DNA of 64,000 nt. It comes from Clostridia bacterium. Its GTDB lineage: Bacteria > Bacillota > Clostridia > Christensenellales > Borkfalkiaceae. The position numbers and the translations under genes were made by a program. Shown here in pieces: positions 1 through 64,000 of the stretch. Below the pieces are notes generated by a model. It saw nothing but the letters and a program-made list of their open reading frames with translations. It was not told the DNA's origin and did no database searches. The stretch lies in the NCBI GenBank assembly GCA_017887095.1, contig JAGHIT010000094.1, forward strand, positions 1 through 64,000, written 5' to 3'. Position 1 is the first letter of the stretch. Each line of letters starts with the position of its first letter.

Positions 1-2
1 AG

Positions 3-116
3 ATCTATATGCTCACCGCGCATCTGCCGAGAAAGAACACCATCAAAGACGAAGATATGATCAAACTTGCCGAGCTGTTTGGAATCGACTACCGAAAGGA
101 CTTTCTTGATATTTGA
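3..116 (+). CDS. C-terminal fragment of an upstream CDS (truncated by window start), product unknown
   Basis: Open frame from base 3, ...MLTAHLPRKNTIKDEDMIKLAELFGIDYRKDFLDI*, ends TGA 114-116. Confidence 0.4.
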   Translation: MYMLTAHLPRKNTIKDEDMIKLAELFGIDYRKDFLDI

Positions 117-233
117 AAAACATTTGCAGCGCAATGCTTTGTCGCGCTTGCGCACGCTTCTCACCTTGCTTGCATCTGTTTTTCAAATATGATATAATAA
201 TATGCAAATAAACGAAGATAAGGAGATATTGTT

Positions 234-1382
234 ATGGCAAATCGTTTTGTACTCAATGAAACGAGTTATCACGGCAAGGGCGCAATTCAGGAAATTGCGA
301 CCGAAGTCAAGGGCAGGGGATTTGAAAAGGCGTTTGTCTGCTCCGATCCTGATCTTCTCAAATTCGGCGTGACCAAGAAAGTCACGGATGTGTTGGAAAT
401 TGCGGGCATTCCCTACGATATTTATTCCGAGATCAAGCCCAATCCCACCATCGAAAATGTGCAAACGGGCGTTGCTGCTTTCAAAAAGAGCGGCGCGGAC
501 TGCATCATCGCAATCGGCGGCGGCTCGTCCATGGACACGGCAAAGGCGATCGGCATCATCATTGCCAACCCTGAATTTGCGGACGTGCGCTCCCTGGAGG
601 GCGTCGCGCCCACAAAACATAAGTGCGTGCCCATCATCGCCGTTCCGACCACGGCGGGTACTGCGGCGGAGGTCACCATTAACTACGTCATCACGGACGC
701 AGAGAAAAACCGCAAGATGGTGTGTGTGGACGTGCACGATATCCCCGTCGTTGCCGTCGTCGATCCCGACATGATGAGCACGATGCCTAAGGGGCTGACC
801 GCCGCCACGGGCATGGACGCGCTCACCCACGCGATCGAGGGCTACATCACCAAGGGCGCCTGGGCGATGAGCGATATGTTCCATTTGAAGGCGATCGAGA
901 TTATCGCCAAGAACCTGCGCGGCGCGGTCGCAAACACGCCCGAAGGCAGAGAGGGCATGGCGCTCGGGCAGTATATTGCCGGCATGGGGTTTTCCAATGT
1001 TGGGCTGGGAATTGTCCATTCGATGGCACACCCTCTGGGTGCGCTGTACGATACGCCGCACGGTGTGGCGAATGCTATCCTGTTGCCCACCGTCATGGAA
1101 TACAACGCCGAGGCGACGGGCGAAAAGTACCGCGACATTGCCAAGGCGATGGGTGTCGGAGGCGTGGATGCAATGTCGCTCACTGAGGCGCGCAAGGCAG
1201 CATGCGACGCGGTGAGAAAGCTTTCCGAGGATGTCGGGATTCCCAAAACACTCAAAGGCATCGTCAAGGAGGAGGATCTTGATTTCCTGGCGCAGTCCGC
1301 CATGGACGACGCCTGCCGCCCCGGCAACCCCAAGGATCCCACCAAGGAAGACATCATCGCCCTTTATAAATCGTTGCTGTAA
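234..1382 (+). CDS. fucO: Iron-containing alcohol dehydrogenase, lactaldehyde reductase-like
   Basis: 382 aa; GGGSSMDTAKAIG and conserved His motifs (HAIEGY, HSMAHPLGALYDTPHG) of the Fe-ADH family; RBS aaggagat. Confidence 0.9.
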   Translation: MANRFVLNETSYHGKGAIQEIATEVKGRGFEKAFVCSDPDLLKFGVTKKVTDVLEIAGIPYDIYSEIKPNPTIENVQTGVAAFKKSGADCIIAIGGGSSMDTAKAIGIIIANPEFADVRSLEGVAPTKHKCVPIIAVPTTAGTAAEVTINYVITDAEKNRKMVCVDVHDIPVVAVVDPDMMSTMPKGLTAATGMDALTHAIEGYITKGAWAMSDMFHLKAIEIIAKNLRGAVANTPEGREGMALGQYIAGMGFSNVGLGIVHSMAHPLGALYDTPHGVANAILLPTVMEYNAEATGEKYRDIAKAMGVGGVDAMSLTEARKAACDAVRKLSEDVGIPKTLKGIVKEEDLDFLAQSAMDDACRPGNPKDPTKEDIIALYKSLL

Positions 1383-1477
1383 CTCTGTTTCCAAGTCTAT
1401 AGGCTGATAAGTGAACAAAATTCTGCAGAAAGGTCATTTGCAAAGAAACACTTCTGCACTGTTGACAATCAATGACA

Positions 1478-1518
1478 AAAATATAACGGCTTCCGGAAAG
1501 GCGGCCGTTATATTTTAT
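1478..1518 (+). terminator. Rho-independent terminator after fucO
   Basis: Inverted repeat tataacggc...gccgttata followed by T-rich tail. Confidence 0.6.
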
Positions 1519-1757
1519 TGGTTCAGTTGTACTTGTTTTGACATAGAACTATAAAATTATTTTTCTATTCGGAGACAGTCGCTCGGGCGGATAAAAAGGG
1601 TGCGCATCAATGACCTAACACACAGCTGTTATAAGAGGCTCGTTTGGTCAGCGGTTATGTTATGATGTTCAATGATGTATGGTAAAAGTGTAAATGACAA
1701 ACTGTTTTTGTGATAAATAATTTTATTAAATTTCAAGTAAAATGTTTCAGAATAATG

Positions 1758-1785
1758 TTGACAAAATACAAATCTCTGCTATAAT
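1758..1785 (+). promoter_or_regulatory. Sigma-A promoter for the GH51 gene
   Basis: TTGACA, 16-nt spacer, TATAAT. Confidence 0.7.
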
Positions 1786-1886
1786 ATGGGCAAGGATCAG
1801 CGAGGAAAAAGACCTCAATTTATGCACATGCTGATCACGGGCGGCTGACCCCAACCAAAGAGCGGTGAAACAGCGAAGGAGAATGA

Positions 1887-4490
1887 ATGGTACAGTACAC
1901 GTTGGACGCAAAGAAGAGGGGCGTAGATGTCTCAAAAGAACTTTACGGTATCTTCTTTGAAGACATCAATCAGTCCGCAGACGGCGGTCTGAATGCGGAA
2001 ATGGTCATTAATAACTCGTTTGAATTTGCGTATTTCGCGTACGACGATTTCAATGCCGAAAGCCATGTGGACGCGCGAAGCGCAAACTGGTTCTATTGGG
2101 ATGTATACGGTGCAGGTCCCAGATACATTTCCGATATGGGGGGCATGAATGCCAACAACCCGCACTATCTTGTGCTCAATGTCGGCGGCATCTATCATTT
2201 GGAAAACCCCGGGTACTACACCAACGGCGGGTACGATATGTACGGCATGCCCGTCTACAACAAGGAGACCTATAACTTCTCCATGTGGGTGAAACGCATG
2301 GGCTTCAAGGGCGTTGCCAAGGTATTTATCCGCGGCGCGCACGGTCGTCACACGACCATCGGCGAGATCGCGATCCCCGAAGGAAATGAGGGCGACTGGA
2401 TCAAGGTTACCACCTCCGTCGTGGCGGAAAAGGATACAATGGGGCGTCTTTGCATCGTGCTTGAGGGCAACGGCACGATCGGCATCGACTATGTCTCCCT
2501 GTTGCCTGCAACGACCTGGGGTGATCCCAATAAGTACCGCAACGGCAAGCTTTCTCCCCGCCTCGTGCAGGTCTTAAAGGATTGCCGTCCCTCGTTCGTC
2601 CGCTTCCCCGGCGGCTGCGTCGTCGAGGGCGACGTCTCCTTTGACTATCAGTACAAGTGGCGCAATACGGTGGGACCTTTGGAACAGAGAAAGCAGATCC
2701 CCAATCTCTGGCGATATATGCAGTCCTACGGGATCGGCTTCTATGAGTATTTCTGCCTGTGCGAAGATATCGGTGCGACGCCGCTTCCCGTACTTCATTG
2801 CGGGCTTCTGTGTCAGATCCGTATGGGTGAGCAGCGCAAGACCGGCTACCAGCGTATCATGCCCGGTACGCCTGCGTTCAAAACGGAAGTCATCGACAAC
2901 GTCGCGGATCTCATTTATTTTGCCAAGGGTGATGTCTCCTCGACCGATCCGAACGAGTCCTATTGGGCAAAGGTGCGTACCGATATGGGACACCCTGCTC
3001 CGTTTGAACTCAAGTATATCGGCATCGGCAACGAGAACTGGGGCTATGAGTACTTCGATAACTTCGCATCCTGCCTTCTCGGCGTGCGTCAGTACCGCTA
3101 TAAGGGCAGAATGACCGACCTTCTAAAGCTCTTTGATATTACGGTCGTGACATCTGCAGGCGTGGATATCCGTCCGCAGGACAGCAACGACAGCTGGAAG
3201 GTCATCAACGAAAAGTATCGCGATATGATCGTGGACGAACACGTCTACAACTCCTATCAGTGGTTCATCGACAACACCAAGCGCTATGACTGCTACGACA
3301 GGGACGGCGCGAAGGTGTTCATGGGCGAGTATGCAATGCACACGATGTCGGACGGCAGAGGCCGTCTCAACGGTGATAACAACTTGCGCAGCGCGCTTGC
3401 CGAAGCGGCGTTCCTGACGGGTTGTGAACGCAATTCCGACGTCGTCAAGATGACTTGCTATGCGCCTTTGTTTGCTTCTACGCTCAACTATCGCTGGACG
3501 CCCGATATGATCTGGTTCAATGCGCACGAAGTCATGCTGACGCCTAACTACTATGTCCAGCAGATGTTTGCTGCAAACGTCGGCAACTACACGCTGACCG
3601 ACGTTGGTGAGGTCAACGACGACAACGCGGGCGGGCTTGTGTTCGGCGGACATCGCACGGCAAGCGCCGTCAAGAGTGTCACGGTGCGCGATCTCAAGAC
3701 GGGCGAAACACTTTATCATCACGAATTTAAGGATGGAATGGGCGGCTGGAAGGTCTATCCCAATTCGCGCGGCGGTCATATTGAAAACGGCGAGCTCATC
3801 GTGGAGGAGAGCGACGCGTTCAACGGCTTCTACTATGACGAGCAGAAGTTCAGTGACTGCGAAGTGCTCATCGATTTCCGCAGGCTGTACGGCGAGCAGT
3901 CCTTCATTGCAGGTGTCGGCGTTGCCGATGTCCGCGACGCGGGCACGATCGACTGCGCGGGCTTCTCGATCTGCTGCCAGTACGGTAAGAATCATAAGGG
4001 GTATGACGTCTCCTTCGACAAGCGCGTTGACTTCATGCGCACCGTCTGCGAGATGATGGGCAAAGACAAGTTCCTCGGCTACAGCCCCGAAGGCAACACG
4101 ATCAAGCTCGTCTATACCAAGAAGACGTTCACGGCTTCCATCAAGAAGGACGGCGAGTGGCATGAAGTTTTGTTCAAGAATATCTGGAAGGTCAATGAGC
4201 GCATCTTCCAGTCCGCGACGGTTGGCAACGACGGTAAGATCTATCTGAAGGTCGTCAATGTCTCCGGAAAGGATGAGGAGATGCAGGCAAAGCTCATCGG
4301 ATTTGAAGGCAAGACCAAAGCGCACGTCACGACCCTGTGGCATGAAGATGAGACAGTCATCAACGAGATCGGCGTCCGTTATGGTAAGCAGATCAATATT
4401 GAGCCTATTGAGAACGACATCGCGCTGGATGGCGACACGCTGAAGGCGACCATTAAGAATAACAGTGTTTCTGTCTTTGTGATCGAGTAA
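1887..4490 (+). CDS. Alpha-L-arabinofuranosidase, GH51-like, with extra C-terminal/inserted beta-sandwich region
   Basis: 867 aa; N-terminal KELYGIFFEDINQSADGGLNAEMVINNSFE, GNENWGYEYFDNF catalytic region and RFPGGCVVEG motif typical of GH51. Confidence 0.9.
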   Translation: MVQYTLDAKKRGVDVSKELYGIFFEDINQSADGGLNAEMVINNSFEFAYFAYDDFNAESHVDARSANWFYWDVYGAGPRYISDMGGMNANNPHYLVLNVGGIYHLENPGYYTNGGYDMYGMPVYNKETYNFSMWVKRMGFKGVAKVFIRGAHGRHTTIGEIAIPEGNEGDWIKVTTSVVAEKDTMGRLCIVLEGNGTIGIDYVSLLPATTWGDPNKYRNGKLSPRLVQVLKDCRPSFVRFPGGCVVEGDVSFDYQYKWRNTVGPLEQRKQIPNLWRYMQSYGIGFYEYFCLCEDIGATPLPVLHCGLLCQIRMGEQRKTGYQRIMPGTPAFKTEVIDNVADLIYFAKGDVSSTDPNESYWAKVRTDMGHPAPFELKYIGIGNENWGYEYFDNFASCLLGVRQYRYKGRMTDLLKLFDITVVTSAGVDIRPQDSNDSWKVINEKYRDMIVDEHVYNSYQWFIDNTKRYDCYDRDGAKVFMGEYAMHTMSDGRGRLNGDNNLRSALAEAAFLTGCERNSDVVKMTCYAPLFASTLNYRWTPDMIWFNAHEVMLTPNYYVQQMFAANVGNYTLTDVGEVNDDNAGGLVFGGHRTASAVKSVTVRDLKTGETLYHHEFKDGMGGWKVYPNSRGGHIENGELIVEESDAFNGFYYDEQKFSDCEVLIDFRRLYGEQSFIAGVGVADVRDAGTIDCAGFSICCQYGKNHKGYDVSFDKRVDFMRTVCEMMGKDKFLGYSPEGNTIKLVYTKKTFTASIKKDGEWHEVLFKNIWKVNERIFQSATVGNDGKIYLKVVNVSGKDEEMQAKLIGFEGKTKAHVTTLWHEDETVINEIGVRYGKQINIEPIENDIALDGDTLKATIKNNSVSVFVIE

Positions 4491-4504
4491 CGATTGAGAA
4501 CTGA

Positions 4505-4538
4505 AAAGCCGACCCGTTTGCGGGTCGGCTTTTTTTTG
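4505..4538 (+). terminator. Rho-independent terminator
   Basis: agccgacccg-tttg-cgggtcggct followed by T8. Confidence 0.9.
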
Positions 4539-4593
4539 TTGGCAAAATGGGGAGCGAATTCATAATCGGCAGACTTGTCCCATATGATATACC

Positions 4594-5433
4594 ATGCTGG
4601 AGTTTCTTCCGCCGCGTATTTCCGAGGCAGTGCGGCATGTTAATCAAAATATGCTTTATGAACTTAGAGTTCGAGCGGACAAACCACTTCGCGCAAATTT
4701 CGGCGGAACATACTGCTATCTCGGAGAACGCGGGATTTGTACACGAGCTGAGGATGCGATTCTTCCGACAATGCGGGAAATAGAAGATATCATATTTGCG
4801 GCGAGCGGGTATTCCGTTTATTCGGTATCAGAACAGATAAAGCAGGGTTTTGTGTCCGGGGTCGCCGGTGAACGCATCGGGCTTTGCGGAACTTATGTCT
4901 ATGAAAACGGCGGGGTTCTATCCATTCATGCGGTGACTTCGCTGTGCATCCGTATTCCGCATGCCGTACCAGGATGCGCTCTTCCTGTATACGAGAGCTG
5001 TCTCCTCGATCGCATGCGGTCTGTTCTTCTGCTTTCGCCGCCCGGAGAAGGGAAGACGACAATGCTGCGCGATTTAGTGCGTCTGGTTTGCAATAGGCGT
5101 TCCTTAAATGTTTTAGTCAGCGACGAACGCGGGGAGCTTTCGGCAGACGATCTGGGTGCGACGGCGGATATTGTACGGTTTGCAGACAAACTGACGGCTT
5201 TTACTGCGGGAATCCGAGCTATGCGACCGGATCTGATCGTAACAGATGAATTGCTTCCGGAAGATTATGCGGCCGTTAAGCGTGCGATTGAGGGAGGCAT
5301 TTATGTATTTGCTTCGGCACATCTCAAAAGTGTAAATGACGTACCGCAGAAACTGTTTGACCGTTATGTGGTACTTGACGGATTAGGGCGTATCGGCGCT
5401 GTATATGGAGCAGACGGCTGTGTTATGGCTTAA
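4594..5433 (+). CDS. spoIIIAA: Stage III sporulation protein AA (ATPase)
   Basis: LLLSPPGEGKTTMLRDLVRL Walker A; first gene of a complete spoIIIA operon. Confidence 0.93.
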   Translation: MLEFLPPRISEAVRHVNQNMLYELRVRADKPLRANFGGTYCYLGERGICTRAEDAILPTMREIEDIIFAASGYSVYSVSEQIKQGFVSGVAGERIGLCGTYVYENGGVLSIHAVTSLCIRIPHAVPGCALPVYESCLLDRMRSVLLLSPPGEGKTTMLRDLVRLVCNRRSLNVLVSDERGELSADDLGATADIVRFADKLTAFTAGIRAMRPDLIVTDELLPEDYAAVKRAIEGGIYVFASAHLKSVNDVPQKLFDRYVVLDGLGRIGAVYGADGCVMA

Positions 5434-5890
5434 ATTCCTGCTTGCGGTTTGTATTGTGGCTTTCGGGATTGGAATGGGTTATTTTGCCGCGGGCAAATTT
5501 CGCAACAGGGCGCGTTTTTACAGCCAATGGTTTGAATTTAATGAACGGTATCTTACGGAGCTTGATTATGCCAGAAAACCGCTCTCCGTTCTTTTAAAGA
5601 CTTATCGCGGTGGCGGCGACTTTCAGAAAATACTCGATTACTTTTCTTCGGAAAGGAAAATCAGGGTAAAGCTTAATTATCTTACGGAAGAAGAGATGAG
5701 AGAGTGTGAGGAGTACTTTTCAATGCTCGGACGGGGAGATGCCCGCTCTCAGCATGATTTTTTCGGAATACGCCGCAGCACACTCGTTGAGAAAAAGGGG
5801 ATCTGTGCAAAGCAAGCCAAAGAAAAGGGAGAGCTGTATCTGAAGCTTGGTCTTCTTGCCGGTCTCGCTTTTGTTATTCTCATTGTGTAA
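5405..5890 (+). CDS. spoIIIAB: Stage III sporulation protein AB
   Basis: 161 aa with N- and C-terminal TM segments; operon position. Confidence 0.85.
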   Translation: MEQTAVLWLKFLLAVCIVAFGIGMGYFAAGKFRNRARFYSQWFEFNERYLTELDYARKPLSVLLKTYRGGGDFQKILDYFSSERKIRVKLNYLTEEEMRECEEYFSMLGRGDARSQHDFFGIRRSTLVEKKGICAKQAKEKGELYLKLGLLAGLAFVILIV

Positions 5891-6087
5891 TGGATATCTC
5901 CATCATTTTCAAACTGGCGGCGATCGGCATCATTGTTACGGTTGTTTGTCAGGTGTTAAAAAAATCAGACAGGGATGATATTTCAACGGTCGTTTCCATT
6001 GTTGGCCTTGTTCTGGCGCTTACCGTCGCCGTTACCATGATTGGTGATTTGTTTGATACGATTCAGGAAATTTTTGGTGTGACATGA
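5890..6087 (+). CDS. spoIIIAC: Stage III sporulation protein AC
   Basis: 65 aa, two TM segments, MDISIIFKLAAIGIIVTVVCQVLKKSDRDD. Confidence 0.9.
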   Translation: MDISIIFKLAAIGIIVTVVCQVLKKSDRDDISTVVSIVGLVLALTVAVTMIGDLFDTIQEIFGVT

Positions 6088-6485
6088 CGACGCAGATTTT
6101 TCAGTTTGTTGGCGTTGCATTCGTGACTGCTGTTGCGGCGATTCTTGTCAAGAGTACAAAACCTGAACTTGCTTTTGCGGTAACAATTGCAGGAAGTATC
6201 ATATTACTGCTGTTTGCCTTGGAGATCTTTCGCGGAAGTATTGATATTTTTACTGAGATTGCCGAGACGACGGGGTTAAATTCGACAATCGTCAAGACTT
6301 TGTTAAAGATGGTCGGTATCGGATATATCGTTGAGTTCAGTGCGGGAGTTTTGCATGACTTTGGACAAGACTCCCTTGCCGACAAACTGATTTTTTGTGG
6401 AAAGCTAATTATTCTCGTGCTTGCCGTACCCATCCTGGAGAGCGTTCTCGGACTGGTAAATGATCTTCTGAGGTTGATCGCATGA
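6084..6485 (+). CDS. spoIIIAD: Stage III sporulation protein AD
   Basis: 133 aa membrane protein; operon position. Confidence 0.88.
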   Translation: MTTQIFQFVGVAFVTAVAAILVKSTKPELAFAVTIAGSIILLLFALEIFRGSIDIFTEIAETTGLNSTIVKTLLKMVGIGYIVEFSAGVLHDFGQDSLADKLIFCGKLIILVLAVPILESVLGLVNDLLRLIA

Positions 6486-7708
6486 AGGGTATCAGACGAA
6501 TTGCGAACGCGAAACGTCGCTCTGTCTTTCTGCTCATCGTCGGGAGTCTGTTGGTGATTTTGGCGTTCTATTTTCTTCCTGCTGTATCCGAACCGATTGC
6601 AGCCTCTGCTTTTACCGCAGAGGAAGAGACTGCGATTGAGGAACTGCGGGAAGAGGTCAGGAAGCTGCTGGAAGCCCTGGATACCGAGGATCTTGAAGCG
6701 TATCTGGAAACGCTGCCGCAGTATGAAGCCGGAAGCATCAAAGAGGCACTCGAGAGTATCGTGACGGGAGATTTTTCTCTGGATTATGCCTCATTGTGGC
6801 AATCTGTTCTTGCGCTCGTCTGGGAAGAAGGGAAGGTCATATTGCCTGCATTTGCAGTGATAATCGCAGTTGCATTGCTCAGTGGAATACTCAATTCGGT
6901 CAGGGGCAGTTTTTTGCGCGGCAGCATGGCGGAGGTTATCCATTTTGCTGCATATCTCTGTGTGGGGGCAGCGCTTTTATCAGTCCTGATTTCAGTTTTA
7001 CAGGCCGGCTTCTCTGCAATAGAGAGCATGCAGCGACAAATGGAAATCATATATCCTATTCTTTTAACGCTGATGGCGGCCAGTGGCGGTGCCGTATCTG
7101 CCGGGATTTATCGTCCGGCAGTCGCATTTCTGTCGAGCGCTGTGTGTGAAATGTTTTCTGCTGTGGTACTTCCCACCTCGGTTGCCGTTATTGTTCTTAC
7201 ATTTATCGGATGTCTGTCCGATGAAGTCAAAACAACAAAACTCGGTGACTTTTTCAAGAGCCTTAATAAATGGCTGATCGGTCTCACGCTTGGTCTGCTC
7301 GGCATCTTTCTCACGGTGCAGGGCATCTCTGCTGCACAGTATGACGGGCTTTCCCTTCGGGCGGCAAAATATCTTGTTTCCGGCTCTGTTCCCATTGTTG
7401 GGGGATTTCTGTCAGGCGGCCTTGATTTGGTGCTGGCGGGGAGCGCCCTCATTAAGAATGCCGTCGGATCTTTTGCTGTGTTTCTTCTGTTCGGCGTCAT
7501 TCTACGTCCCGTGCTTTTGTTTGCCGCGTTTCAGATTTTTTTAAGACTGAGTGCTGCGGCGGCAGAGCCGGTCGGCGGGAAAATATCCGCGTTCCTGTCA
7601 CGGCTTGCCTCTGATTGCGGATTCTTCATAGCCGGACTCTGTTGTATCGCTTTTCTCTATTTTCTTACCTTGGTTCTTTTGGTTTGCTCGACGGGGGTCA
7701 TATTCTGA
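6482..7708 (+). CDS. spoIIIAE: Stage III sporulation protein AE
   Basis: 408 aa polytopic membrane protein; operon position. Confidence 0.9.
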   Translation: MKGIRRIANAKRRSVFLLIVGSLLVILAFYFLPAVSEPIAASAFTAEEETAIEELREEVRKLLEALDTEDLEAYLETLPQYEAGSIKEALESIVTGDFSLDYASLWQSVLALVWEEGKVILPAFAVIIAVALLSGILNSVRGSFLRGSMAEVIHFAAYLCVGAALLSVLISVLQAGFSAIESMQRQMEIIYPILLTLMAASGGAVSAGIYRPAVAFLSSAVCEMFSAVVLPTSVAVIVLTFIGCLSDEVKTTKLGDFFKSLNKWLIGLTLGLLGIFLTVQGISAAQYDGLSLRAAKYLVSGSVPIVGGFLSGGLDLVLAGSALIKNAVGSFAVFLLFGVILRPVLLFAAFQIFLRLSAAAAEPVGGKISAFLSRLASDCGFFIAGLCCIAFLYFLTLVLLVCSTGVIF

Positions 7709-8163
7709 TGACAGAGTATATTCTAAGTATTGTCGGTGTTGTCCTGTTGTCGTCTCTTATTTCACTGATTGCTCCCGGCGGAAAGATGGGGCATTTTTTG
7801 AAGGGGGCGACCAAACTTGTGACTCTCTTTGTCATGCTTGCGCCGCTTGGACGTTTTGTTGCAGGTGAAGAGCAGATGTTTTCTGTTGCCGATCTGAAAA
7901 CAGACCAGGCATACATGGCTTACTGTGCGGATGAACTTGCAATTCGGGATGAAACAAATATTGTTCTCTGGTTGAGTAAAACGTATGGGGTGACGGGGGA
8001 GGCGAATGTAGAGCGCAATCCGGATACGACATTTTCCTATCAAAAAATCGCAGTTACGATTACAGATTTCGGAATATATGCGCAGGACGAGCATATACAT
8101 ATTAGTGAACAAATCGAAGATGCGCTTGAGACCCGTTACGGCTGTGAGACGGAGGTCATGTGA
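7708..8163 (+). CDS. spoIIIAF: Stage III sporulation protein AF
   Basis: Start chosen at ATG 7708 overlapping spoIIIAE stop (MTEYILSIVGVVLLSSLISLIAPGGKMG). Confidence 0.85.
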   Translation: MTEYILSIVGVVLLSSLISLIAPGGKMGHFLKGATKLVTLFVMLAPLGRFVAGEEQMFSVADLKTDQAYMAYCADELAIRDETNIVLWLSKTYGVTGEANVERNPDTTFSYQKIAVTITDFGIYAQDEHIHISEQIEDALETRYGCETEVM

Positions 8164-8525
8164 AAGAGTCGCTGCGAAAAATATGGGAAAATAAGACGGC
8201 GCGTATATTGTTAGTAGCTTTTGTTGCGCTCGTGTTACTGGTCGGAAGCTGGTTCGTATTCGGAACAGACCGTGCCGATGCGCCTTCCGGAAGCTATACG
8301 CCAACTGCGCAGGAGGAACGTATTGGGGCTTTGCTCTCCGAGATCGACGGAATAGAAAGCGTTTCTGTCATGATTTCGGAAGAGAATGGCGTTCCGGTCG
8401 GCGCGGTCGTCATATTCGACGGAGAAGACGGAATTCTTGTCCGTCTGAAGATTACACGGATTACGGCAAATGCGCTCAATCTGGCAGACAATCGGATCCA
8501 TGTGTATCCGTCTGACAAAAAATAA
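8160..8525 (+). CDS. spoIIIAG: Stage III sporulation protein AG (short form)
   Basis: GTG start overlapping spoIIIAF stop; single TM plus IDGIESVSVMIS region. Confidence 0.8.
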   Translation: MKESLRKIWENKTARILLVAFVALVLLVGSWFVFGTDRADAPSGSYTPTAQEERIGALLSEIDGIESVSVMISEENGVPVGAVVIFDGEDGILVRLKITRITANALNLADNRIHVYPSDKK

Positions 8526-8547
8526 TTTTTGTATAAGGAGAATAGAA

Positions 8548-9027
8548 ATGTCCAATACCAAGAAAATTGCTTTAATGTCAACGCTGGTCCTGCTCCTTGC
8601 CGTAACGGCTGTTTGCAACTTTGTTCTGGCTGGAACACAGCCGCAGAATGTAGATGCCGCAGTCGAAGCGAACTATTTCACGACATATCGTGCCGACCGG
8701 AACACGACGCGAAGCGAAGAGTTTGTACAGCTTGACAGTGTCATTTCGGCATATGAACCTGGGACGGAAGAGTATGATGCCGCCGTTGCACGCAAACAGG
8801 AACTTGTTGAGATCATGGAAGACGAACTTATTATGGAATCCATTATCAAAACAATGGGCTTTTCCGATGCGGCGGTTGCGATAGGCGATTCGGACAATAT
8901 CAATGTGTTTGTCAACTCCAGTGAACTTACCGCAGAAATGGTCACAAAAATTTTCTATGTCCTTGAAGAAGAGCAGAAAGTGCGGGACGGAAATATTATA
9001 ATTATGCCTGTTTATGCGGAAAGTTGA
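8548..9027 (+). CDS. spoIIIAH: Stage III sporulation protein AH
   Basis: RBS ataaggag before ATG 8548; TM plus ring-building-like C-terminal domain (AVAIGDSDNINVFVNSSELTAEMVTKI). Confidence 0.88.
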   Translation: MSNTKKIALMSTLVLLLAVTAVCNFVLAGTQPQNVDAAVEANYFTTYRADRNTTRSEEFVQLDSVISAYEPGTEEYDAAVARKQELVEIMEDELIMESIIKTMGFSDAAVAIGDSDNINVFVNSSELTAEMVTKIFYVLEEEQKVRDGNIIIMPVYAES

Positions 9028-9084
9028 AAAAAACAGTAGTAAATTTGAAAAAGATGTGCTATAATGGTTGCAAAGGAGACTGTT

Positions 9085-9456
9085 ATGGCAAGTATTAAGT
9101 ACAATCCCAACGGTCAGAAGGGGAAGATTACCTATAATTCGGATATTGTGAGCGGCATTGCTGTTCTCAGCTTACGCGAGACGGAGGGGATCGAGTTGGT
9201 GCCTTCCAAAAATCACGGCATAAAAATTTGCTTTGAAAAGGAAGGCGTCTTTGTTGATATTTCCGTTATAGCGTATTATGGCTATAAGGTACCGGAACTT
9301 GCATTTCGTATTCAGCAGAACATCAAGCAGATGGTTGAATCTATGACGAAATATAAGATCGCGAAGGTCGATGTCCATATCACGAGCGTTATTTTTCCGG
9401 CGCCAAAAACGCAGCCGATCGCAGAAACGTCTGCCGAACAGGTGGCAAACGTATAA
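9085..9456 (+). CDS. Asp23/Gls24 family envelope stress protein
   Basis: GKITYNSDIVSGIAVLSLRETEGI...; RBS aaaggag before ATG 9085. Confidence 0.88.
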   Translation: MASIKYNPNGQKGKITYNSDIVSGIAVLSLRETEGIELVPSKNHGIKICFEKEGVFVDISVIAYYGYKVPELAFRIQQNIKQMVESMTKYKIAKVDVHITSVIFPAPKTQPIAETSAEQVANV

Positions 9457-9499
9457 GACAATGCATCGTTCCCTCTCGCTTGCGAGGGGGAACACTTAC

Positions 9500-9907
9500 A
9501 TGAGGATGAGACACATGAGAAGCGACGCGCGGGAAGCCGCATTCAGGATCGTATTCGCAGATTTATTTGGCGGAGACGGTGAAAAAAATTTTCGTGCTGC
9601 CGTATATCGGCAGGCTAAACTTAACGAAGAAGATACGGCGTTCGCAGAGCGAATCGTGAGCGCTGTTCTTGCGCATAAGGAAGAACTCTCCAAAGAAATC
9701 GCGGAGACGGTAACTCGTTTTGCCGATTATCGAATTTATCCTGCGGATAAGGCTGCCATGTTGGTTGCCCTGTCGGAGATACGCTATATGGATGACATTC
9801 CGCCGGTTGTTTCGGTTTCGGAAGCGACGTCGATTGCACGAAAATACTCTACAGAAAAATCGGCCGATTTTGTGAACGGCGTATTGGGAGGCATTATCAA
9901 CAAATGA
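9500..9907 (+). CDS. nusB: Transcription antitermination factor NusB
   Basis: RSDAREAAFRIVFADLF ... SVSEATSIARKYSTEKSADFVNGVLGGI; start inferred. Confidence 0.9.
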   Translation: MRMRHMRSDAREAAFRIVFADLFGGDGEKNFRAAVYRQAKLNEEDTAFAERIVSAVLAHKEELSKEIAETVTRFADYRIYPADKAAMLVALSEIRYMDDIPPVVSVSEATSIARKYSTEKSADFVNGVLGGIINK

Positions 9908-10749
9908 TGGTTATCGACGGGAAAAAAACAGCAACTGAGATTCGTGCGCGGCTGAGGGGTCGGACTGCTGCTTTGGAAGAAAAGTACGGAAAAAAAGTGG
10001 GGCTTGCGGTCGTTTTGATCGGAGACGATCCTGCATCGCAGGTATATGTTCGGAATAAAGTCAGAGGCTGTGAAGAAGCGGGGATACGCTCTTTTGCGCA
10101 TTATCTTCCGCCTGACACGACGCAGGCGCAGGCGGAGGAGTTGGTCCGTTCACTTGCTTCGGACGATGCGGTGCATGGAATTCTGGTGCAATTGCCTTTG
10201 CCGAAACATCTGGATGCAGAGCGTATTTTGGCGTGCATTCCTTCCTCCAAGGATGTGGACGGCTTTTCCGCAGAGAATATAGGGAAACTTGCACTCGGCG
10301 AAGAAGGGATTGTTGCCTGTACGCCTCTCGGCGTGATGGAATTGCTCCGCCGCTATTCCGTGGAGTTACGGGGAAAGAGAGCGGTTGTCGTCGGGCGAAG
10401 CAATATCGTAGGGCGACCGATGGCGCTCTTATTTGTGAACGCTGATGCAACAGTCACAGTCTGTCATTCCCGTACGGAGAATTTGGCGGAAGAATGTGCG
10501 CGGGCAGATATTCTTGTCGCGGCAGTCGGAAAACCGAATTTTATTACGGCGGATATGGTGAAAGACGGAGCGGTTGTTGTGGATGTCGGCATCAATCGCG
10601 TGGACGGTAAACTGGTCGGGGATGTGGATTTTTCTTCTGTGTCCCAAAAAGCGTCGCTTATTACGCCTGTTCCGGGTGGCGTTGGACCGATGACGATTGC
10701 AATGTTGCTTACAAATGTAGTTACATGCGCGGAGCGTGCAATGAAATGA
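9904..10749 (+). CDS. folD: Bifunctional methylenetetrahydrofolate dehydrogenase/cyclohydrolase
   Basis: VVGRSNIVGRPMALLF and ITPVPGGVGPMTIAMLL motifs. Confidence 0.96.
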   Translation: MMVIDGKKTATEIRARLRGRTAALEEKYGKKVGLAVVLIGDDPASQVYVRNKVRGCEEAGIRSFAHYLPPDTTQAQAEELVRSLASDDAVHGILVQLPLPKHLDAERILACIPSSKDVDGFSAENIGKLALGEEGIVACTPLGVMELLRRYSVELRGKRAVVVGRSNIVGRPMALLFVNADATVTVCHSRTENLAEECARADILVAAVGKPNFITADMVKDGAVVVDVGINRVDGKLVGDVDFSSVSQKASLITPVPGGVGPMTIAMLLTNVVTCAERAMK

Positions 10750-11618
10750 AGTTTTTGGATCAGTACGAAGAGTACCGCGTATACTTTGAAACGTGCTTAC
10801 ACAAAGCATGTGCGGAAATGGCGTTTCAGCCTAAGATTCTCACGGAGAGTATGTGCTACTCCCTGCTGTCGGGGGGGAAGCGTGTGCGCCCCGTGCTCTT
10901 TTTTTGTACCCTTGATGCCTTTGGCGTAGATTACCGTGATGAGAAAAATTTTGCAATTGCATTGGAGTGTATTCACACATATTCGCTCATTCACGATGAT
11001 CTTCCCGCTATGGATAATGACGATTTCCGAAGGGGGAGACCGTCAAATCATAAAATGTTTGGCGAGGCCAATGCAATACTTGCCGGGGATGCGCTTCTTT
11101 CCTTTGCGTTTGATCTTCTGTTGGGAGAATGCGGGCGAGGAAACGGATTTCTTCGGGCAGCGCAGTCGCTATCCCGCGCTGCAGGGGCGCTTGGGATGGT
11201 TGCCGGGCAATCGGCAGATCTTTTGTATACGGGCGAAAATGGCGGGGAAAAAGAGCTTTTGTGGATTTATCGCCATAAGACGGGATGTCTTATAGCGGCT
11301 CCGCTGATTATGGCAGCATGTATAGCGGGCAGATATCGGCAGGAGGCGGAAGCTTTTGGGATGGAACTGGGGAACTTGTTTCAGCTCACGGACGATATTC
11401 TGGATGCCGTAGGTGAAAAAGAGAAACTCGGAAAAACGACCGGAAAAGATGCAGCGGAGCAAAAACTTACGGCGGTCAAAGTGTATTCTGTTTCCGGCGC
11501 ACGCGCGAAGGCTCAAGAGTCTGCTTTGCGATGTTATGCGATTTTGGATCGCATGCGCGATGCACAAATGGACTTTTTGCGTGAATTTGTTGATTATGTC
11601 CTGGAGAGGGACAGGTGA
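10746..11618 (+). CDS. ispA: Farnesyl/polyprenyl diphosphate synthase
   Basis: GGKRVRP, HDDLPAMDNDDFRRG and LTDDILDAVG (DDxxD-type motifs). Confidence 0.94.
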   Translation: MKFLDQYEEYRVYFETCLHKACAEMAFQPKILTESMCYSLLSGGKRVRPVLFFCTLDAFGVDYRDEKNFAIALECIHTYSLIHDDLPAMDNDDFRRGRPSNHKMFGEANAILAGDALLSFAFDLLLGECGRGNGFLRAAQSLSRAAGALGMVAGQSADLLYTGENGGEKELLWIYRHKTGCLIAAPLIMAACIAGRYRQEAEAFGMELGNLFQLTDDILDAVGEKEKLGKTTGKDAAEQKLTAVKVYSVSGARAKAQESALRCYAILDRMRDAQMDFLREFVDYVLERDR

Positions 11619-11624
11619 GGTTCC

Positions 11625-13334
11625 GTGGAAATTATGTCACGCGAGGCGCTGAAGAGCGCCTCAATTTCTCAATTAAAAAAGTTTTGCGAAGCCCTGCGTG
11701 AAGAAATATTTCAGACCGTTGCTGTACGCGGAGGGCATCTTGCATCCAATCTCGGCATTGTAGAACTTACCATTGGGTTGCATCGTGTTTTTTCTTTCCC
11801 TGAAGATAAGATCATATTTGATGTAGGGCACCAGTGTTATGTCCACAAACTTTTGACAGGACGAGCAAACCGCTTTTTTACATTACGCCAAAGACACGGA
11901 ATTTCCGGATTTCCGAAGCGTACGGAGAGCGAGTATGACAGCTATGACACCGGGCATGCCGGGACTTCTGTCTCCGCAGCGCTTGGCATTGCGAAAGCGC
12001 GCGATCTGAAGGGCGAAAAATTTCAAGTGATTGCTTTAATTGGAGATGGCTCGCTCAATAACGGGCTGATCTATGAGGCGCTCAATAGTCTGAAGATCCT
12101 CAATACAAAAATCCTCATTGTACTCAACGACAACGGAATGTCAATTTCGCCAACAGTTGGAGGAACGCATGAGGTATTGGAGGATTTAAAGGGCGGAAGT
12201 TCCTCTGTAGAGGATATCGCATTGTTTGAGCGTTATGGATTGCAGTATATGGGAGTGTATAACGCAAATAATTTGGAAGAATTGCTTCCCGCTCTCGAAC
12301 AAGCAAAGTCTGCGCTGCAATCAAACAGTGTACTGTTGCATGTTACGACGCGCAAGGGGCAAGGATATGCCTTTTGCGAACGAGATCCGGACAGAACGCA
12401 CGGTATTTCTCCGGCCAAACCCGAAAAAGAATATTCTATGGCGCTCGGTGAAGAGTTGTTGACCATGGCGGAAAGAGACAACTGCGTTGTTGCAGTAACT
12501 GCGGCGATGACAGATGCGCTTGGTCTGAGACAATTTTTTGAGCGGTATCCGGAGCGGGCGTTTGATGTCGGTATCTGTGAAGAGCATGCATCTGTATTAT
12601 CGGCGGCGCTTGCGGCGGCGGGGATGCGTCCGTACTACGCAATCTATTCTACGTTTTTACAACGGGCATTTGACGAGATCATACATGATGTTTGCGGGCA
12701 GAAACTTCCCGTCGTTTTTTGTATCGATCGCGCCGGTATTTCCGGCTCGGACGGAGAAACGCATCAGGGCGTATTTGATCTTTCTTATCTTTCCATGATT
12801 CCCAATTTAGTTGTAGCAATCCCAAAAAATATTGCTGAATTTCGAGCAATTTTGCGAAAAAGTATAAGTTTGAACGGACCTTTGGCGATACGATACCCCA
12901 GGGAAGGGGAAGAAGGGGATGCGCGTGCGGTTGAATTTGGAAAATTTGAAGTTTTACAAAGTACTATGTCTGACATAATAATATATGCTGCCGGGGAGCG
13001 ATGTGTCAATTTGGCCCGGCGCGTCATGTCACTGGCTTTCAATGAAGGAATTTCTGTTTCTCTAGTGAATGCGTGCTTTGCAAAACCTTTGGATTATGAT
13101 TTGATCGATTCTCGGAAGGAAAAGTATGTCATTACGATTGAAGATAATGTCCTGCGCGGTGGAATCGGCGAAGCGATCGCCCATTATCTTTGCAACAGTG
13201 ACAAGCAAGTTTTTTCTTTCGGATGTGCCGATCGATTTATACCGCACGGAAGCGTATCTGAACTGATGGAGGAATTTGGTCCGTCTCAGAATGCGATTCT
13301 TAATTGTATCAGAGAATGTTATGCGCGCGGATAG
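11625..13334 (+). CDS. dxs: 1-deoxy-D-xylulose-5-phosphate synthase
   Basis: GGHLASNLGIVELTIGLH, GDGSLNNGLIYEALN, transketolase C-terminal domain. Confidence 0.95.
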   Translation: MEIMSREALKSASISQLKKFCEALREEIFQTVAVRGGHLASNLGIVELTIGLHRVFSFPEDKIIFDVGHQCYVHKLLTGRANRFFTLRQRHGISGFPKRTESEYDSYDTGHAGTSVSAALGIAKARDLKGEKFQVIALIGDGSLNNGLIYEALNSLKILNTKILIVLNDNGMSISPTVGGTHEVLEDLKGGSSSVEDIALFERYGLQYMGVYNANNLEELLPALEQAKSALQSNSVLLHVTTRKGQGYAFCERDPDRTHGISPAKPEKEYSMALGEELLTMAERDNCVVAVTAAMTDALGLRQFFERYPERAFDVGICEEHASVLSAALAAAGMRPYYAIYSTFLQRAFDEIIHDVCGQKLPVVFCIDRAGISGSDGETHQGVFDLSYLSMIPNLVVAIPKNIAEFRAILRKSISLNGPLAIRYPREGEEGDARAVEFGKFEVLQSTMSDIIIYAAGERCVNLARRVMSLAFNEGISVSLVNACFAKPLDYDLIDSRKEKYVITIEDNVLRGGIGEAIAHYLCNSDKQVFSFGCADRFIPHGSVSELMEEFGPSQNAILNCIRECYARG

Positions 13335-14100
13335 TTTTTTTGCGGAAAAGTTTGGCTCCAGGACCCGTGCAAAGGAAGTTTTGAAGAGAGGTCTTGTCCT
13401 ACGTGATGGCAAGGCGCTTTCTCCGTCGGATGATGTGACTGCAGCGGATAGGATCGAATTTATGTCCGAAGAGCGTATGCTTGTTTCGCGTGGGGGATAT
13501 AAGCTGGAGCGCGGTCTTATTGTGTTTGAACAGTGTGTCAGCGGCAAGGTATTTGCCGATTTCGGGGCAAGCACGGGTGGTTTTTGTGAAGTGCTGCTCT
13601 CGCGCGGAGCAGAGCGTGTATACGCGATCGATGTCGGTCGGAATCAGTTGGCTCCGACGATTGCGTCAGATCCGCGTGTTGTGGTTATGGACGAGACGAA
13701 TGCGCGATATCTTTCGCGTAAGGATTTTGATGTTCCGCTTGACGGAGTTGTGTCTGATCTGAGTTTTATTTCGCTTTCCTTGATTCTTCCGGTTATTTCT
13801 GAACTTTTGCAAACAGGCGGAAAGGCGTATGTTTTATTTAAACCGCAGTTTGAGTGCGGCGGCGTAGGGCTGGGGAAAGGCGGGGTCTTACCGATAAAAT
13901 ATCATGCGTCGCTTTTGTCTGTGTTTTATGATCGATGCCTTGCATCGGATCTTGCACCGAAGGGAATTGTAAATGCTCCCATACATGTCCGAAAGAATGT
14001 AGAATATATTGTCCATCTGGAAAAAGGAGGAATACCTGTTTCAAGGGAGCTGTTTTTGCGTCAATCGGCCGAGAGGAGATTTCCTGAGGAAAAAATCTGA
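13321..14100 (+). CDS. tlyA: TlyA family rRNA methyltransferase
   Basis: S4-like N-terminus and FADFGASTGGFCEVLLSRGAERVYAIDVG SAM motif. Confidence 0.92.
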   Translation: MRADSFFAEKFGSRTRAKEVLKRGLVLRDGKALSPSDDVTAADRIEFMSEERMLVSRGGYKLERGLIVFEQCVSGKVFADFGASTGGFCEVLLSRGAERVYAIDVGRNQLAPTIASDPRVVVMDETNARYLSRKDFDVPLDGVVSDLSFISLSLILPVISELLQTGGKAYVLFKPQFECGGVGLGKGGVLPIKYHASLLSVFYDRCLASDLAPKGIVNAPIHVRKNVEYIVHLEKGGIPVSRELFLRQSAERRFPEEKI

Positions 14101-14145
14101 AAAACTATTGCATATATGCAAGGTATGCTGTATAATATTGATGCA

Positions 14146-14934
14146 ATGAATATTGGAATTTATTATAACCGCGATCAGGCAGATGCCTCCGTTGCGGAAG
14201 AGCTTGCTGTTTTGGTGCGCGCACGGGGACATGTTGCACATATTTTTTCCGAGTTGGAACAAATCGAACGCGCAGACAGATTGATTGTTCTGGGGGGCGA
14301 CGGTACGATGCTGCGAGTTGCTTTACGAGCTTCGTTGCTGAATCTTCCCATTGTCGGGGTCAATTTCGGAACGCTCGGTTTTCTTACTGAGTTTGAACGG
14401 GACGAACGTGACCAAGTCGTCGCGCTTGCATCGGATGAGAATTGTGCGATTCTGCAACGGTCGATGCTGGAAGCGGAACTTAACGGCAAGACATTCAATT
14501 GTCTTAATGAGCTTGCGTTGCTTCATCCTGTCTATCCGGGACAGCAGAATAAAGTTGTACGGCTCGCCGTAACGATTGACGGAAGCCGTGCCGGGGAGTT
14601 TGTGGCGGATGGACTTATCGTTACTACACCTACCGGTTCAACTGCTTATTCGCTTTCGGCGGGCGGCAGTATTATGACGCCGGATTGCGAGACTTTTCAG
14701 ATCACGCCGGTATGTGCCTTTTCTATGCGCAGCCGGCCGATTGCTTATTCTGACAAGAGTGAATTAGGATTTTCTCTTCTGAGTGGAGAAGTTGTTCTCT
14801 ACGGGGATGGTTTTTATCTCGGGGAAGCGGGAAAACACGATCGGCTCATTGTTCGTAAGTCTTCGCGTTCTGTTACTTTTTTGACACGCGGATTGAGTGA
14901 GTATTTTCGCCGCCTGACGGAAAAAATCAATTGA
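14146..14934 (+). CDS. nadK: NAD kinase
   Basis: VLGGDGTMLR, GVNFGTLGFLTE, TPTGSTAYSLSAGG motifs. Confidence 0.95.
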   Translation: MNIGIYYNRDQADASVAEELAVLVRARGHVAHIFSELEQIERADRLIVLGGDGTMLRVALRASLLNLPIVGVNFGTLGFLTEFERDERDQVVALASDENCAILQRSMLEAELNGKTFNCLNELALLHPVYPGQQNKVVRLAVTIDGSRAGEFVADGLIVTTPTGSTAYSLSAGGSIMTPDCETFQITPVCAFSMRSRPIAYSDKSELGFSLLSGEVVLYGDGFYLGEAGKHDRLIVRKSSRSVTFLTRGLSEYFRRLTEKIN

Positions 14935-14948
14935 GGGAGAAAGTGACG

Positions 14949-15401
14949 ATGCGTAGTCTGCGCCAGGAAGCAATACTTTCGCTCATCAAAGAAACAGAGA
15001 TAGAGACGCAAGGGGAGCTGTGTGAAGCGCTTGCCGCGCGTGGTTTTTCAGCGACGCAGGCAACGGTTTCTCGTGACGTAAAAGAACTTCATCTATTTAA
15101 AGTGCGCGGAACGCGTAAACGCTTCCGGTATGCATGTGCAGTCCGTCAGGAAGGTGCGTTGTCGGAGAAGCATCGTGAGTTGTTCCGTGCAAGCACCCTT
15201 ACGATCCGCGCTGTGGGGAATCTTGTCATTGTCAAGACCCTTCCGGGAAGCGCTTCCAATGCGGGTGTTGCCGTTGACGAACTTGCTTTCCGAGAGGTTG
15301 CGGGGAGCATCGCCGGAGATGATACATTACTTCTGATCTGTGAAAGCGTGGAGGATGGGAAAATTGTGGCGGAACGGCTTTCTGCCATAATAAAGGGCTG
15401 A
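14949..15401 (+). CDS. argR: Arginine repressor
   Basis: Winged HTH FSATQATVSRDVKELHL and C-terminal GSASNAGVAVDEL. Confidence 0.93.
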   Translation: MRSLRQEAILSLIKETEIETQGELCEALAARGFSATQATVSRDVKELHLFKVRGTRKRFRYACAVRQEGALSEKHRELFRASTLTIRAVGNLVIVKTLPGSASNAGVAVDELAFREVAGSIAGDDTLLLICESVEDGKIVAERLSAIIKG

Positions 15402-15402
15402 T

Positions 15403-17109
15403 ATGTTACAAAAACTGCTGATAGAGAACGTTGCGTTGATTGAGCGGGCGGAATTGGATTTTGCGGAAGGTGTAAATGTATTGTCCGGAGAAACCGGCGC
15501 CGGAAAATCGGTCATACTGGATGCGATCGATTTTGTTCTTGGGGCAAAGGCCGATAGAGGCATGATCCGATCGGGGGAGACTTTTTGCGCGGTCCGTGCA
15601 GAGTTTTTTTCTTCCGATCCTCGGGTTGACAGTCTTTTGCGAGAGTACGACATTGAGCCGGATGACACACTTATTCTATCGCGGCGTCTAACTTCCGAAG
15701 GAAAGGGGACGCTCAGGATCAACGGCTGTCCCGTGACTGCGGCAATGCTTCGCAGGCTGACGGCGCTGTTGGTAGATGTCCATGGGCAGAGCGAGCATTT
15801 TTTTCTTTTGAAAGAGTCAAATCAACTCAAATTGCTGGACGACGTCGGAGGCGCGCCCGTTGCTTTGCTCAAAGAACAATTGAGAGAGCTTCTTATTCAC
15901 AGAAAACAGATCGTCAACGAACGCGCAAAGCTTGGCGGCGACGAGGGGGAACGTGAGCGTCGTTTGGACATTCTCAAATTTCAGATCGACGAGATAGCCC
16001 GTGCGGAGTTGAAAGAGGGCGAAGAAGAAGAGCTGATGGCATTTCGTGACCGTTGGCGCAACGCCGAAAAAATCCTGGAAGGGCTTAACGCTGTCCGTCA
16101 ATACCTTGGGTCGGACGGGGGCAGTGCGGATTCGCTGCGCAGCGCACAGCGTTCCCTGTCCGCGATCGTGCGTCTTGAGGAAAAGTATGCCTCCCTTGCC
16201 GAACGTCTGGAGTCGGTTGCGGCAGAAGTGGAGGATATTGCGGATACGGCAGAGCAGTTTTCCGAAGAATTGGATATCGATGAACGGGAAGCGGAGCGTG
16301 CGGAAGCGCGTCTCGATGAGATCCGTTCTCTCAAAAAAAAATACGGAGGCAGCGTTGCCGACATTCTAGCTTTTCGCGGACGTGCCGAAGCGGAATACGA
16401 GTTGCTTTCGGACAGTGACGCGCGCTTTCAAAAGCTTGGAGATGAACTTAAAGTCATCGAAAACGAAATATACGATGTTTGCATAGCTTTGACGGACGCA
16501 CGGAAACGTGCGGCTGAGGGATTTACGGAGCGCGTGATTGAAGAGCTGCGAACTCTTAATATAGCCTCGCCGCAGTTTGTTGTCGAGTTTGGCAGTTTTA
16601 CCGGAGATGATGTATCGCGCGTTACGGCAGAAGGACCGTCCGATGTGAAATTCCTCTTTTCTGCCAACGCAGGGGAACCGCTGAAAGATCTTGGGAAGAT
16701 CATAAGCGGCGGTGAAATGAGTCGTTTCATGCTTTCAATTAAAACACAGCTGTCGTCTGTCAATGCAATAGGAACTTATATTTTTGATGAGATCGATGCA
16801 GGAATCGGCGGAAAAACAGCGCGTGTGGTCGCGGAGAAGTTCTGTAAAATCGGAAAAACCGTACAAATCATTGCGGTGTCGCATCTGGCGCAGATCGCCG
16901 CGTGTGCTGACCGAGAATTCTATATCGAAAAGCAGGAAAAAGACGGCAGGACGTTTACTGTCATACATACATTGGACGGTGAAGCTCGCATAAAGGAACT
17001 TGCGCGTTTGATCGGTGGGGATACGGAGAGCGAACTCGCGCTCCGTCATGCCGAGGAATTGCTGGCAAGCGCCTCCCTTTACAAAAAATCCCTTTCGCAA
17101 TCGGAGTAA
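15403..17109 (+). CDS. recN: DNA repair protein RecN
   Basis: SGETGAGKSVILDAIDFVLGAKAD, SGGEMSRFMLSIK, IFDEIDAGIGGKTARVVAEK. Confidence 0.95.
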   Translation: MLQKLLIENVALIERAELDFAEGVNVLSGETGAGKSVILDAIDFVLGAKADRGMIRSGETFCAVRAEFFSSDPRVDSLLREYDIEPDDTLILSRRLTSEGKGTLRINGCPVTAAMLRRLTALLVDVHGQSEHFFLLKESNQLKLLDDVGGAPVALLKEQLRELLIHRKQIVNERAKLGGDEGERERRLDILKFQIDEIARAELKEGEEEELMAFRDRWRNAEKILEGLNAVRQYLGSDGGSADSLRSAQRSLSAIVRLEEKYASLAERLESVAAEVEDIADTAEQFSEELDIDEREAERAEARLDEIRSLKKKYGGSVADILAFRGRAEAEYELLSDSDARFQKLGDELKVIENEIYDVCIALTDARKRAAEGFTERVIEELRTLNIASPQFVVEFGSFTGDDVSRVTAEGPSDVKFLFSANAGEPLKDLGKIISGGEMSRFMLSIKTQLSSVNAIGTYIFDEIDAGIGGKTARVVAEKFCKIGKTVQIIAVSHLAQIAACADREFYIEKQEKDGRTFTVIHTLDGEARIKELARLIGGDTESELALRHAEELLASASLYKKSLSQSE

Positions 17110-17165
17110 AAATTGAATAGAACAGATACGGCTTACGCAAAGTAACTTCTGTTATGGAGGTTCGG

Positions 17166-18170
17166 ATGCGTAAGCTGATTTTGTTTCTTACGAGCGCACT
17201 GCTGCTTTGCTTTATATTCTGTGGCGGAGATCGTTCTGCCGATGCTGCTGCTTCGCAATACTATCTGGGAGGCATGACAGCAGGCTTTACGCTTTCGGCG
17301 AACGGTATAGAGATAATCGGTTTGAAGGAAGTGATTTCTGAAAACGGCGTTATTTGTCCGGCTGCGGATGCAGGCATCCGGACCGGGGACAAGATCGTCG
17401 CCGTGGACGGGATTCACACTAAAACCGTGGAAGACCTTGGTGCAGCATTAGCTCGCGGAGCCGGAAAGACGTCGGAATTTACTTTAAAGCGAGGCGGCCA
17501 AAGTGTTCAGGTCAAGGTGACTCCTGTAAAAGATCAAAAAGGAAATAAATATAAAATCGGCGTTCTTATCCGGGACGAACTTTCCGGGATCGGTACGGTC
17601 ACTTATATCGAAAAGGGGAGCGGGCGTTTTGGTTCGTTGGGACATGCCGTCTGCGATGAAGAGCATGATTCCCTTTCCATTGCAAATTCATCCGTCTATC
17701 TTTGCAGTATTATCGGTGTCAACCGTGGAGAGCGTGGAAAAGCCGGGGATTTAAAGGGTTTGTTCCTGAATGATTGTAAAATAGCATCGGCGGACAAAGT
17801 GTGTGACACGGGACTTTACGGGACCATATCGGACGGGTATGATTTTTCTTCGCTTCCTCTGATAGAAATTGCGCCTCTTTCTTCGGCAACAATCGGAACT
17901 GCCGTCATTTATTCCACGGTTGACGGCGTAGCGCCGCAGGCGTATGAAGTAGCGATCGCAAAAGTTGATGAAAGGAATAAACAAAACAAAAATCTTGTCC
18001 TCAAGGTGACAGATGAAACTTTATTGCGTGAGACGGGAGGCATTGTACAGGGAATGAGCGGAAGCCCCATCGTTCAGAACGGAAAGCTTATTGGCGCCGT
18101 GACCCATGTTTTTTTGAATGACCCAACGCGAGGATATGGTATCGGCATCGAGAAAATGATCGGAAATTAA
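17166..18170 (+). CDS. spoIVB: SpoIVB peptidase
   Basis: PDZ domain plus GIVQGMSGSPIVQNGKLIGAVTHVF (S55 peptidase). Confidence 0.93.
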   Translation: MRKLILFLTSALLLCFIFCGGDRSADAAASQYYLGGMTAGFTLSANGIEIIGLKEVISENGVICPAADAGIRTGDKIVAVDGIHTKTVEDLGAALARGAGKTSEFTLKRGGQSVQVKVTPVKDQKGNKYKIGVLIRDELSGIGTVTYIEKGSGRFGSLGHAVCDEEHDSLSIANSSVYLCSIIGVNRGERGKAGDLKGLFLNDCKIASADKVCDTGLYGTISDGYDFSSLPLIEIAPLSSATIGTAVIYSTVDGVAPQAYEVAIAKVDERNKQNKNLVLKVTDETLLRETGGIVQGMSGSPIVQNGKLIGAVTHVFLNDPTRGYGIGIEKMIGN

Positions 18171-18271
18171 GGGGGAGGGACTGCGGCTTCCTGTTTTTAC
18201 CACGCGATGAAATACTTTAATAATTTTCGGAAAAGACAAATAAAATCTAATCAATATCACAAACTGCGGGT

Positions 18272-19432
18272 ATGAAGAAAGGATTGATTATTGCCGCAGC
18301 TGCCATGTTGTGTGTCGCAGCCGCGGGCGGAGGATTGAAGATGCGCGCACAAGCAGAGGAAGTGGAGCTGTCCTGCAAAGCGGCATATCTGATGGATGAG
18401 GCAAGCGGCGTACAGCTGTATGCAAAGAACGAGGAGACGCGGCTGCCGATCGCGAGTATGTGCAAGATCATGACGCTGCTTCTTGCTTTTGAGGCAGTGG
18501 ACAACGGGGAGCTGTCCTATGAGGAAGAGATCACGGTCTCCGAGCGTGCGGCGGGCATGGGTGGCTCACAGGTTTTTTTGGGCGCGGGACTAACGTATCG
18601 TGCGGACGAACTGTTAAAGAGCATTGCCGTTTGTTCGGCAAACGACTCCTGCGTGGCGATCGCTGAGCGCGTCGCAGGGAGCGAGGGCGCCTTTTGCGCG
18701 GAGATGAACGAACGCGCAAAAAAGTTGGGCGCGGAGAACACGCTGTTCGCAAATTGTACGGGGCTTCCGAAAGAACCGCAATATTCCTGTGCAAAGGACG
18801 TCGCTCTCATGCTGCGTGAGCTGCACAAGTACGAAAAGTACCACGAGTATTCACATATCTGGCTGGAGGATTTCGTTCATCCGGACGGCAGGACGACGCA
18901 AATGACCAATACCAACAAACTCATTCGCTCCTATCAGGGCTGCGCGGGAGGAAAAACGGGATTTACAAATGAGGCCGGTTTTTGTCTCGCTGCGGCAGCG
19001 CAGCGCGGAGAGACGCAGGTTATCTCCGTCGTCATCGGAGCGGACAGTTCGCAGAATCGTTTTTCTGCCGTCAGTTCCTTGTTTGATTACGCCTTTGACA
19101 ACTTTGAAAGCGTCACATACCTTAGGGCAGGCGATGCGGCGGAGCAACGGATCGGTGTGCGTGGCAGTCGCGTAAAAAATATGTCCGTGACGGCAGAGCA
19201 TACACTTTCTGCGATCAGTCGAAGGGGGACGGAAGAGACATATGCACTCGGATATGAGCTTGCGGACGAGGTGCGTGCTCCCATTTGTAACGGGGATGTT
19301 CTCGGGTACGCCATCCTGACCCGGGACGGCGTGGAGGTGGACCGCACCGCATTGCTCGCCGCGGAGGATGCCCCCGAATTTACCTGGTGGGAAGCATATC
19401 GCGAGGGAGCACGGTATTGGCATCACGGATAA
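18272..19432 (+). CDS. D-alanyl-D-alanine carboxypeptidase (DacF-like)
   Basis: LPIASMCKIMTLLLA (SxxK), SAND-SC (SxN), KTGFTNEAG (KTG). Confidence 0.9.
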   Translation: MKKGLIIAAAAMLCVAAAGGGLKMRAQAEEVELSCKAAYLMDEASGVQLYAKNEETRLPIASMCKIMTLLLAFEAVDNGELSYEEEITVSERAAGMGGSQVFLGAGLTYRADELLKSIAVCSANDSCVAIAERVAGSEGAFCAEMNERAKKLGAENTLFANCTGLPKEPQYSCAKDVALMLRELHKYEKYHEYSHIWLEDFVHPDGRTTQMTNTNKLIRSYQGCAGGKTGFTNEAGFCLAAAAQRGETQVISVVIGADSSQNRFSAVSSLFDYAFDNFESVTYLRAGDAAEQRIGVRGSRVKNMSVTAEHTLSAISRRGTEETYALGYELADEVRAPICNGDVLGYAILTRDGVEVDRTALLAAEDAPEFTWWEAYREGARYWHHG

Positions 19433-19451
19433 ATTTGTGAGATAAAATGAC

Positions 19452-19489
19452 ACGGCGGCAAAATTTTTTCCGCCGGTTCATTTTTTATT
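19452..19489 (+). terminator. Rho-independent terminator
   Basis: cggcgg-aaaattttttc-ccgccg type hairpin followed by ttttttatt. Confidence 0.7.
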
Positions 19490-19523
19490 GACCGAGCGGA
19501 TCGATTTATGATAAAATATCCGC

Positions 19524-20852
19524 ATGATTCACATAAGAGATACATTGAAAATCAACGAAAAGGGACATCTTGAGATCGGCGGCGCGGACTGCACGGAACT
19601 TGCAAGTCAGTTCGGTACACCGCTCTATGTCTTTGACGAGGCGCATATTCGCAAAATGATGCGCGTCTATCAGCAAACCATCAACGAAGAATATGAGGGA
19701 AACGGATTGGTCCTGTATGCGTCCAAGGCGTTCTCCTGTGAGGCAATGTACGCCATTGCAAGGCAGGAGGGCATCGGAGTCGACGTGGTCTCGGGCGGCG
19801 AGCTGTACACCGCTATGCAGGCTGGTTTTCCTGCGAAAAAGATCGCGATGCACGGCAATAACAAGCTGCCGTATGAAATCGCCTATGCGCTCGATTGCGG
19901 CGTAGGGACGATTGTCATCGATGCGTACAGCGAAGCGGATCTCATTGAGCGCGAGGCGGAGCGCCGCGATCTTGTGCAGGACGTACTCATCCGCATCAAT
20001 CCCGGTGTCGAAGCGCATACGCATGCCTATGTCCAGACAGCGACGCCCGACTCCAAGTTCGGCTTCTCCATTGCAAGCGGCGCGGCACAAAAGATCACCG
20101 AATATGTGCTCTCCAAGAAACACATGCGGCTGCGCGGTTTTCATTGTCATATTGGTTCACAGATTTTCGAAAAGCAGTCTTTCGTGCTTGCTGCGGAAAA
20201 AAATCTCGCCTTTGTTGCCCGGATGAAGAAGACGCTTGGTTTTGAAGCCGACATGCTCAATATGGGCGGCGGTTTCGGTATATGGTATACGGATGCGGAC
20301 GCGAAGATCGAGCCGGAGGGGTATCGTAACTATCTTACCGCGCTCCTTGCCGCAGTCAAAGCGGGCTGTGAACAATATGGACTGAAGCGCCCTTTCATCA
20401 CACTGGAGCCGGGGCGTTCTATCGTCGGAGAAGCGGGCATTACTTTGTATACGGTAGGAGCGATCAAGGATATCCCCGGCATCCGCAAATATCTCGCCGT
20501 TGACGGCGGCATGTTCGATAATCCCCGCTACGCGCTCTATCAGAGTAAGTATTCCGCAGTTCTTGCCAACCGCGCGGATGAAGCGCCGACCGAAGTCGTC
20601 GCGATCGCGGGAAAGTGTTGCGAAAGCGGCGATCTTATCGGCACCGAGTTCAATTTGCCCGAGGCCAAGACCGGAGATATCGTTGCCGTGCTCTCAACGG
20701 GTGCGTATAATTATTCAATGGCATCCAATTATAACCGCAATTTCATTCCTGCAGCGGTTCTGGTGCGGGAGGGGAAAGCGGAGTATATCGTCAGACCGCA
20801 GACATACGAGGATCTTGTTAGAAACGATGTCATTCCTGCGCATTTGAAATAA
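19524..20852 (+). CDS. lysA: Diaminopimelate decarboxylase
   Basis: PLP Lys motif YASKAFSC, HCHIGSQI, EPGRSIVGEAG. Confidence 0.94.
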   Translation: MIHIRDTLKINEKGHLEIGGADCTELASQFGTPLYVFDEAHIRKMMRVYQQTINEEYEGNGLVLYASKAFSCEAMYAIARQEGIGVDVVSGGELYTAMQAGFPAKKIAMHGNNKLPYEIAYALDCGVGTIVIDAYSEADLIEREAERRDLVQDVLIRINPGVEAHTHAYVQTATPDSKFGFSIASGAAQKITEYVLSKKHMRLRGFHCHIGSQIFEKQSFVLAAEKNLAFVARMKKTLGFEADMLNMGGGFGIWYTDADAKIEPEGYRNYLTALLAAVKAGCEQYGLKRPFITLEPGRSIVGEAGITLYTVGAIKDIPGIRKYLAVDGGMFDNPRYALYQSKYSAVLANRADEAPTEVVAIAGKCCESGDLIGTEFNLPEAKTGDIVAVLSTGAYNYSMASNYNRNFIPAAVLVREGKAEYIVRPQTYEDLVRNDVIPAHLK

Positions 20853-21011
20853 AATTGTTTTGTTCCGCGGCGCTGTCCGCGGATTTTCTGTATTAAAGTT
20901 ATGAAATTGTGCTTTCGACGAAAATTGTGTGATTACTCGATCGAAAAGTGCGTGTGAGGCAAGCTTTTTCTTGCTTTTCCGGCACAAATCCTGTATAATA
21001 AATGGTAAATT

Positions 21012-21695
21012 ATGGACTACTTAACTCGTTTGCTTGCGTCTTTTCTCGCCGTCATAATTGTTCTGACGTTGCACGAGGTTGCGCACGCCGTCGTCGCTTA
21101 TAGCTGCGGCGATCCCACACCGAAATGGCAGAATCGTCTCTCGCTCAATCCCCTGCATCATTTTGATCCGTTGGGGTTGATTTGTTTTGTGTTTGTGGGG
21201 TTCGGTTGGGCAAAACCGGTTGCAATCAATCCGAATAACTTCAAAAAACCCCGTCTCGGTATGGGGCTGACGGCATGTGCGGGTGTTGTCACCAACTACG
21301 TCACGGCGTTTTTCTTTTATCCGATTCTCTGTGTTGTCGTGAACTATTTCCCCCATATTACATTTCTTTACAATTTCTTATATTCGTTTATCGATTTTCT
21401 TGTTATTTACAGTTTGAGTTTTTGTGTATTTAACTTGCTGCCGCTGTATCCTTTGGACGGCTTCCGTATTGTGGACGCTGTTAACAAGCGCAGAGGAAAG
21501 ATTTATCGTTTTTTGCGCAATTACGGCTATTATATTCTGCTTGGGCTTATTTTGGAAAGTTTCATTTGCAGAGTTTTTGTCAATCTCAACGTAGAAATTA
21601 TGGGATATTTTAATATTCTCGGGTGGTTCATGACATTTGCGACAAAAATTTTGGGCTGGCCGATCACTGCGCTATGGGGGCTTGTGCCGTGGTAA
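21012..21695 (+). CDS. Site-2 protease family (M50) membrane peptidase
   Basis: HEVAHAVVA (HExxH) and NLLPLYPLDGFRI. Confidence 0.9.
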   Translation: MDYLTRLLASFLAVIIVLTLHEVAHAVVAYSCGDPTPKWQNRLSLNPLHHFDPLGLICFVFVGFGWAKPVAINPNNFKKPRLGMGLTACAGVVTNYVTAFFFYPILCVVVNYFPHITFLYNFLYSFIDFLVIYSLSFCVFNLLPLYPLDGFRIVDAVNKRRGKIYRFLRNYGYYILLGLILESFICRVFVNLNVEIMGYFNILGWFMTFATKILGWPITALWGLVPW

Positions 21696-22507
21696 ACGAG
21701 GAAAAGATCCGCGCGATCAGCGATAAATTTGAATCTAATGTTGAATATACGACCGTTCTTTCTAACTTTGAAGGCCCGCTTGATCTTCTTTTATATCTCA
21801 TCAACAAGGCTGAGATCGAAATTAAGGATGTCTTTGTTTCGCAGGTGACGGAACAGTTTCTGGAATATATGAAAGGCCTTCCTGATCTGGATGTCGACAA
21901 GGTGAGCGAATATCTCAATATTGCGGCAACTATCCTTAAGATCAAAGCGCAGGCGCTCGTACCGAATCTGGAGCAAGATCCCGAATTGGATGCGGAAATT
22001 GAAGAGGATAAGGCCGAACTCATTCGAGCGCTTGAGGAGTATAAGCTCATTAAAGAGGAGACCGGAAAGCTTAAAGAATTGGAAACGATCGGCTATTTTT
22101 TTAAAGAACCGGATAAAGATGTAGGTGAGGTGCGCACGGTATTTACGTTGGACAACCTCACGCTGGATGGTCTTGTTGCTGCTTTTTCTGCAGTGCTGCT
22201 CAAGCAGGAAGAGCTGGAGCGGACGGGGGAGGTGCGCGAGATCCCGCGGGATTCTTTTACGGTTGCTCAGAAAATACAATTTGTTTTAGAAAGTCTGGAA
22301 GAGCAAAAAGAGGTAAAATTTGAGCAACTTTTTACAAGGGATTTTACCAAACCGGAGATAGTAACCACTTTTCAGGCAATTCTGGAGCTGCTCAAATATC
22401 AGTTTTTGCATGTGAAGCAGGAGAAGGCGTTCGGAGAGATTACCATCATGCTCAATCCTGACAGGGACAAGGAGGCAGAACTTGGAACAATTGATGAATA
22501 CGATTGA
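21689..22507 (+). CDS. scpA: Segregation and condensation protein A
   Basis: NFEGPLDLLLYLINKAEIEIKDVFVSQVTEQF; GTG start inferred, overlapping previous gene. Confidence 0.9.
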   Translation: MVNEEKIRAISDKFESNVEYTTVLSNFEGPLDLLLYLINKAEIEIKDVFVSQVTEQFLEYMKGLPDLDVDKVSEYLNIAATILKIKAQALVPNLEQDPELDAEIEEDKAELIRALEEYKLIKEETGKLKELETIGYFFKEPDKDVGEVRTVFTLDNLTLDGLVAAFSAVLLKQEELERTGEVREIPRDSFTVAQKIQFVLESLEEQKEVKFEQLFTRDFTKPEIVTTFQAILELLKYQFLHVKQEKAFGEITIMLNPDRDKEAELGTIDEYD

Positions 22508-23189
22508 GGCGGTTTTATTTGCTTCCGGCAAGGGAGTTCCGATTGCTGATATCGCGGACAAATTAGAGGTTACCGAAGGAGAGGTAAAAAAAGCGCTTGA
22601 AAAGTTGCGCGAGAAGTATAGCGGAGACAGCGGTATCGTTCTTTTGGAGTTCAACAAAAAGGCACAGTTTGGTTCTAATCCAAAGTACAAGGACGGCGTT
22701 TCCGCGGTGCTCAATCCCATTCGAGAAAAGGAGCTTACCCGTACCATTCTGGAGACTGCCGCGATCGTTGCATACAAACAGCCCATCACGCGCACGGAAA
22801 TTGAACTTCTGCGCGGCGTCAACAGCGATTATGCGGTCAATGCGCTGCTCGATCTCAAACTCATTTATCCCTGCGGGAGAAAAGATGCCGTCGGCAAGCC
22901 TATTCTGTTTGCGACGACAGATGAGTTCTTAAAGCGTTTCAAACTCCACTCACTTGAAGATCTGCCCGATTACGATACGCTCATGGCGGCGATCACACGG
23001 ACAGAGGATCGGGACAGTTATCTCTATGCGCGTGAAGAATTGCCCGAGGAAGCGCCGGATGCAGGTTTGTCACAACCTCCTGTCACCGCCGGGAAACCGG
23101 AAGAGTCCGCCAAGGAAAAAGACGACGGGTACGAGATCCCCGATTTTTTGCAGGGACTGGATGAGGCGGATATTGTGAAAATCGGCTAA
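22482..23189 (+). CDS. scpB: Segregation and condensation protein B
   Basis: ETAAIVAYKQPITRTEIELLRGVNSDYAVNALL. Confidence 0.94.
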   Translation: MEQLMNTIEAVLFASGKGVPIADIADKLEVTEGEVKKALEKLREKYSGDSGIVLLEFNKKAQFGSNPKYKDGVSAVLNPIREKELTRTILETAAIVAYKQPITRTEIELLRGVNSDYAVNALLDLKLIYPCGRKDAVGKPILFATTDEFLKRFKLHSLEDLPDYDTLMAAITRTEDRDSYLYAREELPEEAPDAGLSQPPVTAGKPEESAKEKDDGYEIPDFLQGLDEADIVKIG

Positions 23190-23206
23190 AATCGGATATT
23201 TTTTGT

Positions 23207-23244
23207 AAATTCGCTCATATTACGGATATGGGCGAATTTTTTGT
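23207..23244 (+). terminator. Hairpin with T-run after scpB (overlaps next start codon)
   Basis: aaattcgctcatat-tacgg-atatgggcgaatttttt. Confidence 0.6.
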
Positions 23245-23818
23245 GTATTCGTTCTTTTTCGGAGCGCTTCTGACCTTTTTTCCTGTGTTCGTGTATATTG
23301 ATTTTTATCTGGATGCCGCGTCGAACAGAGGATGGTTTTCTCTTTCGGCTTATCATCGGCTGCGGCTGATGAAGGGGTATGCACAGCTTAAACAAGATGG
23401 GATCTTATTCCACCTTACAAAAAAAAAGGCGTATTTATTGCCGTTTTCCGAAATGGCGAGTGCGCGGAAAAAATTTGAAATCACGAAAGGGTTTCAGCCG
23501 TGGCGCTTTCATCAGGTACTGGAACTTGGCGGAGCGGACGATGTGCGCATGTGTATGGTTGCGGCAGCGATACGCGTCGCATTTGGGATGCTGTACGGCA
23601 TCGTCAAGGCAACATATTCGACAATATCATTGCGGAACAATGTGATTTTGTATCAAGAGACTAGACTGAGGGCTTCGGTACAGGCGGCAACCGTCTTGAA
23701 CGGGGTTGTTCTGTCCATGGCGTTTGGTAAAAAAATAGTGGAGGGTATCATAAAATGGATAAAAGACAGAAGATCGACAGCATTATGGAAAAGACGGCAG
23801 AGAAACTCACAAGTTTAG
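23228..23818 (+). CDS. DUF2953-like membrane-associated protein
   Basis: Length, N-terminal TM and position upstream of gerW/ytfJ; start uncertain. Confidence 0.55.
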   Translation: MGEFFVYSFFFGALLTFFPVFVYIDFYLDAASNRGWFSLSAYHRLRLMKGYAQLKQDGILFHLTKKKAYLLPFSEMASARKKFEITKGFQPWRFHQVLELGGADDVRMCMVAAAIRVAFGMLYGIVKATYSTISLRNNVILYQETRLRASVQAATVLNGVVLSMAFGKKIVEGIIKWIKDRRSTALWKRRQRNSQV

Positions 23819-24135
23819 TGGACGTTAACACAGTTATCGGGAAACCGGTCGTTACGGCAAGCGGCGCACAGGTCATTCCGTTTACAAAGGTGACCATGGG
23901 TTACCTCTCCGGCGGAGGAGAATACGGCGAAGTCAAAAAAATCGAAGACGGCGAATGCCTTCCGTTTGCGGGCGGAGCAGGGACCGTTATCAATGTCAAG
24001 CCTACGGGATTCCTTATCGACGACGGGGTGGAGTGCCGCCTTGTGCGCATCACGGATGATCCGCTTGACGGACTTATTGAAAAAGCCTCCGATCTTCTCA
24101 ATAAACTGGTCAGGCGTGAGGATAATGCGGAATAA
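23755..24135 (+). CDS. ytfJ: GerW family sporulation protein (YtfJ)
   Basis: VIGKPVVTASGAQVIPFTKVTMGYLSGGGEYG ... GGAGTVINVKPTGFLI. Confidence 0.9.
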   Translation: MDKRQKIDSIMEKTAEKLTSLVDVNTVIGKPVVTASGAQVIPFTKVTMGYLSGGGEYGEVKKIEDGECLPFAGGAGTVINVKPTGFLIDDGVECRLVRITDDPLDGLIEKASDLLNKLVRREDNAE

Positions 24136-25129
24136 ACTTTGTCTGATATTGGTGTTCGTATGTTTGATCGCAGGATTTGCTTTGCAAAGCACGTTCGTGG
24201 CGGAAGCAGAACAGGCGGCACAGGGGGAATGCGTTGCAGAGGTCTCGTCGCGCCGTGTTCTGCATGCGAGAAACGCCTCTCTTCCTTTGCCAAACGCCAG
24301 CACGACCAAGGTTCTGACGGCGCTCATTATTTTGGAAGATTGTCCGCTGGACGATATCGTCACGATTCCTGCAGAGGCTGAGGGCGTTGAAGGTTCCAGT
24401 ATTTATCTGAAAGCAGGGGATGTCTGTAGCGTTGAGGAACTGTTGTACGGACTTATGCTTCGCTCCGGGAATGATGCAGCAGTCGCGCTCGCGTTGCATC
24501 ACAGCGGTTGCATTGAAGCTTTTGCGCAAGTTATGAACGAGCGAGCACTTCTTTTGGGTGCGACGGACAGTTGTTTCGTTAATCCTCATGGGCTGCCGGA
24601 CGAACACCATCACACCACGGCGCGCGATCTTGCATTTATCACTGCAGCTGCTATGGAGAATGAGATGTTCCGCACGATCGTCTCGACGCGTTGCTATGCG
24701 CCCCGCGGATGGTACAATAAAAACAAACTGCTGTCTTCGTATGAGGGAGCTTGCGGGGTCAAAACGGGCTATACATTACAGGCGGGACGCTGTCTCGTCT
24801 CTGCGGCAGAGCGGAACGGGATGACACTTGTTTGTGTCGTGCTGAATTGCCCGCCTATGTACGAGCGTTCCTCAGAACTCCTGGATAAGGCGTTCGCCGA
24901 TTATTCGTTGGTGCGACTGACAGATAAACAAGAGACTATGTACGGATTTGCGGTTGACTGTGATTTTTCATATCCTCTGACCGATCGTGAGAAGGGGGAA
25001 ATCGACATCGTTCGAGAACTTGTCGAGCCGTTGCCGATGTCGCCGGGCAGCGTTGCAGGGCAGATTAAGATTTTTCTTGCAAATGACTTGATTTTTTCAC
25101 AAAATTTGTATATCATGGAAGAAAAATAA
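24125..25129 (+). CDS. D-alanyl-D-alanine carboxypeptidase family protein
   Basis: LPNASTTKVLTALI (SxxK), SGNDAAVAL, KTGYTLQAGRC. Confidence 0.9.
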   Translation: MRNKLCLILVFVCLIAGFALQSTFVAEAEQAAQGECVAEVSSRRVLHARNASLPLPNASTTKVLTALIILEDCPLDDIVTIPAEAEGVEGSSIYLKAGDVCSVEELLYGLMLRSGNDAAVALALHHSGCIEAFAQVMNERALLLGATDSCFVNPHGLPDEHHHTTARDLAFITAAAMENEMFRTIVSTRCYAPRGWYNKNKLLSSYEGACGVKTGYTLQAGRCLVSAAERNGMTLVCVVLNCPPMYERSSELLDKAFADYSLVRLTDKQETMYGFAVDCDFSYPLTDREKGEIDIVRELVEPLPMSPGSVAGQIKIFLANDLIFSQNLYIMEEK

Positions 25130-25144
25130 TTGTGGAAGGATGTC

Positions 25145-25849
25145 ATGCGTATCAATAAATTTTTGGCGGAGCAGGGGATCGCCTCCCGCCGCGGCAGCGA
25201 CCAGATCATTGCGGAGGGTCGTGTCAGCATTAACGGGAAGCCTGCAAAGGCGGGTGATAACGTTGCGGCGGAGGATGTCGTAATGGTGGACGGCAGGATC
25301 CTGTCGCATAAAGTCAAATATGAATATTACCTTTTGAATAAGCCTAAAGGTTATGTTTGTACGGTGTCAGATGATAAGGGCAGAAAAACTGTTATGGATC
25401 TGCTTCCCGCAGGCGCCGGGAGAGTTTTCCCCGTCGGAAGACTTGACTATGATACCGAGGGAATGCTTCTTCTCACCAACGACGGCGACCTTGCCTATCG
25501 TCTGACGGCGCCGCAGAGTGAAATTCCAAAGACTTATCTTGTGCGCATCGAGGGTGCGATTACCGATCAGCAGCTCAACCGACTCAGAGCGGGCGTGGAG
25601 ATCGAGCGCGGCGTTCTTACAAAGAAGTGCAAGATCACCGTTACCGAAACCGGAAAGACATATACGAAGCTTCGCGTTGTGCTAACAGAGGGAAAGAACC
25701 GTGAGATCAGAAAGATGTTTGAGGCCGTTGGGAAAAACGTGGATTTCCTGAAACGCCTGAAGATCGGGGATCTGGCGCTCACGGGATTGGATCGCGGTGC
25801 GGTGAGAAGACTTACGCCGGAGGAAGTATATTACCTGCAGAATCTTTGA
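25145..25849 (+). CDS. Pseudouridine synthase (RluB/RsuA family)
   Basis: S4 domain plus GRLDYDTEGMLLLTNDGDLAYRLTAP. Confidence 0.93.
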   Translation: MRINKFLAEQGIASRRGSDQIIAEGRVSINGKPAKAGDNVAAEDVVMVDGRILSHKVKYEYYLLNKPKGYVCTVSDDKGRKTVMDLLPAGAGRVFPVGRLDYDTEGMLLLTNDGDLAYRLTAPQSEIPKTYLVRIEGAITDQQLNRLRAGVEIERGVLTKKCKITVTETGKTYTKLRVVLTEGKNREIRKMFEAVGKNVDFLKRLKIGDLALTGLDRGAVRRLTPEEVYYLQNL

Positions 25850-25863
25850 TCGGGAGGGGAGAT

Positions 25864-26400
25864 ATGAACTTTGAAGAAGTATTACAGGCAAGAAAGAGTA
25901 TCCGAAGCTACATAGATAAACCGGTAGAGGAGGAAAAGTTGCACGCGATCCTGGATGCTGCGAACCTGGCGCCCTCCTGGAAAAATTCGCAGACTGCGCG
26001 CTGTTATGTTACGAGGGGGGAGACACTGCACAAGGTGCGAGAGGCGCTTCCTGCGTTCAATCAGCGAAATACGGAACATGCGCCTGTTCTTATCGTAATG
26101 ACATTTGTTAGTTGCGTGGCAGGATACGACGTCAAGACGGGGGTGCCGAGCAATGAATTCGGCAACGGTTGGGGCGCTTATGACTGTGGACTGCATGACA
26201 TGGTGATGCTTCTCAAAGCGAGCGAGCTAGGGCTCTCTACGCTTGTCATGGGGATCCGCGATGCAGAGAAACTGCGCGAGATTTTGTCCATCCCCGCCGA
26301 GGAACAGATCGTCAGCGTCATCGCATTGGGCTATGCTGCCGCGGATCCGGCACGTCCTGCTCGTAAGCCGTTACAAGAGCGCGCCCGGTACTTTAACTGA
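25864..26400 (+). CDS. Nitroreductase family protein
   Basis: ARKSIRSYIDKPVEEEKL, APSWKNSQTARCYV. Confidence 0.9.
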   Translation: MNFEEVLQARKSIRSYIDKPVEEEKLHAILDAANLAPSWKNSQTARCYVTRGETLHKVREALPAFNQRNTEHAPVLIVMTFVSCVAGYDVKTGVPSNEFGNGWGAYDCGLHDMVMLLKASELGLSTLVMGIRDAEKLREILSIPAEEQIVSVIALGYAAADPARPARKPLQERARYFN

Positions 26401-26423
26401 ATGTATCATAGAATAAATACAAA

Positions 26424-26453
26424 AATGCGCTGCCCGTTCGGGCGGCGCAATTT
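26424..26453 (-). terminator. Bidirectional-looking terminator between nitroreductase and lexA
   Basis: tgcgctgcccg-tt-cgggcggcgca flanked by A/T runs. Confidence 0.7.
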
Positions 26454-26470
26454 ATAGTGTCATAAGTCCA

Positions 26471-27067
26471 TTAAAGTGTACGCAAAAGTCCGACGACTTT
26501 TCCGAGAATGCTAACCTCGTCCAAAACATAGTCGGAAAGAGCACTGTTCTCGGGGTGAAGGATAATTTTTCCGTCGCGGCGGAAGAAGCGCTTGACGGTC
26601 GCACCTTCTTCGCCTTCCCCGCCGAACATGGCTACGACGATGTCGCCGTTGTCCGCGGTTTCCTGTTTGCGTACGACAATGGTATCTCCGTTAAAGATCC
26701 CGGCTTCGATCATACTGTCCCCCTTGACGGTGAGAAGAAACAGATCGTCGCCGGAAAACATGTTGGACGGCAGCGTATAGTATCCGTCGTAATTCTCCGT
26801 TGCCAGGATGGGGGTGCCGGCCGTGACTGTACCGATCAAAGGGACTCGCACGCTATTGGTCGTTCTTACTGAAACGGCACGTTTTTTTCCGGTAGCTTTA
26901 TGGAGAAATCCCATTTCTTTGAGTCGGTTGACATAGTCATATGCCGTTGCGGTGGACTTGATGTGCAGTTCTGCACAAATATCCCGTACAGTGGGCGGGA
27001 ATCCGTTTTCATCCGTGTAGCGGTTGATAAATGCGAGTACATCATCCAGTTTGCGTTTGTCCAGCAT
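26471..27067 (-). CDS. lexA: LexA repressor
   Basis: HTH FPPTVRDICAELHIKSTATAYDYVNRLKEMGF, Ala-Gly cleavage site, VKGDSMIEAGIFNGD. Confidence 0.96.
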   Translation of the reverse strand: MLDKRKLDDVLAFINRYTDENGFPPTVRDICAELHIKSTATAYDYVNRLKEMGFLHKATGKKRAVSVRTTNSVRVPLIGTVTAGTPILATENYDGYYTLPSNMFSGDDLFLLTVKGDSMIEAGIFNGDTIVVRKQETADNGDIVVAMFGGEGEEGATVKRFFRRDGKIILHPENSALSDYVLDEVSILGKVVGLLRTL

Positions 27068-27114
27068 GCTTGTTCTCCTTTAATGAGATTATAGCATACT
27101 TTTTTATGAATTGC

Positions 27115-27126
27115 AAACATTTGTTT
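27115..27126. promoter_or_regulatory. Candidate degenerate SOS box upstream of lexA
   Basis: AAACATTTGTTT, 9/12 match to GAACATATGTTC-type box, overlapping the inferred lexA -35. Confidence 0.4.
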
Positions 27127-27193
27127 TATACATTTTACATGATTTTTCAAAAAACAGTTGCTTTTTTTCTTGATACGCGCTATACTCATTCAC

Positions 27194-27394
27194 ATGGAAC
27201 GGAAAATGTGTGTATTGGACGAGGAAAAAGAGTGTGACGGGTGCTTGGAATGCGAAGTCTGTGACCTCGATCCCAATAAGATCTGTGATAATTGTGGTAA
27301 ATGTCTGAACATTCAAGAGTTCGCGTCAATAAGGATCGATAAGCTTTATCTGGATCCTGAGGCATATGAGCGGGATCAGCGCAAAAAGCAGTGA
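27194..27394 (+). CDS. Small cysteine-rich protein, function unknown
   Basis: 66 aa, 8 Cys within 34 residues: CVLDEEKECDGCLECEVCDLDPNKICDNCGKC; ATG 27194 after a TATACT-like -10. Confidence 0.6.
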   Translation: MERKMCVLDEEKECDGCLECEVCDLDPNKICDNCGKCLNIQEFASIRIDKLYLDPEAYERDQRKKQ

Positions 27395-27532
27395 GGGGTT
27401 TGTCTTAAGAGATACCGGAAAGTACGGAGCCGTCGTATTGATGGCTCCGCATTTATTTAGGAGGTCGCATCGTCAGAAGGTCGTTTTCCGCAGCTCTTAT
27501 GTAGAGTATATTTATATTTTTTGGACAAAGTA

Positions 27533-27583
27533 TTGACAGATTTAATCGTGTGTGATACTAGCAAATTGCAATCGGTTGCAATT
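27533..27583 (+). promoter_or_regulatory. Promoter plus LacI-family operator
   Basis: TTGACA at 27533; 20-bp inverted repeat AATTGCAA-TCGG-TTGCAATT at 27564-27583. Confidence 0.6.
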
Positions 27584-27602
27584 GTTTGTCGGAGGGAAGG
27601 GC

Positions 27603-28115
27603 TTGGTTACAATATACGATATTGCACAGCGGGTCGGTTGTGCTCCGTCCCTGCCGATGTCCGTAAATACTGTATCGGTGACGCCCGGCGCGTGCTTCGC
27701 ATCCGAAATCAAAGGCGTCCTTTTCGGCGATCTCCGTCCGGTCTCTGACGGCAAGTTTCCCGACCTTCGCATCGATACCGGCAACGATCTTGCCGCCGTC
27801 GGAGGAGGGAGACGGACGCGATTACGCCGTAGGGTCGCAATTAATTATACCAAGATGAGCTCCGAGTGCGATAAAATTGTAGTCACTTTGGGTGAAGGAA
27901 CGGAAAACTGTAATATGATCATTGTGCAGGTACAGGATGCACAGGGAAATATAATTGATCGTAACCGGGGAAAAGCGAAGCAGGCATTACGCTTGAAATT
28001 GAACTGACGGCAAAACAGTCGCAACGCATGGCAGAAAACGGAAATATGTATTTCAGACAATGGTCGTGGCACAGTCACCATAGAAAGCATCTGTTATTAT
28101 TCTGTAGCAGAATGA
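27603..28115 (+). pseudogene. Decayed locus: N-terminal 15-16 residues of a LacI-family regulator joined to unrelated, frameshifted beta-rich sequence
   Basis: TTG start after RBS ggagggaagg: (M)VTIYDIAQRVGCAPS then LacI homology stops; from 27840 three frames are needed to read ...VTLGEGTENCNMIIVQVQDAQGNIIDRN / GITLEIELTAKQSQRMAENGNMYF / DNGRGTVTIESICYYSVAE*. Confidence 0.55.
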
Positions 28116-28237
28116 AATACGATAACTTTTCGATAATTTACTCCCTGAGATTTATGGGAAATTAGAATCTTTTAAACGATTGCAAAACGTAAGAATATTT
28201 GATAAAATATACCCAAATTAACATGGAGATTCTGTTT

Positions 28238-29725
28238 ATGCAAAATATTCCGAAGATGAAAGTGGGGGTAGTGGCGGTGAGCCGCGACTGTTTCCCGGAG
28301 AGCCTGTCGGTAAACAGGCGCAAGGCGCTTATGGCGGCATACGAGAGGAAGTACGGAAAGGGCGATCTTTACGAGTGCCCCGTGTGCATCGTCGAGAGCG
28401 AGATCCAGATGCAGCAGGCACTCGCGGACGTGCAGAAGGCGGGTTGCAACGCGCTCGTGGTATATCTCGGCAATTTCGGCCCCGAGATCTCCGAAACGAT
28501 GCTCGCCAAAGAGTTCTCCGAGCGGATGAACGCGCCCGTCATGTTCTGCGCGGCGGCGGAGGAAAACATCGGCGTTCTTTCCGATTCCCGCGGCGACGCG
28601 TACTGCGGCATGCTGAATGCAAGTTATAACTTGAAGCTCCGTGGCGTGAAGGCGTATATCCCCGAGTATCCCGTGGGGGATGCGGAGGAATGCGCCGATA
28701 TGATCCATGCCTTTTTGCCTATTGCCCGCGCGGTATATGCGCTCAAGCGGCTGAAAGTCATCTCCTTCGGACCCCGTCCCACCAACTTCCTCGCCTGCAA
28801 CGCGCCCATTCAGCAGCTCTATAACCTCGGCGTGGAGATCGAGGAAAACTCCGAGCTTGACCTCTTCGAGGCATTCCACAAACATGCGGGCGACAAGCGC
28901 ATCCCCGAGGTTGTTGCCGATATGGAAAAGGAGCTGGGCGCAGGGAATAAAAAGCCCGAGATCTTGGCAAAGCTTGCGCAGTATGAGCTGACGCTCCTCG
29001 ACTGGATCGAGGCGCACAAGGGCAGCCGCGAGTATGTGGCGGTCGCGGGCAAGTGCTGGCCCGCATTTCAGACGCAGTTCGGCTTCGTCCCTTGCTATGT
29101 AAACAGCCGACTTACAGGCAGGGGCATTCCCGTGAGTTGCGAGGTGGATATCTACGGAGCGCTCAGCGAGTTTATCGGCACGGTGGTTTCGGAGGATGCG
29201 GTGACGCTCCTCGACATCAATAATACGGTGCCCAAGGAACTCTTCATCAGCGACATTGCAGGCAAATACAATTACAAGCTGACGGATACTTTTATGGGGT
29301 TCCACTGCGGCAACACCTGCGCGGGGAAACTATGCAATCCCACGATGAAGTACCAGAAGATCATGGCGCGTTCGCTGCCTGTGGAAGTCACCAATGGCAC
29401 GCTGGAAGGGGATATCGTTCCCGGGCAAATCACCTTCTTCCGTCTGCAGAGTACGGCAGACAACCATCTCCGCGCGTATGTGGCGCAGGGCGAAGTGCTG
29501 CCTGTTGCAACGCATTCCTTCGGCTCCATCGGCGTGTTCGCCATTCCCGAGATGGGCAGGTTCTACCGCCATGTGCTCATCGAAGGCGGGTTCCCACACC
29601 ATGGGGCGGTGGCGTTCGGACATTTCGGCAAGGCACTCTTCGAGGTATTCAAATACCTCGGCGTTGAGGATGTCGGTTTCAACAAGCCCGCGGGCGTTCT
29701 CTACAAGACGGAGAATCCGTTCTGA
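28238..29725 (+). CDS. L-fucose/L-arabinose isomerase-like protein
   Basis: 496 aa; overall resemblance to fucose/arabinose isomerase-like proteins (KVGVVAVSRDCFPESLSVNRRKAL, CWPAFQTQFGFVPCYVNSRLT, FMGFHCGNTCAGKLC). Confidence 0.75.
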   Translation: MQNIPKMKVGVVAVSRDCFPESLSVNRRKALMAAYERKYGKGDLYECPVCIVESEIQMQQALADVQKAGCNALVVYLGNFGPEISETMLAKEFSERMNAPVMFCAAAEENIGVLSDSRGDAYCGMLNASYNLKLRGVKAYIPEYPVGDAEECADMIHAFLPIARAVYALKRLKVISFGPRPTNFLACNAPIQQLYNLGVEIEENSELDLFEAFHKHAGDKRIPEVVADMEKELGAGNKKPEILAKLAQYELTLLDWIEAHKGSREYVAVAGKCWPAFQTQFGFVPCYVNSRLTGRGIPVSCEVDIYGALSEFIGTVVSEDAVTLLDINNTVPKELFISDIAGKYNYKLTDTFMGFHCGNTCAGKLCNPTMKYQKIMARSLPVEVTNGTLEGDIVPGQITFFRLQSTADNHLRAYVAQGEVLPVATHSFGSIGVFAIPEMGRFYRHVLIEGGFPHHGAVAFGHFGKALFEVFKYLGVEDVGFNKPAGVLYKTENPF

Positions 29726-29949
29726 GGTTAAGATTTTTGCGCAAGCAGGGTTTCCCTGCGCCTGCGCCCCGCCTTTGCGCATACTTGCGCTTGAGAAGGA
29801 TGAGTGAGGCGCACAAAGTATAATGGAGAGCGAAAATTTGTGCGACGAGGGGAGACTTGCTGTCAGCACTCTGCGCGTTTCAGCATGGTTTCCCTAAAGT
29901 CGTAATATTTATTTTTGTCCTCTAAAAAAGAAATTTTAAGAGATAATCT

Positions 29950-31409
29950 ATGAATACATATATCGGCATCGATCTCGGCACGAGCGGGCTGAAACGCTGC
30001 TTGTCGCCGCGGACGGCAGCATTCTGGCGGAAAATACGCAAACGTATCCCGTTTCCTATCCGCATCCCGGCTGGAGCGAACAGAACCCTGAAGACTGGTT
30101 CGCGGCGGCGCTGCGCGGACTGAAAGAACTGCTCGCGGGGCAGGATAAATCGTGCGTCAAAGGGATCTCTTTCGGCGGGCAGATGCACGGGCTGGTCGCG
30201 CTCGACGAAAAAGACAACGTCATCCGCCCCGCCATTTTGTGGAACGACGGCAGAACGGAGGAGGAGACGAAGTACCTCAACGAGGTCGTCGGCAAAGAAA
30301 AACTCGCGGCATGGATGGGCAATATCGCCTTTGCGGGCTTCACTGCGCCCAAGCTTCTGTGGCTGAAAAAGCATGAGCCGGAAAACTTTGCCCGCATTTC
30401 CAAGATCATGCTGCCCAAGGACTATCTTGCATACCGTCTGAGCGGCGCGTTCTGCACCGATTTATCGGATGCGAGCGGCATGCTCCTTCTGGACGTCAAG
30501 AATCGCCGCTGGTCGCCCGAGATGTTGCAGCTCGTGGGCATGTCCGAGGCGCATCTCCCCAAACTGCACGAAAGCTACGAGGTCGTGGGCATGCTGAAAC
30601 CCGAGATCGCGGACATGGTGGGGCTGAAATCCGTCAGAGTCATTGCGGGCGCGGGGGATAACGCCGCGGCTGCGGTGGGGACGGGCGTCGTCGGCGAGGG
30701 CGGCTGCAATATCTCCTTAGGTACGAGCGGCACGCTGTTCGTGTCGTCCGAATCCTATAAAGAGGACAAGGTCAACGCTCTGCACTCCTTCTGCCATGCA
30801 GACGGCGGCTGGCACCTGATGGGCTGTATTTTGTCCGCCGCAAGCTGCAACAGCTGGTGGGTGAACGGCATTCTGCAGTCCGACGACTATAAAAAGGAAG
30901 AGGCGGGACTGGATGAGTGCCTCGGAAAAAACGACGTATATTTTCTCCCGTATCTCATGGGCGAGCGCAGCCCGCACAACGACGTGACGGCGCGCGGCGC
31001 GTTCATCGGCATGCGTCCCGATACCACGCGCGGGCAGATGACGCTCGCGATGCTGGAGGGCGTGACGTTCGCGCTCCGCGACTGCATGGAGGCGGCAAAG
31101 AAGAACGGCTCGATCATTCCGCGCACCAAGCTGTGCGGCGGGGGCGCGAAGAGCAAGCTCTGGCGCAAGATCGTCGCCAATGTCATGAATATGCCCGTGG
31201 ACATTCCGCAGACGGAGCAGGGTCCCGGTTTCGGCGCGGCGATGCTCGCGATGGTGGGCTGCGGGGAGTATGCGAGCGTGCAGGAGGCGGCTTCCGCCAT
31301 CGTACGCGTGAAAGAGACGGTTCTGCCCGACGAGAAAACCGCGGCGGAATATGAGAATCGCTATCGTCACTTCACAAAGCTGTATCCCGCATTGAAGGGT
31401 CTGTTTTAA
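29950..31409 (+). pseudogene. xylB: Xylulokinase-like FGGY carbohydrate kinase with a 1-nt frameshift at about 29994
   Basis: MNTYIGIDLGTSGLK in one frame, then TLLVAADGSILAENTQTYPVSYPHPGWSEQNPEDWF... in the -1 frame continuous with ORF 30183..31409 (ISFGGQMHGLVALDEKDNVIRPAILWNDGRT). Confidence 0.85.
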
Positions 31410-31417
31410 CTAGCTTG

Positions 31418-31640
31418 ATGGAGCAGCTGTTTGATTGGCTGAAAACAAGCAAGACGCAAATGCTCATTTGTTCGAGCATATTCCATTATGAATTTGAGTT
31501 TATTCCCCCCTTTATGGATGGAAACGGCAGAACGGGAAGGTTTTGGCAGACTGCACTGCCGACAATCTGGAAGCCGATATTCGAATAGATCCCCATCGTA
31601 AGCATTATTTAAGACAGTCAGGAGGAATTTAAGACTTGAT
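31418..31640 (+). pseudogene. Fic-domain protein remnant
   Basis: MEQLFDWLKTSK...FHYEFEFIPPFMDGNGRTGRFWQTALPTIWKPIFE*IPIVSII*DSQEEF: Fic motif HPFxDGNGRxGR with H replaced by P and two in-frame stops. Confidence 0.75.
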
Positions 31641-31663
31641 TGCGGTTATTCAAAGGTGTTATT

Positions 31664-32182
31664 ATGATTTCAAACTATATACAGCCTGACTTGATTAAGA
31701 TTTCCGAAGTGCTGGAGCTGAAAAAATATTATCCGTATTACAAGCGTACAATCGTATGGTATAGCAATCTGACTGTTTGTAAGCAAGTTGATAATATTGA
31801 TCATGTCTATGATATGACAAGACTAAAGGCCATGTATCGATATCTGAGTTGCGAAGGGGAATGCTACTATATAAAGTACAAGGAAAACGGAAATTGGAAA
31901 CTTATCGGTGACATCTCATTGTATCATGGAAAAATAGCAATCGTAATCGCAAAAGAATGGCAAAACAAGCATTTAGGAAGAAAATGTGTGCAGGGCATCC
32001 TCGAACGAGCAAAATGCATCGGATACGAACAGGTCGAAGCAGAGATATATCCGTTTAATATACAGAGTAAAAAAATGTTTTTATCCGTTGGATTTGTATA
32101 TAGTTCAAAAGATAAATATGTGTATAACATTGAAAGATGTTTTTCAACGAAACAGCGTTCTGCTCTATTATCGGGCGTATGA
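31664..32182 (+). CDS. GNAT-family N-acetyltransferase-like protein
   Basis: AIVIAKEWQNKHLGRKCVQGILERAKCIGYEQVEAEIYPFNIQSKKMFLSVGF. Confidence 0.75.
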   Translation: MISNYIQPDLIKISEVLELKKYYPYYKRTIVWYSNLTVCKQVDNIDHVYDMTRLKAMYRYLSCEGECYYIKYKENGNWKLIGDISLYHGKIAIVIAKEWQNKHLGRKCVQGILERAKCIGYEQVEAEIYPFNIQSKKMFLSVGFVYSSKDKYVYNIERCFSTKQRSALLSGV

Positions 32183-32486
32183 AAGATATCTCCATTTTCT
32201 TTGATGGCGCCAAAATTATCGATTTTATGATTACGCAGACTGATTCTCGCTGTCGATGAGTATCATCCTCTTGTCCATTGTGCGTTTTCCTTCACTAACT
32301 TGAATACTTGGCACGTTCTAATATTTTCTGCAGTTGATATGAATTAGCACTAAGCAGCTCTGAAAATCTGATTATTCCTTCGTGGACCGTGGAACGGATA
32401 CTCTTTATGAATCACACAGAAGGAGCGGCGGCATGCGTCAGCGGGTCAGGAAGGAGCTTAAGGTGATAATACTTATGATAGCTTAA

Positions 32487-32514
32487 AAGAGCCCCCGAAT
32501 GGGGGCTCTTTTAT
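32487..32514. terminator. Hairpin terminator
   Basis: aagagccccc-gaat-gggggctctttt. Confidence 0.75.
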
Positions 32515-32581
32515 GGAATGGGACAGGTAATTTGAATCAATGCGATGTTAAGCGCGCATAACGGTTCAAATTATTTCCGTT

Positions 32582-32666
32582 TGGTGCGGTCGACAGGAAT
32601 TGAACCTGCATGGTGTGAACCACAAGATCCTTAGTCTTGCGCGTCTGCCAGTTCCGCCACGACCGC
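32582..32666 (-). tRNA. tRNA-Leu (anticodon AAG)
   Basis: GCGGTCG/CGACCGC acceptor stem, anticodon loop CTAAGGA, long variable arm, encoded CCA. Confidence 0.9.
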
Positions 32667-32719
32667 ATTTCGCTTGACAGCTTTCATATAATACTCCAAT
32701 TGAAAGGAAATGTCAAGCC

Positions 32720-33247
32720 TTATTGATATAAAAACTGATAATTTTTCCTGAAATTACAAACTTTTTTTTCGTAATTTCGTGTCTCGGTATAGGGGATAGT
32801 ATGCAGTGTGAGACCGTCGGAAGAGTACTGTGGATTTTGTAGCCAATCTGAGACAGTGCCTTCTCCTGCGTTGTATGCACAGATTGCCGTTCGCTCGTCT
32901 GAAAAGCGATCCAACAGATAAGTCATATACATACATCCAATCATTACATTGTAAGCGCCATCGAATAATTTTTCGCCATGGAAGACGAGACCTTGTTTTC
33001 TACAAATAAATTCTGCAGTGGAAGGCATCAGCTGCATCAAACCAACGGCGCCGGATTTGCTGACAGCATTTTCGTTAAAATTGCTTTCTGCCTTCATGAT
33101 TGCGTAAACAAGCGCCGGCTCGAGACCGCTTCTGCAAACGATTTCTTGATACGGACGGCTATATTCGCTTTTAAGAAAGATGAGCGATAATGCCATGACG
33201 ATCACACACGCCGTAAGAATGAGAATCGTTCGATATACATGCTTCAT
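32720..33247 (-). CDS. Lytic transglycosylase (SLT domain)
   Basis: LVYAIMKAESNFNENAVSKSGAVGLMQLMPSTAEFI; N-terminal TM. Confidence 0.92.
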   Translation of the reverse strand: MKHVYRTILILTACVIVMALSLIFLKSEYSRPYQEIVCRSGLEPALVYAIMKAESNFNENAVSKSGAVGLMQLMPSTAEFICRKQGLVFHGEKLFDGAYNVMIGCMYMTYLLDRFSDERTAICAYNAGEGTVSDWLQNPQYSSDGLTLHTIPYTETRNYEKKVCNFRKNYQFLYQ

Positions 33248-33288
33248 ATATACAAAGTATGTGCATTATATAAACATCTTTCCCGTAT

Positions 33289-33867
33289 CTATAAAATATT
33301 CAGGTCGCAAAGAACATTCCGAACGGAACATTTCAAGTGCTCGAGAGATCCATTGTTGTCTATGATTATACAATTCATTTTTTCAAGTTGAACAGGATCA
33401 AGTTGCTGTGCCATGCGGGCAAGTGCCTCCGCACGCGTTGCTCCGTCACGAAGGACGACGGACCGGATGCGCGATTCTTTTTCGCGTCGTACGGCAATAA
33501 TGTAGTCGAACAGAGAGGCGTATCCGTTTTCATACAACAAAGGGACTTCTCCGAATGAAATCGGATGCTGTTCCATTTCTCTCAGAAGATTTTGCATGAT
33601 GCGAGGGTGAGCAATGTCATTCAGCTGTTTCAAAGCATTTTTATCCGAAAAAACTCGGGCGGATATTTTTTTTCGATCCGGATTACCATGTGTCAGACAA
33701 TCAGGAAACGTCTGTTGCAGAAGGGAAAGATAGGACGGATCGACCCAAAGTTTACGATTGATTTCGTCACAGGAAAATACCGGAAATCCTAATTCTCTAA
33801 TAATGTCGGACACTGCAGTTTTTCCGCTTCCCAACCCGCCCGTGATAGCGATTTTACTTTGCTTCAT
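33289..33867 (-). CDS. coaE: Dephospho-CoA kinase
   Basis: KIAITGGLGSGKTAVSDIIRELGFPVFSCDEINR; start at ATG 33867. Confidence 0.92.
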   Translation of the reverse strand: MKQSKIAITGGLGSGKTAVSDIIRELGFPVFSCDEINRKLWVDPSYLSLLQQTFPDCLTHGNPDRKKISARVFSDKNALKQLNDIAHPRIMQNLLREMEQHPISFGEVPLLYENGYASLFDYIIAVRREKESRIRSVVLRDGATRAEALARMAQQLDPVQLEKMNCIIIDNNGSLEHLKCSVRNVLCDLNIL

Positions 33868-36394
33868 ACCAGCTTTTTCCCGTAGAAATCTCAACAGTGA
33901 GAGGAACACGGAGTTTGACTGCCGCTTCCATCTCCTCTTTGAGTACTTGTTTTGCCGCAGCGGCCTCAGCTTCAGGAGCATCGATGATCAGTTCGTCGTG
34001 TACCTGCAGCACAAGCTTTGCAGCAAAGCGTTCTTGTTTTAGACGATTCGCAACACGGAGCATTGCAATTTTGATGATATCAGCCGCGCTGCCTTGTAAC
34101 GGCATATTCATTGCTGCGCGTTCTCCGAATGCACGTTGATTGAAGTTGCTTGACTTTAATTCCGCAATGTAGCGTTTTCGTCCAAGAAGTGTTGTAACAT
34201 AGCCGTCCTCTTTTGCGCGACGTACGTTGTTTTCCATATAGCTTCTGACTTCCGGGTGCGTAGAAAAATATGCATTGATATATCGTTGCGCCTCTTCATT
34301 GGAGCACCCAAGGTCTTTTGCCAAACCAAATGCGCTCATGCCGTAAATGATCCCGAAATTAATAGTTTTTGCTCTGCGCCGAAGATCGGGCGTTACCTCA
34401 TCGAGGGGAACACCAAAGAGTTTCGACGCTGTTGCGGCGTGAATATCAAGATCGTTGCGATAGGCATCAAGCAGAGCTTGGCACTCAGAAAAATGTGCAA
34501 GCAGCCGGAGTTCGATCTGAGAGTAGTCGGCATCAATCAGCAGATTGCCTTCTCGTGCGATAAATAATTTTCTCAGTTCCCTTCCAATTTCAGTACGGAC
34601 GGGAATATTTTGCAGATTAGGATTTGCGCTTGAGAGACGTCCGGTTGTTGTCATTGTCTGATAATAGGTCGTATGCACAATTTCGCCCTTCACTAAGGGA
34701 CGGATCCCATCAATATAGGTAGATTGAAGTTTTTGAATTTCACGGTACTTCAGAATCAGTTTTGCGATTTCATGATCCTCTGCGAGTTTTTCAAGAACGT
34801 CGGCGTTCGTAGAATAGCCGCCTCGGAGATTTTTTTTGATACCGCGTGAACTATATCCCAGTCTGTCAAATAAAATTTCTGACAGCTGAAAGGGAGAATT
34901 GAGATTGAACGAGGTTCCCGCAAGCTGAAAGATGCGTGTGGAAAGTGTTTGCATCTCTTGATTGAACCGATCTGAAAAGACGGGAAATTTCGTGGTATCG
35001 ACCCGCACTCCGGTCTGTTCCATGTCGAAGAGGAGATGTGCAAGCGGAAGTTCCAGTTCACGGTAAAGAATTGTGTCTTCCTTGTTTTCATGAGACACGG
35101 CATCCCGATAAGCAAGCATGAGCGCATACGCACAGAATTCTTCAGAAATCGCAAATTCAGACGCAAGTTCTTTTGCACCGGCCGGTTTACGATTGGAATC
35201 AGACAGGTAACGCATCAGTGAGACGTCGTCTGCCTGACATGAAATTGTGACTCCGGCGGCGTCATGCAGAAAATGCGCTACAGATTTGACATCGTTTAGA
35301 ACGGCATGCCTGGATCCGGAAAATAAGACTTCAAGCAGCGGTTTTAGTTCTGAGAGAAAAAAACCTGGCTCCAGGAAGTTTTCCTTGATGCGGAGCAGGT
35401 ATTCTGAGTCTCCGTCATAATAGTGAATCCCGTCCGTTTCCACGGTCAACGAATATTCATTCACGGTTTGAGCACGCTCTGTGAGGCTGCCAAGGATGGT
35501 GTCAGAACATTCAATCAGATCAGTGTGCTTATTTTTTGAGGAAGGAAAGAATTTGCTTCCAAGGAGAGAGCGAAATTCAAGGTTGGAAAAAGCTTTGCGG
35601 GCATTTTCCGAAAAGGGGAGATGCAGGATACAGTCTCCTAACGTAAGATCAAGCGGAACGCATGTGTCTATTGTAGCCAGCGTACGGGAGAGATAGGCGC
35701 TGTCCCGCCCGAGTTCCAGTTTTTGCCGTACGTTTTTTGATAAGTCGTCAAGATGGGAGTACACACCGTCCAAATTATGATATTTTGCTAAAAGAGATAA
35801 CGCACTCTTGGGACCGATTCCCTTGACACCGGGAATATTATCGGAGTTGTCTCCCATCAGCGCTTTCAGTTCAATCACTTGAGAAGGGGTGATTCCCTCT
35901 TTTTCGTAAAAATTATCCTGTGTCATGCGGTCAATGTCGGTTACGCCGCGTTTGGTGATACACACACTGGTGTGTGCGTCGATCAGCTGGTAACTGTCGT
36001 GGTCGCCTGTATAAATCAGTGTCTCCACTTCAGGAAATCTGCGTGCAATGGTTCCGATCAGGTCGTCGGCTTCGTAGCCCGCTTTTTCCATGATACAAAT
36101 ATCCATGGCACGCAGCAGATCTTTGAGTACGGGGACCTGAACTACAAGCTCTTCCGGCATTGGTTTACGCGTTCCCTTGTACTGATTATAGATTTTGTGC
36201 CGGAAAGTCGGCGCGTGGACATCAAACGTGACTACAAAATATTCAGGTTTTTCATCTTCAAGGATTCTGAACATCAGTTTGATAAAACCGAAGATTCCGT
36301 TGGTCGGTAATCCTTCTCTGGTAGTAAAAGGCGCCATGGCATAAAAAGCGCGGTTTAAAAGACTGTTACCGTCAATCAAGATAAGTTTTTCCAT
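33854..36394 (-). CDS. polA: DNA polymerase I
   Basis: 846 aa; DADYSQIELRLLAHFS, RRAKTINFGIIYGMSAFGLA, LQVHDELIIDAP; N-terminal 5'-3' exonuclease. Confidence 0.97.
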   Translation of the reverse strand: MEKLILIDGNSLLNRAFYAMAPFTTREGLPTNGIFGFIKLMFRILEDEKPEYFVVTFDVHAPTFRHKIYNQYKGTRKPMPEELVVQVPVLKDLLRAMDICIMEKAGYEADDLIGTIARRFPEVETLIYTGDHDSYQLIDAHTSVCITKRGVTDIDRMTQDNFYEKEGITPSQVIELKALMGDNSDNIPGVKGIGPKSALSLLAKYHNLDGVYSHLDDLSKNVRQKLELGRDSAYLSRTLATIDTCVPLDLTLGDCILHLPFSENARKAFSNLEFRSLLGSKFFPSSKNKHTDLIECSDTILGSLTERAQTVNEYSLTVETDGIHYYDGDSEYLLRIKENFLEPGFFLSELKPLLEVLFSGSRHAVLNDVKSVAHFLHDAAGVTISCQADDVSLMRYLSDSNRKPAGAKELASEFAISEEFCAYALMLAYRDAVSHENKEDTILYRELELPLAHLLFDMEQTGVRVDTTKFPVFSDRFNQEMQTLSTRIFQLAGTSFNLNSPFQLSEILFDRLGYSSRGIKKNLRGGYSTNADVLEKLAEDHEIAKLILKYREIQKLQSTYIDGIRPLVKGEIVHTTYYQTMTTTGRLSSANPNLQNIPVRTEIGRELRKLFIAREGNLLIDADYSQIELRLLAHFSECQALLDAYRNDLDIHAATASKLFGVPLDEVTPDLRRRAKTINFGIIYGMSAFGLAKDLGCSNEEAQRYINAYFSTHPEVRSYMENNVRRAKEDGYVTTLLGRKRYIAELKSSNFNQRAFGERAAMNMPLQGSAADIIKIAMLRVANRLKQERFAAKLVLQVHDELIIDAPEAEAAAAKQVLKEEMEAAVKLRVPLTVEISTGKSWYEAK

Positions 36395-36489
36395 AAAGAT
36401 ATTGTACCACGGCTGAGTTTTTTTTGCAAGAATCTAAGAAAAATCGCTTGATTTTTCTTTTCAACTGTACTATAATTTCTTTGTTTAAC

Positions 36490-36576
36490 GCCGTCGTGGT
36501 GAAACTGGCAGACGCAACAGACTCAAAATCTGTCGGGGGCGACCCCGTATCGGTTCGATTCCGATCGACGGCACCA
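36490..36576 (+). tRNA. tRNA-Leu (anticodon CAA)
   Basis: GCCGTCG/CGACGGC acceptor, loop CTCAAAA, long variable arm, CCA encoded. Confidence 0.93.
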
Positions 36577-36579
36577 ATT

Positions 36580-36625
36580 TGACAGACAGTCTGACAGAAA
36601 GTCAGACTGTCTGTATTTTTTTGTC
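36580..36625 (+). terminator. Terminator after tRNA-Leu
   Basis: gacagacagtctgac-agaaa-gtcagactgtctg followed by tattttttt. Confidence 0.85.
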
Positions 36626-36763
36626 GCATGATGGAAAGGGGATCAAGTTTGAATTCATGGTTACCGCAAACGAAGTAAGAGCGTCATGAAAAAATTGTCG
36701 AATATTGTCGTTTTTTACCTCGGATTTCTTGAAATCTCAAGAAAGTTATGATATATTTATAAT

Positions 36764-37366
36764 ATGAAGTATCCGGCACATACAAACGGCGCGTTTCTGC
36801 GTGTTCTTCGTACAAATCACGGAGAAACTCAAAACACATTGGCAAACGCCATTCATATTTCCAGGCAGTTGCTTTCCATGTGGGAATGCGATAAAGCCAG
36901 AGCAACCGAGGAAGGGCTTTTAGCGATAGCCGAGCATTATCAGCTCGATGTTCATATGGTAATCGAGCAATATTATGCAGAAATTGTTGATGAAACAGCT
37001 GTTTCCGTGAAGGAAGATGCAATTGACGTGGGCGCCGGCGCGGATGAGGGGTGTGAGACGACAGAAAGGTCTACCGGGCGGAAAATACACCCGGTCGTTC
37101 GTTCCGGTATCTTAACGGCGGGCGGAACGTTGGTTGTTTATATCATTTTCTTTAGTATTTTGTTCGGTGCGGTCTTGCCGAATACCCCACTGGAAAATGT
37201 CTCAACAAGAACCGTTACCGTAATTAATGTTTCCGCACTTTTATCGTTACTGACGTTTACTCTGATTTGTCTTGTTGCTCTTGTTGTGTTGTTGCATATC
37301 ATTATCCGAGCTATTATAAGACGGCGGAAGATGCGAAAATATGTGCCAAAGGATGAAAAGATATAA
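36764..37366 (+). CDS. XRE-family HTH protein with C-terminal TM segments
   Basis: NTLANAIHISRQLLSMWECDKARATEEGLLAIAEHYQL HTH; two hydrophobic segments. Confidence 0.85.
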   Translation: MKYPAHTNGAFLRVLRTNHGETQNTLANAIHISRQLLSMWECDKARATEEGLLAIAEHYQLDVHMVIEQYYAEIVDETAVSVKEDAIDVGAGADEGCETTERSTGRKIHPVVRSGILTAGGTLVVYIIFFSILFGAVLPNTPLENVSTRTVTVINVSALLSLLTFTLICLVALVVLLHIIIRAIIRRRKMRKYVPKDEKI

Positions 37367-37526
37367 ATTTTTTCGTTGCCGTGTGACACAGTGTGAGTTG
37401 TATTGTGTTTGACCCCGCGCTTTCTGTGGGGTCAATTGCTTGTAGATGAACACTTGTCTCATGGGGGAAAGATGCTTTACGATATCAAAAGTTGCTTTTA
37501 TGAACAAAGTGTGATACAATTGTGCT

Positions 37527-38159
37527 ATGAAAAATAAACTTCAGACAAATGGTGCATATTTGCGGGAATTGCGCAGAGAACACGGGGATCGTCAGGAAGA
37601 TCTTGCAGAGATATTACATGTTTCTCGTCAGCTTTTGTCTATGTGGGAATGTGATAAGGCGCAGGCAAATATGGATGCATTGATCGTGATTTCCGAGTAT
37701 TATAATTTACCTTTGCAGACGGTGACGCGGGGGTATTTCAGTGAGCGTCCGTCACTTGTCAATACAACGGATATGGCGCAAGCGAACAGCGAACCGACCC
37801 CGCAGGAAAACACTCTGTCTTGCGATCCGAAAGTGTTTGAAAATAGCAGGACTCAAGGGGTGAAGACATCACTGCGTACAATTCTGAGAACAGGAGGCAT
37901 TGTTTTTATTGTTGTTTTGACCGGATATAGTGTGCTTGCTTTGCTTATGTTTTGGGCAATTACATCGTTTGAGCGCGAAAACGGCAGTGTAAATTCTGTT
38001 GTCATATCCAATTTTCCGATGCTTGCGATCATACTGGTATGTATTTTGTTTTGTTTGGTCTGCGGAGCGATGCTGATCCATTTATTGTGCTTTCTTGTTA
38101 TGCGTAAAAAGAATAAAATGAGTTTTCAAACGATGATAAAGCAAGATGACAATAAATGA
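37527..38159 (+). CDS. XRE-family HTH protein with C-terminal TM segments (paralog)
   Basis: EDLAEILHVSRQLLSMWECDKAQANMDALIVISEYYNL; same architecture as upstream gene. Confidence 0.85.
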   Translation: MKNKLQTNGAYLRELRREHGDRQEDLAEILHVSRQLLSMWECDKAQANMDALIVISEYYNLPLQTVTRGYFSERPSLVNTTDMAQANSEPTPQENTLSCDPKVFENSRTQGVKTSLRTILRTGGIVFIVVLTGYSVLALLMFWAITSFERENGSVNSVVISNFPMLAIILVCILFCLVCGAMLIHLLCFLVMRKKNKMSFQTMIKQDDNK

Positions 38160-38249
38160 AAGTGAGAGATTTCTCAAATGACAGTTCTGTTTTTTTTGTG
38201 ATCCTTTAGGCTTGTATTACATTGGAGAAAAAACGATGCCGATGCATCA

Positions 38250-38287
38250 GGCAGCGCCGCCGCGACAATTGTCGCGGCGGCGCTGCC
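38250..38287. terminator. 38-bp perfect palindrome between convergent genes
   Basis: GGCAGCGCCGCCGCGACAA/TTGTCGCGGCGGCGCTGCC. Confidence 0.6.
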
Positions 38288-38306
38288 ATCGTTATTTATG
38301 GAGTTC

Positions 38307-39122
38307 TTAATATTTTGACCGAATGCTTCCGCGAGGACAGGCTGCGGCGCAGTTACCGCAATTAGTACACTTGTCGTAGTTGATGACGGGCAGATTGTTT
38401 TGCATCGTAATCGCTCCCTGCGGGCAAATCTTTGCACACTTGCCGCAACCGATGCATCCCGTCTTGCAGGCGTCCATAACGGCTTTTCCTTTGTCATGAG
38501 AAGCGCAGGCGATATATACCTTAGCGTCGGCAGGGATGCGAGAGAACAGATTTTTTGGACAATTCAGTATACAGGCGCCGCAGGAGACACATCTGTCGTC
38601 CGTTTGTGCGCAGGCTTCCGGAAACGAAATCGCGTTCTCGGGACAGATGCGCGCGCAGTTGCCGCCGCCCAGACATCCGAATGTGCAGATTTTATGTCCG
38701 CCTGCGAGCTTGATTTCTTCTGAGCAGTCTTGTGCGCCATTGTATATAAAGGCGTCGGCAGCGTTGGATCCACCCGAACAATGACATACGCTGACGGTCG
38801 GCTTTCCCGCTGAAAAGGGAACGCCGAGGATCTCAGCAATCGCAGCCTTTTGTCCGCTCTCCGTAACATGACAGTCTGAGAGTGAAGCTTCGCCTTTTGC
38901 AAGTTTTTCCGCAAATCCGGCACAGCCCGTACAGCCGCATCCGCCGCAATTGGCGCCTGCCAAGTGTGATAAAATACTTTCTACTTTTTCGTTGGCATTC
39001 GACTTACAAAATTTGGCAACCAGCAAAATACAGACAGTGAGAAGAACGGCGATCGCGGCAAAGATGCCAATGACGATGCCGACCTGAGCCCATTGCACTT
39101 GAGCAAGAAGAAGAGATTGCAT
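38307..39122 (-). CDS. rnfB: Rnf complex subunit RnfB
   Basis: GANCGGCGCTGCAGFAEKLAKGE and several CxxCxxCxxxCP clusters. Confidence 0.95.
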   Translation of the reverse strand: MQSLLLAQVQWAQVGIVIGIFAAIAVLLTVCILLVAKFCKSNANEKVESILSHLAGANCGGCGCTGCAGFAEKLAKGEASLSDCHVTESGQKAAIAEILGVPFSAGKPTVSVCHCSGGSNAADAFIYNGAQDCSEEIKLAGGHKICTFGCLGGGNCARICPENAISFPEACAQTDDRCVSCGACILNCPKNLFSRIPADAKVYIACASHDKGKAVMDACKTGCIGCGKCAKICPQGAITMQNNLPVINYDKCTNCGNCAAACPRGSIRSKY

Positions 39123-39131
39123 AGTTCCTCC

Positions 39132-39746
39132 TTACAGCAGCGCAAAGACGTAAAACGCCATTGCCATGAAACATGCCGCTACCATTGTGATCGGAAACCC
39201 TTTCATACATTTTGCGACGGGGAGTTTTTCCAATTTTTCTCTTACGCCGCCCATCAGAAGCATTGCGAGCGTAAAGCCAAGCCCCGAGCAAAGCGCATAT
39301 AACAGTGCAAAGCCGAGATTCATGTTGATCCCCGCCGCTACGCCGCTGACGATTTCGGAGACGTCGTTGACGAGCAGTAATTCCGCAACGCCTAAGATTG
39401 CGCAATTTGTCGTGATAAGGGGAAGATAAATACCCATGGAACGATAGAGCGCAGGGGAGATCTTTTCAATGATCTTTTCCAGCATTTGTACTAACGCAGC
39501 AATGACAAATATAAAGAAAATGATCTCAAGATATTCGATCTTAAGCGGCACCATGATATACGTGTAGAGGGGATAAGTGACAAGTGTTGCCAAAAGCATG
39601 ACCAGCGTTACCGCAATACCCATCGATAGTGCGCTGTTGGTCTTTTTGGAAACACCGAGAAAGGGACAGATGCCGAGGAACTTTACCAGAATAAAATTCT
39701 GCGAAAAGACTGCGGAAATAACGATGAGAAAAATAGTTGCGGCCAT
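39132..39746 (-). CDS. rnfA: Rnf complex subunit RnfA
   Basis: FILVKFLGICPFLGVSKKTNSALSMG; operon. Confidence 0.94.
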   Translation of the reverse strand: MAATIFLIVISAVFSQNFILVKFLGICPFLGVSKKTNSALSMGIAVTLVMLLATLVTYPLYTYIMVPLKIEYLEIIFFIFVIAALVQMLEKIIEKISPALYRSMGIYLPLITTNCAILGVAELLLVNDVSEIVSGVAAGINMNLGFALLYALCSGLGFTLAMLLMGGVREKLEKLPVAKCMKGFPITMVAACFMAMAFYVFALL

Positions 39747-40436
39747 TTATCCATCCTCCCGTTCGGATGATTCAGTCACGGGCGGAAGCGGCCCGATGGC
39801 TGCCGGCTTGCGGAGTACGCGCATTTTTTTGACGCGGCGCGCTTGCTCTGCCTTATTGGCAACAAAGACAAAGAGGGCGATACAGATACCGTATACAAAG
39901 AACGCGCCTGCGGCATTGGTGAAAAAGCCGATCCTGAAGTCCGTCACCTGAATGCCAAAGAAGGAACCGCTGCCCAAAAATTCGCGGATAATGCCGATGA
40001 ATGTGAGTGCAAAAGTAAGCCCGAGTCCCGTCGCAACGCCGTCGATTGCGCTGTCGATCACAGGACGTTTGCTCGCAAACGCCTCTGCACGTCCCAAAAT
40101 AACGCAGTTGACAACGATGAGCGGCAAGAATACGCCCATGGAGTCGTAGAGATCGGGGATGTATTTATCCAGCACCATTCTCAATAGTGTTACCATCGTT
40201 GCAATGATTACGACAAAAGCCGGGATACGCACCGTGTTCGGAATGATCTTTCGCAACAAAGAGATGATAACATTACTCAGAAGCAAAACAACAGTGACGG
40301 AGAGTCCCATGCCAAAGCTGTTGACGGCAGAAGTGGACATGGCCAATGTTGAACATGTACCAAGCACCAGTTTAAATGTTGCATTGTTTGTGACGAGCCC
40401 GTCATATGCGATCTTACCGTATTTCTTTGCATTCAT
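39747..40436 (-). CDS. rnfE: Rnf complex subunit RnfE
   Basis: LVLGTCSTLAMSTSAVNSFGMG; start at ATG 40436. Confidence 0.93.
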   Translation of the reverse strand: MNAKKYGKIAYDGLVTNNATFKLVLGTCSTLAMSTSAVNSFGMGLSVTVVLLLSNVIISLLRKIIPNTVRIPAFVVIIATMVTLLRMVLDKYIPDLYDSMGVFLPLIVVNCVILGRAEAFASKRPVIDSAIDGVATGLGLTFALTFIGIIREFLGSGSFFGIQVTDFRIGFFTNAAGAFFVYGICIALFVFVANKAEQARRVKKMRVLRKPAAIGPLPPVTESSEREDG

Positions 40437-41056
40437 GACTGACCTCCCGAGATCACGGTGCGGAAACACGCGAGCGCTGTATTGACCGCATTGACCATGG
40501 CATTGGACGTCTGACTTGCGCCTGCCACGATATTGTTGAGCGGATCGGATGAACCCTTGATCGCAGTAAAGTATCCGCCTGACGCAATCGCCTCGTTTTG
40601 CGAGGTGAAATATTCGTAATATTTTGTATTGAAGTTGGACATCAGTGTCTGTCCGTCGTTGGAGTCGTAGACGACCTTCTCGATGCCGGTGAGCTGCGGG
40701 CTGCCATCTTCAGAAGCGTCGCAGCCGATGACCACCCATAGCGTCACCGTGCCCGAACCGCCCGAATAGCCGCCGTAGCCCGTCGTATGCAGGAGATAGT
40801 TCCCGTCGTCCAGGACGAGATACGCTTCCTCCACCTGACCGTTGTTGTATGTTTTCTGTGCATCGGTCAGCTCGATTTCCTGTGTTTCAACTTCCGCGCC
40901 GTAAATTTTGGCAATAGAGCGGGCAAATCGCTCCTCATCGGAAACGAAAAAAATATCGTTGCAAATGGCAAGCAGTACTCCTGCGACAAGCACGATTGCT
41001 ATGAGAACGGCTAGACTCTTGAAGGCATTGCTCTTAAAAAATTCTTTGACCGTCAT
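40433..41056 (-). CDS. rnfG: Rnf complex subunit RnfG
   Basis: FMN-binding domain ... NNIVAGASQTSNAMVNAVNTAL (S/T-A-T-like flavinylation region). Confidence 0.9.
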   Translation of the reverse strand: MTVKEFFKSNAFKSLAVLIAIVLVAGVLLAICNDIFFVSDEERFARSIAKIYGAEVETQEIELTDAQKTYNNGQVEEAYLVLDDGNYLLHTTGYGGYSGGSGTVTLWVVIGCDASEDGSPQLTGIEKVVYDSNDGQTLMSNFNTKYYEYFTSQNEAIASGGYFTAIKGSSDPLNNIVAGASQTSNAMVNAVNTALACFRTVISGGQS

Positions 41057-42057
41057 TGTTTCTCCCTCCTTTTCCTGATATATCCGAAGGGGCGGGGCTT
41101 AATGATGAGATCAAGAAGGAAAACAACAAAATTCATGAGGAAGATGACAAAAGAGACGACCTCGATGCCAACGGCTTTTCGTAGTCCCGCAGTCAGCAGT
41201 CCCAGTGCTATAAAATAAATAATATTCCCAAGTACCGTTTTCGGGGTCGTCACATAGTCCGTTGCCATAAAGATCGCGCCTAAAAAAAGTCCTCCCGAAA
41301 AGATTGCATTCGCAAACAGGTCAATACCGAAGCCGCCCTCCAGAGCCATGGCAAACAGTCCCGTGGTAACAATATACAAAAGGGGCAGATACCACTTGAT
41401 TATGCCACGCATACACAAATAAATATATCCGACAAGGAGCGCGAGTTTGCATGTTTCACCGATGCAGCCTGCAACGCCTGTACCGAGAAACAGATCGAGA
41501 GCTGAGAGCATGGGCTGACCGCTCAAAAAATTTCCGAGTTGTGTCGCCCCGGCTGAAGGGTCGAAGTTTGAGGCATCGGTAGCTATAGGCCCGAAGGCTG
41601 CCGCAGGATAAATGGTCATTGCCGTAAAAGAGATAAATAGCATGATCCTGCCCGCGAGCGCGGGGTTGACAATGTTTTTTCCCGTTCCTCCGAACAGCAT
41701 TTTGGCTACGCCGACGGCAAAGATGCTCCCGATCAGGGGCATATACCACGCTTCTATGGATGCGGGCAGACAGAGTGCAAGTAAAAGTCCCGTAACGAGC
41801 GAGGTGAAATCAAACTGCCGGAAAAATCGATCCAAAATGCTTTTGTCTTTCCAGACTTTGTTTTGTACAAGGTACCACACAAATTCCGTCAGGAATGCGC
41901 CCGCGAGCGAGATCGCTATGAAAACCGCCGCTTCCCAGCCAAAAAACACAATTCCGGCAATACTTGCAGGCAACAGAGCGATAAGGACGTCCAACATGAT
42001 CGTCCTTGTCGTTCGTCGCGTCTTTATGTGCGGCGCAGAGGATACGATAAAATTCAT
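41053..42057 (-). CDS. rnfD: Rnf complex subunit RnfD
   Basis: SSAPHIKTRRTTRTIMLDVLIALLPA ... operon; start at ATG 42057. Confidence 0.94.
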   Translation of the reverse strand: MNFIVSSAPHIKTRRTTRTIMLDVLIALLPASIAGIVFFGWEAAVFIAISLAGAFLTEFVWYLVQNKVWKDKSILDRFFRQFDFTSLVTGLLLALCLPASIEAWYMPLIGSIFAVGVAKMLFGGTGKNIVNPALAGRIMLFISFTAMTIYPAAAFGPIATDASNFDPSAGATQLGNFLSGQPMLSALDLFLGTGVAGCIGETCKLALLVGYIYLCMRGIIKWYLPLLYIVTTGLFAMALEGGFGIDLFANAIFSGGLFLGAIFMATDYVTTPKTVLGNIIYFIALGLLTAGLRKAVGIEVVSFVIFLMNFVVFLLDLIIKPRPFGYIRKRREKQ

Positions 42058-43340
42058 GCTTTCCTCCTGAGTTCTGACTTCGCTGTTTTGATCGCCTGAG
42101 CGAGCGGTCTGTGCGCGGGACAGACATACGAACATGCACCGCATTCGATGCAGGCAAGTACGCCGCCATACTTTGCCGCGTTGTCATATTCCTTTGCATC
42201 AGTATAAAACTCTGTCTGCATAGGCAACAGTTTCATAGGGCAGACGCTTGCGCATTTTCCGCAATTAATGCATGGCGTTGGTTCATAGACAGCGGTTTCC
42301 TTGCCTGACAGAAAGAGGAACCCACCCGTCGTCTTAGTGACGACCGCCGACGTGCCCGTGAGCGCCGCGCCCGTCATTGGCCCGCCCTCCACAAGTTTAA
42401 CGGTATTCTCCGTTGCACCGCATATCTCGGCTAATACAGAGAGAGGAGTACCGATCTGACAAAGCAGATTTTTGGGTTGCTCGACACCTTCGCCCGTCAC
42501 GGTCACAACGCGATCGATGAGCGGCTTTCCCAGCTCCACCGCTTCATATACGGCAAACGCGGTAGCGACATTTTGTACGATGACGCCCACATCTGCCGGC
42601 AGTTTGCCGAGCGGCACCCTACGTCTCGTACAACAGTAGATGAGCTGTTTTTCTGCACCCATCGGATACTGCTTTTTCAGCGGGATGACAGGAAGGTCGC
42701 TCTTTTCGAACGCTACAATGGCTTCAGGCTTATTTTTTTCAATTGCGATGAGAATTTGTTTTGCTCCGAGCGCCGCCGCAATATATTTTGCGCCATATAC
42801 GATTTCCTTCGAGCGTGCGCGCATCAGGGCGTCGTCGCAGGTGAGGTAGGACTCGCACTCCGCGCCGTTCAGGATGAGCGTATCCACAGGTGCGGACGGG
42901 CGGAGCTTGACGTGCGTCGGGAAGCCCGCGCCGCCCATGCCGACGATGCCGCATTCCTTGATACGCTCAATGATCGCTTCGGACGAGAGATCGGACAGCG
43001 GAGAGAGATAGGCCGTTTCCTGCACGCCGTTTGGTGCAACTGTAACACATGGAATCGTTCCGCCGCGGCCGTCGGGACATGTTCCGATCGAGGTGACCGT
43101 GCCTGCAACGCTAGCGTGTACGTTTGCAGAGACAGCGCCGACTGCTCTGGCGATACATTGACCTTTTTTTACCGTATCTCCGGTTTTGACGATCGCCTGA
43201 GCAGGAGCGCCGATATGACGGGACAGAGGTATATGTATTTCGCCCGTCACGGGAAGCGGCTCAATCGGTAAATTCGCCGTGCGGGACTTATGTCCCGCGA
43301 GCCGCACGCCGCGAAAAAAGGGCGCTGCTTTGAGTTTCAC
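42054..43340 (-). CDS. rnfC: Rnf complex subunit RnfC
   Basis: GMGGAGFPTHVKLRP, CINCGKCASVCPMKLLP, CIECGACSYVCPAHRPL; GTG start after ggaggaatcaa. Confidence 0.95.
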   Translation of the reverse strand: MKLKAAPFFRGVRLAGHKSRTANLPIEPLPVTGEIHIPLSRHIGAPAQAIVKTGDTVKKGQCIARAVGAVSANVHASVAGTVTSIGTCPDGRGGTIPCVTVAPNGVQETAYLSPLSDLSSEAIIERIKECGIVGMGGAGFPTHVKLRPSAPVDTLILNGAECESYLTCDDALMRARSKEIVYGAKYIAAALGAKQILIAIEKNKPEAIVAFEKSDLPVIPLKKQYPMGAEKQLIYCCTRRRVPLGKLPADVGVIVQNVATAFAVYEAVELGKPLIDRVVTVTGEGVEQPKNLLCQIGTPLSVLAEICGATENTVKLVEGGPMTGAALTGTSAVVTKTTGGFLFLSGKETAVYEPTPCINCGKCASVCPMKLLPMQTEFYTDAKEYDNAAKYGGVLACIECGACSYVCPAHRPLAQAIKTAKSELRRKA

Positions 43341-43882
43341 TTGATTCCTCCTTTGGATTTTTCCTGCGGCAGGATGCGTGCAGGAAGTAATTTCAGTGTG
43401 TATGTAACGGCAAGTCCGATTGCCGCTCCCGAGAGAGCACCCAACAGACAGAGATATGGAGCATATCCGAGGAGCTGTATTGTTCCGGCAAGTGCACAAT
43501 ATACGATCAGTTGCACGAGGTTGTGCAAGACGGCACCCGCAACGTTGACGGCAACAAAGCTGATATGCGGAACCAGGTATAGCATACATCTGCATGCACA
43601 CACGGAGACGACGCCCGCCGTCATGCTGTAGAGGATCATAGAAATATTGCCTGCAAACAGGCTGCCGAGAAAGGTACGAGCGAACACTATGACGAGGGCA
43701 TCCGGCAGACCGTACAGAGCGAGCGCAAGCATGGAAAAAATGTTGGCAAGTCCTAACTTTGCACCGGGAAGATAGGGAAGAGGAATAAGACTTTCCAGCA
43801 AAAATGCGATAAGCCCCAGTCCGGCGAGAATGCCGAGCATGGCAATGCGTTTCCCCATGCCCGCTTTATGCTTTGTGATCAT
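43337..43882 (-). CDS. Gx transporter / heptaprenyl diphosphate synthase component I-like membrane protein
   Basis: LIPLPYLPGAKLGLANIFSMLALALYG; overlaps rnfC. Confidence 0.8.
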   Translation of the reverse strand: MITKHKAGMGKRIAMLGILAGLGLIAFLLESLIPLPYLPGAKLGLANIFSMLALALYGLPDALVIVFARTFLGSLFAGNISMILYSMTAGVVSVCACRCMLYLVPHISFVAVNVAGAVLHNLVQLIVYCALAGTIQLLGYAPYLCLLGALSGAAIGLAVTYTLKLLPARILPQEKSKGGIK

Positions 43883-43963
43883 ATGATTCTATTATAATTT
43901 TGATGCTCCGAAAAGTCAATACCTGAATTGATTTCAGTTGTGATTTTACTAATTTTTGTCCGC

Positions 43964-43992
43964 TTGACAGGATTGCCGGGTTGTGTTATACT
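43964..43992 (+). promoter_or_regulatory. Sigma-A promoter
   Basis: TTGACA, 17-nt spacer, TATACT. Confidence 0.6.
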
Positions 43993-43998
43993 GAAACC

Positions 43999-44856
43999 AT
44001 GCAAACTGTTTATGACGTGATCGTGGTGGGAGGAGGTATTGCGGGATATTCTGCCGCTCTCACTTTGCATAGCTTAAGACATAATACCCTTTGGTTGGGA
44101 GCAGATCTGCTGGGCGAAAAACTGCGTGCGGCGGAATATGTGCGCAATTATCCTGCGCTGCTCGGGAACGGCGCGTTGTTTGCTGCTCGCATTGAGGAGC
44201 AGATGCGCCACGAGGGGCTTGCCATTACTAAGGCACGCGTAGACGGCATTTATGCGGGAGAACCGTTTACGCTTACGGTCGGGGGACAGATGTTCTTAGC
44301 ACGTTCCGTTATTCTTGCAACGGGCGTGGAAACTGCGGGCGCCGTCAGGGGGGAGGAGGATTTTCTCGGGCGGGGCGTAAGTTATTGTGCAGTGTGCGAC
44401 GGTGCGCTCTACCGCGGAAAAACGATCGCCGCCGTCATCTCTGATCGTAAATTTGAAGAGGAAGCAGAGTATCTTGCCGGCTACGCAAAGGAAGTGCATG
44501 CTTTCTGTCTCTATCCCGATGCGTCTTTTCATGCAGAAAATATAGTAATCCATCAAGAAAAGCCGCTCGCCGTCATGGGCGGCATACGCGTAGAAAAGCT
44601 ATCCCTAAAAGGCGGAGATCTTCCCGTGGACGGTGTATTCTTTTTGAAAAACGCCGCGCCGCCTGCCGCGCTTGTCGGTGGTCTGGAATTGGAAAACGGT
44701 GCAGTGAAAGTCGGGCGAGATATGTCCACCAACTTACACGGACTGTTCGCCGCCGGCGATGTCACGGGCAGACCTTATCAGTATGCAAAGGCTGCGGGGG
44801 AAGGCGTGGTTGCGGCATACGCTGCCCACGCATTCTTGCAGGAATCGAAAACATGA
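43999..44856 (+). CDS. Thioredoxin reductase-like FAD/NAD(P) oxidoreductase
   Basis: VIVVGGGIAGYSAALTL, GVSYCAVCDGALYRGK, GLFAAGDVTGRPYQYAKAAGEG. Confidence 0.88.
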   Translation: MQTVYDVIVVGGGIAGYSAALTLHSLRHNTLWLGADLLGEKLRAAEYVRNYPALLGNGALFAARIEEQMRHEGLAITKARVDGIYAGEPFTLTVGGQMFLARSVILATGVETAGAVRGEEDFLGRGVSYCAVCDGALYRGKTIAAVISDRKFEEEAEYLAGYAKEVHAFCLYPDASFHAENIVIHQEKPLAVMGGIRVEKLSLKGGDLPVDGVFFLKNAAPPAALVGGLELENGAVKVGRDMSTNLHGLFAAGDVTGRPYQYAKAAGEGVVAAYAAHAFLQESKT

Positions 44857-45668
44857 GTGTTATAGAAATCGAGCGCTCCATCATTAAGAAATTCCGCAAG
44901 GAGATCTGGTGTCCCTTTGTAAAAAGTGTCAAGCAATACGAGCTTTTGAAGGAGGGAGACAGGGTCGCGGTGTGCATTTCCGGCGGAAAGGATTCTTTTC
45001 TGCTTGCAAAGTGCATGCAAGAACTTTGCCGCCACGGACAGTACGAATTTGGTTTGGAGTTCATTGTCATGGACCCCGGATACGCGCCGCAGAACAGGTT
45101 TCGGATTGAGGAAAATGCGGAGAAGCTCGGTATACCCGTGCGCATTTTCGAAAGCGACATCTTTGCCGTAGTTGACAGCGTAAAGACCGGCTCCGCATGT
45201 TATCTCTGTGCGCGTATGCGCCGCGGTTATCTCTATGAGTTTGCAAAAAAATGCGGATGCAATAAGATCGCATTGGGGCATCATTTTGACGATGTTGTCG
45301 GCACGACGCTTTTGAGTATGTTGTACGGCGCAGAGATCAAAACAATGATGCCCAAACTTCGCTCGACGGGGCATCCCGGCATGGAACTCATCCGTCCGCT
45401 CTATTCCGTACGGGAACGCGATATTATGCGGTGGGCTATGGACAACGATCTGCACTTTCTGAATTGTGCCTGCAGATTTACGGAGCGCGTTGCAAACAAG
45501 GAAGAAGAGAGCAAGCGCAGAGAGATGAAACAGTTGCTGGAGTTCTTGGAAAAAACCAATCCTGACGCGGCAAATAATGTTTTTCGGGCCATGCATAATG
45601 TGGCGCTGGATTGTATTGTCGGCTGGAGAAAAAACGGGGTGCGCGCAAGTTTCCTGGACGAGTATTGA
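44853..45668 (+). CDS. TtcA-like tRNA 2-thiocytidine biosynthesis / ATP-pyrophosphatase
   Basis: AVCISGGKDSFLLAKC PP-loop, ACYLCARMRRGYLYEFAKKCGCNKIALGHHFDD. Confidence 0.88.
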   Translation: MSVIEIERSIIKKFRKEIWCPFVKSVKQYELLKEGDRVAVCISGGKDSFLLAKCMQELCRHGQYEFGLEFIVMDPGYAPQNRFRIEENAEKLGIPVRIFESDIFAVVDSVKTGSACYLCARMRRGYLYEFAKKCGCNKIALGHHFDDVVGTTLLSMLYGAEIKTMMPKLRSTGHPGMELIRPLYSVRERDIMRWAMDNDLHFLNCACRFTERVANKEEESKRREMKQLLEFLEKTNPDAANNVFRAMHNVALDCIVGWRKNGVRASFLDEY

Positions 45669-45756
45669 AGCTTGAATTCATAAAGTTTTTTTCTGTCTAT
45701 GTACTTGCAACTTTGATCCAATCATTGTATAATAGGAATACAACGGGAGGCAGTGC

Positions 45757-46149
45757 ATGACGGAAGAACAACTGCAGCAATATTTGGATATCGAAAAGTG
45801 GAAGGATAGTGAACAGAACCATGCAGACATGTGCGGACGCTATCGGCGCTGTCGATATTGCAGACGATCTGAAGAACATCCTTGCGCAAAAGCATTTTCC
45901 AGATTGGTTATAAGGCGGACTCAGCCGGTGCCGGACATAATTCCGGAGTGGCTGCTTCCGGATCCGCCCGTCGAACAAGTGTTCGGCACGGAGATCGTTT
46001 CTGAAGAGAGATCCCGCTGTTTCGAAACGGAAGAAGTTTCATGCCGCGTACTCAGACACGGCAAAGGCGGAATTCGCTTGCTTAGTTTAACAAGAAAAAT
46101 TTCTGAAATACAAAACACTGCGGATAATTCGGCGGAAGACGCCGTTTGA
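45757..46149 (+). CDS. Hypothetical protein with N-terminal Cys cluster
   Basis: 130 aa; CGRYRRCRYCRRSEEHPC; promoter-like TATAAT upstream. Confidence 0.5.
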   Translation: MTEEQLQQYLDIEKWKDSEQNHADMCGRYRRCRYCRRSEEHPCAKAFSRLVIRRTQPVPDIIPEWLLPDPPVEQVFGTEIVSEERSRCFETEEVSCRVLRHGKGGIRLLSLTRKISEIQNTADNSAEDAV

Positions 46150-46184
46150 TCAATTTTTTTTAAGGAGGATACAGGGTTTTTCCC

Positions 46185-47231
46185 ATGGACAGTAGAACGA
46201 TCGGACTATTGATCGCTCTTGTCGTGCTTGTCATCCTGTCAGGCTTATTCAGCGCTACAGAGACGGCATACACAAGTTTTTCGGCGGTGCGTATGCGACG
46301 TTTTGCAAAACGAAAGCGCACCGCGCGCATGGCGTTCCGCTTGAGCGCTAATTACAACCGGATCCTGACGACGCTGCTCATTGCCGATAACATCGTCAAT
46401 ATAGCGTCGGCAACGATTGGTACGCTTATTTTTACGTCGCTTATGGGTGAGGAAATCGGCTCCGTCGTATCAACAGTCATAGTTACGGTCGTATTGCTCA
46501 TCTTCGGCGAGATCACACCCAAACTGCTTGCCAAGCGATTGCCTGAGACATTCGCTTGTGCGGCTGCATATCCCCTGTTTGTATGCATTTGCCTTTTCCT
46601 GCCGTTCGTTTGGTTATTCGATCTGTGGAAGAAGGTCGTTTTTTATGTCTTCGGACTTGGGAAAAAGGAGCCTCGATTGACAGAGGAGGAATTTGAAATG
46701 CTCGTTTCCGATGTGCGTCAGGAGGGTGTGCTGAACGAAACAGAGCAAGAACTCATTCATCGGACTCTGCGCTATGATGAGCTCACGGTCGCCGACTGCA
46801 TGATCCCTTTGGAACGAGTCGTTGCGGTTGATCTGCGTGAAAATGACCGTGTCGTATTCCGCATTTTCCGTGAGACAAATTTTTCCCGCCTTCCGGTCTA
46901 TAAGGGGACTAAGGGGAATATTGAGGGAGTGTTGTATCGTGCGGATTTCTATGAAAACATGCTTGCCGGCCGAAGAGATTTCAACAATATTATTCGTCCT
47001 ATCTCTGCAACTTCTCCTGATGAGAAGGTCTCCGTTCTTATGGAACGGCTGCGTACGCAACGGGAGCATATGCTGGTTGTGGGATCGGAGGATGATGCGC
47101 TCGGCATCATTACGCGGGAAGACATGATTGAGGAACTGCTCGGGGATGTTGATGATAAATACGATCTGACGCCTGTCACGTCTTTGCCCACACCTGAACC
47201 GGAGGATCCGGAAGAGGAGGTGGATCTATGA
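46185..47231 (+). CDS. HlyC/CorC family transporter (CNNM + CBS)
   Basis: SGLFSATETAYTSFSAVRMRRFAK, CBS pair, ITREDMIEELLGDVDDKYD. Confidence 0.92.
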   Translation: MDSRTIGLLIALVVLVILSGLFSATETAYTSFSAVRMRRFAKRKRTARMAFRLSANYNRILTTLLIADNIVNIASATIGTLIFTSLMGEEIGSVVSTVIVTVVLLIFGEITPKLLAKRLPETFACAAAYPLFVCICLFLPFVWLFDLWKKVVFYVFGLGKKEPRLTEEEFEMLVSDVRQEGVLNETEQELIHRTLRYDELTVADCMIPLERVVAVDLRENDRVVFRIFRETNFSRLPVYKGTKGNIEGVLYRADFYENMLAGRRDFNNIIRPISATSPDEKVSVLMERLRTQREHMLVVGSEDDALGIITREDMIEELLGDVDDKYDLTPVTSLPTPEPEDPEEEVDL

Positions 47232-48274
47232 CGTCTGAAATGGTCGGAATGATAATCGCGCTTGTCATCCTTGTGGCATTTTCCGCATTTTTCAGCGCAA
47301 CAGAGACTGCTTATACCGGATTCTCGGAAATGCGCATGAGGCGTTTTGCAAAGACAAAGCGCACGGCAAGAATCGCGCTGAAGCTGAGCAAAAACTATAA
47401 TCGCATCCTTACAACGCTCCTGATCGGTAATAATATTGTCAATATTACGGCATCTACGGTTGCAACGCTGCTTTTTGTGGGAATTTGGGGCGAGGATCTG
47501 GGAGCGGTTCTCTCCACTGTCATAGTTACCGTTGTCGTACTTATATTTGGTGAAGTGACGCCTAAGACCATCGCAAAAGCAATGCCGGAGTCATTTGCCT
47601 GCTTTGCTGCGTATCCGCTTCTCGGACTGTCAATCCTTTTTTTCCCTCTTGCATGGTTATTTGGAAAATGGGAGAAACTTATTTTCCGTATTTTCAGATT
47701 GAATAAAAATGAGCCGAAATACACGGAAGAAGAGTTTAAGATGCTTGTTTCGGACGTCAAGGAAGATGGTGTTCTAAACGATACGGAGCATGAACTCATC
47801 CGCAGGACGCTTCGCTTTGACGATCTTCATGTCGGATCATGCATGATTCCGCTTGACAGAGTAATCGCTGTAAATGTGTATGAGCACGATAAGCGCATTT
47901 TAAATCTTTTCCGCGATACAAATTTTTCGCGAGTTCCCGTATACGAGGGAGAGAAACGCAATATTGTAGGTGTTTTGTATCGTGCGGATTTTTATGAGCA
48001 TTTATTGATGCACAGAAAGGGGATCGTTGAATTGATAAGACCTGTTACATTTACGACGACGGATACAAAACTGTCTGCTTTGCTGAAACAGACGCAAGCG
48101 GAGCGAATCCATATGATCATTGTGGGCGAAAGCGGAAACGCTCTCGGACTGATTACCCGCGAAGACATGATCGAAGAACTTCTCGGTGACGTTGATGACA
48201 AATATGACATGACGCCGGTCACGTCTCCATTGAATCCGGTGGTTCCGGAAGCAGCTTCGGAGGATGAAGAATGA
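47228..48274 (+). CDS. HlyC/CorC family transporter (tandem paralog)
   Basis: Same 348-aa architecture; SAFFSATETAYTGFSEMRMRRFAK. Confidence 0.92.
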   Translation: MTSEMVGMIIALVILVAFSAFFSATETAYTGFSEMRMRRFAKTKRTARIALKLSKNYNRILTTLLIGNNIVNITASTVATLLFVGIWGEDLGAVLSTVIVTVVVLIFGEVTPKTIAKAMPESFACFAAYPLLGLSILFFPLAWLFGKWEKLIFRIFRLNKNEPKYTEEEFKMLVSDVKEDGVLNDTEHELIRRTLRFDDLHVGSCMIPLDRVIAVNVYEHDKRILNLFRDTNFSRVPVYEGEKRNIVGVLYRADFYEHLLMHRKGIVELIRPVTFTTTDTKLSALLKQTQAERIHMIIVGESGNALGLITREDMIEELLGDVDDKYDMTPVTSPLNPVVPEAASEDEE

Positions 48275-49404
48275 AGTTATCCGTTCCGGTCGCATTCGGT
48301 GTCGAGGCGTCTGTCAAACGCCAGCTGCGTCAGTTGGGGTATGGAGATTGTCCTGCGCTGCAAGGCAGGATCCGTCTTAACGGAGACTGGCTTGATGTGG
48401 CGCGCCTTAACATAAATCTGCGCGCCGGAGAGCGAGTGCTTGTGGAACTTGCAGAGTTTCCTGCGCCTGACTTTGATGCATTGTTTGACGGAGTGTATTC
48501 GATCCCATGGGAGGAATATATCGGTGCAGATTTTCGGATCTTGATGGACGGTAAATGTGTGAACAGCCGTCTGATGGCGATTAAGACCTCCGGCGGGATC
48601 GCGAAAAAAGCAATCGTTGAACGGCTTCGCGCCAAGTCGGGTATACATACTTTGAGTGAACGCGGTGCACGGATCGTGGTAGGGGTTTTTATCGTCAACG
48701 ATATGGCGAGTATCACCTTGGATACGACAGGCGACGGTCTGCATAAGCGTGGCTATCGGATTAAGACTTATTCCGCGCCGCTTCGTGAAACGACGGCCGC
48801 CGCCATGATCGAAAGTTCTTTTTTCCGTGCGGGAAAACCCTTTGCCGATGTATTTTGTGGCAGCGGGACTATTCCGATTGAAGCGGCGCTGTATATGCGT
48901 AACATCGCACCGGGAAAACATCGCTCTTTTGATTTTATCCAATGGATGCATGTCCCTGAGGTAATCCGGATCGCGCGTGAGGAGGCATGTGATCAAGAAA
49001 ACCATGGTCAGATTCCGCTCATCTGCGCGAGCGACATTTCCGGAGATGCAATCGAAATTGCCAAATTTCATGCTGCAAGGGCTGGCGTTGGCACCGATAT
49101 TCGATTCTTTACCCGGGATATGCGTATGTTTTCAAGTGACGAGCGATGCGGAGTTCTCATTTCCAATCCACCGTACGGAGAGCGTCTGAAAGCGCATTTG
49201 CCTGAATTATATCGTGACTTCGGAAAAATGTACCGCCGTCTGCCCGATTGGAGTTGCTATTTTTTATCGGGATACGATGGCGCACCGCGTGCATTTGGCG
49301 GAAGACCGGACAAAATGCGCCGTATGTGGAATGCGGGAATTCCCTGTACGCTGTATTCATATTATGGTGCGCCGCCCTCCGAAAAAACCGAATCGAATGC
49401 GTAA
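48271..49404 (+). CDS. THUMP-domain class I SAM-dependent RNA methyltransferase
   Basis: PFADVFCGSGTIPIEAALYMRNIAPG, ISNPPYGERL. Confidence 0.92.
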   Translation: MKLSVPVAFGVEASVKRQLRQLGYGDCPALQGRIRLNGDWLDVARLNINLRAGERVLVELAEFPAPDFDALFDGVYSIPWEEYIGADFRILMDGKCVNSRLMAIKTSGGIAKKAIVERLRAKSGIHTLSERGARIVVGVFIVNDMASITLDTTGDGLHKRGYRIKTYSAPLRETTAAAMIESSFFRAGKPFADVFCGSGTIPIEAALYMRNIAPGKHRSFDFIQWMHVPEVIRIAREEACDQENHGQIPLICASDISGDAIEIAKFHAARAGVGTDIRFFTRDMRMFSSDERCGVLISNPPYGERLKAHLPELYRDFGKMYRRLPDWSCYFLSGYDGAPRAFGGRPDKMRRMWNAGIPCTLYSYYGAPPSEKTESNA

Positions 49405-49479
49405 GAGAGGCGCTTTGTAACGAGTTGGAGATTGTTAAATGAGAAGATTGTGAATTTCTGTAAAATCTCTTTTTTTATA

Positions 49480-49508
49480 TTGACATCATTCCGATTGTGT
49501 TTTATAAT
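49480..49508 (+). promoter_or_regulatory. Consensus sigma-A promoter for the MarR gene
   Basis: TTGACA-17 nt-TATAAT. Confidence 0.75.
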
Positions 49509-49549
49509 AAAATTGTTCAGAATCCTACAAAATAAAAGGAGAACCAACT

Positions 49550-50020
49550 ATGGAAATCAACGAATATCTCATCAAGAGTTTTGAACTGATGCGGAGTTTG
49601 GAAAACGTGGATTTTTTTGCAGGAGTTTCCAATCTCTCCCGCACGGAATTTCATTTGCTTCGCGAGGTAATCCTGGAGGCAGAAAAAGGGAAAAATATCA
49701 TTTCATCCGAATTGGCACGTCGTCTCGGGATCACACGTTCTGCTGTCTCTCAGATTGTAACAAAGATGGAACAGCGAGGTATCGTTAATCGCGTATCTTC
49801 GCCTACTGACAGAAAAATTGCGTATATCTGTCTTTCTGAGAGTTCAATGGCAGTCTTTGAAGAGCAGTGTAAACAGGCGAATGAGACGATGAAGCGTATT
49901 GTCGAATTATATGGTGAAGATAAGATCAGAACATTTTTTAACGAGTATGTTGAACTGCGCAAAGTAGTAGACCATGTCATGAAAGAACGCGAAAAAGAAC
50001 GTGGACAATCGGAGCTGTGA
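49550..50020 (+). CDS. MarR-family transcriptional regulator
   Basis: ELARRLGITRSAVSQIVTKMEQRGIVNRVSSPTDRKIAYICLSE. Confidence 0.9.
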   Translation: MEINEYLIKSFELMRSLENVDFFAGVSNLSRTEFHLLREVILEAEKGKNIISSELARRLGITRSAVSQIVTKMEQRGIVNRVSSPTDRKIAYICLSESSMAVFEEQCKQANETMKRIVELYGEDKIRTFFNEYVELRKVVDHVMKEREKERGQSEL

Positions 50021-50052
50021 TCGTAAACAGCGGTCTCGCATGGGGTTAGTAC

Positions 50053-52785
50053 ATGTTGAAGCTTTCTGAGATCACAAAAGACTATAGAGCTGTATCCGGA
50101 ACCGTTCACGCGCTTAAGGGCGTGAATCTGGAATTTCGCGAGAGTGAATTCGTCTGCATCCTTGGACCTTCCGGATGCGGAAAGACGACACTGCTCAATA
50201 TAATCGGCGGTTTGGATCACTATACTTCGGGCGACCTTGTTATCCAAGGTCGCTCAACCAAACATTTCAAAGACAGGGACTGGGATGTATATCGCAATCA
50301 CAGAATAGGTTTTATCTTTCAGTCCTATAACCTTATCCCGCATCAGACGGTACTGGGGAATGTGGAACTTGCTTTGACTATTGCCGGAGTAGGCAGAGAT
50401 GAACGCAGAGAGCGTGCAAAGCGGGCCATGGAGCGTGTCGGACTGGGCAACGAGTTGGATAAAAAGCCGAATCAGCTCTCGGGCGGTCAGATGCAGCGCG
50501 TTGCCATTGCTCGCGCGCTCGTCAACAATCCTGATATCCTGCTTGCGGACGAACCGACTGGTGCGCTGGATTCCGAGACAAGTGTCCAGATCATGGAATT
50601 GATCAAGGAGATCGCGGGTGAACGGCTTGTTATCATGGTCACACACAATCCCGAGCTCGCTTATCAGTACGCATCTCGTATTGTCAAGCTCAAGGACGGG
50701 CTTGTAGAATCTGATTCCTCGCCCTATCAGAGCACGGAAGGGGATTTCGGAGATATGTTGTCTGAAGCACGATCCGATTGCGTTCAAGCCGACGCCGAAC
50801 TTCCCGAAGCGGAAGAGCGTGAATCGTGTTCCGGTCAAAATCTGACGAAAAAAAGACCGCGGGCACGTATGAGCTTTTTGACGTCGCTTGCGCTCAGCGC
50901 AAGAAATCTGCTCACAAAAAAAGGGCGCACGATTTTGACGTCCGTTGCAGGCAGCATCGGTATCATCAGCGTCTGTCTTGTGCTGGCGCTCTCCAATGGG
51001 TTCAATAACTACATCCGTCAGACAGAAGAGGATATGCTTTCCTATTATCCCGTTACAATTTCGGAAAGTTCATTTGATCTGGCCTCGGTGATGACCTCGT
51101 TTACCTCGCCGCAGGATATGCCCGATATGTCCCAGCTGGACAATAAGGTATATATCGATTCCTTCCTCACCAGCCTTGCCAACGGCATGGCAGCCACCAA
51201 CAATATCTCCGATGAATACGTCGCTTATCTGGAGGCAATGGATTCATCGTGGTATTCGGAAATTATGTACAGCTACGGTGCAAGTCTTTCGGATAATTTA
51301 TTCCTTCAGGCAGAGACTTTCCCCGAGGGCGATAACAGCACTACACAACTGACAACGCGCTCATTGTCCAACCTGAAGAGTAAATACATTGCGGATTTGA
51401 TGGCATTTGCGTCGCAGTACAGTTCGCTTGTAGGATTTGCCGACTACTTTACCGATGTCGTCAATGTCATGCCCGGTACCTCAGATGAAGCAAATCTTGG
51501 CTACGGAAACTATGTCAAGGATCAGTACGAACTCATTGCGGGGCATTTCCCCGAAAATGAGAATGAAGTCGTGCTGGTGGTCGGTCAGAACAACCAGGTC
51601 ACAGATCTGACGTTGGCGCAGCTCGGGTTGTTGAGTGAAGATCGCTTTATGGAGCTGTTCAATCTCGGCGATGACGATGCGGAAGAAGTGGCGGATCCTG
51701 ATGCGGATAAGCTTCTTTTCGATGAGATCCTCGGGAAACGGTACACGCTTTATTTTAATGATGCCGTATATTCGAAAAACGAGAACTGGACACAGGCATC
51801 CTATCTGTCCAATCAATATCCGTTTTCTTACCAAGGAGATAGGACAAATTACAGCGATCCCAATGAGGACGTTCTGACGGCGGAGGAAGGCGAAGGGATC
51901 AATCTTACTATATCCGGCATTCTTCGCTTAAAGGAGGACCTTTCCTACGGATGTCTTTCTATGGGGCTCAATCTTACGGAAAAGACCGTCCGCGCATACA
52001 TTGAAGGAAATCTGAATTCCCGGATTGTCAACTGGATGAAGAGCGATGAGGCAAAATTCAGTTATGGGGGAACGGAAATTTATCTCATGCCCGTTGCGAC
52101 GGAGAATCTTACGGGCAGTTTTACGCTGTACGAGGTCATGACGGGCGTCAATGTTTACGTTGCCCAAACGCCGGACGATGCAATTAAAACGTTGGGCGGA
52201 AGCGACAGAGTGAGCCGCATCGCGATCTATGCAAACGATTTTGATAATAAAGAACGGGTGCTTGCCTATCTAGATCAATGGAATACAGATCACGACTACA
52301 GTGACGAGGCGCGTTCCATGCAGATCACATATACAGATACAGTGGGCATGCTGATGGGGATCATGCAAACGATGATCGATATCATCACCTATGTACTTGT
52401 TGCGTTTACGGCAATTTCGCTTGTCGTATCTTCGGTCATGATCGGCATCATTACCTATGTCTCTGTCGTCGAACGTGTCAAAGAGATCGGTGTTTTGCGC
52501 TCGCTCGGCGCCCGAAAACAGGATGTGAGAAACCTATTCAATGCGGAAACGTTTATCATTGGACTTGCAGCAGGGTTAATCGGCATAGCAATATCTTATA
52601 TTCTCTGCATCATTATCAGTCTTGTGCTGCAAATGCTGACCGGGATCGGAGGAATTGCCTCTCTGCCTGCGCTGACTGCATTTATTATGGTCAGTGTCAG
52701 CGTTGTTCTGACGCTTATTTCCGGACTCATTCCCGCGCAGTCCGCGGCGAAGAAAGATCCCGTCATCGCGCTCCGTACCGAATAA
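50053..52785 (+). CDS. ABC transporter ATP-binding/permease fusion (MacB-like)
   Basis: GPSGCGKTTLLNIIGGLD, LSGGQMQRVAIARALVNNPDILLADEPTGALD; FtsX-like C-terminus. Confidence 0.93.
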   Translation: MLKLSEITKDYRAVSGTVHALKGVNLEFRESEFVCILGPSGCGKTTLLNIIGGLDHYTSGDLVIQGRSTKHFKDRDWDVYRNHRIGFIFQSYNLIPHQTVLGNVELALTIAGVGRDERRERAKRAMERVGLGNELDKKPNQLSGGQMQRVAIARALVNNPDILLADEPTGALDSETSVQIMELIKEIAGERLVIMVTHNPELAYQYASRIVKLKDGLVESDSSPYQSTEGDFGDMLSEARSDCVQADAELPEAEERESCSGQNLTKKRPRARMSFLTSLALSARNLLTKKGRTILTSVAGSIGIISVCLVLALSNGFNNYIRQTEEDMLSYYPVTISESSFDLASVMTSFTSPQDMPDMSQLDNKVYIDSFLTSLANGMAATNNISDEYVAYLEAMDSSWYSEIMYSYGASLSDNLFLQAETFPEGDNSTTQLTTRSLSNLKSKYIADLMAFASQYSSLVGFADYFTDVVNVMPGTSDEANLGYGNYVKDQYELIAGHFPENENEVVLVVGQNNQVTDLTLAQLGLLSEDRFMELFNLGDDDAEEVADPDADKLLFDEILGKRYTLYFNDAVYSKNENWTQASYLSNQYPFSYQGDRTNYSDPNEDVLTAEEGEGINLTISGILRLKEDLSYGCLSMGLNLTEKTVRAYIEGNLNSRIVNWMKSDEAKFSYGGTEIYLMPVATENLTGSFTLYEVMTGVNVYVAQTPDDAIKTLGGSDRVSRIAIYANDFDNKERVLAYLDQWNTDHDYSDEARSMQITYTDTVGMLMGIMQTMIDIITYVLVAFTAISLVVSSVMIGIITYVSVVERVKEIGVLRSLGARKQDVRNLFNAETFIIGLAAGLIGIAISYILCIIISLVLQMLTGIGGIASLPALTAFIMVSVSVVLTLISGLIPAQSAAKKDPVIALRTE

Positions 52786-52836
52786 AAAAGATCGTTTCGG
52801 ACCATACTGTCGGTACTATATGGAGCGAGGCATACG

Positions 52837-52911
52837 ATGGCGAAGAAAAAAATCAAAAAACTTACCGACGAAGAATACGAAAGATACGTCAGACGCCTGT
52901 TGCAGCGCTGA
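52837..52911 (+). CDS. Putative 24-aa basic microprotein
   Basis: ATG 52837 preceded by ggagcgagg; MAKKKIKKLTDEEYERYVRRLLQR*; directly followed by a terminator. Confidence 0.45.
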   Translation: MAKKKIKKLTDEEYERYVRRLLQR

Positions 52912-52923
52912 TAACATGACGAC

Positions 52924-52957
52924 AAGGACTTCGCTTACGCGAGGTCCTTTTTTTTCG
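52924..52957 (+). terminator. Rho-independent terminator
   Basis: aaggacttcgc-tta-cgcgaggtcctttttttt. Confidence 0.85.
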
Positions 52958-53048
52958 TCAAAAGAGGACGTCAGACGACTTTTTATTCCGCAATATGTTT
53001 TCTGCGCATGTGATAAAATGCAGGAAAATGCGCGCGCGGGAGGACCGT

Positions 53049-53762
53049 ATGGCAAGAAAGATCGTGATCACGTCGGGAAAGGGTGGTGTCGGAAAGACGA
53101 CTGTCTGCTGTAATCTTGCCGTCCAGCTTGCGCGGCAGGGCTACCGCGTCATTGTATGTGACCTTGACTTCGGATTAAACAATGCAGATGTCGTGTTGGG
53201 TGTGGAAAACCGCGCTCTGTATGACATCCTTGATGCAGTAGAGGGGAGATGCCGTCCGAAACAGGCCTTAGTTTCACATCCGCGTTATCCAACACTTCAT
53301 GTCCTATCCAGTAATCGTGTGCTGGAACGCTATGTTTCTCCGCAGGCGATCCGTCTGATTCTCGATTCGCTTGCACCGCAATTTGATTATATTCTGATCG
53401 ATTCGCCTGCGGGGATTGAAGATGGCTTTCATCGGGCTGCTTCATGTGCGGAAGAAGCGCTTCTGGTTACGACGCCGCATATTTCAGCCCTGCGCGACGC
53501 GGATCGGGTAGCGGGGATTTTAAAAAGTTACAAGTTCTCTGCGGTGGGACTGGTCGTAAATCAAATTCGCAGGGAGAGACGTCGTAGCGGAATGCTTACG
53601 CCCGATGAAATATCAACCGCGCTTCGAGTGCCGCTTGTCGGAATCGTAACAGAAGAAGATAAAATATTCAGAGAAAATGTTGTCACACGTTCACGCGCAT
53701 TCCGCGCATTGGCAGAATCATGCGTCAATTTATCGCATGCAGCAAAAAGGAGACTGAAATGA
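53049..53762 (+). CDS. minD: Septum site-determining ATPase MinD (ParA family)
   Basis: ARKIVITSGKGGVGKTTVCCNLAVQLARQGYRVIVCDLDFGLNNADVVLG. Confidence 0.9.
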   Translation: MARKIVITSGKGGVGKTTVCCNLAVQLARQGYRVIVCDLDFGLNNADVVLGVENRALYDILDAVEGRCRPKQALVSHPRYPTLHVLSSNRVLERYVSPQAIRLILDSLAPQFDYILIDSPAGIEDGFHRAASCAEEALLVTTPHISALRDADRVAGILKSYKFSAVGLVVNQIRRERRRSGMLTPDEISTALRVPLVGIVTEEDKIFRENVVTRSRAFRALAESCVNLSHAAKRRLK

Positions 53763-53980
53763 GAGACAAGGAAAGATTGGAAAATATTCTTCGACACGAT
53801 AAGGCAATTATCAGTGAAGCATGTGAAGCCGCTGCTGTGCGCGATTTTGCACATGTCGCGGAAGAGTACTTTGAGCTGGACGGACAGATGAATTTTTCCG
53901 TGCGTGAAGAGCGTGGAAAAACGATGGTTCTGCTTACATTCCGTGTAACGAGGGTGAAAAATTTTACACAGCTTCGCTAA
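53759..53980 (+). CDS. minE: Divergent MinE-like protein
   Basis: 73 aa, ATGA-overlap with minD; KERLENIL near N-terminus and EYFELDGQMNFSVREERGKTMVLLTFRV aligning by eye with MinE KERLQIIV / [28 protein letters not shown]. Confidence 0.65.
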   Translation: MRDKERLENILRHDKAIISEACEAAAVRDFAHVAEEYFELDGQMNFSVREERGKTMVLLTFRVTRVKNFTQLR

Positions 53981-54061
53981 ATACGATCTTGATAATTGAC
54001 AAATTCGTTTCATTTGTGTATAATTTTTCCATAAGAATCAAGAGGACGGAACGGAAGTACT

Positions 54062-54931
54062 ATGGCAAGAAAATTTGCGTTGATTACAGATTCAGGAAGC
54101 GATATGCCTGCAGATTACTTTGCAGCGCATGAAATTGATTGTGTCAAACTCGGTTTCACGTTGGATGGAGCGACCTACGGAGAAGACGGGGGTGAAATGG
54201 ATGTAAAAGAGTTTTACGAGCTTCTGCGAAACGGAGCTATGCCCAAGACTTTTCAGATTACCCCCGCACAGGCGCTCTCTCATATCGAGCCGTTCGCTAA
54301 GGAAGGCAAGGACATTCTTATTATCGCATTTTCTTCGGGATTGTCCGGAACATATGAAAGCTATCTGACCGCGGCAAAGGAAATCAAGGAAAAATATCCC
54401 GGCGTCGAGGTCTGTGTCGTTGATTCGCTTTGCGCTTCCTGCGGGCAAGGTCTCCTGCTGGATTATGTTGTTAAAAAGGCGGATTCCGGTGCAAGTTTAC
54501 AAGAAACGGTCGCTTATGCAGAAGATTTGAAGTGGCACATCTGCCATTATTTTACAGTGGATGATTTGTTTCATCTCAAACGCGGCGGCAGAGTTTCCGG
54601 TACAACGGCGGCGATCGGCTCCCTTCTTCGCATCAAGCCGGTTCTCCATGTTGATAATGAGGGACACCTGATTGCTATCGGAAAGACGATGGGAAGAAGA
54701 AAATCTATTTCTGCGTTGGTTGAAAAAATGGTTGAGTTGCACACGTTGGGCAAGGACGATCCGATTTTTATCAGCCACGGCGACTGTCAGGGGGACGTTG
54801 ACTATCTGATCGGCCTCATTAAGGAGCGTTTCGGGGATCGGAAGATTTATGTTAATATGATCGGAAACGTCATTGGTACGCATTCCGGAGCAGGGACGGT
54901 TGCGCTTTTCTTTAAGGGAAAGCATAGATAA
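54062..54931 (+). CDS. DegV family fatty-acid-binding protein
   Basis: ALITDSGSDMPADYF, FSSGLSGTYES, HLKRGGRVSGTTAAIGSLLRIKPVL. Confidence 0.93.
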   Translation: MARKFALITDSGSDMPADYFAAHEIDCVKLGFTLDGATYGEDGGEMDVKEFYELLRNGAMPKTFQITPAQALSHIEPFAKEGKDILIIAFSSGLSGTYESYLTAAKEIKEKYPGVEVCVVDSLCASCGQGLLLDYVVKKADSGASLQETVAYAEDLKWHICHYFTVDDLFHLKRGGRVSGTTAAIGSLLRIKPVLHVDNEGHLIAIGKTMGRRKSISALVEKMVELHTLGKDDPIFISHGDCQGDVDYLIGLIKERFGDRKIYVNMIGNVIGTHSGAGTVALFFKGKHR

Positions 54932-54942
54932 TTTGATGTTTT

Positions 54943-54970
54943 GGGGTGAGCCGCTGCGCTCACCCTTTTT
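54943..54970 (+). terminator. Rho-independent terminator
   Basis: ggggtgagc-cgct-gcgctcaccc followed by ttttt. Confidence 0.75.
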
Positions 54971-55014
54971 AACAAAATTGATCATCGTTGCATATACTGC
55001 GTGGGGTGGAGTAT

Positions 55015-55689
55015 ATGCGAATTTGTTTTGTGACGAACGGCAGCCTATCTGAGCATTCGACACGACTTCAGGAGCGCGGCACGGATATCATCCTGTGCGG
55101 GTTTCAGGCGATCGGAGACGTCAGCTATGAACGTGAACTGAAGGGGGAGACCAATCTCTTTGAGGATGTTGCGATCTTTTCCAAAGAGATGCGAGGTATT
55201 GTAGTCGGGGGTTGTTTTACCGATGTAAGAGGCTTACGTCGAAAGTCGGTCGTCGTTGCAGAAAAGGGGCGGATCCTCGGCGTTTCAGATATGGTTAATC
55301 GCATTGACGGAGGATTGTTTCGTGCAGGAGCAGGTATTAAAATTTATGAAACCGCGGTCGGAAAACTGGGAATCATTGTGGCAGAAGACCTGTACTTTCC
55401 GCGAGTGGGTGAAACGCTTTCTGTATGCGGAGCGGATATGGCGATCTGCATCTTTGAACAATTTTCTGACAGCATAGAACCTGTGCTTGCGCGTGCTCAG
55501 GCTTATTTTTACGGGATTCCGTTTTTACTTTGCGGATACGGATATGCGTTTGTTGCAGATATCGGCGGAAAAGTGCGCTTCTCATCTCCGCAAAATCTCA
55601 GTACACTGGAATTATCCCGTGAGCAAGAGTATCATCTGGTGGAAACTCGTCAACGCGGATTTTTTCACAAGAAAAGAAGTGGATTTTAG
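55015..55689 (+). CDS. Carbon-nitrogen hydrolase (nitrilase superfamily)-like protein
   Basis: AVGKLGIIVAEDLYFPRVGETLSVCGADMAIC; catalytic Cys position looks replaced. Confidence 0.65.
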   Translation: MRICFVTNGSLSEHSTRLQERGTDIILCGFQAIGDVSYERELKGETNLFEDVAIFSKEMRGIVVGGCFTDVRGLRRKSVVVAEKGRILGVSDMVNRIDGGLFRAGAGIKIYETAVGKLGIIVAEDLYFPRVGETLSVCGADMAICIFEQFSDSIEPVLARAQAYFYGIPFLLCGYGYAFVADIGGKVRFSSPQNLSTLELSREQEYHLVETRQRGFFHKKRSGF

Positions 55690-55727
55690 GGATTGCATTT
55701 GCATGCAAACTGTGATATAATCGGATT

Positions 55728-56432
55728 ATGTCAAATGCGATCGAGTTTATTTCTGCCTTTAATATCATTGATTCGCGGATGCGAGCGATTTACCGGGGTA
55801 AGGGAAATCTTCAATTTTCCGATCTTGTACGGCGGTGTGCGGAATTTCAAATGACAATCCGAAAATACGAAGAAGATTTACTTCTGTGTGCACGGCTCCG
55901 GAACGTCATTGTTCACGAGAGCAGAAAGGATCGGATTATTGCGGAACCATGCGATGAACTTACACGTCTTATTTGTCATGTGGCGGAGTTGTTGCAGTCG
56001 CCGCCGCAGCTGTCTTTGCTTAAACCAAAAAAAGTAACTTTTCTTTCTTCAGAGACGGAGCTTGGGCAAGCGATAGAAAAGATTTCAAAGACAAATTATT
56101 CCAATCTGCCCGTCTATGATGGCAAACGATTGATTGGTGTGCTCAATAATCGTCGAATTGTCCGTGTTTTAGGTCAACTACTTGAGCAAGGGGGAACGAT
56201 AGAGGAGTGCTTGAAATTACCTTGCGCCAATGTGCTTCATGAAGACGATATGACGCGGTTTTACCGTATCCTCGGCAGACAAAACACAATTCAGGATGTA
56301 ATTGATGCATTTGAAGAAAATCGAAAGCTGCTTGCAGTTCTTGTAACGGTTTCAGGGAAACCGAATGATGAAATTGTCAATCTTCTTACAAGCGCCGATT
56401 TGCCGATGTTGATTCGCTTTTTAGATGAATAG
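55728..56432 (+). CDS. HEPN-like N-terminal domain + CBS-domain pair protein
   Basis: RLRNVIVHES (RNxxxH) in a helical N-terminus; CBS-type segments NYSNLPVYDGKRLIGVLNNRRI. Confidence 0.65.
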   Translation: MSNAIEFISAFNIIDSRMRAIYRGKGNLQFSDLVRRCAEFQMTIRKYEEDLLLCARLRNVIVHESRKDRIIAEPCDELTRLICHVAELLQSPPQLSLLKPKKVTFLSSETELGQAIEKISKTNYSNLPVYDGKRLIGVLNNRRIVRVLGQLLEQGGTIEECLKLPCANVLHEDDMTRFYRILGRQNTIQDVIDAFEENRKLLAVLVTVSGKPNDEIVNLLTSADLPMLIRFLDE

Positions 56433-56450
56433 TTTTATAGATGGTGTAAA

Positions 56451-56483
56451 GACAATATCCGCGGTAAAACCGCGGATATTGTC
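56451..56483. repeat. Perfect 15-bp inverted repeat, 3-nt loop
   Basis: GACAATATCCGCGGT-aaa-ACCGCGGATATTGTC. Confidence 0.8.
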
Positions 56484-56634
56484 AAATATGGTTGAGTCTT
56501 GTGTGGTTAATGTAATACATCCGAATGCATGGATGGCAAATCAAATTTATAACTTAAAATTCCTAACTATCAATTAAATTGTATCGATAAAATTCGGAAA
56601 AGTCAAGTATTTTCATGTAATTATTATAAAAAAA

Positions 56635-56672
56635 TCAAAAACTCTTGCATATCGGCAAGAGTTTTTGATTAC
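56635..56672 (-). terminator. Terminator between convergent CBS and DegV genes
   Basis: aaaaactcttgc-atatcg-gcaagagtttttgatt. Confidence 0.8.
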
Positions 56673-56677
56673 ACAAT

Positions 56678-57550
56678 TCAATAACAGCGTTCAACCGTAA
56701 CAGCCAATGCTCCGGGACCGATATGACATGAAACGGACAGAGACAAAGGATCGACGTGCGCTATTGCGATCGTAGGAAAAATAGCCTCCAACTCCTTTTT
56801 AAATACAGATGCTTCATGGGAAAGGTTGGTATGCGCTATAGATATTTTCATTTCTCCTTTTGCAGTATAATCAGCAAAACGAGTGCGTAAGTCGTTACGG
56901 ATCGCTTCGATCATGACCTGTTTTGCTTGCGAGAGAGAATGAACCTTTTTGAAAGCGTCAAGTTTTTCTCCCTGAATTTGCAATACAGGCTTGATGCGAA
57001 GGATGCTGCCGACAAGAGCGGCGGCCGGAGTGAGTCTGCCGCCTTTTTTCAGATATTTTAATGTGTCCAATGCAATATAAATACTGCTGTCGAATTTGGT
57101 CTTCATCAGATATGATTCGATCTCAGCGGCAGATTTTCCTTCCTCAAGCATTTTAAGGGCATCTAAGACACTGCTTTTCTGAGTGACAGAGATGCGTTGA
57201 TTATCGATAACATGAACTCTGCCATGATACTCTTTTGAAAGAGTCATTGCGGTATGGCAGGATTCCGAGAGTCCGCTCGACATGGGAATATGGATAATTT
57301 CTACATCCTCTCCTTCTGCAAGAAGCGCATCCCAAAGTTCGGTTACTGTTGCAACGGCAGGCTGGGAGGTGGAGACATTCGCTTCGCCTTCCAAATGCTG
57401 ATAGAATTCTTCCTGCGTGAGGTTGATATCTTCCAGATAGTCTTCACCGTTGATCAGAAATGGCATCGGAATGACGGAAATCCCCAACTGTTTTGCCTCC
57501 GTCTGCGTGATGCCGCTGTTAGAATCTGTGACGATTTTTACGTTTGACAT
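56678..57550 (-). CDS. DegV family protein
   Basis: VKIVTDSNSGITQTEAKQLGISVIPMPFLINGEDY, SSGLSESCHTA, LKKGGRLTPAAALVGSILRIKPVL; start at MSNVK. Confidence 0.93.
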   Translation of the reverse strand: MSNVKIVTDSNSGITQTEAKQLGISVIPMPFLINGEDYLEDINLTQEEFYQHLEGEANVSTSQPAVATVTELWDALLAEGEDVEIIHIPMSSGLSESCHTAMTLSKEYHGRVHVIDNQRISVTQKSSVLDALKMLEEGKSAAEIESYLMKTKFDSSIYIALDTLKYLKKGGRLTPAAALVGSILRIKPVLQIQGEKLDAFKKVHSLSQAKQVMIEAIRNDLRTRFADYTAKGEMKISIAHTNLSHEASVFKKELEAIFPTIAIAHVDPLSLSVSCHIGPGALAVTVERCY

Positions 57551-57720
57551 ATGTTTCTCCAATATTTCATTTATTGAACTAATTGACAGTATACTTCATT
57601 TGTGATAAGATGTCAAGAGATAGAGGGAAGATTGAGAAAAATTCCGTATCTGCATTGACAAGAATACGAGTGCGGAGTATAATATTCCGTGAAATTATGC
57701 AAAGGGGTTGTTTCAGTTCT

Positions 57721-58563
57721 ATGTACCAGATTGTAAGAAAAGAAGCGCTCAATCCGACGGTAATGCGAATGGATATATATGCTCCACTCATTGCCAAAAA
57801 AGCGAAAGCTGGTCAGTTTATCATTCTTCGGGCCGATGAACGAGGAGAGCGAATCCCACTCACGGTCGCAGGCTGTGACCGGGAAGCAGGTCTTGTAACG
57901 ATCATTTTCCAGATTGTCGGCGGCGCGACGATGACGCTTGCAACGTTGCCACAGGGAGGTTGCGTTGCCGACTTTGTCGGACCGCTCGGGACTCCTACGC
58001 ATATCGAGGGATTAAAAAAAGTCGCAGTCGTCGGAGGCGGCGTCGGCTGCGCGATCGCGTTACCCGTTGCGCGAGCGTTGCATGAGCAGGGGACGCAGGT
58101 CACCTCCATCGTGGGCTTCCGCAATCAGGATCTCGTCATTCTGGAAGAGGAGTTCAAAGCCTGCAGCGACCGCTTCTATATGATGACGGACGACGGCTCG
58201 TACGGCGAAAAGGGCAATGTCTGCGTGCCGCTCAACCGCCTTTTAGAGAGCGGCGAGACCTTTGACGCGGTCATCACGATCGGACCGCTCATCATGATGA
58301 AGTTTGTCGCGGAGGCGACAAAACCATACGGGATTAAGACGATCGCCAGCATGAATCCCATCATGATCGACGGCACGGGCATGTGCGGCTGCTGCCGCGT
58401 CACCGTGGGCGGCGAAATGAAGTTCGCCTGCGTGGATGGTCCCGATTTTGACGCCCATCTCATCGACTTTGACGAGGCGATGAAGCGTTCGCGCACCTAT
58501 GTCGAATTTGAGGCAAAGGCGCGCGAAAAGCACTGCAATCTCTTCAAGAAGGAGGTCAACTGA
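57721..58563 (+). CDS. nfnA: Ferredoxin-NADP reductase subunit alpha / NfnA (sulfide dehydrogenase-like)
   Basis: VAVVGGGVGCAIALPVARALHE, MIDGTGMCGCCRVTVGGEMKFACVDGPDFDAH. Confidence 0.9.
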   Translation: MYQIVRKEALNPTVMRMDIYAPLIAKKAKAGQFIILRADERGERIPLTVAGCDREAGLVTIIFQIVGGATMTLATLPQGGCVADFVGPLGTPTHIEGLKKVAVVGGGVGCAIALPVARALHEQGTQVTSIVGFRNQDLVILEEEFKACSDRFYMMTDDGSYGEKGNVCVPLNRLLESGETFDAVITIGPLIMMKFVAEATKPYGIKTIASMNPIMIDGTGMCGCCRVTVGGEMKFACVDGPDFDAHLIDFDEAMKRSRTYVEFEAKAREKHCNLFKKEVN

Positions 58564-58564
58564 A

Positions 58565-59959
58565 ATGCCCGCATTCAACATGGATCCCAAGAAGCACCCG
58601 ATGCCCTCGCAGGATCCCTTAGTCCGCAATAAAAATTTCAAGGAAGTCGCGCTCGGCTATGACGAGGCGACCGCCATCGAGGAAGCCAAGCGCTGCGTAC
58701 ACTGCAAGAACAAGCCCTGCGTGGCGGGCTGTCCCGTCGCGGTGGACATCCCCGCCTTTATCGAACTCGTCGCAGAGGGGAAGTTTGAGGAGGCGTACGA
58801 GGTCATCCAGCGCACCTCCTCGCTGCCCGCGGTCTGCGGCAGAGTGTGCCCACAGGAGACGCAGTGCGAGGGCAAGTGCACGCGCGGCATCAAGGGCGAG
58901 CCGGTCGGCATCGGCAGACTGGAGCGCTTCGTCGCAGACTGGCATATGAAGAATGGCAGCGCCGAGCCTGTCAAGCCGGAGAGCAACGGGCACAAAGTCG
59001 CGGTCGTCGGGTCTGGCCCTGCGGGGCTGACCTGCGCGGGCGATCTTGCCAAGCGCGGGTATGACGTCACTGTCTTTGAGGCGCTGCACGTTGCGGGCGG
59101 CGTCCTCGTCTATGGCATCCCCGAATTCCGTCTGCCCAAGGACATCGTCCGCCGCGAAGTGGATGGGCTGAAGGCGCTCGGCGTGAAGATCGAAACGGAC
59201 TCTGTCATCGGCAGAGTACTCACGATCGAAGAACTCAAAGAGGAGTACGGCTTCGAGGCGGTGTTCCTCGGCACGGGTGCAGGGCTTCCGAAGTTTATGA
59301 ACATTCCGGGAGAGGGCGCCAAGGGTGTATTCTCTGCAAATGAGTATCTCACGCGTACCAACCTCATGAAGGCGTATGAGGAGGGGAGCGAGACGCCCAT
59401 TCTGCACGCAAAGCGTATCGCGGTCGTGGGCGGAGGAAATGTCGCGATGGACGCCGCAAGATGCGCAAAGCGTCTGGGCGCGGATACCGTGTATATCGTC
59501 TACCGCCGCTCGGAGGCGGAATTGCCCGCACGTCGCGAGGAGGTCGAGCACGCCAAGGAAGAGGAGATCATCTTCAAGCTGCTCACCAACCCCGTCGAGA
59601 TCCTGACGGACAAGGACGACAACGTCGTCGGGCTCAAGTGTATCCAGATGACGCTGGGTGAGCCGGATGCCTCCGGACGCCGCCGTCCCGTCGAGGTCCC
59701 CGGAAGCGAGTTCACGATGGACGTCGACTGCGTTATCATGGCGCTGGGTACGTCGCCCAACCCGCTCTTAAAACAGACGACGTCGGGACTGGAGACGCAG
59801 CGCCGCGGCGAGATCGTCACGGACGAGAACGGCAAGACCAGTCTTGAGGGCGTGTACGCGGGCGGAGACGCCGTCACGGGCGCAGCGACCGTCATTCTCG
59901 CCATGGGCGCGGGCAAGGTTGCCGCCAAGGCGATCGACGAGTATATTCAGGGAAAATAA
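58565..59959 (+). CDS. nfnB: NADPH-dependent glutamate synthase-like / NfnB
   Basis: RCVHCKNKPCVAGCPVAVDIPAFI, AVVGSGPAGLTCAGDLAKRGYDVTVFEA, GGAVTGAATVILAMGAGK. Confidence 0.92.
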   Translation: MPAFNMDPKKHPMPSQDPLVRNKNFKEVALGYDEATAIEEAKRCVHCKNKPCVAGCPVAVDIPAFIELVAEGKFEEAYEVIQRTSSLPAVCGRVCPQETQCEGKCTRGIKGEPVGIGRLERFVADWHMKNGSAEPVKPESNGHKVAVVGSGPAGLTCAGDLAKRGYDVTVFEALHVAGGVLVYGIPEFRLPKDIVRREVDGLKALGVKIETDSVIGRVLTIEELKEEYGFEAVFLGTGAGLPKFMNIPGEGAKGVFSANEYLTRTNLMKAYEEGSETPILHAKRIAVVGGGNVAMDAARCAKRLGADTVYIVYRRSEAELPARREEVEHAKEEEIIFKLLTNPVEILTDKDDNVVGLKCIQMTLGEPDASGRRRPVEVPGSEFTMDVDCVIMALGTSPNPLLKQTTSGLETQRRGEIVTDENGKTSLEGVYAGGDAVTGAATVILAMGAGKVAAKAIDEYIQGK

Positions 59960-60017
59960 GCGATCTTAAGGAAAAACGGCGGCGCACACAGCGCCGCTTA
60001 TTTCTTGGAGGAGGCGA

Positions 60018-60779
60018 ATGTCGGATTGGTTTACTGTGGAGCAAATCGAGGCGGATACCTATGTGATCAGCAAGCCGAAGCATTGGGAAGAGACGCATTG
60101 TTACCTGCTTTGCGGAAGCGAGCGTGCCATCCTGATCGACACGGGCTTGGGAGTGGAAAATATCCGGGAGATCGTCGGCAGGTTGACAAATCTTCCTATT
60201 GTCGTCATCCTTACGCATGCGCATTGGGATCACATTGGCGGGCTTGGTCAATTTGAAACCTTCGCCGTTCATGAGGAGGAAGTGCTTTGGCTGAAAAAAT
60301 TTCCGCTCTCGCTCTCGGTCGTCAGGCGCAGTCTTGCGGAGAAACCGTGCGACTTTCCGCCTCAGTTTGACGTACAATCCTACCGTATTTTTCATGGTAA
60401 ACCGCAACGACTTTTGCATGACGGCGACCGGCTGGAACTTGGAAACAGGACGCTGTCTGTCCTGCACACGCCGGGGCATTCTCCCGGACATTGTTGCTTT
60501 TTTGAAGAAGTGCGTGGGAATCTGTTTACAGGCGATCTCATTTACAGCGGGTGCCTGGATGCGTTTTATCCGACGACCGATCCCGTTGCGTTCTGGCATT
60601 CTGTGAAGCGTGTGCAGCGGCTAAATGTCAGACGCATTCTGCCTGGACATCACGGTATGCGACTCCTGCCCGATTTCATCGGACACATCGAAGCAGCGTT
60701 TTCAGAACTTGCCCGGAAGGGGTGGTTGCACCACGGAAGTGGATGCTATGATTTCGGGGATTTTCGCATTCGACTTTGA
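60018..60779 (+). CDS. MBL-fold metallo-hydrolase
   Basis: VVILTHAHWDHIGGL, LHTPGHSPGHCCFFEE. Confidence 0.92.
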   Translation: MSDWFTVEQIEADTYVISKPKHWEETHCYLLCGSERAILIDTGLGVENIREIVGRLTNLPIVVILTHAHWDHIGGLGQFETFAVHEEEVLWLKKFPLSLSVVRRSLAEKPCDFPPQFDVQSYRIFHGKPQRLLHDGDRLELGNRTLSVLHTPGHSPGHCCFFEEVRGNLFTGDLIYSGCLDAFYPTTDPVAFWHSVKRVQRLNVRRILPGHHGMRLLPDFIGHIEAAFSELARKGWLHHGSGCYDFGDFRIRL

Positions 60780-60975
60780 ATGCCCCATAATTAAATATGG
60801 TCAGGGAATATAAGCAATGCGCCCGTCGTTCTCTGAACGGCGGGCGTGCAAATTGATAGCGGAATTTATAGTTGCGTTCTGCGCGGCACCTTGGCAAAAG
60901 GGACTATCTTCATTTACAATATGTCCCGTGAAAGTGATCGACCACACATAACCGCGCAAAAAAGGGGACTTTTGC

Positions 60976-61726
60976 AACAAAAGTAAGAGGCGTATCTCGC
61001 GATACGCCTCTATTTTCGTGGTGTTTCCATCGTTATAGTCCGTTATTCCGAAAAGTTCTCATTCTCGGGTCTACTTACACTTTTCAGCCGAAAATCCTTT
61101 CGTTCTTGTTGGCTGAACCCCTGACCTTTGATAAGAAAATTTCTTTCCCTTTGGCGAACCATTTTCTCTTTGATCGATCTTGATAGGGGGTCATCTTCGC
61201 TGCCATTCCTCTCAGAAAATCTTTCTCTGTTCAGGATTCACATTTCTTTCAAATGCTTATCTCTGCTCCAGATTTATTTTCCTTGATTCCTTCAGCCTTC
61301 GGATATGTCTCAGTTATGTAATCTGATTTTTGATCTTACCGTTTCAGATGCTTTGGATTTTCCTACTTCGGTTTGATCTTTCGTCATTTTACTTACTTGA
61401 GATGATCCTTTCAGATCTTAAAGAGATGGATGGAATCCCACGCAACGAGTGAGCTACCGTTCAGCTGCGATCCCTTTTGGTTTCCGTACGCAAAACTTTG
61501 TGTCTGCGGGTGGATTGCATTTCCTTTGATAAGGTATTCAAAAGCTCTCTTTTTATTTCTTGTGTTCCTTCTTCCTTTCCTTGATTCCTTCCTGTATCCG
61601 ATTTGCTTGAAAATCGTCCCGCAGAGAATACATTTGGTTTCTTGTTCAGTTCAAAGAATACAAGTTTTATTGAGATTCCTTTTGCGTTCCTTCTCTTTGG
61701 ATTGCTTTTGGCTTCTCCCTTGTTGT
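60976..61726 (-). ncRNA. Candidate large structured noncoding RNA, class unknown
   Basis: Minus-strand promoter TTGACA-16-TATAAT (61733-61760), no convincing ORF, multiple local hairpins (61599-61616, 61241-61255, 61134-61167, 61083-61117), 3' hairpin 60986-61011 followed by T-rich sequence on the minus strand. Confidence 0.6.
60986..61011 (-). terminator. Terminator hairpin of the candidate ncRNA
   Basis: 10-bp stem agaggcgtat/atacgcctct followed on the minus strand by ttacttttgttg. Confidence 0.6.
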
Positions 61727-61732
61727 GCCTTT

Positions 61733-61760
61733 ATTATAACACGGATTTTTCAGTTGTCAA
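61733..61760 (-). promoter_or_regulatory. Sigma-A promoter of the candidate ncRNA
   Basis: Minus strand TTGACA-ACTGAAAAATCCGTGT-TATAAT. Confidence 0.7.
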
Positions 61761-61841
61761 TAGTTTTTCTGAAAAAAATTTTAAATTTTTGTAACTTTTT
61801 TTCTTTAATTGGTTTTGTTAAAATACAGCGAATAAGACGGC

Positions 61842-62582
61842 TCAGAAGGGCTTTGCGTTATAGCTTTCCAAATAGCGGTTGATGCGCGGGAAATCTGAAG
61901 GAGTGATGATACTGATTGCTTTTTCTCCGAATACGCCGTTTTCCGTAACGATAACCGCAAGGAGATTTTTCTTTTCCTCAAAGGCAACAAACACCTCAAA
62001 GACGGTCGCATCCTGGCTCATGATGACGTAGCGTTCTAAAACCGATTCATGCAGAATGTCGCGTACGGGCGTCCCTGTAAAAAAGTGATTGATATCGTCT
62101 CCTGACTTGACGCGTGCCTCGATCTCCGCATAAAGTCCATATGAGTTGATCACGCCGACCATCGTCCCGTGGTCATATACGACAAGAGATTTCTGCCATT
62201 TTTCGCGGAAGGCTTCTACCGCAGTTAGGATGGGCCTGTCGGCAAAGACGGATGCAACTGGCTTGATTTTGATTGCATCTATGAGGCGGGGCGGGCGACA
62301 AATCAATGCTTCGATAAATTCGATCATCTGTACAACATCGTCGCATGGTACTGCTATAACTGTCTCATCTGTGGAGCCGGCAGAACGGTGTACGATCGCG
62401 TTACGGAGTTTTCCATAGTCGATCAGTTCCGCTGCATATCGTCGTACCGTGATATCGACGTCGCTGCATTTTTTGACGAGATCAGTGAAGTTCATCGCTG
62501 CCTTTACGCCATGAATAAGTTTAAGCTGCGCCTCGATGCGGTTATAACTGTGCAAAAACCGCGAGGCATTGGATATATCCAT
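61842..62582 (-). CDS. HEPN-like N-terminal domain + CBS-domain pair protein (paralog of 55728..56432)
   Basis: KLRNAIVHRS (RNxxxH); FTDLVKKCSDVDITVRRYAAELIDYGKLRN parallels FSDLVRRCAEFQMTIRKYEEDLLLCARLRN of the paralog. Confidence 0.65.
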   Translation of the reverse strand: MDISNASRFLHSYNRIEAQLKLIHGVKAAMNFTDLVKKCSDVDITVRRYAAELIDYGKLRNAIVHRSAGSTDETVIAVPCDDVVQMIEFIEALICRPPRLIDAIKIKPVASVFADRPILTAVEAFREKWQKSLVVYDHGTMVGVINSYGLYAEIEARVKSGDDINHFFTGTPVRDILHESVLERYVIMSQDATVFEVFVAFEEKKNLLAVIVTENGVFGEKAISIITPSDFPRINRYLESYNAKPF

Positions 62583-62719
62583 AGTCACCTCCTGAAAAAA
62601 GTATACCATATGTTTCTTGTTTTGACAAGAGGGTTCGGCTTTTTTCGACATCCACTGACACCTTGTCGCACGAATCGCGTCCGGGCAGCTGCTACAATAA
62701 CTGGCACGGAGCAGAGAGA

Positions 62720-63694
62720 ATGATCGTCTATGTGGAAGCTGTATTTGCTGAAAACAGTCTGCTTGACGGGTTGCTGCTGTATCTTTCCGTCAAGTGTGCG
62801 CGGGGAAAGGCGAGTCTGCGTAATTTGCTTGTCGCTGCATCGCTGGGAGGAATACAGGCTGTTATCTTTCCGCTGCTCGATCTTCCCGTCTGGGCGGCAT
62901 ACCCGGTCAAATTTCTGGGCGGGACGCTCCTTGCCGTGGTGGCTGTCAGGAAAGGGAATATAAGACAGTATCTCATTACGGTTGCAGTTTTTTTTCTTCT
63001 GACCTTTGCGCTTGGCGGTCTGTTGACGGCAGTGTATTCCTTTTTTGGGATTGAAACTGCTGACGGTACAGGTTTTTATGTGGAACGCGCGCCCGTCGCG
63101 CTCGTCTTTTCCGTCGCCATGATCTTTTTGATCGCTGTATTGAAGGGGGCGCAGGCACTATATCGGCATCGCAGGATAGAGCAAAATATCTTTGTGTGCG
63201 TTTTGGAACATGGCGAAAAAAAAGTGGTTTGGCGCGGATTTGCGGACAGCGGCAACTGTCTGCAATTTCGCGGACGGCCGGTCGGCGTTATCTCTGCGAC
63301 GGGCGCATTTGCGCTCTTCGGTGCGCACCCCAAAGCCGTGGGGAGGATCAGGGTGGGAACCGTCAACGGTGGTACCGAGCGTCCCGTGTTTTCATGCGAA
63401 CGGCTTCGGGTAGACGGAAGGATCTATTCCGGCGTCTATCTTACCATTGGGGATGTCGGAACACGCTATCAGTTGTTATTACATACAGCATGGACGGAGG
63501 GGAAATATGACCATACTCGGGGTGCTCAAACAATGGCTAAGCAACGTGCGGGGCGGAGAGAACGTTATCCATTATCTTTGCGGGAGCGAGGCGCTCCCTC
63601 TTCCGCTGTCGGCGGAGGAGGAAGAGGAATTGCTCACGAAGATGGAACGCGAAGAGGAGGTGGAGACGGTCAAGGCGAAGCTGATCGAACATAA
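62720..63694 (+). CDS. spoIIGA: Sigma-E processing peptidase SpoIIGA
   Basis: [25 protein letters not shown] ... FADSGNCLQ (DSG active-site-type motif); immediately upstream of sigE. Confidence 0.88.
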
Positions 63695-64000
63695 TCTTAG
63701 ATTGGTCGTATATATCTCGCGCAAATTTGAGAATACGGGCGTCGATCCCGATGATCTGATTTCAATCGGAACGATAGGCTTGATCAAAGCAATCAATTCC
63801 TTCCGACGCGATAAAAATATCAAGCTCGCCACCTATGCTTCACGCTGCATTGAGAATGAAATTCTGATGCATTTAAGAAGGACTGTTAAGCTTAAAAGTG
63901 AAGTCTCCTTTGATGAGCCGCTTAACACCGACTTTGAAGGGAACGAACTGCTTCTTTCCGATATCCTTGGTACGGACAGTGAAACGGTCTATGGCGGCGT
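63507..64000 (+). CDS. sigE: RNA polymerase sporulation sigma factor SigE (3' truncated by window)
   Basis: [62 protein letters not shown] ggagggg. Confidence 0.95.

Follow-up and report, generated by a model that had tools for sequence, protein, structure and literature searches.

Evidence for a large structured noncoding RNA family in Borkfalkiaceae, encoded beside a CBS-domain gene and carrying switching palindromes

Introduction

A MAG of the Candidatus Gallimonas/Borkfalkia type (Christensenellales) carries, on the minus strand downstream of a CBS-domain gene, what is very likely a real structured RNA gene of family-wide occurrence. It was found in the window, by which we mean the whole stretch of 64,000 nucleotides that was analysed, and its homologues make up an RNA family in dozens of species with a clear promoter, a clear terminator and a covarying core. 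Bacteria are known to have only a few families of large structured RNA, most of them without an established function. The protein genetically linked to this RNA offers a concrete experimental entry point, and the switching of palindromes in one exposed segment makes self-assembly of the RNA directly testable by single-site mutations. Our main reading is that of a new RNA family which is homo-oligomeric and works with the CBS protein. We give it a probability of roughly 0.5; oligomerisation, partnership and function are all inferred.

An RNA gene with its own promoter and terminator

The RNA lies in a gap of about 1.06 kb between the end of an MBL ORF (60779, plus strand) and the end of the CBS ORF (61842, minus strand). 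A preliminary description of the region, made without any search, had claimed that the gap holds no credible ORF, and that its minus strand has TTGACA-16-TATAAT, some 750 nt of purine-rich sequence and a terminator hairpin of 10 bp. Most of this held. The longest sense ORF inside the RNA has 40 aa, not longer than in shuffled sequence, and no conserved ORF was found across the homologues, in which ORF positions are not common. The promoter TTGACA-N16-TATAAT (61733..61760, minus strand) matches the consensus at 12 of 12 positions. It is of the extended -10 sigma-A kind, with TG preceding the -10 box and an AT-rich tract upstream to about 61800, and it begins 81 bp past the end of the CBS gene on the same strand. 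Only 1.7 promoter sites, of any quality, would be expected in shuffled sequence. Among 57 homologues, TTGACA is found in 56, TATAAT in 48, and the 16-nt spacer in 54.

With a start estimated 6-8 nt past TATAAT, the RNA spans 60977..61726 (minus strand), about 745-750 nt, and has a purine fraction of 0.634. It ends in an intrinsic terminator (60976..61011, minus strand), whose hairpin AGAGGCGUAUC-GCGA-GAUACGCCUCU at 61011-60986 is followed by the U-rich tail TACTTTTGTT; the terminator claimed earlier is thus confirmed, but its stem has 11 bp. The letters of this stem differ among homologues while the pairing is retained. Past the terminator sits the convergent MBL gene. The minus-strand fold has an MFE of -193.1 (z = -5.8 against shuffles), and none of 20 shuffles was as stable. 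Because the gene downstream differs among homologue loci, the RNA is not the leader of a fixed downstream gene. The sequence shows a promoter and a terminator of its own, from which autonomous transcription is inferred without transcript data.

Distribution of the RNA

Which organisms carry this RNA? A blast search against the 61 genomes of the genus found homologues that occupy the same place, after the CBS gene; 16 of the 61 genomes carry the RNA. In a second search, GTDB genomes were scanned with an alignment of the CBS protein; the 71 named loci that came out bear the labels Candidatus Gallimonas, Ca. Borkfalkia, Ca. Protoclostridium and other Clostridia MAGs, many of them from chicken; from the MAG names we take their family to be Borkfalkiaceae. 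R1, a covariance model built on the 3' core with the window's own row included, matches 63 of these 71 CBS-bearing loci plus the window, and in most loci both the promoter and its distance are the same. R1 also matches three genomes in one other family of the order. Beyond the order it had no match in about 790 genomes of the class and phylum, where the stricter filters lose weak matches. The window RNA is absent from 50,697 phage and 72,556 plasmid records, and the core pattern was not found in viral contigs. As far as searched, the family is thus confined to Borkfalkiaceae and one neighbouring family of Christensenellales. The length of the RNA ranges from 571 to 920 nt among homologues (745 nt in the window). 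The core is present in a single copy per genome except in G037, where a second copy was seen at G037:C9:5461-5580 (E 2.5e-11). The preliminary proposal of a large structured noncoding RNA is supported by these homologues, in which promoter, RNA and terminator recur.

Some matches were rejected. One order-level match (L119, E 8e-4) sits among ordinary protein genes, and the blast matches that many genomes gave to the initial ~90 nt reflect promoter similarity only.

Some of these 5' matches lead to a second RNA-like element. This unrelated conserved element lies at L002:1501-2180 and, in the window's own genome, at G000:C77 from about 10444; it is also present in L018, L019, L028, L029, L030, L031 and L032. 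It is about 430-670 nt long; its promoter is of the same kind, and it has a conserved hairpin, a terminator and two tiny ORFs with strong ribosome-binding sites (MRIFQGLKIK and MYHDMIGAEK in L018). It is about 61-75% identical between most species and has no Rfam hit. Another element, shared by L026 and L027, extends about 340 nt after a similar promoter and is 68% identical over 343 nt.

Secondary structure and covariation

The conserved 3' core (61032..61169, minus strand) forms one long interrupted hairpin. Its helices, all on the minus strand, are GUUCG/CGGAC (61159-61155 / 61042-61038), whose pairing is conserved, GGAAAG/CUUUUC (61148-61143 / 61055-61050), GGUC/GACC (61126-61123 / 61071-61068) and UUCAGCC/GGCUGAA (61117-61111 / 61089-61083). 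On the window core R1 scores 88.7 bits (E 3.5e-16), with the window's row being part of the model.

Do the two partners of a pair change together? In a first core alignment of 46 sequences and 33 pairs, 26 of the 33 pairs changed on both sides. Double changes filled 201 cells, compared with 65 when shuffled, and 87.2% of cells were paired, compared with 76% when shuffled and at most 55% when the partners were slid. A second alignment, a model-based realignment of 65 matches, gave 88.6% paired cells, 29 of 33 pairs changed on both sides, and 336 double changes against 106 shuffled, while sliding the partners by one column reduced pairing to 48-56%. The figures of the first alignment are the fairer ones, because the realignment was fitted to the model. 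Under a tree-based null for the whole RNA, the seven top pairs are all standard pairs and lie in the terminator or the core helices; four pairs reach E<=0.05, all in real helices, and the highest-scoring ones come from the terminator stem. The full-length test is limited because the whole-length MAFFT alignment is too loose in the middle, the long middle region of the RNA being variable among homologues.

Near the 5' end, the helix P2 (GUAU 61631-61628 / AUAC 61597-61594, minus strand) encloses a 5' bulge and the hairpin P3 (CGAUUU 61616-61611 / AAAUCG 61604-61599, minus strand), together 61594..61631. A similar P2-bulge-P3 layout is seen in most homologues when they are folded with the bulge segment A, described below, held open, and the letters of both stems differ between homologues with pairing maintained. 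A covarying secondary structure that supports an RNA gene is thus shown by the sequences.

Four stems had been read by eye in the preliminary description. Two of them held, with compensatory changes among homologues: CGAUUU-ucaagc-AAAUCG (61616-61599), which is P3, and UUCAGCC...GGCUGAA, which is the last core helix above. CAUUU-gaaag-AAAUG (61255-61241) is present in the sequence but lies within the variable region, and AGAAAAU...AUUUUCU around GG-UUCG-CC failed, as it conflicts with the core helix GUUCG/CGGAC. Three of the checks proposed at that time have also been run, and none refuted the proposal: the comparison with Rfam gave no meaningful match, the homologues show strong covariation, and there is no conserved ORF.

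Palindrome switching in segment A

The bulge between P2 and P3 exposes segment A (CUGCGGG, 61618..61624, minus strand). Its partner, segment B (CCCGCAG, 61504..61510, minus strand), precedes a hairpin whose CGUACG loop is conserved. In the window the two are Watson-Crick complementary at 7 of 7 positions. They are perfectly complementary within nearly every RNA of the genus, where five covarying versions occur (CUGCGGG/CCCGCAG, CUGUGGG/CCCACAG, CUGUAGG/CCUACAG, CUGCAGG/CCUGCAG and CUGUGGA/UCCACAG). The complementarity spans 7-9 bp across these versions and includes one G-U in L046.

The window's own clade lacks a palindrome in segment A. In most other clades the segment is palindromic, being CUGCAG, CUCGAG, CCUAGG, CUGUACAG or CUGCGCAG. 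The RNA tree requires at least five switches from one palindrome to another: CUGCAG changed to CUCGAG twice (in L067, and separately in L063/L065) and to CCUAGG once (L056), and CUGUACAG and CUGCGCAG replaced one another, in one direction or the other, at least twice. In these four species, L056, L063, L065 and L067, B remains CUGCAG, so that the A-B pairing is broken while the self-complementarity of A is intact. In several CUGUACAG species A lacks a good partner within the molecule; in the CUGCAG species A matches B as well. It should be noticed that the palindromes were located by patterns written after seeing them, and that these patterns have no match in 5 of 58 RNAs (L068, L070, L074, L082 and L104).

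In a cryo-EM study of OLE, ROOL and GOLLD, palindrome switching at adjacent positions was taken to support intermolecular kissing loops (PMC12286853). Homo-oligomerisation is inferred here because the palindromes switch, which is the same argument as for OLE and GOLLD (PMC12286853). We lean towards self-association of the RNA, with the caution that it is inferred from sequence and has no biochemical data behind it.

Linkage with the CBS-domain protein

The gene directly upstream of the RNA on the same strand, CBS-1 (61842..62651, minus strand), encodes a CBS-domain protein (PF00571). The RNA core was found in 19 of 151 family genomes, and a close CBS homologue (E<1e-90) in the same 19; the core is in none of the 132 genomes without that homologue. 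Within the genus the two sets are identical as well (16 of 16 genomes, and 0 of 45 among the rest). The promoter of the RNA typically lies about 40-260 bp past the CBS stop codon. The two lie apart in G182, G101 and G149. In G182 some 5.4 kb separate them, and an ABC-transporter gene directly precedes the RNA; G101 and G149 have them on different contigs. All three genomes have kept an intact RNA promoter. Separation is thus known from three genomes only, in two of them merely as different contigs, and it is possible that the co-occurrence reflects one locus inherited or lost as a unit. A distant CBS paralogue (55728-56429, plus strand), about 5 kb from the RNA, is present also in genomes without the RNA and is not linked to it.

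The structure model of the CBS protein has a pLDDT of 81; for the fold of the CBS pair, the nearest neighbours are CBS proteins that bind AMP or ADP, AcuB-like ones among them. Control of the protein by nucleotides is inferred from this fold, without nucleotide-binding data. The N-terminal helical part (about residues 24-125; 62277-62582, minus strand) has no match in Pfam, NCBIfam or solved sequences. The structural neighbours of the CBS pair include one chain from a ribosome complex (PDB 9zng). A working partnership between the RNA and the protein is an inference that could fall either way, with no RNA-protein binding data.

Proposed mechanism and alternative explanations

How might such an RNA work? 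In the scenario we propose, the RNA would be made constitutively at a high level (an inference, as only the strength of the promoter is visible) and would fold into a stable body with segment A exposed in the bulge, where A may pair with another copy of the RNA. For most of the other clades we picture a symmetric kissing contact made by the palindrome, and for the window's clade an A-B contact, either in cis or swapped between copies. Together with the CBS protein, the homo-oligomer may then form or join a ribonucleoprotein; through the CBS pair of that protein, the level of adenine nucleotides would control assembly or activity. A bolder reading, which is no more than possible, is a new class of RNA, unrelated to OLE, ROOL and GOLLD, whose copies assemble into homo-oligomers by a palindromic bulge and, with a CBS protein dedicated to them, make up a ribonucleoprotein that responds to adenine nucleotides. 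If true, it would couple RNA quaternary structure to energy sensing.

The alternative that survives best is a monomeric large RNA, in which A and B form a long-range helix within one molecule and the palindromes are incidental. In its favour are the perfect A/B complementarity in nearly every RNA of the window's genus, the match of A to B also in CUGCAG species, and the example of raiA, which shows that large RNAs can be monomers (PMC12286853). Against it, four species switched A to CUCGAG or CCUAGG with B still CUGCAG and self-complementarity kept, and several CUGUACAG species lack a good intramolecular partner. We regard the monomer as the weaker side of an undecided case.

It is unlikely that the RNA serves the CBS gene in cis, either as a long 3' UTR or as a 3'-derived sRNA acting on CBS expression, rather than being an independent gene. 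Such an explanation would fit its position, since in almost all cases the RNA follows CBS on the same strand and its promoter lies at the short distance given above, and it would fit the shared phyletic distribution. However, nearly all homologues have a consensus promoter of their own, and RNA and promoter persist where ABC-transporter genes or a transposase-like gene stand in the place of CBS. It is very unlikely that we see a divergent form of an RNA already known (ROOL, GOLLD, OLE, raiA, RNase P, 6S or tmRNA): size and stand-alone layout do resemble OLE and ROOL, but the best Rfam match has E 3.1, RNase P and 6S-like loci are elsewhere in the genome, ARAGORN finds no tmRNA, and there is no phage, plasmid or viral-contig match. 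A decayed protein gene or intergenic remnant, for which one could cite MAG sequence of medium completeness, is all but excluded by the length variation of 571-920 nt, the unshared ORF positions, the covarying helices and the conserved promoter.

Comparison with known RNA families

Is the RNA of the preferred reading, a homo-oligomer working with the CBS protein, a member of any known family? At lax thresholds Rfam gave no meaningful match for the window or 25 homologue loci, the best for the region being that at E 3.1. Chance hits (Ocean-V, IMES-1, STnc320 and similar) were sub-threshold, belong to unrelated families and were rejected. For the same window and 25 loci, the OLE model RF01071 had no hit at any reported E-value, and neither ROOL (RF03087) nor GOLLD (RF02032) matched. 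RNase P (RF00010) is not at this locus, the genome's RNase P RNA being at G000:C73; nor is 6S (RF00013), with a 6S-like locus at G000:C38 (45.4 bits, slightly below Rfam's threshold of 46.4); nor is tmRNA, ARAGORN seeing only two tRNAs in the window. It is very likely that the RNA is absent from Rfam, including OLE, ROOL, GOLLD, raiA and HEARO. As a large structured RNA it is apparently undescribed. In the literature searched, no paper joins Borkfalkia and noncoding RNA; a fragment of the RNA may sit in a human-microbiome catalogue of candidate structured RNAs (PMC8040213).

The raiA motif RNA, or ModT, is also structured and comes from Bacillota (PMC11706538). It differs in that it was resolved as a monomer (PMC12286853), and the present RNA has no Rfam hit. 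The HIV-type dimerisation signal is a short loop palindrome varying only between palindromes. Here, in contrast, the palindrome lies in a bulge and belongs to a noncoding RNA of a bacterial chromosome, and dimerisation is unproven. ROOL and GOLLD, typically found in phages or prophages, are large and ornate RNAs that stand alone; their linker is variable or disordered, and kissing loops join their chains (PMC12286853). Our RNA shares the large ornate stand-alone layout and a variable region, but it has no match to them in sequence or structure and none to phages or plasmids, and it adjoins a chromosomal gene in one bacterial order.

OLE RNA has about 600 nt. It is likewise large, structured and of anaerobic Bacillota, and it shows palindrome switching in the kissing loop of an RNA dimer (PMC12286853). 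In our RNA the switching occurs in a different structural context, there is no covariance-model similarity, the constant neighbour is the CBS protein, and the promoter is strong and its own. The resemblance to OLE, GOLLD and ROOL that the preliminary description had noted does not extend to membership by any of the membership features tested. It was right in kind: the RNA is large, stand-alone, structured and possibly self-associating, and with more than about 400 nt, a stand-alone gene and a structure supported by covariation it meets the informal criteria for a large ornate noncoding RNA.
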